Assembly (NCBI GenBank): GCA_937914965.1
Contig: CALGIY010000208.1
Coordinates: 1-10,979 of the forward strand
DNA length: 10,979 bases
Reading direction: 5' to 3'
Source of the DNA: an uncultured Thermoanaerobacteraceae bacterium
GTDB lineage: Bacteria > Bacillota > DSM-12270 > Thermacetogeniales > Thermacetogeniaceae
Part shown: piece after piece, positions 1-10,979 of the stretch
How the letters are laid out: each line of letters starts with the position of its first letter
Position numbering within the stretch: position 1 is the first letter of the stretch
The notes under the pieces: generated by a model
Databases searched by the model: none
The model's input: only the letters and a program-made list of their open reading frames with translations
What the model was told of the DNA's origin: nothing
Made by a program: the position numbers and the translations under genes

Positions 1-170
1 ATGAGAATAAGGTCTGGCTTGTTTTTTTGGATGAAAGATATGGTGTTCCATGGGTTATTACATACTATAACTCTCATCCCATAGGCGTGCAAAAGGTCGC
101 ACATTAAGCGGATGTGCATTTTATTATCTTCAACGATCAGGATCAGTGGTGCATTTCCCTCCTTATTCAT
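1..170 (-). CDS. Response regulator with N-terminal receiver domain (partial, continues beyond window start)
   Basis: Reading leftward from an ATG at 170-168 gives 56 codons with no stop before the window edge. The protein begins MNKEGNAPLILIVEDNKMHI and continues to KPDLIL. The hydrophobic strand followed by Glu14-Asp15 is the acidic pair of a CheY-like receiver domain. KPDLIL is the strand that normally ends in the phospho-accepting Asp, which would lie just outside the window. A G-rich ribosome binding site (six G, 176-181) precedes the ATG. The gene starts 22 bases after the histidine kinase stop, so it is very likely co-transcribed with that kinase and its phosphorylation partner. Any output domain lies outside the window and cannot be named. 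Confidence 0.85.
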   Translation of the reverse strand, partial: MNKEGNAPLILIVEDNKMHIRLMCDLLHAYGMRVIVCNNPWNTISFIQKNKPDLIL

Positions 171-192
171 CACTACCCCCCTATTATATATT

Positions 193-2244
193 TTATTGAA
201 CCCCTTCTGACACAGGAAGATAAAAGGAGATTTTGGTGCCTACTCCATAGGTGCTTTCTAGTTGGATTCTTCCGTTGTGAAGCTCAATCAGCTTTTTGGA
301 AAGAGGAAGTCCAAGTCCTACCCCTTGGAAGAGACGCTTATAGGGGTCTTCGCACTGATAAAATTCATTGAAGATGTTTTTTTGGTGCTCTTCTTTGATG
401 CCGATTCCGGTGTCTGTAACGCTGACTCCGATTTCATCTCCTTTTCTAAAGGCTTCGATTGTTATTGTGCCGCCCTCTGTCGTAAACTTGGTCGCATTGG
501 AGAGCAGGTTGGAAAGTACCTGTTTGATCCGGATGGGGTCAGCCAAGATCTGTGGAAGTTTTTCCGGAATTTTTATGATCAATTCCAGGTTATTATCTTT
601 TGCCTGTGGTCTCATAATGGTCACCACAGAGTTTATGATATCAATGATGGAGATCTTCTGTTTTTCAATGGTAATTTTGTCGCTTTCGATACAGGATATA
701 TCCAGGATATCTTCGATAATCTGCAAAAGGTGTTTGGCGCTGTCAAGTACGATGGCCACATAGTCCTTCTGGGTTTGGTTTAAGGCACCATAGAGACCAT
801 CATAGAGCATTTCGGAAAAGCCGATGATCGAGTGTAGAGGTGTTCGTAGTTCGTGGCTCATGTTTGCCAGAAACTGGTTTTTGATATGGTTGAGGGCTTT
901 TAATTCCTTAACTGCTTTCTCTAATTCCCTTGTTCTATCGCTGACTCTCAATTCCAGCTTGCTGTTGGCATCCTGGAGTTGTTCGGTCAGGAATTGAAGT
1001 GCGACCCGATCCTGTTCGAGCTGCTCCAGATAAGCATTGGCTTCTTTGCTCTTTTGGTAAAGGGTTGTGGTCATACCTTGAAAAGAGTTGTGAAGGTTAT
1101 TTATTTCAGAGATTCTGGACTCTTTGACCTCCTCCAGTTTGCTGATATGTTCTTTGGTGATTGTCTTGGCATCAGAGATCTCTTGGGCTAGTCTGCTCCA
1201 AGCTGTGATGGGAAGGGAAACTTTACTGGTAATAATGGATGCCCCAATCAAAGCAATTCCAGAGCAGAGCAGCAGGCACAAGAGCAGGGAAAAAAAGGCA
1301 TCCCGTTTGATTGTTGTGAGCCCGTGGGAGGGAACTCCTACACTCAGGGCAGCTACAACCTTACCTTTGGAGTTAAGGATCGGTTCTGCTGCTACCAGGT
1401 GAATTTCGTTGATTTCGATCTGGGCACTCCCGTTATAGCGGTTCCCTTTTCGGGTAGCTTCCCTCAAAGGTTGTGACTGTTTCATTCCGACAAAATCTAA
1501 AGTCTGTGGTCCTTTAATGTTGGCAACTACACGAACACCCTGCACTCCGATAGAAAGATAGGAGTTGGGGACGATTGTTGAATAGGACCGGGGGATGGAT
1601 GTGTTGTTGTTGACGATCTGACCTCCTATCAGACACCCGATTGTTCTGTTTGCCGTGTCTTTGACAGGAACTCCTGTCAGCTGTACAAGGGTGTATGGGA
1701 GATAGTGCTGAGACTTTTGGGACGAGTTTTCGATGATTGCCACATGTGTTTGTTGTACAAGTTCTGGTGGAAAAGCAGTCATTTCGCCGAGCTTAAAGAC
1801 TTCTGATGTTGAAGTTGGCTCCCCATTTTGCAAAATACTTTCGGCAAATTGCGTCAAATCGTTTGGCAGTTTTTGCCCAGGCTCCAGATTTGTCGCCAGG
1901 ATAGCTCTATTGCTGTTGATAATTGCCCAGAAATCGTGCTTCTTTTTCTCCTGCATTATTCTAATGATCTTAGACTGTTGATCCTGGCTTTGGAGCAGTG
2001 TTCTGGTACCTTCTGCTGAGGCAAGAGCTTCAAGAAATGCATTTTCCTGCACGAAAAAGTGGTTGTATTCCTGCCAGCCAATTGTGAGCGATCTGTCAAG
2101 CAGGTTTTCGGTATTGAGTTTAAGGCGTGAGAAGGTGATAATTGTGGCCAATGCCAGGAACAAGCACAGGGCAAATAAAAGTATGCAGAAAAATGATTTA
2201 AGAAGCACAGAGTGCAGGGACGTTGTTTTAATTTTTCTCAACAA
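193..2244 (-). CDS. Membrane sensor histidine kinase with Cache-type extracellular domain
   Basis: 683-residue sensor kinase. TM1 spans about residues 13-38 and TM2 about 316-340. Between them lie about 275 extracellular residues whose end (EIHLVAAEPILNSKGKVVAA, followed by LSVGVP) is typical of Cache small-molecule sensor domains. A HAMP-like linker (about 341-395, Pro344) and a coiled coil (about 396-455) lead to HisKA with the phospho-acceptor His464 in MSHELRTPL. The ATPase has an N box (Asn579-Asn583), G1 DTGIGI (611-616) and G2 GVGLGL (641-646). Translation appears to start at TTG (2244-2242), preceded by GAGGG, and overlaps the end of the upstream regulator gene by 17 bases, suggesting translational coupling. 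The downstream receiver gene is the likely phosphotransfer partner. The ligand is unknown; the divergent decarboxylase locus makes an aromatic acid a reasonable guess (inference). Confidence 0.93.
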   Translation of the reverse strand: MLRKIKTTSLHSVLLKSFFCILLFALCLFLALATIITFSRLKLNTENLLDRSLTIGWQEYNHFFVQENAFLEALASAEGTRTLLQSQDQQSKIIRIMQEKKKHDFWAIINSNRAILATNLEPGQKLPNDLTQFAESILQNGEPTSTSEVFKLGEMTAFPPELVQQTHVAIIENSSQKSQHYLPYTLVQLTGVPVKDTANRTIGCLIGGQIVNNNTSIPRSYSTIVPNSYLSIGVQGVRVVANIKGPQTLDFVGMKQSQPLREATRKGNRYNGSAQIEINEIHLVAAEPILNSKGKVVAALSVGVPSHGLTTIKRDAFFSLLLCLLLCSGIALIGASIITSKVSLPITAWSRLAQEISDAKTITKEHISKLEEVKESRISEINNLHNSFQGMTTTLYQKSKEANAYLEQLEQDRVALQFLTEQLQDANSKLELRVSDRTRELEKAVKELKALNHIKNQFLANMSHELRTPLHSIIGFSEMLYDGLYGALNQTQKDYVAIVLDSAKHLLQIIEDILDISCIESDKITIEKQKISIIDIINSVVTIMRPQAKDNNLELIIKIPEKLPQILADPIRIKQVLSNLLSNATKFTTEGGTITIEAFRKGDEIGVSVTDTGIGIKEEHQKNIFNEFYQCEDPYKRLFQGVGLGLPLSKKLIELHNGRIQLESTYGVGTKISFYLPVSEGVQ

Positions 2245-2896
2245 GTTGATCCCTCTTTACCAGGTTGCTATTTAGAGCAAATAAAGCAGCTTCTGTTCTG
2301 CTGGTAACATCCAGTTTGTACAGGACTTGGGAGACATGCGCTTTTACGGTATTGGGACTGATATACAGCTTGGATGCGATCATTTTGTTAGTATAACCCA
2401 TTCCAAGAAAACGGAGGACATCGATTTCCCGTGGTGTCAAATTGCTCAGGGTATTGGATGTGAGTATCTTTTCTGGTATGGGTTTGTCGTTTCCTTTGAG
2501 ATCAGTGTTAACAGTGATCGGCAGACGGAAAATTGCTGTAACTAGATCTAATTCATCTTCGATTGAAGACAGGTCTTTTGTTCTGCCGCCAAGTAGATAG
2601 ATCTCTTTATGCGCTAATTGTATATTTGACTTAAGGCCAAAGACATATAGCCCTTGAAAACATTTACTGATCACGACTTCATCCCTGGCACGGGCCTGTC
2701 TGATGAGCTGTTTGATTTCGGAAAGGCAGCTGCTCTGCTGGCCGGGATCATTGCAGGTAAGTGGCAGCCGGGATGGGATGGTGATTTCCTCTCCCTGGCT
2801 GTTCACAAGCACCAGACAGAGATTGGTTTTTTGGGCCAGGAGATCCTGCAGATACTGAAGCTTGGTGAGAAGTTCGAGAGAAAGGTCAGATACCAT
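2228..2896 (-). CDS. LuxR-type transcriptional regulator with PocR-like N-terminal sensory domain
   Basis: 222 residues. The C-terminal part (about 152-209: LTPREIDVLRFLGMGYTNKM, then PNTVKAHVSQVLYKL) is a clear LuxR/GerE helix-turn-helix. The N-terminal part has no receiver signature. It resembles the PocR sensory domain in its VNSQGEEI strand, in three spaced cysteines (Cys48, Cys57, Cys79) with the third in KCFQGL, and in a final YLLGGRTKD. PocR-family domains are thought to bind small organic ligands, and the cysteines could hold a metal or be redox sensitive (inference). The ATG at 2896 is preceded by AGGAGG. It is the first gene of a leftward operon with the kinase and response regulator, and it diverges from the hpd locus, so control of hpd and of itself is plausible. 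The LuxR domain is certain; the PocR assignment is moderately sure. Confidence 0.85.
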   Translation of the reverse strand: MVSDLSLELLTKLQYLQDLLAQKTNLCLVLVNSQGEEITIPSRLPLTCNDPGQQSSCLSEIKQLIRQARARDEVVISKCFQGLYVFGLKSNIQLAHKEIYLLGGRTKDLSSIEDELDLVTAIFRLPITVNTDLKGNDKPIPEKILTSNTLSNLTPREIDVLRFLGMGYTNKMIASKLYISPNTVKAHVSQVLYKLDVTSRTEAALFALNSNLVKRDQLVEKN

Positions 2897-2966
2897 CCTC
2901 GCACCTCCTCCTAATTGTATCTTCTTAATTTGGCATTTCTAGGCTTTTTTTTCTTTATGCATCCCT

Positions 2967-2994
2967 AGTATATATTGGACAAACAGATTTGTAA
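2967..2994 (-). promoter_or_regulatory. Candidate sigma-A promoter of the regulator operon
   Basis: On the minus strand, TTACAA (2994-2989) and TATACT (2972-2967) are separated by 16 bases, giving a near-consensus -10 and a weak -35. Transcription would begin near 2960, leaving a leader of about 64 bases before the regulator ATG. The -35 overlaps the inverted repeat at 2991-3011, so a protein bound there could block or modulate this promoter. The call rests on hexamer matching only. Confidence 0.35.
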
Positions 2995-3011
2995 CTCCTC
3001 TTCTGAGTTAC
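2991..3011. repeat. Perfect inverted repeat, candidate operator (GTAACTC/GAGTTAC)
   Basis: Seven-base arms GTAACTC (2991-2997) and GAGTTAC (3005-3011) match perfectly around a 7-base spacer. It has no T-tract on either side, so it is more likely a protein-binding site than a terminator. It overlaps the -35 of the candidate leftward promoter. The binding protein is unknown; the adjacent LuxR-type regulator and the response regulator are the obvious candidates. Confidence 0.5.
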
Positions 3012-3019
3012 CCTCGCTC

Positions 3020-3041
3020 TTAACCCATCCCTTTGGGTTAA
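3020..3041. repeat. Perfect inverted repeat (TTAACCCA/TGGGTTAA)
   Basis: Eight-base arms TTAACCCA (3020-3027) and TGGGTTAA (3034-3041) match perfectly around a 6-base loop. It lies 8 bases from the preceding inverted repeat. On the plus strand it is followed by ATTCTTTTT-like sequence, so a weak terminator for leakage in the rightward direction is an alternative to an operator. No gene ends nearby on that strand, which favours the operator reading. Confidence 0.45.
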
Positions 3042-3174
3042 TTCTTTTTGATATTTATGTCATTTGCCTAGCCCATACGGATGATAGGTATCCGCTTATA
3101 ACCCGTTTATGCTCAATACAGGCAATTTTATAGCCGGCATCCCAATACTACAATGAAAGTAGTTCTAGAAGCTG

Positions 3175-3251
3175 TCCTAAAACAATCTTCAGCAAATCAA
3201 ATGAGTCCTCAAAATTAGTCCTAAAACACTTTTTAGCAGAATTCCTAAAAC
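3175..3251 (+). repeat. TCCTAAAAC direct repeats upstream of hpdB
   Basis: TCCTAAAAC occurs exactly at 3175-3183, 3219-3227 and 3243-3251, with a variant TCCTCAAAA at 3206-3214. The first two exact copies extend to about 20 bases, since each has AGCA starting 16 bases after the repeat start. Start-to-start distances between exact copies are 44 and 24 bases. The cluster lies 130-206 bases before the hpdB start, a usual place for activator sites. A repeated binding site for a regulator of the hpd locus is the likeliest reading. Confidence 0.5.
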
Positions 3252-3274
3252 CAAGTTATCAAATATGTAAAAGA

Positions 3275-3292
3275 TTGTGAAATTCTTAACAA
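3275..3292. promoter_or_regulatory. Rex-like operator
   Basis: The 18-mer TTGTGAAATTCTTAACAA has two 7-base half-sites, TTGTGAA and TTAACAA, around 4 bases. This is the form of Firmicutes Rex operators as recalled (TTGTGAA-N4-TTCACAA and TTGTTAA-N4-TTAACAA), and each half here matches one of the two known variants. Rex represses fermentation and anaerobic genes when NAD+/NADH is high. The site is about 89 bases upstream of the hpdB start. A Crp/Fnr-type factor is an alternative reader but the match is poorer. Confidence 0.5.
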
Positions 3293-3363
3293 ATTGGGGA
3301 GGTGAAGCAAAAAAGAAAAAGAGCTTTGTCACTAGTAAAGGATTTATAAAATTAATGTGAATT

Positions 3364-3370
3364 AAGGAGG
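3364..3370 (+). promoter_or_regulatory. Ribosome binding site fixing the hpdB start
   Basis: AAGGAGG at 3364-3370 is 10 bases before ATG 3381 but only 4 before the in-frame TTG at 3375. The ATG therefore is the better start, and it gives a protein of 903 residues, close to characterised HpdB (902 in Clostridioides difficile, as recalled). Confidence 0.8.
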
Positions 3371-3380
3371 TTACTTGTGT

Positions 3381-6092
3381 ATGCCTAAGAAACTAGCAGA
3401 TATCCTTGAGGAAAAGGGTATGCCGATCGACTTCCAGTATGGCAGTTCCGCACCTGAAGAGATGGTTGATCGCGAAGTGCAAAAAGAACCGGACTCGCGT
3501 CCGAATAAGCTTTTGGATCTTTACTTTGATACCCTCTCTTCAGCAACAGTTGAATTTCCTTACTGGTACACACGGAAATGGAAAGAGCTCGATGCGGAAG
3601 TGCCTGTAGTTCGAAGGGCAATAGCACTGAAGTATGCGTTTTCCCATGTGACACCCACAATTTTCCCGGGTGAGAAACTGGTTATGGGCAGGGCACGCTA
3701 TTACCGCGGTTCCTTCCCGATGCCGTGGGAGTCTGAAGGCTATTTCATGGCCAAGGAAGATGAGCTGTACCAGGATGCGCTCAAGAAGGGCAGTGTCAGC
3801 TCAGGTGAAGTTTCTCAGTTCGGAGCCGGTGGCGGCAATGTTACCAAGAGCTTTGGAAATGTTGTTTCAATTGCCGGTAAGTTTGGCATGCGTCAGGAAG
3901 AAGTTCCTGCCCTGATCCGAGTTGCACGTGAGTGGGTAGGTAAATCAGTTGATGACCTCCGGTACGAATATGAGAAAATGATGCCGGACTATGACTTAAA
4001 AGAGAACATCATGAAAAGTGTCATCTGTATGTTTGAGTCTGGATTTACCCTTCCTCTCGGCCGTGAGGTAATAAACTACTACTATCCGCTGCAGTATGGT
4101 TTTGACGGCCTTATTGAGATCTGTAAAGAGCGCGCATCAGAGGTTGCTGGGAACGCTGATGGCGATGGGATTAGCGGCATGAATCGCCTCTACTTTTATA
4201 AGGCAGCTGCCCTCGTCCTTGAAGGTGTTCAGACCTGGATTCTGAACTACGCCAAGGAGGCCCATAGGCTCGCTGCAATGGAGAAAGACTCCACTCAAAA
4301 GGCAGAATATGAGGAAATTGCCGAATGCTTGGAGCAGATCGCTCACAAGCAGCCGCGCACTTTCCGTGAAGCCCTGCAGTTGATCTATACAGTACACATT
4401 GCTGTTCTCAATGAGGATGCAATTTCTGGAATGTCTCCTGGCCGGGTTGGACAGGTGCTCTCCCCTTGGTTTGAACAGGATATCGAGGCCGAGCGGATCA
4501 CTGAAGAAGAGGTTATTGAGCTTCTCGAGTTGCACCGGGTCAAGATGACCTGTATCGACTGCTTTGCCTCCGCGGGTGTTGTGGGCGGCGTGCTCTCCGG
4601 CAATACATTCAACAACCTGAGTATGGGCGGACTGACCAGAGATGGGCGCTCAGCGGCGAACAGGTTGGAGATCCTGATTATGGAGGCTGGTATCAGGTGT
4701 GCCACTCCACAGCCGACCTTGTCAGTGCTCTATGATGAGAAGTTGCCTGATGAGTTCTTGCTCAAGGCGATCGAGTGCAACAAGACAGGTACCGGTTATC
4801 CTGCCTGGATGAATAATCAGAGCGCAATAGAGTTTCTGATGTGGCAGTATGGCAGGGAAGGGATGACCATTGAAGAAGCCCGCGCCGTTGCTATCGGTGG
4901 TTGTCTAGAGACATCTCCCTGTGCCTGGCATGAACTCACACTGAACGGGAAGGAATATGTGGTCCCTGGTGGTGCTGGTCAGCCGACCTCTGTTGGCGTT
5001 CACTTCCTCGCCAATCCTAAGATTCTGGAGTGTGCCCTATTTAACGGCTATGACCACCGTACCGAGACGCAGGTCTATCCTCCCCATAACAAAAAACTGG
5101 AAACCTATGAAGAGCTTTGGGAAGTCTACAAGCAGTACTACGAAATGACAGTAGATGTGCTCAGCCGCGCCAACAATATCCAGCATGATATCTGGCGTAA
5201 GAACAATATGTCTATTTTCCACTCTCTGTTGAAGCCAGACTGCTTGGCGAAGGGGCATCATATCGGCGACATGGGTATCCGGTATAACGGCACCTACAAT
5301 GTGGAGAGCTGTGGTACCGCGAATATGGTAAACTCACTGGCTGCTCTCAGGAAGCTGGTCTACGATGACAAGAAGTATACCCTGGAGCAGATGAAAGAAG
5401 CCATCCTCGACAACTTTGGATTCAAAGACGCAGAAGAGGTTGGCAGCTACTCCCTGGCAAGTCAGGAGAAGAAGGGTAGTGGAGAGACGTGGGATGAGAT
5501 CCACAGCAACTGTCTGCTTGCTCCGAAGCAGGGTAATGCTGACCCTTATGTCGACTCCATTCTCAAGGAGTATGAGGACTGGTTCTGCGAGATGTGTACC
5601 GAGCACGAGTCTCTCTATGCCAAGCCTATGTACGCCTGCCAGATCTCTGTATCCACACACGGTGCGCAGGGTGCTGTTACTCTGGCGACACCGGATGGGC
5701 GTCTTGCAGGAACTACTTATGCGGATGCCTCTATGTCTCCCTATCCCGGCACCGACCGGAACGGGCCCTATGCTGTATTTGCATCAGCAACTGTTTGGGA
5801 CCAGACCAAATCTCAGAACTCTCAGCTCAATATGAAGCTACACCCAACTGCCATCAAGGGAGCAGAGGGTTCCCGCAAGTTGCTTGAACTGACAAGGTCA
5901 TATCTGAGGAACGGCGGTTTCCACATCCAGTACAATATCGTCGACTCCAAGGTCCTACGTGACGCACAGGCTCATCCGGAGAATTATAGAGAACTGATGG
6001 TGCGTGTCGCTGGATTTACTCAGTACTGGGTCGAGATCGGTAAAGCGATTCAGGATGAGGTTATTGCCAGAACCGAGTATGAGACTGTTTAA
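3381..6092 (+). CDS. hpdB: 4-hydroxyphenylacetate decarboxylase, glycyl radical (large) subunit
   Basis: Catalyses 4-hydroxyphenylacetate to p-cresol plus CO2 by radical chemistry in the cytoplasm. The 903 residues align along their whole length with HpdB as I recall it, for example the blocks [40 protein letters not shown] and [20 protein letters not shown]. The active-site thiyl Cys508 and Glu510 lie in GGCLE, and the radical Gly878 lies in RVAGFTQYW. His541 and Glu642 fall exactly where the clostridial enzyme has His536 and Glu637, which contact the substrate hydroxyl. Every catalytic position is shifted by +5, so the spacing is fully conserved. The hydroxyl-contacting Glu and the adjacent small-subunit gene argue for 4-hydroxyphenylacetate rather than the phenylacetate or indoleacetate decarboxylases. 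The intact C-terminal radical loop means it should be activatable by HpdA. Confidence 0.95.
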
Positions 6093-6116
6093 ACGACTAA
6101 ATAAGGAGGGAGAACA

Positions 6117-6386
6117 GTGAGTAAAAAGGATTTAAAACACCATGACTGCAGGAATTTTGCACCGGTTGATGTTGCCAAGGGGATTTGTCACCTGAGCAAG
6201 AAAATGGTTTCCACAGATTCTCCTGTCTGCGAAAATTTTGATGAGCTGTCAAAATGCAGGAACTGCGCCAACTATACCGCAGACAAGAACGAGAAAACCA
6301 TGGGCACTTGTGAAGCTGAAAAAACAAAGCCCTGGACATTTGAAGATTTAATTGCTGTAAACTGCGAAATGTACAACGCCAAATAA
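6117..6386 (+). CDS. hpdC: 4-hydroxyphenylacetate decarboxylase, small iron-sulfur subunit
   Basis: 89 residues starting at GTG, with AAGGAGGG 6 bases upstream and 24 bases after the hpdB stop. It forms the hetero-octamer with HpdB and carries two [4Fe-4S] clusters, which are thought to help control radical stability and assembly. All eight ligands can be placed. His8, Cys11, Cys24 and Cys38 match the unusual His/3-Cys cluster. Cys47, Cys50, Cys65 and Cys83 match the second. The phrases NFAPVDVAKGICHLSK and KCRNCANY closely resemble the clostridial protein as I recall it. This subunit is specific to the hydroxyphenylacetate enzyme; it is absent from the indoleacetate decarboxylase cluster as I remember it. 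Confidence 0.95.
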   Translation: MSKKDLKHHDCRNFAPVDVAKGICHLSKKMVSTDSPVCENFDELSKCRNCANYTADKNEKTMGTCEAEKTKPWTFEDLIAVNCEMYNAK

Positions 6387-6397
6387 ATCATATAAAC

Positions 6398-6433
6398 ATC
6401 CCCCTTGCGGCGGATGCTGCAAGGGGGATTTAA
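6398..6433 (+). terminator. Hairpin between hpdC and the transporter (weak terminator or mRNA-processing/stabilising stem)
   Basis: ATCCCCCTTGC (6398-6408) pairs perfectly with GCAAGGGGGAT (6419-6429) around a 10-base loop. Only TTTAATT follows, so termination is probably partial. It would give more hpdBC message than transporter message, or protect the 3' end of hpdBC. The transporter ribosome binding site lies about 25 bases further on. Confidence 0.7.
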
Positions 6434-6466
6434 TTACTGCAAACTGTTAAAGGGGGTTGGAGATAA

Positions 6467-7771
6467 GTGGATGACAATGTTAGAGCGAAACGAATTGGTT
6501 ATATGGTTATCGCCGCAGCATGGCTAGCTGTCTTCTGTCTGTTTGGCTACAGAGCGACTTTCTCTGTTCTCCTGGGGCCAATGCAGGAAAGCATGAATTG
6601 GACTGTCTCGCAGACCTCGCTCGGCTATTCTTTGATGATGACCATTTATGCCATAACAGCATTTTTCAGCGGTATGCTTATTGACCGTTATGGCACTAAA
6701 CCGGCATACTTTTTAGGAGCGATATTTGGTGCTTTGGGCTTTTATATAACCAGTTATGTTAATGGTTATGTTGCTTACCTGGCAGCTTACTCAATTTTTG
6801 CCGGAATCGGTACAGGGATGCTCTGGGTTTCATCGACAGTATCTGTGAGGAAATGGTATGTCGGCAGGGCTTATGCCACGATGTGGGGGTTGGCCTTTAT
6901 GGGGGCACCGATGGCTCAGGTGCTCTTGAGTCTGGGTGCCAAGCAAATTCTGGTCACCATGGATTGGCGGATCGCCATGAGGGTTTTGGCACTTGTTGTT
7001 TTTGTTGCTCTTGTTATTGCTACCCTGATTGCCAAGAAGAACCCGGAAGATTACGGTTTTAAGCCGTTCGGTTTAGAAACGGCAAAAGACGGACAAAAGA
7101 AAGAGTCTGAACGCCACTGGGAGCTGGGTGAGGCCTTTAAACAGTATCCTATTTGGGGTGTAATCCTGGCTTTCTTAACCAGTATGGTAGCTGAGTTCCT
7201 CATCTGGACTCAGGTAGTCATGTTCTGGGTCAATGATGTTAAACTGTCTCTCAGTACTTCTACTAACCTTTATGTTGCTATCGGTATCGCAGGGATCTTT
7301 ACAATGCCCTTGCTGGGTATTGTTGCCGACAAAGTTGTTGGTTTAGTGAACCACGAAGCCAAGGGGCGGAAGATCATGCTTATCTTTGCTCCAATAGTTG
7401 GTGTTGTGGCCTGTATTGTGCTCATGATGACCAAGCAGTCCCTAGTCTTTGGTGTGGCGGCCTGTATCCTCTTTGCAATTTACTGGGCGATTGAGCCAGG
7501 TGGTGCTGCTGGTTATGCTGGTGCTATTTTTGGCGGCAAGTCTCTGGGTAAGATTTGGGGATTTGCAACCCTCATCGTGATGAGTATCGGCCCTGCTTTC
7601 GGGAGCTTCATGGGAGGCTACCTCTTCGATGTTTCCGGCAGTTACTACAACTCCATTATTTTTGCTCTTTGCGCCTTTGCGGCATCGATTGTTTTTGCTA
7701 TTACCCTGCCCTCGGAGATTAATTTCAAGGCGGAAGCTAAAGCCAAAACGGATAAGGCGATTGCTAGTTAA
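6467..7771 (+). CDS. MFS transporter, oxalate/formate- or monocarboxylate-antiporter-like
   Basis: 434 residues with about 12 membrane segments, starting GYMVIAAAWLAVFCLFGYRA. The MFS motif A is seen as GMLIDRYGTKP (69-79), and VRKWYVGRAYATMWGLAF (127-144) resembles the loop of the monocarboxylate/oxalate:formate antiporter group. A central cytoplasmic loop of polar residues (about 190-228) splits the two six-helix halves. The GTG start is preceded by GGAG with short spacing; an ATG at 6471 is out of frame. Its position between the small subunit and the activase suggests uptake of 4-hydroxyphenylacetate, possibly in exchange for a product, or export of an aromatic product (inference). The exact substrate cannot be read from the sequence. 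Confidence 0.9.
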   Translation: MDDNVRAKRIGYMVIAAAWLAVFCLFGYRATFSVLLGPMQESMNWTVSQTSLGYSLMMTIYAITAFFSGMLIDRYGTKPAYFLGAIFGALGFYITSYVNGYVAYLAAYSIFAGIGTGMLWVSSTVSVRKWYVGRAYATMWGLAFMGAPMAQVLLSLGAKQILVTMDWRIAMRVLALVVFVALVIATLIAKKNPEDYGFKPFGLETAKDGQKKESERHWELGEAFKQYPIWGVILAFLTSMVAEFLIWTQVVMFWVNDVKLSLSTSTNLYVAIGIAGIFTMPLLGIVADKVVGLVNHEAKGRKIMLIFAPIVGVVACIVLMMTKQSLVFGVAACILFAIYWAIEPGGAAGYAGAIFGGKSLGKIWGFATLIVMSIGPAFGSFMGGYLFDVSGSYYNSIIFALCAFAASIVFAITLPSEINFKAEAKAKTDKAIAS

Positions 7772-7782
7772 ATACCTGTTTG

Positions 7783-7820
7783 TTGGGGTGGTGCAGCCAA
7801 CTTCCACCACCCCAATTTTT
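7783..7820 (+). terminator. Strong intrinsic terminator after the transporter
   Basis: TTGGGGTGGTG (7783-7793) pairs perfectly with CACCACCCCAA (7805-7815) around an 11-base loop, followed by five T (7816-7820). It lies 11 bases after the transporter stop and about 107 bases before the activase start. The activase must therefore be expressed by read-through or from its own promoter. I find no convincing -35/-10 pair in 7821-7927. Confidence 0.88.
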
Positions 7821-7927
7821 AAAAAGAAAAGTTTGATTGGACACCCGGATTTAACGGAGTGCTGTGCAGTTCCATCCGAACCGAGCAGGGTGAAAATATA
7901 CCAGAATCCAGAATGGAGTTGAGTATT

Positions 7928-8878
7928 ATGCAGGAGAAAAAAGGACTGGTATTTGATGTGCAGGGTTACTCTGTCCATGATGGACCAGGCTGTCGGAGTT
8001 TGGTTTTTTTGAGCGGCTGTCCCCTGCGCTGTGAATGGTGTGCTAACCCTGAGGGACAGGTGATCAAGCAGCAAGTGATGCACCAGTTACAAAAATGTAA
8101 GTATGAGGAGCGCAGCTGCCGGCGCTGTATCTCAGCCTGTCCGCACAACGCCATTAGTGAAAGTGGTGACTCTGAAAAACCGCTTCTTATAGATAGGAAA
8201 AAATGCCGGAAATGCACAACCTATGACTGCACAAAGGCATGTATCTATGAATCCTTGGAGCTTTCTGGAAAATGGATGACTGTGAACCAGTTGATGGCTG
8301 TGATCGAGCGTGACCGGAGGTTCTGGGGAGATGGTGGAGGGGTGACCTTTACTGGTGGGGAGCCTTTTATGCAAAAGGAGTTTTTGACTGCTGTCCTCAA
8401 GAAATGCAAGGATGCCTTTATCCATACCGCTGTTGAAACCAGCGCTCATGTGGATACAGCGTCTTTTTTGAATGCCTTTCAATACCTTGATTTTGCTTTT
8501 ACCGATATCAAACATATGGACCCGGAGAAACATCTAGAGGGTATCGGGGTGAACAATAAACTTATTCTAAAGAATATTGCTGCTCTGGCTACCTCTGATT
8601 GGTCAGGGGTTCTGGTTATCAGGATTCCTGTTATCGAGGGTTTCAATGATTCCGATGAAAACATTACTGCCACTGCAGAGTTTTTGAACAAGATCGGGTT
8701 GGATATTGTGAACATTTTACCATTCCACAGGCTGGGGGATTCTAAATATAATCAGCTCGGAATGAGCTATAAATATGCAGATCATAAGGAAACTCCTGAT
8801 GAAGTAATGCAGCGTGTGCAAAAGATTTTCCTTGACCATGATATCGGCTGCTTTATCGGGTCTAATACCCCTTTTTAA
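7928..8878 (+). CDS. hpdA: 4-hydroxyphenylacetate decarboxylase activating enzyme (radical SAM)
   Basis: Generates the glycyl radical at Gly878 of HpdB using S-adenosylmethionine. It has 316 residues, the same length as C. difficile HpdA as recalled. The radical-SAM cluster motif CPLRCEWC has Cys31, Cys35 and Cys38. Two ferredoxin-like sets follow (Cys57, Cys64, Cys67, Cys71 and Cys93, Cys96, Cys101, Cys105), the insert typical of glycyl radical activases. TGGEP (142-146) is the SAM-binding motif, and the blocks FAFTDIKHMD and PVIEGFNDSDENI also match. The ATG at 7928 is chosen because GGAG (7915-7918) precedes it at 9 bases and the conserved start LVFDVQGYSVHDGPG follows at once. The open frame back to 7859 lacks a ribosome binding site and resembles nothing. 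A terminator separates it from the transporter gene. Confidence 0.95.
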   Translation: MQEKKGLVFDVQGYSVHDGPGCRSLVFLSGCPLRCEWCANPEGQVIKQQVMHQLQKCKYEERSCRRCISACPHNAISESGDSEKPLLIDRKKCRKCTTYDCTKACIYESLELSGKWMTVNQLMAVIERDRRFWGDGGGVTFTGGEPFMQKEFLTAVLKKCKDAFIHTAVETSAHVDTASFLNAFQYLDFAFTDIKHMDPEKHLEGIGVNNKLILKNIAALATSDWSGVLVIRIPVIEGFNDSDENITATAEFLNKIGLDIVNILPFHRLGDSKYNQLGMSYKYADHKETPDEVMQRVQKIFLDHDIGCFIGSNTPF

Positions 8879-8891
8879 CTCGAACCCCCCC

Positions 8892-8942
8892 TTTAGCCGC
8901 CTTGCTATTTTTACTGATGGTAGGCGAGGCGGCTAAAATTTT
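8892..8942 (+). terminator. Intrinsic terminator ending the hpd locus
   Basis: TTTAGCCGCCTTGC (8892-8905) pairs with GCGAGGCGGCTAAA (8924-8937) over 14 pairs with one G-T wobble and an 18-base loop, followed by ATTTT. It starts 14 bases after the hpdA stop. The A-rich left flank is too weak to make it a clear bidirectional terminator. Confidence 0.85.
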
Positions 8943-9404
8943 ACCTAATATTCAGGAAGAAGAGCAAATATCGCGGATGTTCGCAGGGGGAGTAGTTTCT
9001 CCTGTTGATATCCGTATTCATTTTTCTGCAACCCTTGAGACTCTTAAGCCAAATGAGGATTGATGATGGACTTCCGGGGATGTGATCCTGACGGTTGGTG
9101 GCTGCCAGGTAAACTAGCGGTGGGATCTTGCCCAGGTGCTGGAGCTTAGAGACGAGCACCTGAGCATGGATTTGAAATGCGGTTCTGTGGTCAGGCGAAC
9201 AAGATTCGGGCGGGAACTGTTCCCGAGCCAGGTGATTCCCCTAATGTGGATTACCTGATGGTGATCCCGTTGAAAGGTTTGCTAGGCTGGCTTGGACGAC
9301 GGTTCCGGCCTAGATAGCAGGTATTGTCAACACTCCTGGAAAAATATTTTTATAGCAGCAGGATTTTTAAGGCCATTGGTGAATAAATTAATATAAAAGA
9401 ATAT
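8943..9404. other. Unassigned region rich in inverted repeats; possible structured RNA or decayed element
   Basis: No recognisable gene on either strand, but many nested pairings. CGGAT (8974-8978)/ATCCG (9010-9014) encloses CAGG-GAG (8984-8992) pairing with CTCCTG (8999-9004). CCG-GGAT (9074-9081) pairs with ATCC-CGG (9084-9094). CAGGTGCT (9133-9140) pairs with AGCACCTG (9155-9162). CGGGAAC pairs with GTTCCCG around 9210-9225, CAGGT/ACCTG around 9229-9256, and CTAGGC/GCCTAG around 9282-9313. It reads GC-richer than the surrounding AT-rich leaders. A 12-base AAAAATATTTTT palindrome near 9340-9351 begins an AT-rich stretch leading to the riboswitch. A 72-codon leftward frame (9159-8941) and a rightward frame interrupted by TAG codons (9063-9386) both lack family resemblance. 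Function unknown. Confidence 0.3.
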
Positions 9405-9600
9405 TGATCGGAACAGGTTAAGGGAAGCCGGTGCAAATCCGGTGCGGTCCCGCCACTGTAAAGAGGATGGCCCTGCACGACGCCACTGTCCGCAAGGATG
9501 GGAAGGCGCAGGGGCTAGATGAACCTAAGCCAGGAAACCTTCCTGTTATCCGTCGGTCACGCTGCTCTACGCGAGATAGGGAGGTGGACTTTTTGTTTGA
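9405..9600 (+). ncRNA. Cobalamin riboswitch
   Basis: The aptamer core is recognisable from AAGGGAAGCCGGTGCAAATC, GCGGTCCCGCCACTGTAAAG and the B12 box AGCCAGGAAACC at 9528-9539. An outer stem CGGAACAG (9409-9416) pairs with CTGTTaTCCG (9543-9552), and inner pairing of AGGTT (9415-9419) with AACCT (9522-9526) is available. The stretch 9553-9620 is the expression platform and carries further small hairpins, including GAACAAACTTGTTC around 9599-9612. Cobalamin binding should favour the terminator at 9621-9652 and lower expression of the gene at 9700. Confidence 0.93.
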
Positions 9601-9620
9601 ACAAACTTGTTCTGACAGAT

Positions 9621-9652
9621 AACCCCGGTCCCCAGTAGGGCCGGGGTTTTTT
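9621..9652 (+). terminator. Terminator hairpin of the cobalamin riboswitch
   Basis: AACCCCGG (9621-9628) pairs with CCGGGGTT (9641-9648) and the stem continues with CCC/GGG after a one-base bulge. Six T follow (9647-9652). It lies between the aptamer and the next gene, so it is the likely switch-controlled stop. Confidence 0.88.
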
Positions 9653-9699
9653 AGTGCACAATAGATGGGTTATTTCATTAACTAAGGGGAGGTTCTGTT

Positions 9700-10979
9700 A
9701 TGATTCATTACAGGAAAAAGGGTATTGCACTATTACTGACAGTCTGTTTCTTGTTGACAATGGTTGCGCCTGGGTTTGCTGCAGGAACAGGGGCTACAGG
9801 CAATACGCTGCAGGATGCCAGGGATGGGATTGTAGGTTATTATTTAAATCACAAGACCACTTTGGATAGTTGGGAAGAGGTAGTGGCCTTGCGGGAGGCT
9901 GGTCAGGATGTGGCTAGAGCTCCATGGATACTACCTGACTGGGGAATAAATCAACTTGATGAGAATTCACAGCCAAATGATTATGTTGGAATAATCCTTG
10001 GCATGCTGGCCGCTGGTCAGGACCCGGCAAATACTGATGGCGGGAACCTGGTAGAAAAGTTGGCTGCAATGCAGAAGAAAGATGGAAGTTATAGTGAATG
10101 GCTTAACCAGAACATTTGGCCCATTATTACTTTGGATAAAGTAGGTGGGAGTTACGATACCGCCAAAGCCATAGAATACCTCTTGGCACAGCAGAAGATG
10201 GACGGTGGATTTGGTCTCGGAGATGACAGTGACCCAGATTTTACTGGGCAGGCGCTTATGGCCCTGGCTCCTCACACCGATATCGACGGGGTTGCTGAAG
10301 CTATTAATAGAGCCAAAGAGTGTCTGAAGAATATGCAACTTGATGACGGAGGGTTTGCCAGTTGGGGTGCTGAAAACCCGGAATCTGCGGCTGCTGTAAC
10401 CCAGGGACTGCTGGCTTGTGGGGAAGATATCACCGCTGATACTTGGCAAAAGAACGGCAAAACCATGATCGATGCCCTCTTTGCATTTCAACTGGAGGAC
10501 GGGTCATTTGCCCACGAGATAGGTGGTGCCAGTGACAATATAGCAACCCAAAAATCCTTGCTGGCGGTTGCAGATATGGTAACAGCGGGGGTTTCCTATA
10601 ATGTTATTACAGGCAAAAACTATTCCGTGTACAGTGAGGCCAAAGTAAGGGTTCGGGTTGAAGGTGCTGTCAACACTTTGGCTGATAAAACGGTGACTGT
10701 TACCGGCACTGCTTTGGATGCATTGAAGGCTGCGGTGGGTGATGCTAATGTAGGTGCTCCTGGTGGGTTTATCAAGAGCATCCTGGGAGAGAGCGGGCAA
10801 GACGGGGTTGCAGAGGGCACCAATACCAGTTGGATGTACTATGTCATCAGAGATGGATCTATCGAACAGGGAGCGTTTTCTGAAGGTGCTGGAGACTATA
10901 ATGTCCGGGATGAGGATCAGGTTATTTTCTATAACGGTGCAATGGACAGTACATGGGCACCGAAGACATTCTTCCCGGT
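9700..10979 (+). CDS. Secreted transcobalamin-like protein: alpha/alpha-toroid repeats plus DUF4430-type domain (partial, continues beyond window end)
   Basis: 426 codons remain open to the window edge. The start ATG follows AGGGGAGG by 7 bases. Residues 1-28 are a signal peptide (MIHYRKKGIA, a hydrophobic run, cleavage near GFAA). Residues about 38-300 contain terpenoid-cyclase-like repeats with four QxxDGxF-type motifs: QKKDGSY (125-131), QKMDGGF (165-171), QLDDGGF (213-219) and QLEDGSF (264-270), each followed by an Ala/Leu-rich helix such as TGQALMALA. Residues about 310-426 (SWMYYVIRDG, AGDYNVRDEDQVIFYNG) match the transcobalamin-like C-terminal family (DUF4430). The same toroid-plus-beta architecture makes up animal intrinsic factor and transcobalamin. 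Together with the cobalamin riboswitch this suggests an extracellular or surface cobalamin-binding protein for B12 uptake. Cobalamin binding itself is inference. A C-terminal anchor or further repeats may lie outside the window. Confidence 0.85.
   Translation, partial: MIHYRKKGIALLLTVCFLLTMVAPGFAAGTGATGNTLQDARDGIVGYYLNHKTTLDSWEEVVALREAGQDVARAPWILPDWGINQLDENSQPNDYVGIILGMLAAGQDPANTDGGNLVEKLAAMQKKDGSYSEWLNQNIWPIITLDKVGGSYDTAKAIEYLLAQQKMDGGFGLGDDSDPDFTGQALMALAPHTDIDGVAEAINRAKECLKNMQLDDGGFASWGAENPESAAAVTQGLLACGEDITADTWQKNGKTMIDALFAFQLEDGSFAHEIGGASDNIATQKSLLAVADMVTAGVSYNVITGKNYSVYSEAKVRVRVEGAVNTLADKTVTVTGTALDALKAAVGDANVGAPGGFIKSILGESGQDGVAEGTNTSWMYYVIRDGSIEQGAFSEGAGDYNVRDEDQVIFYNGAMDSTWAPKTFFP

Follow-up and report, generated by a model that had tools for sequence, protein, structure and literature searches.

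The window, a stretch of 10,979 bases that makes up an entire contig (C208) of a draft genome of 2.0 Mb in 411 contigs, ends in a gene for a secreted protein with the two-domain plan of the animal vitamin B12 carriers, led by a cobalamin riboswitch. It is probable, in our judgement, that this protein is a wall-anchored, transcobalamin-like capture protein that feeds a CbrT-type ECF importer, with cobamides as its presumed ligand. A surface B12-capture protein serving an importer had been proposed in the earlier, sequence-only reading of this DNA, and the proposal is now supported by fold and profile searches, cell-wall anchors in homologues, a riboswitch-led operon and an EcfS component resembling CbrT.

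The cobalamin riboswitch aptamer (RF00174) occupies positions 9398–9560 of the forward strand and scores 96.5 bits, far over the gathering score of 31.5, with the complete model (1–189) aligned. Between aptamer and gene, RNA folding identifies an intrinsic terminator at 9621–9652 (+), formed by a G+C-rich hairpin (about 9621–9648) with a run of U after it. The 66-nt fold of this region has a stability of −25.7 kcal/mol, equalled by none of 200 shuffled sequences, and the hairpin is present in both the minimum-free-energy and the centroid structures as well as in a 263-nt fold. The well-formed riboswitch and the terminator ahead of the gene, as first read from the letters, are thus both borne out. 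The genome holds five cobalamin riboswitches in total; three of the other four precede cobT, cbiB and cbiM, and no B12 gene was recognised in the 1.5 kb after the fourth (contig C42). Nine B12-binding domains score over cut-off in the same genome, which fits a need of the organism for cobamides.

The gene begins with an ATG at 9700 and stays open to 10977 (+), where it runs off the contig after 426 amino acids, its 3′ end missing. Starting from the N terminus, a signal peptide of about 28 residues (9700–9783, +), read by eye from the translation, accompanies a helix at residues 3–25 of the structure model. An alpha/alpha toroid domain (residues 34–300; 9799–10599, +), found by Pfam, model and fold search, carries four QxxDG(G/S)(F/Y) motifs that start at Q125, Q165, Q213 and Q264, the first of which ends in Y. 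It is followed by a transcobalamin-type C-terminal beta domain (DUF4430; residues 313–426; 10636–10977, +), supported by Pfam and by profile and fold searches. Both domains pass their curated Pfam cut-offs narrowly, PF00432 with 27.4 bits against 26.5 and PF14478 with 25.6 bits against 23.8, which upholds the two-domain plan with four QxxDGxF-like repeats that had been suggested.

The likeness to intrinsic factor and transcobalamin extends to the predicted fold: the best PDB fold matches of the whole model are animal B12 carriers, aligned over both domains in the same order at 12–15% identity, and the C-terminal domain alone likewise finds animal carriers first. The modelled orientation of the two domains is unlike that of holo carriers (rmsd about 20–23). 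A second structure-alignment search with the whole model has no B12 carrier among the 50 matches listed, all of which are toroids, and this does not count as evidence of absence. There is also detectable sequence likeness, in that a profile search of the PDB with the C-terminal domain matches intrinsic factor, outranked by two nitrous-oxide reductase chains (E 0.026 and 0.036). A profile of the full alignment (A1) gives no B12 carrier among the best 60 of 69 PDB matches, and the four Pfam families found for the window protein up to E 1 do not include the animal cobalamin-carrier family (Eukaryotic cobalamin-binding protein). In alignments of homologues, N136, D180, S229 and T283 are invariant or nearly so, and each comes after a DG(G/S)(F/Y) motif; they may lie along a single face of the toroid, presumably the face on which the carriers make their cobalamin contacts. 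D178 and T182 are likewise conserved.

Nearest among named relatives by this protein are Thermacetogenium sp. UBA5472 and Syntrophaceticus schinkii Sp3, in a ranking from which records very close to the window genome were possibly left out. Over its final 155 bases (10825–10979, +) the window is identical to a UBA5472 contig, to which the remainder of the gene is 63–78% identical in 60-base steps. This tract may be a chimeric contig end, in which case about 50 C-terminal residues of the window protein may belong to it; recombination is a less likely origin. The two-domain plan does not depend on the tract, because full-length homologues have that plan too.

Homologues of the window protein are found in 29 of the 101 genomes searched, its own included, and named genomes contributed 34 extra loci, including 5 exact copies of ones already present. 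The common gene order, derived from our own protein clusters and profiles, is a riboswitch, one or more large anchored toroid/DUF4430 surface proteins, a small secreted DUF4430 protein, EcfT, a fused EcfA-A′ and EcfS; some relatives have a further toroid protein between the small DUF4430 protein and EcfT. An EcfS gene lies on the same strand in 29 of 46 distinct loci, all selected because a relative of the protein is encoded there, and scanned with a profile built from 12 of their own EcfS proteins, which match by construction. Near-duplicates such as L072/L080 are kept in this set, and three loci below the score filter (L048, L049, L084) and the exact duplicates (L053–L056, L058) are left out of it. 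EcfS was not found in the other 17 loci, 8 of which have less than 5 kb of downstream sequence and 9 more. An Rfam scan places a cobalamin riboswitch upstream on the same strand in 27 of 32 distinct loci, within 0.8 kb in 20 cases and at 3–5 kb in 7, with an additional large ORF from the same cluster in between; among the five loci with no upstream riboswitch in the scan, three have fewer than 200 bases upstream and two (L067, L083) have more. Named organisms with both riboswitch and gene include Desulfotruncus, Anaerovirgula, Thermosyntropha, Paenibacillus, Sporosarcina and Filibacter.

The association also appears in a test across the 101 genomes that does not begin with the selected loci. 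Of 106 DUF4430 places, at least 40 have a cobalamin riboswitch on the same strand no more than 6 kb upstream, as opposed to none of 106 when the riboswitch strands are flipped; 3 of the 109 DUF4430 places fell under the cut-off and were dropped, and the riboswitch places number at least 150. Adding nine riboswitches from the selected loci, one of them already listed, raises the count to 52 of 106, a figure biased towards the hypothesis, and we hence quote 40. The DUF4430 places beyond these 40 include true DUF4430 genes located elsewhere. One genome of 2.9 Mb (G011) has 22 cobalamin-riboswitch and 13 DUF4430 matches, and another (G018) has 15 and 7.

Two further features tie the operon to corrinoids and to ECF transport. 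CbiZ, a corrinoid-salvage enzyme, is encoded next to the operon in locus L040 (by Pfam) and in L038 and L060 (by our own profile). In 3 of 108 homologues (P0072, P0080, P0094), EcfS and a toroid are fused in one chain, and the S component is CbrT-like. Other arrangements were seen by the way. In Desulfotruncus alcoholivorax (L057:9620-15694), the riboswitch is followed by a toroid/DUF4430 protein, EcfS, a toroid protein and, by eye, a CbiM-like gene, with no EcfT or EcfA adjoining. Protein P0020 starts like the window protein and then turns into a membrane protein of YedE/YeeE type, probably through an assembly chimera.

Contig C407, from the genome to which the window belongs, begins in the terminal part of a homologous gene, which encodes an LPKTGG anchor, and continues with genes for a small DUF4430 protein, EcfT, EcfA-A′ and EcfS; PF02361 and TIGR04520 are over cut-off, and there are two ABC_tran stretches. 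Searched against the PDB, this EcfS matches 6fnp_A with E 2.4e-13, the next match being at 0.33, and the EcfS of the Syntrophaceticus locus L033 matches CbrT at 5.4e-13. The entry 6FNP is ECF-CbrT of Lactobacillus delbrueckii, which is reported to be an importer of cobalamin and cobinamide (PMC5997447). With a CbrT-homologous S component, EcfT and two ATPase halves side by side, the C407 genes probably encode an ATP-driven cobalamin importer of the CbrT type, as judged by homology.

At its start, C407 encodes the final 32 residues of a DUF4430 domain, which at 56% identity to the window's is not the same stretch. Two DUF4430 domains stand in tandem within one gene in two other genomes (G016, G002), and a search with the window protein found a single toroid in the contigs of this 92%-complete genome. 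A separate paralogue on C407 is therefore less likely, and the likelier reading is that C208 and C407 hold two parts of a single gene split by an assembly gap, from which we infer an operon running from the one into the other; the two contigs are kept separate here. Importer genes downstream were anticipated in one of two types, and it is the ECF type that follows, in relatives and on C407.

The cell-wall anchor sought for the window protein is present in its homologues, as LPXTG in near relatives and SLH in others, and in the LPKTGG of the homologous gene end on C407. The product of the second gene, the small DUF4430 protein, has an N-terminal membrane segment or, in locus L045, a lipobox-like start (by eye), which allows it to occupy the space from wall to membrane. 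In the mechanism that we propose, the corrinoid would be held outside the membrane, between the alpha/alpha toroid and the C-terminal beta domain of a large protein kept in the wall by its LPXTG or SLH anchor. Hand-over would probably proceed via the small membrane-tethered DUF4430 protein, and the simplest relay would lead from the wall protein to this tethered beta domain, to the CbrT-like EcfS and into the cytoplasm, with EcfS, EcfT and EcfA-A′ importing the corrinoid. When cobalamin is ample the riboswitch would stop transcription, so the system would be made under B12 shortage.

Other readings of the protein share part of this evidence. As a surface protein of the B12 regulon, it might have another ligand, such as a metal complex, a glycan or a cell-surface partner, and resemble transcobalamin in fold only. 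The toroid fold is common to terpene cyclases, prenyltransferases, epimerases and lyases, the solved bacterial DUF4430 domain 3u7z is titled putative metal-binding protein, and DUF4430 by itself is no proof of B12, because Lactococcus lactis has the domain but no RF00174 match. Both domains, however, match B12 carriers best and in the same order, and the adjoining CbrT-like transporter gene, CbiZ and the riboswitch point to corrinoids, which leaves a different ligand unlikely, though it is the best placed of the alternatives. Less probable still, and in our view improbable, is that B12 is bound but delivered to a BtuCDF-type ABC importer instead of an ECF transporter. FecCD permease genes occur at three places in the genome, in 12 of 108 homologues (P0070 and 11 further proteins) a toroid is joined in one chain to a PF01497 domain of BtuF type, so that toroids may work with two kinds of importer, and some riboswitch-led toroid/DUF4430 genes (L052, L072, L074) have neither ECF genes nor those of any other recognised importer close by. 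Yet the FecCD contigs (C249, C71, C79) carry none of the five cobalamin riboswitches, though these contigs are short, and ECF genes come after the protein in relatives and after the homologous gene end on C407. A secreted enzyme akin to terpene cyclases or prenyltransferases, placed under a cobalamin riboswitch by chance, is very hard to credit: the toroid alone best matches squalene-hopene cyclase and drimenyl diphosphate synthase, but the signal peptide, wall anchors, B12-carrier-type C-terminal domain and ECF operon disfavour it, and where class II terpene cyclases have a catalytic DxDD motif this protein has D178-P-D180-F-T, without the last Asp (column pattern DPDxTG in alignment A2).

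The rest of the window holds two further sets of genes. A 4-hydroxyphenylacetate decarboxylase operon, for a p-cresol-forming glycyl radical enzyme (3375–8878, +), comprises the large subunit (over its NCBIfam cut-off), the small subunit (by Pfam), an MFS transporter and the activase (over cut-off). Divergent from it (193–2896, −) are a Cache-domain sensor histidine kinase and a LuxR-type regulator carrying a PocR sensory domain, possibly the regulator pair of this operon.

A literature search, with most subscription journals outside its scope, returned no description of a riboswitch-led toroid/DUF4430–ECF system, nor is one described in the available portions of PMC4350170, PMC5997447, PMC2667541, PMC4285132, PMC3766115 and PMC11477304. 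A riboswitch-led operon of Dehalobacter, with genes for a FepBCD/BtuCD-like transporter and CbiZ, is reported to be strongly induced by corrinoid starvation (PMC4285132). In ECF transporters, it is the S component in the membrane that is described as binding the vitamin (PMC5997447). In the present system, such a transporter seems to be preceded by a protein that shares the fold of human transcobalamin, is controlled by a riboswitch and is anchored in the wall. If true, this would assign a role to DUF4430 domains and to many Firmicutes surface proteins named only for prenyltransferase or squalene cyclase repeats, would explain how thick-walled bacteria may gather scarce cobamides, and would open the question of where the animal B12 carriers come from to testing. 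We hold more tentatively, at somewhat less than an even chance, the combined proposition that a class of wall-bound bacterial transcobalamin homologues relays into CbrT-type importers and shares a two-domain ancestor with the animal carriers, the architecture predating animals.

Among known systems, the animal carriers transcobalamin, haptocorrin and intrinsic factor share with the window protein the order of toroid then beta domain and an extracellular location, and differ from it by the low identity and the modelled domain orientation given above. They have three conserved disulfides, a set not matched by the two cysteines in the mature part of the incomplete window protein, to which the missing 3′ end could add more. 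By profile and cysteines the protein lies outside the animal carrier family, though its fold agrees. The bacterial proteins are wall- or S-layer-anchored and serve an ECF importer, whereas the animal carriers serve receptor-mediated uptake. With BtuF/BtuCDF, and with BtuB and BtuG, surface B12 proteins of Gram-negative bacteria, the system has in common the capture of B12 outside the cytoplasmic membrane before an importer; it differs from them in its Gram-positive wall anchoring, its ECF importer and its folds, which are not known to be related to theirs. The DUF4430 domain of RUMGNA_00854 from Ruminococcus gnavus (3u7z) is a 97-residue chain without a toroid. ECF-CbrT of Lactobacillus delbrueckii (PMC5997447) shares a homologous EcfS and ECF-type energising genes. 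In the portion of that article available, the cbrT gene lies in an nrdJ-cbrS-cbrT-pduO cluster, one ECF module is shared with other S components and no surface capture protein is named; here, by comparison, EcfT and EcfA-A′ are encoded beside EcfS.
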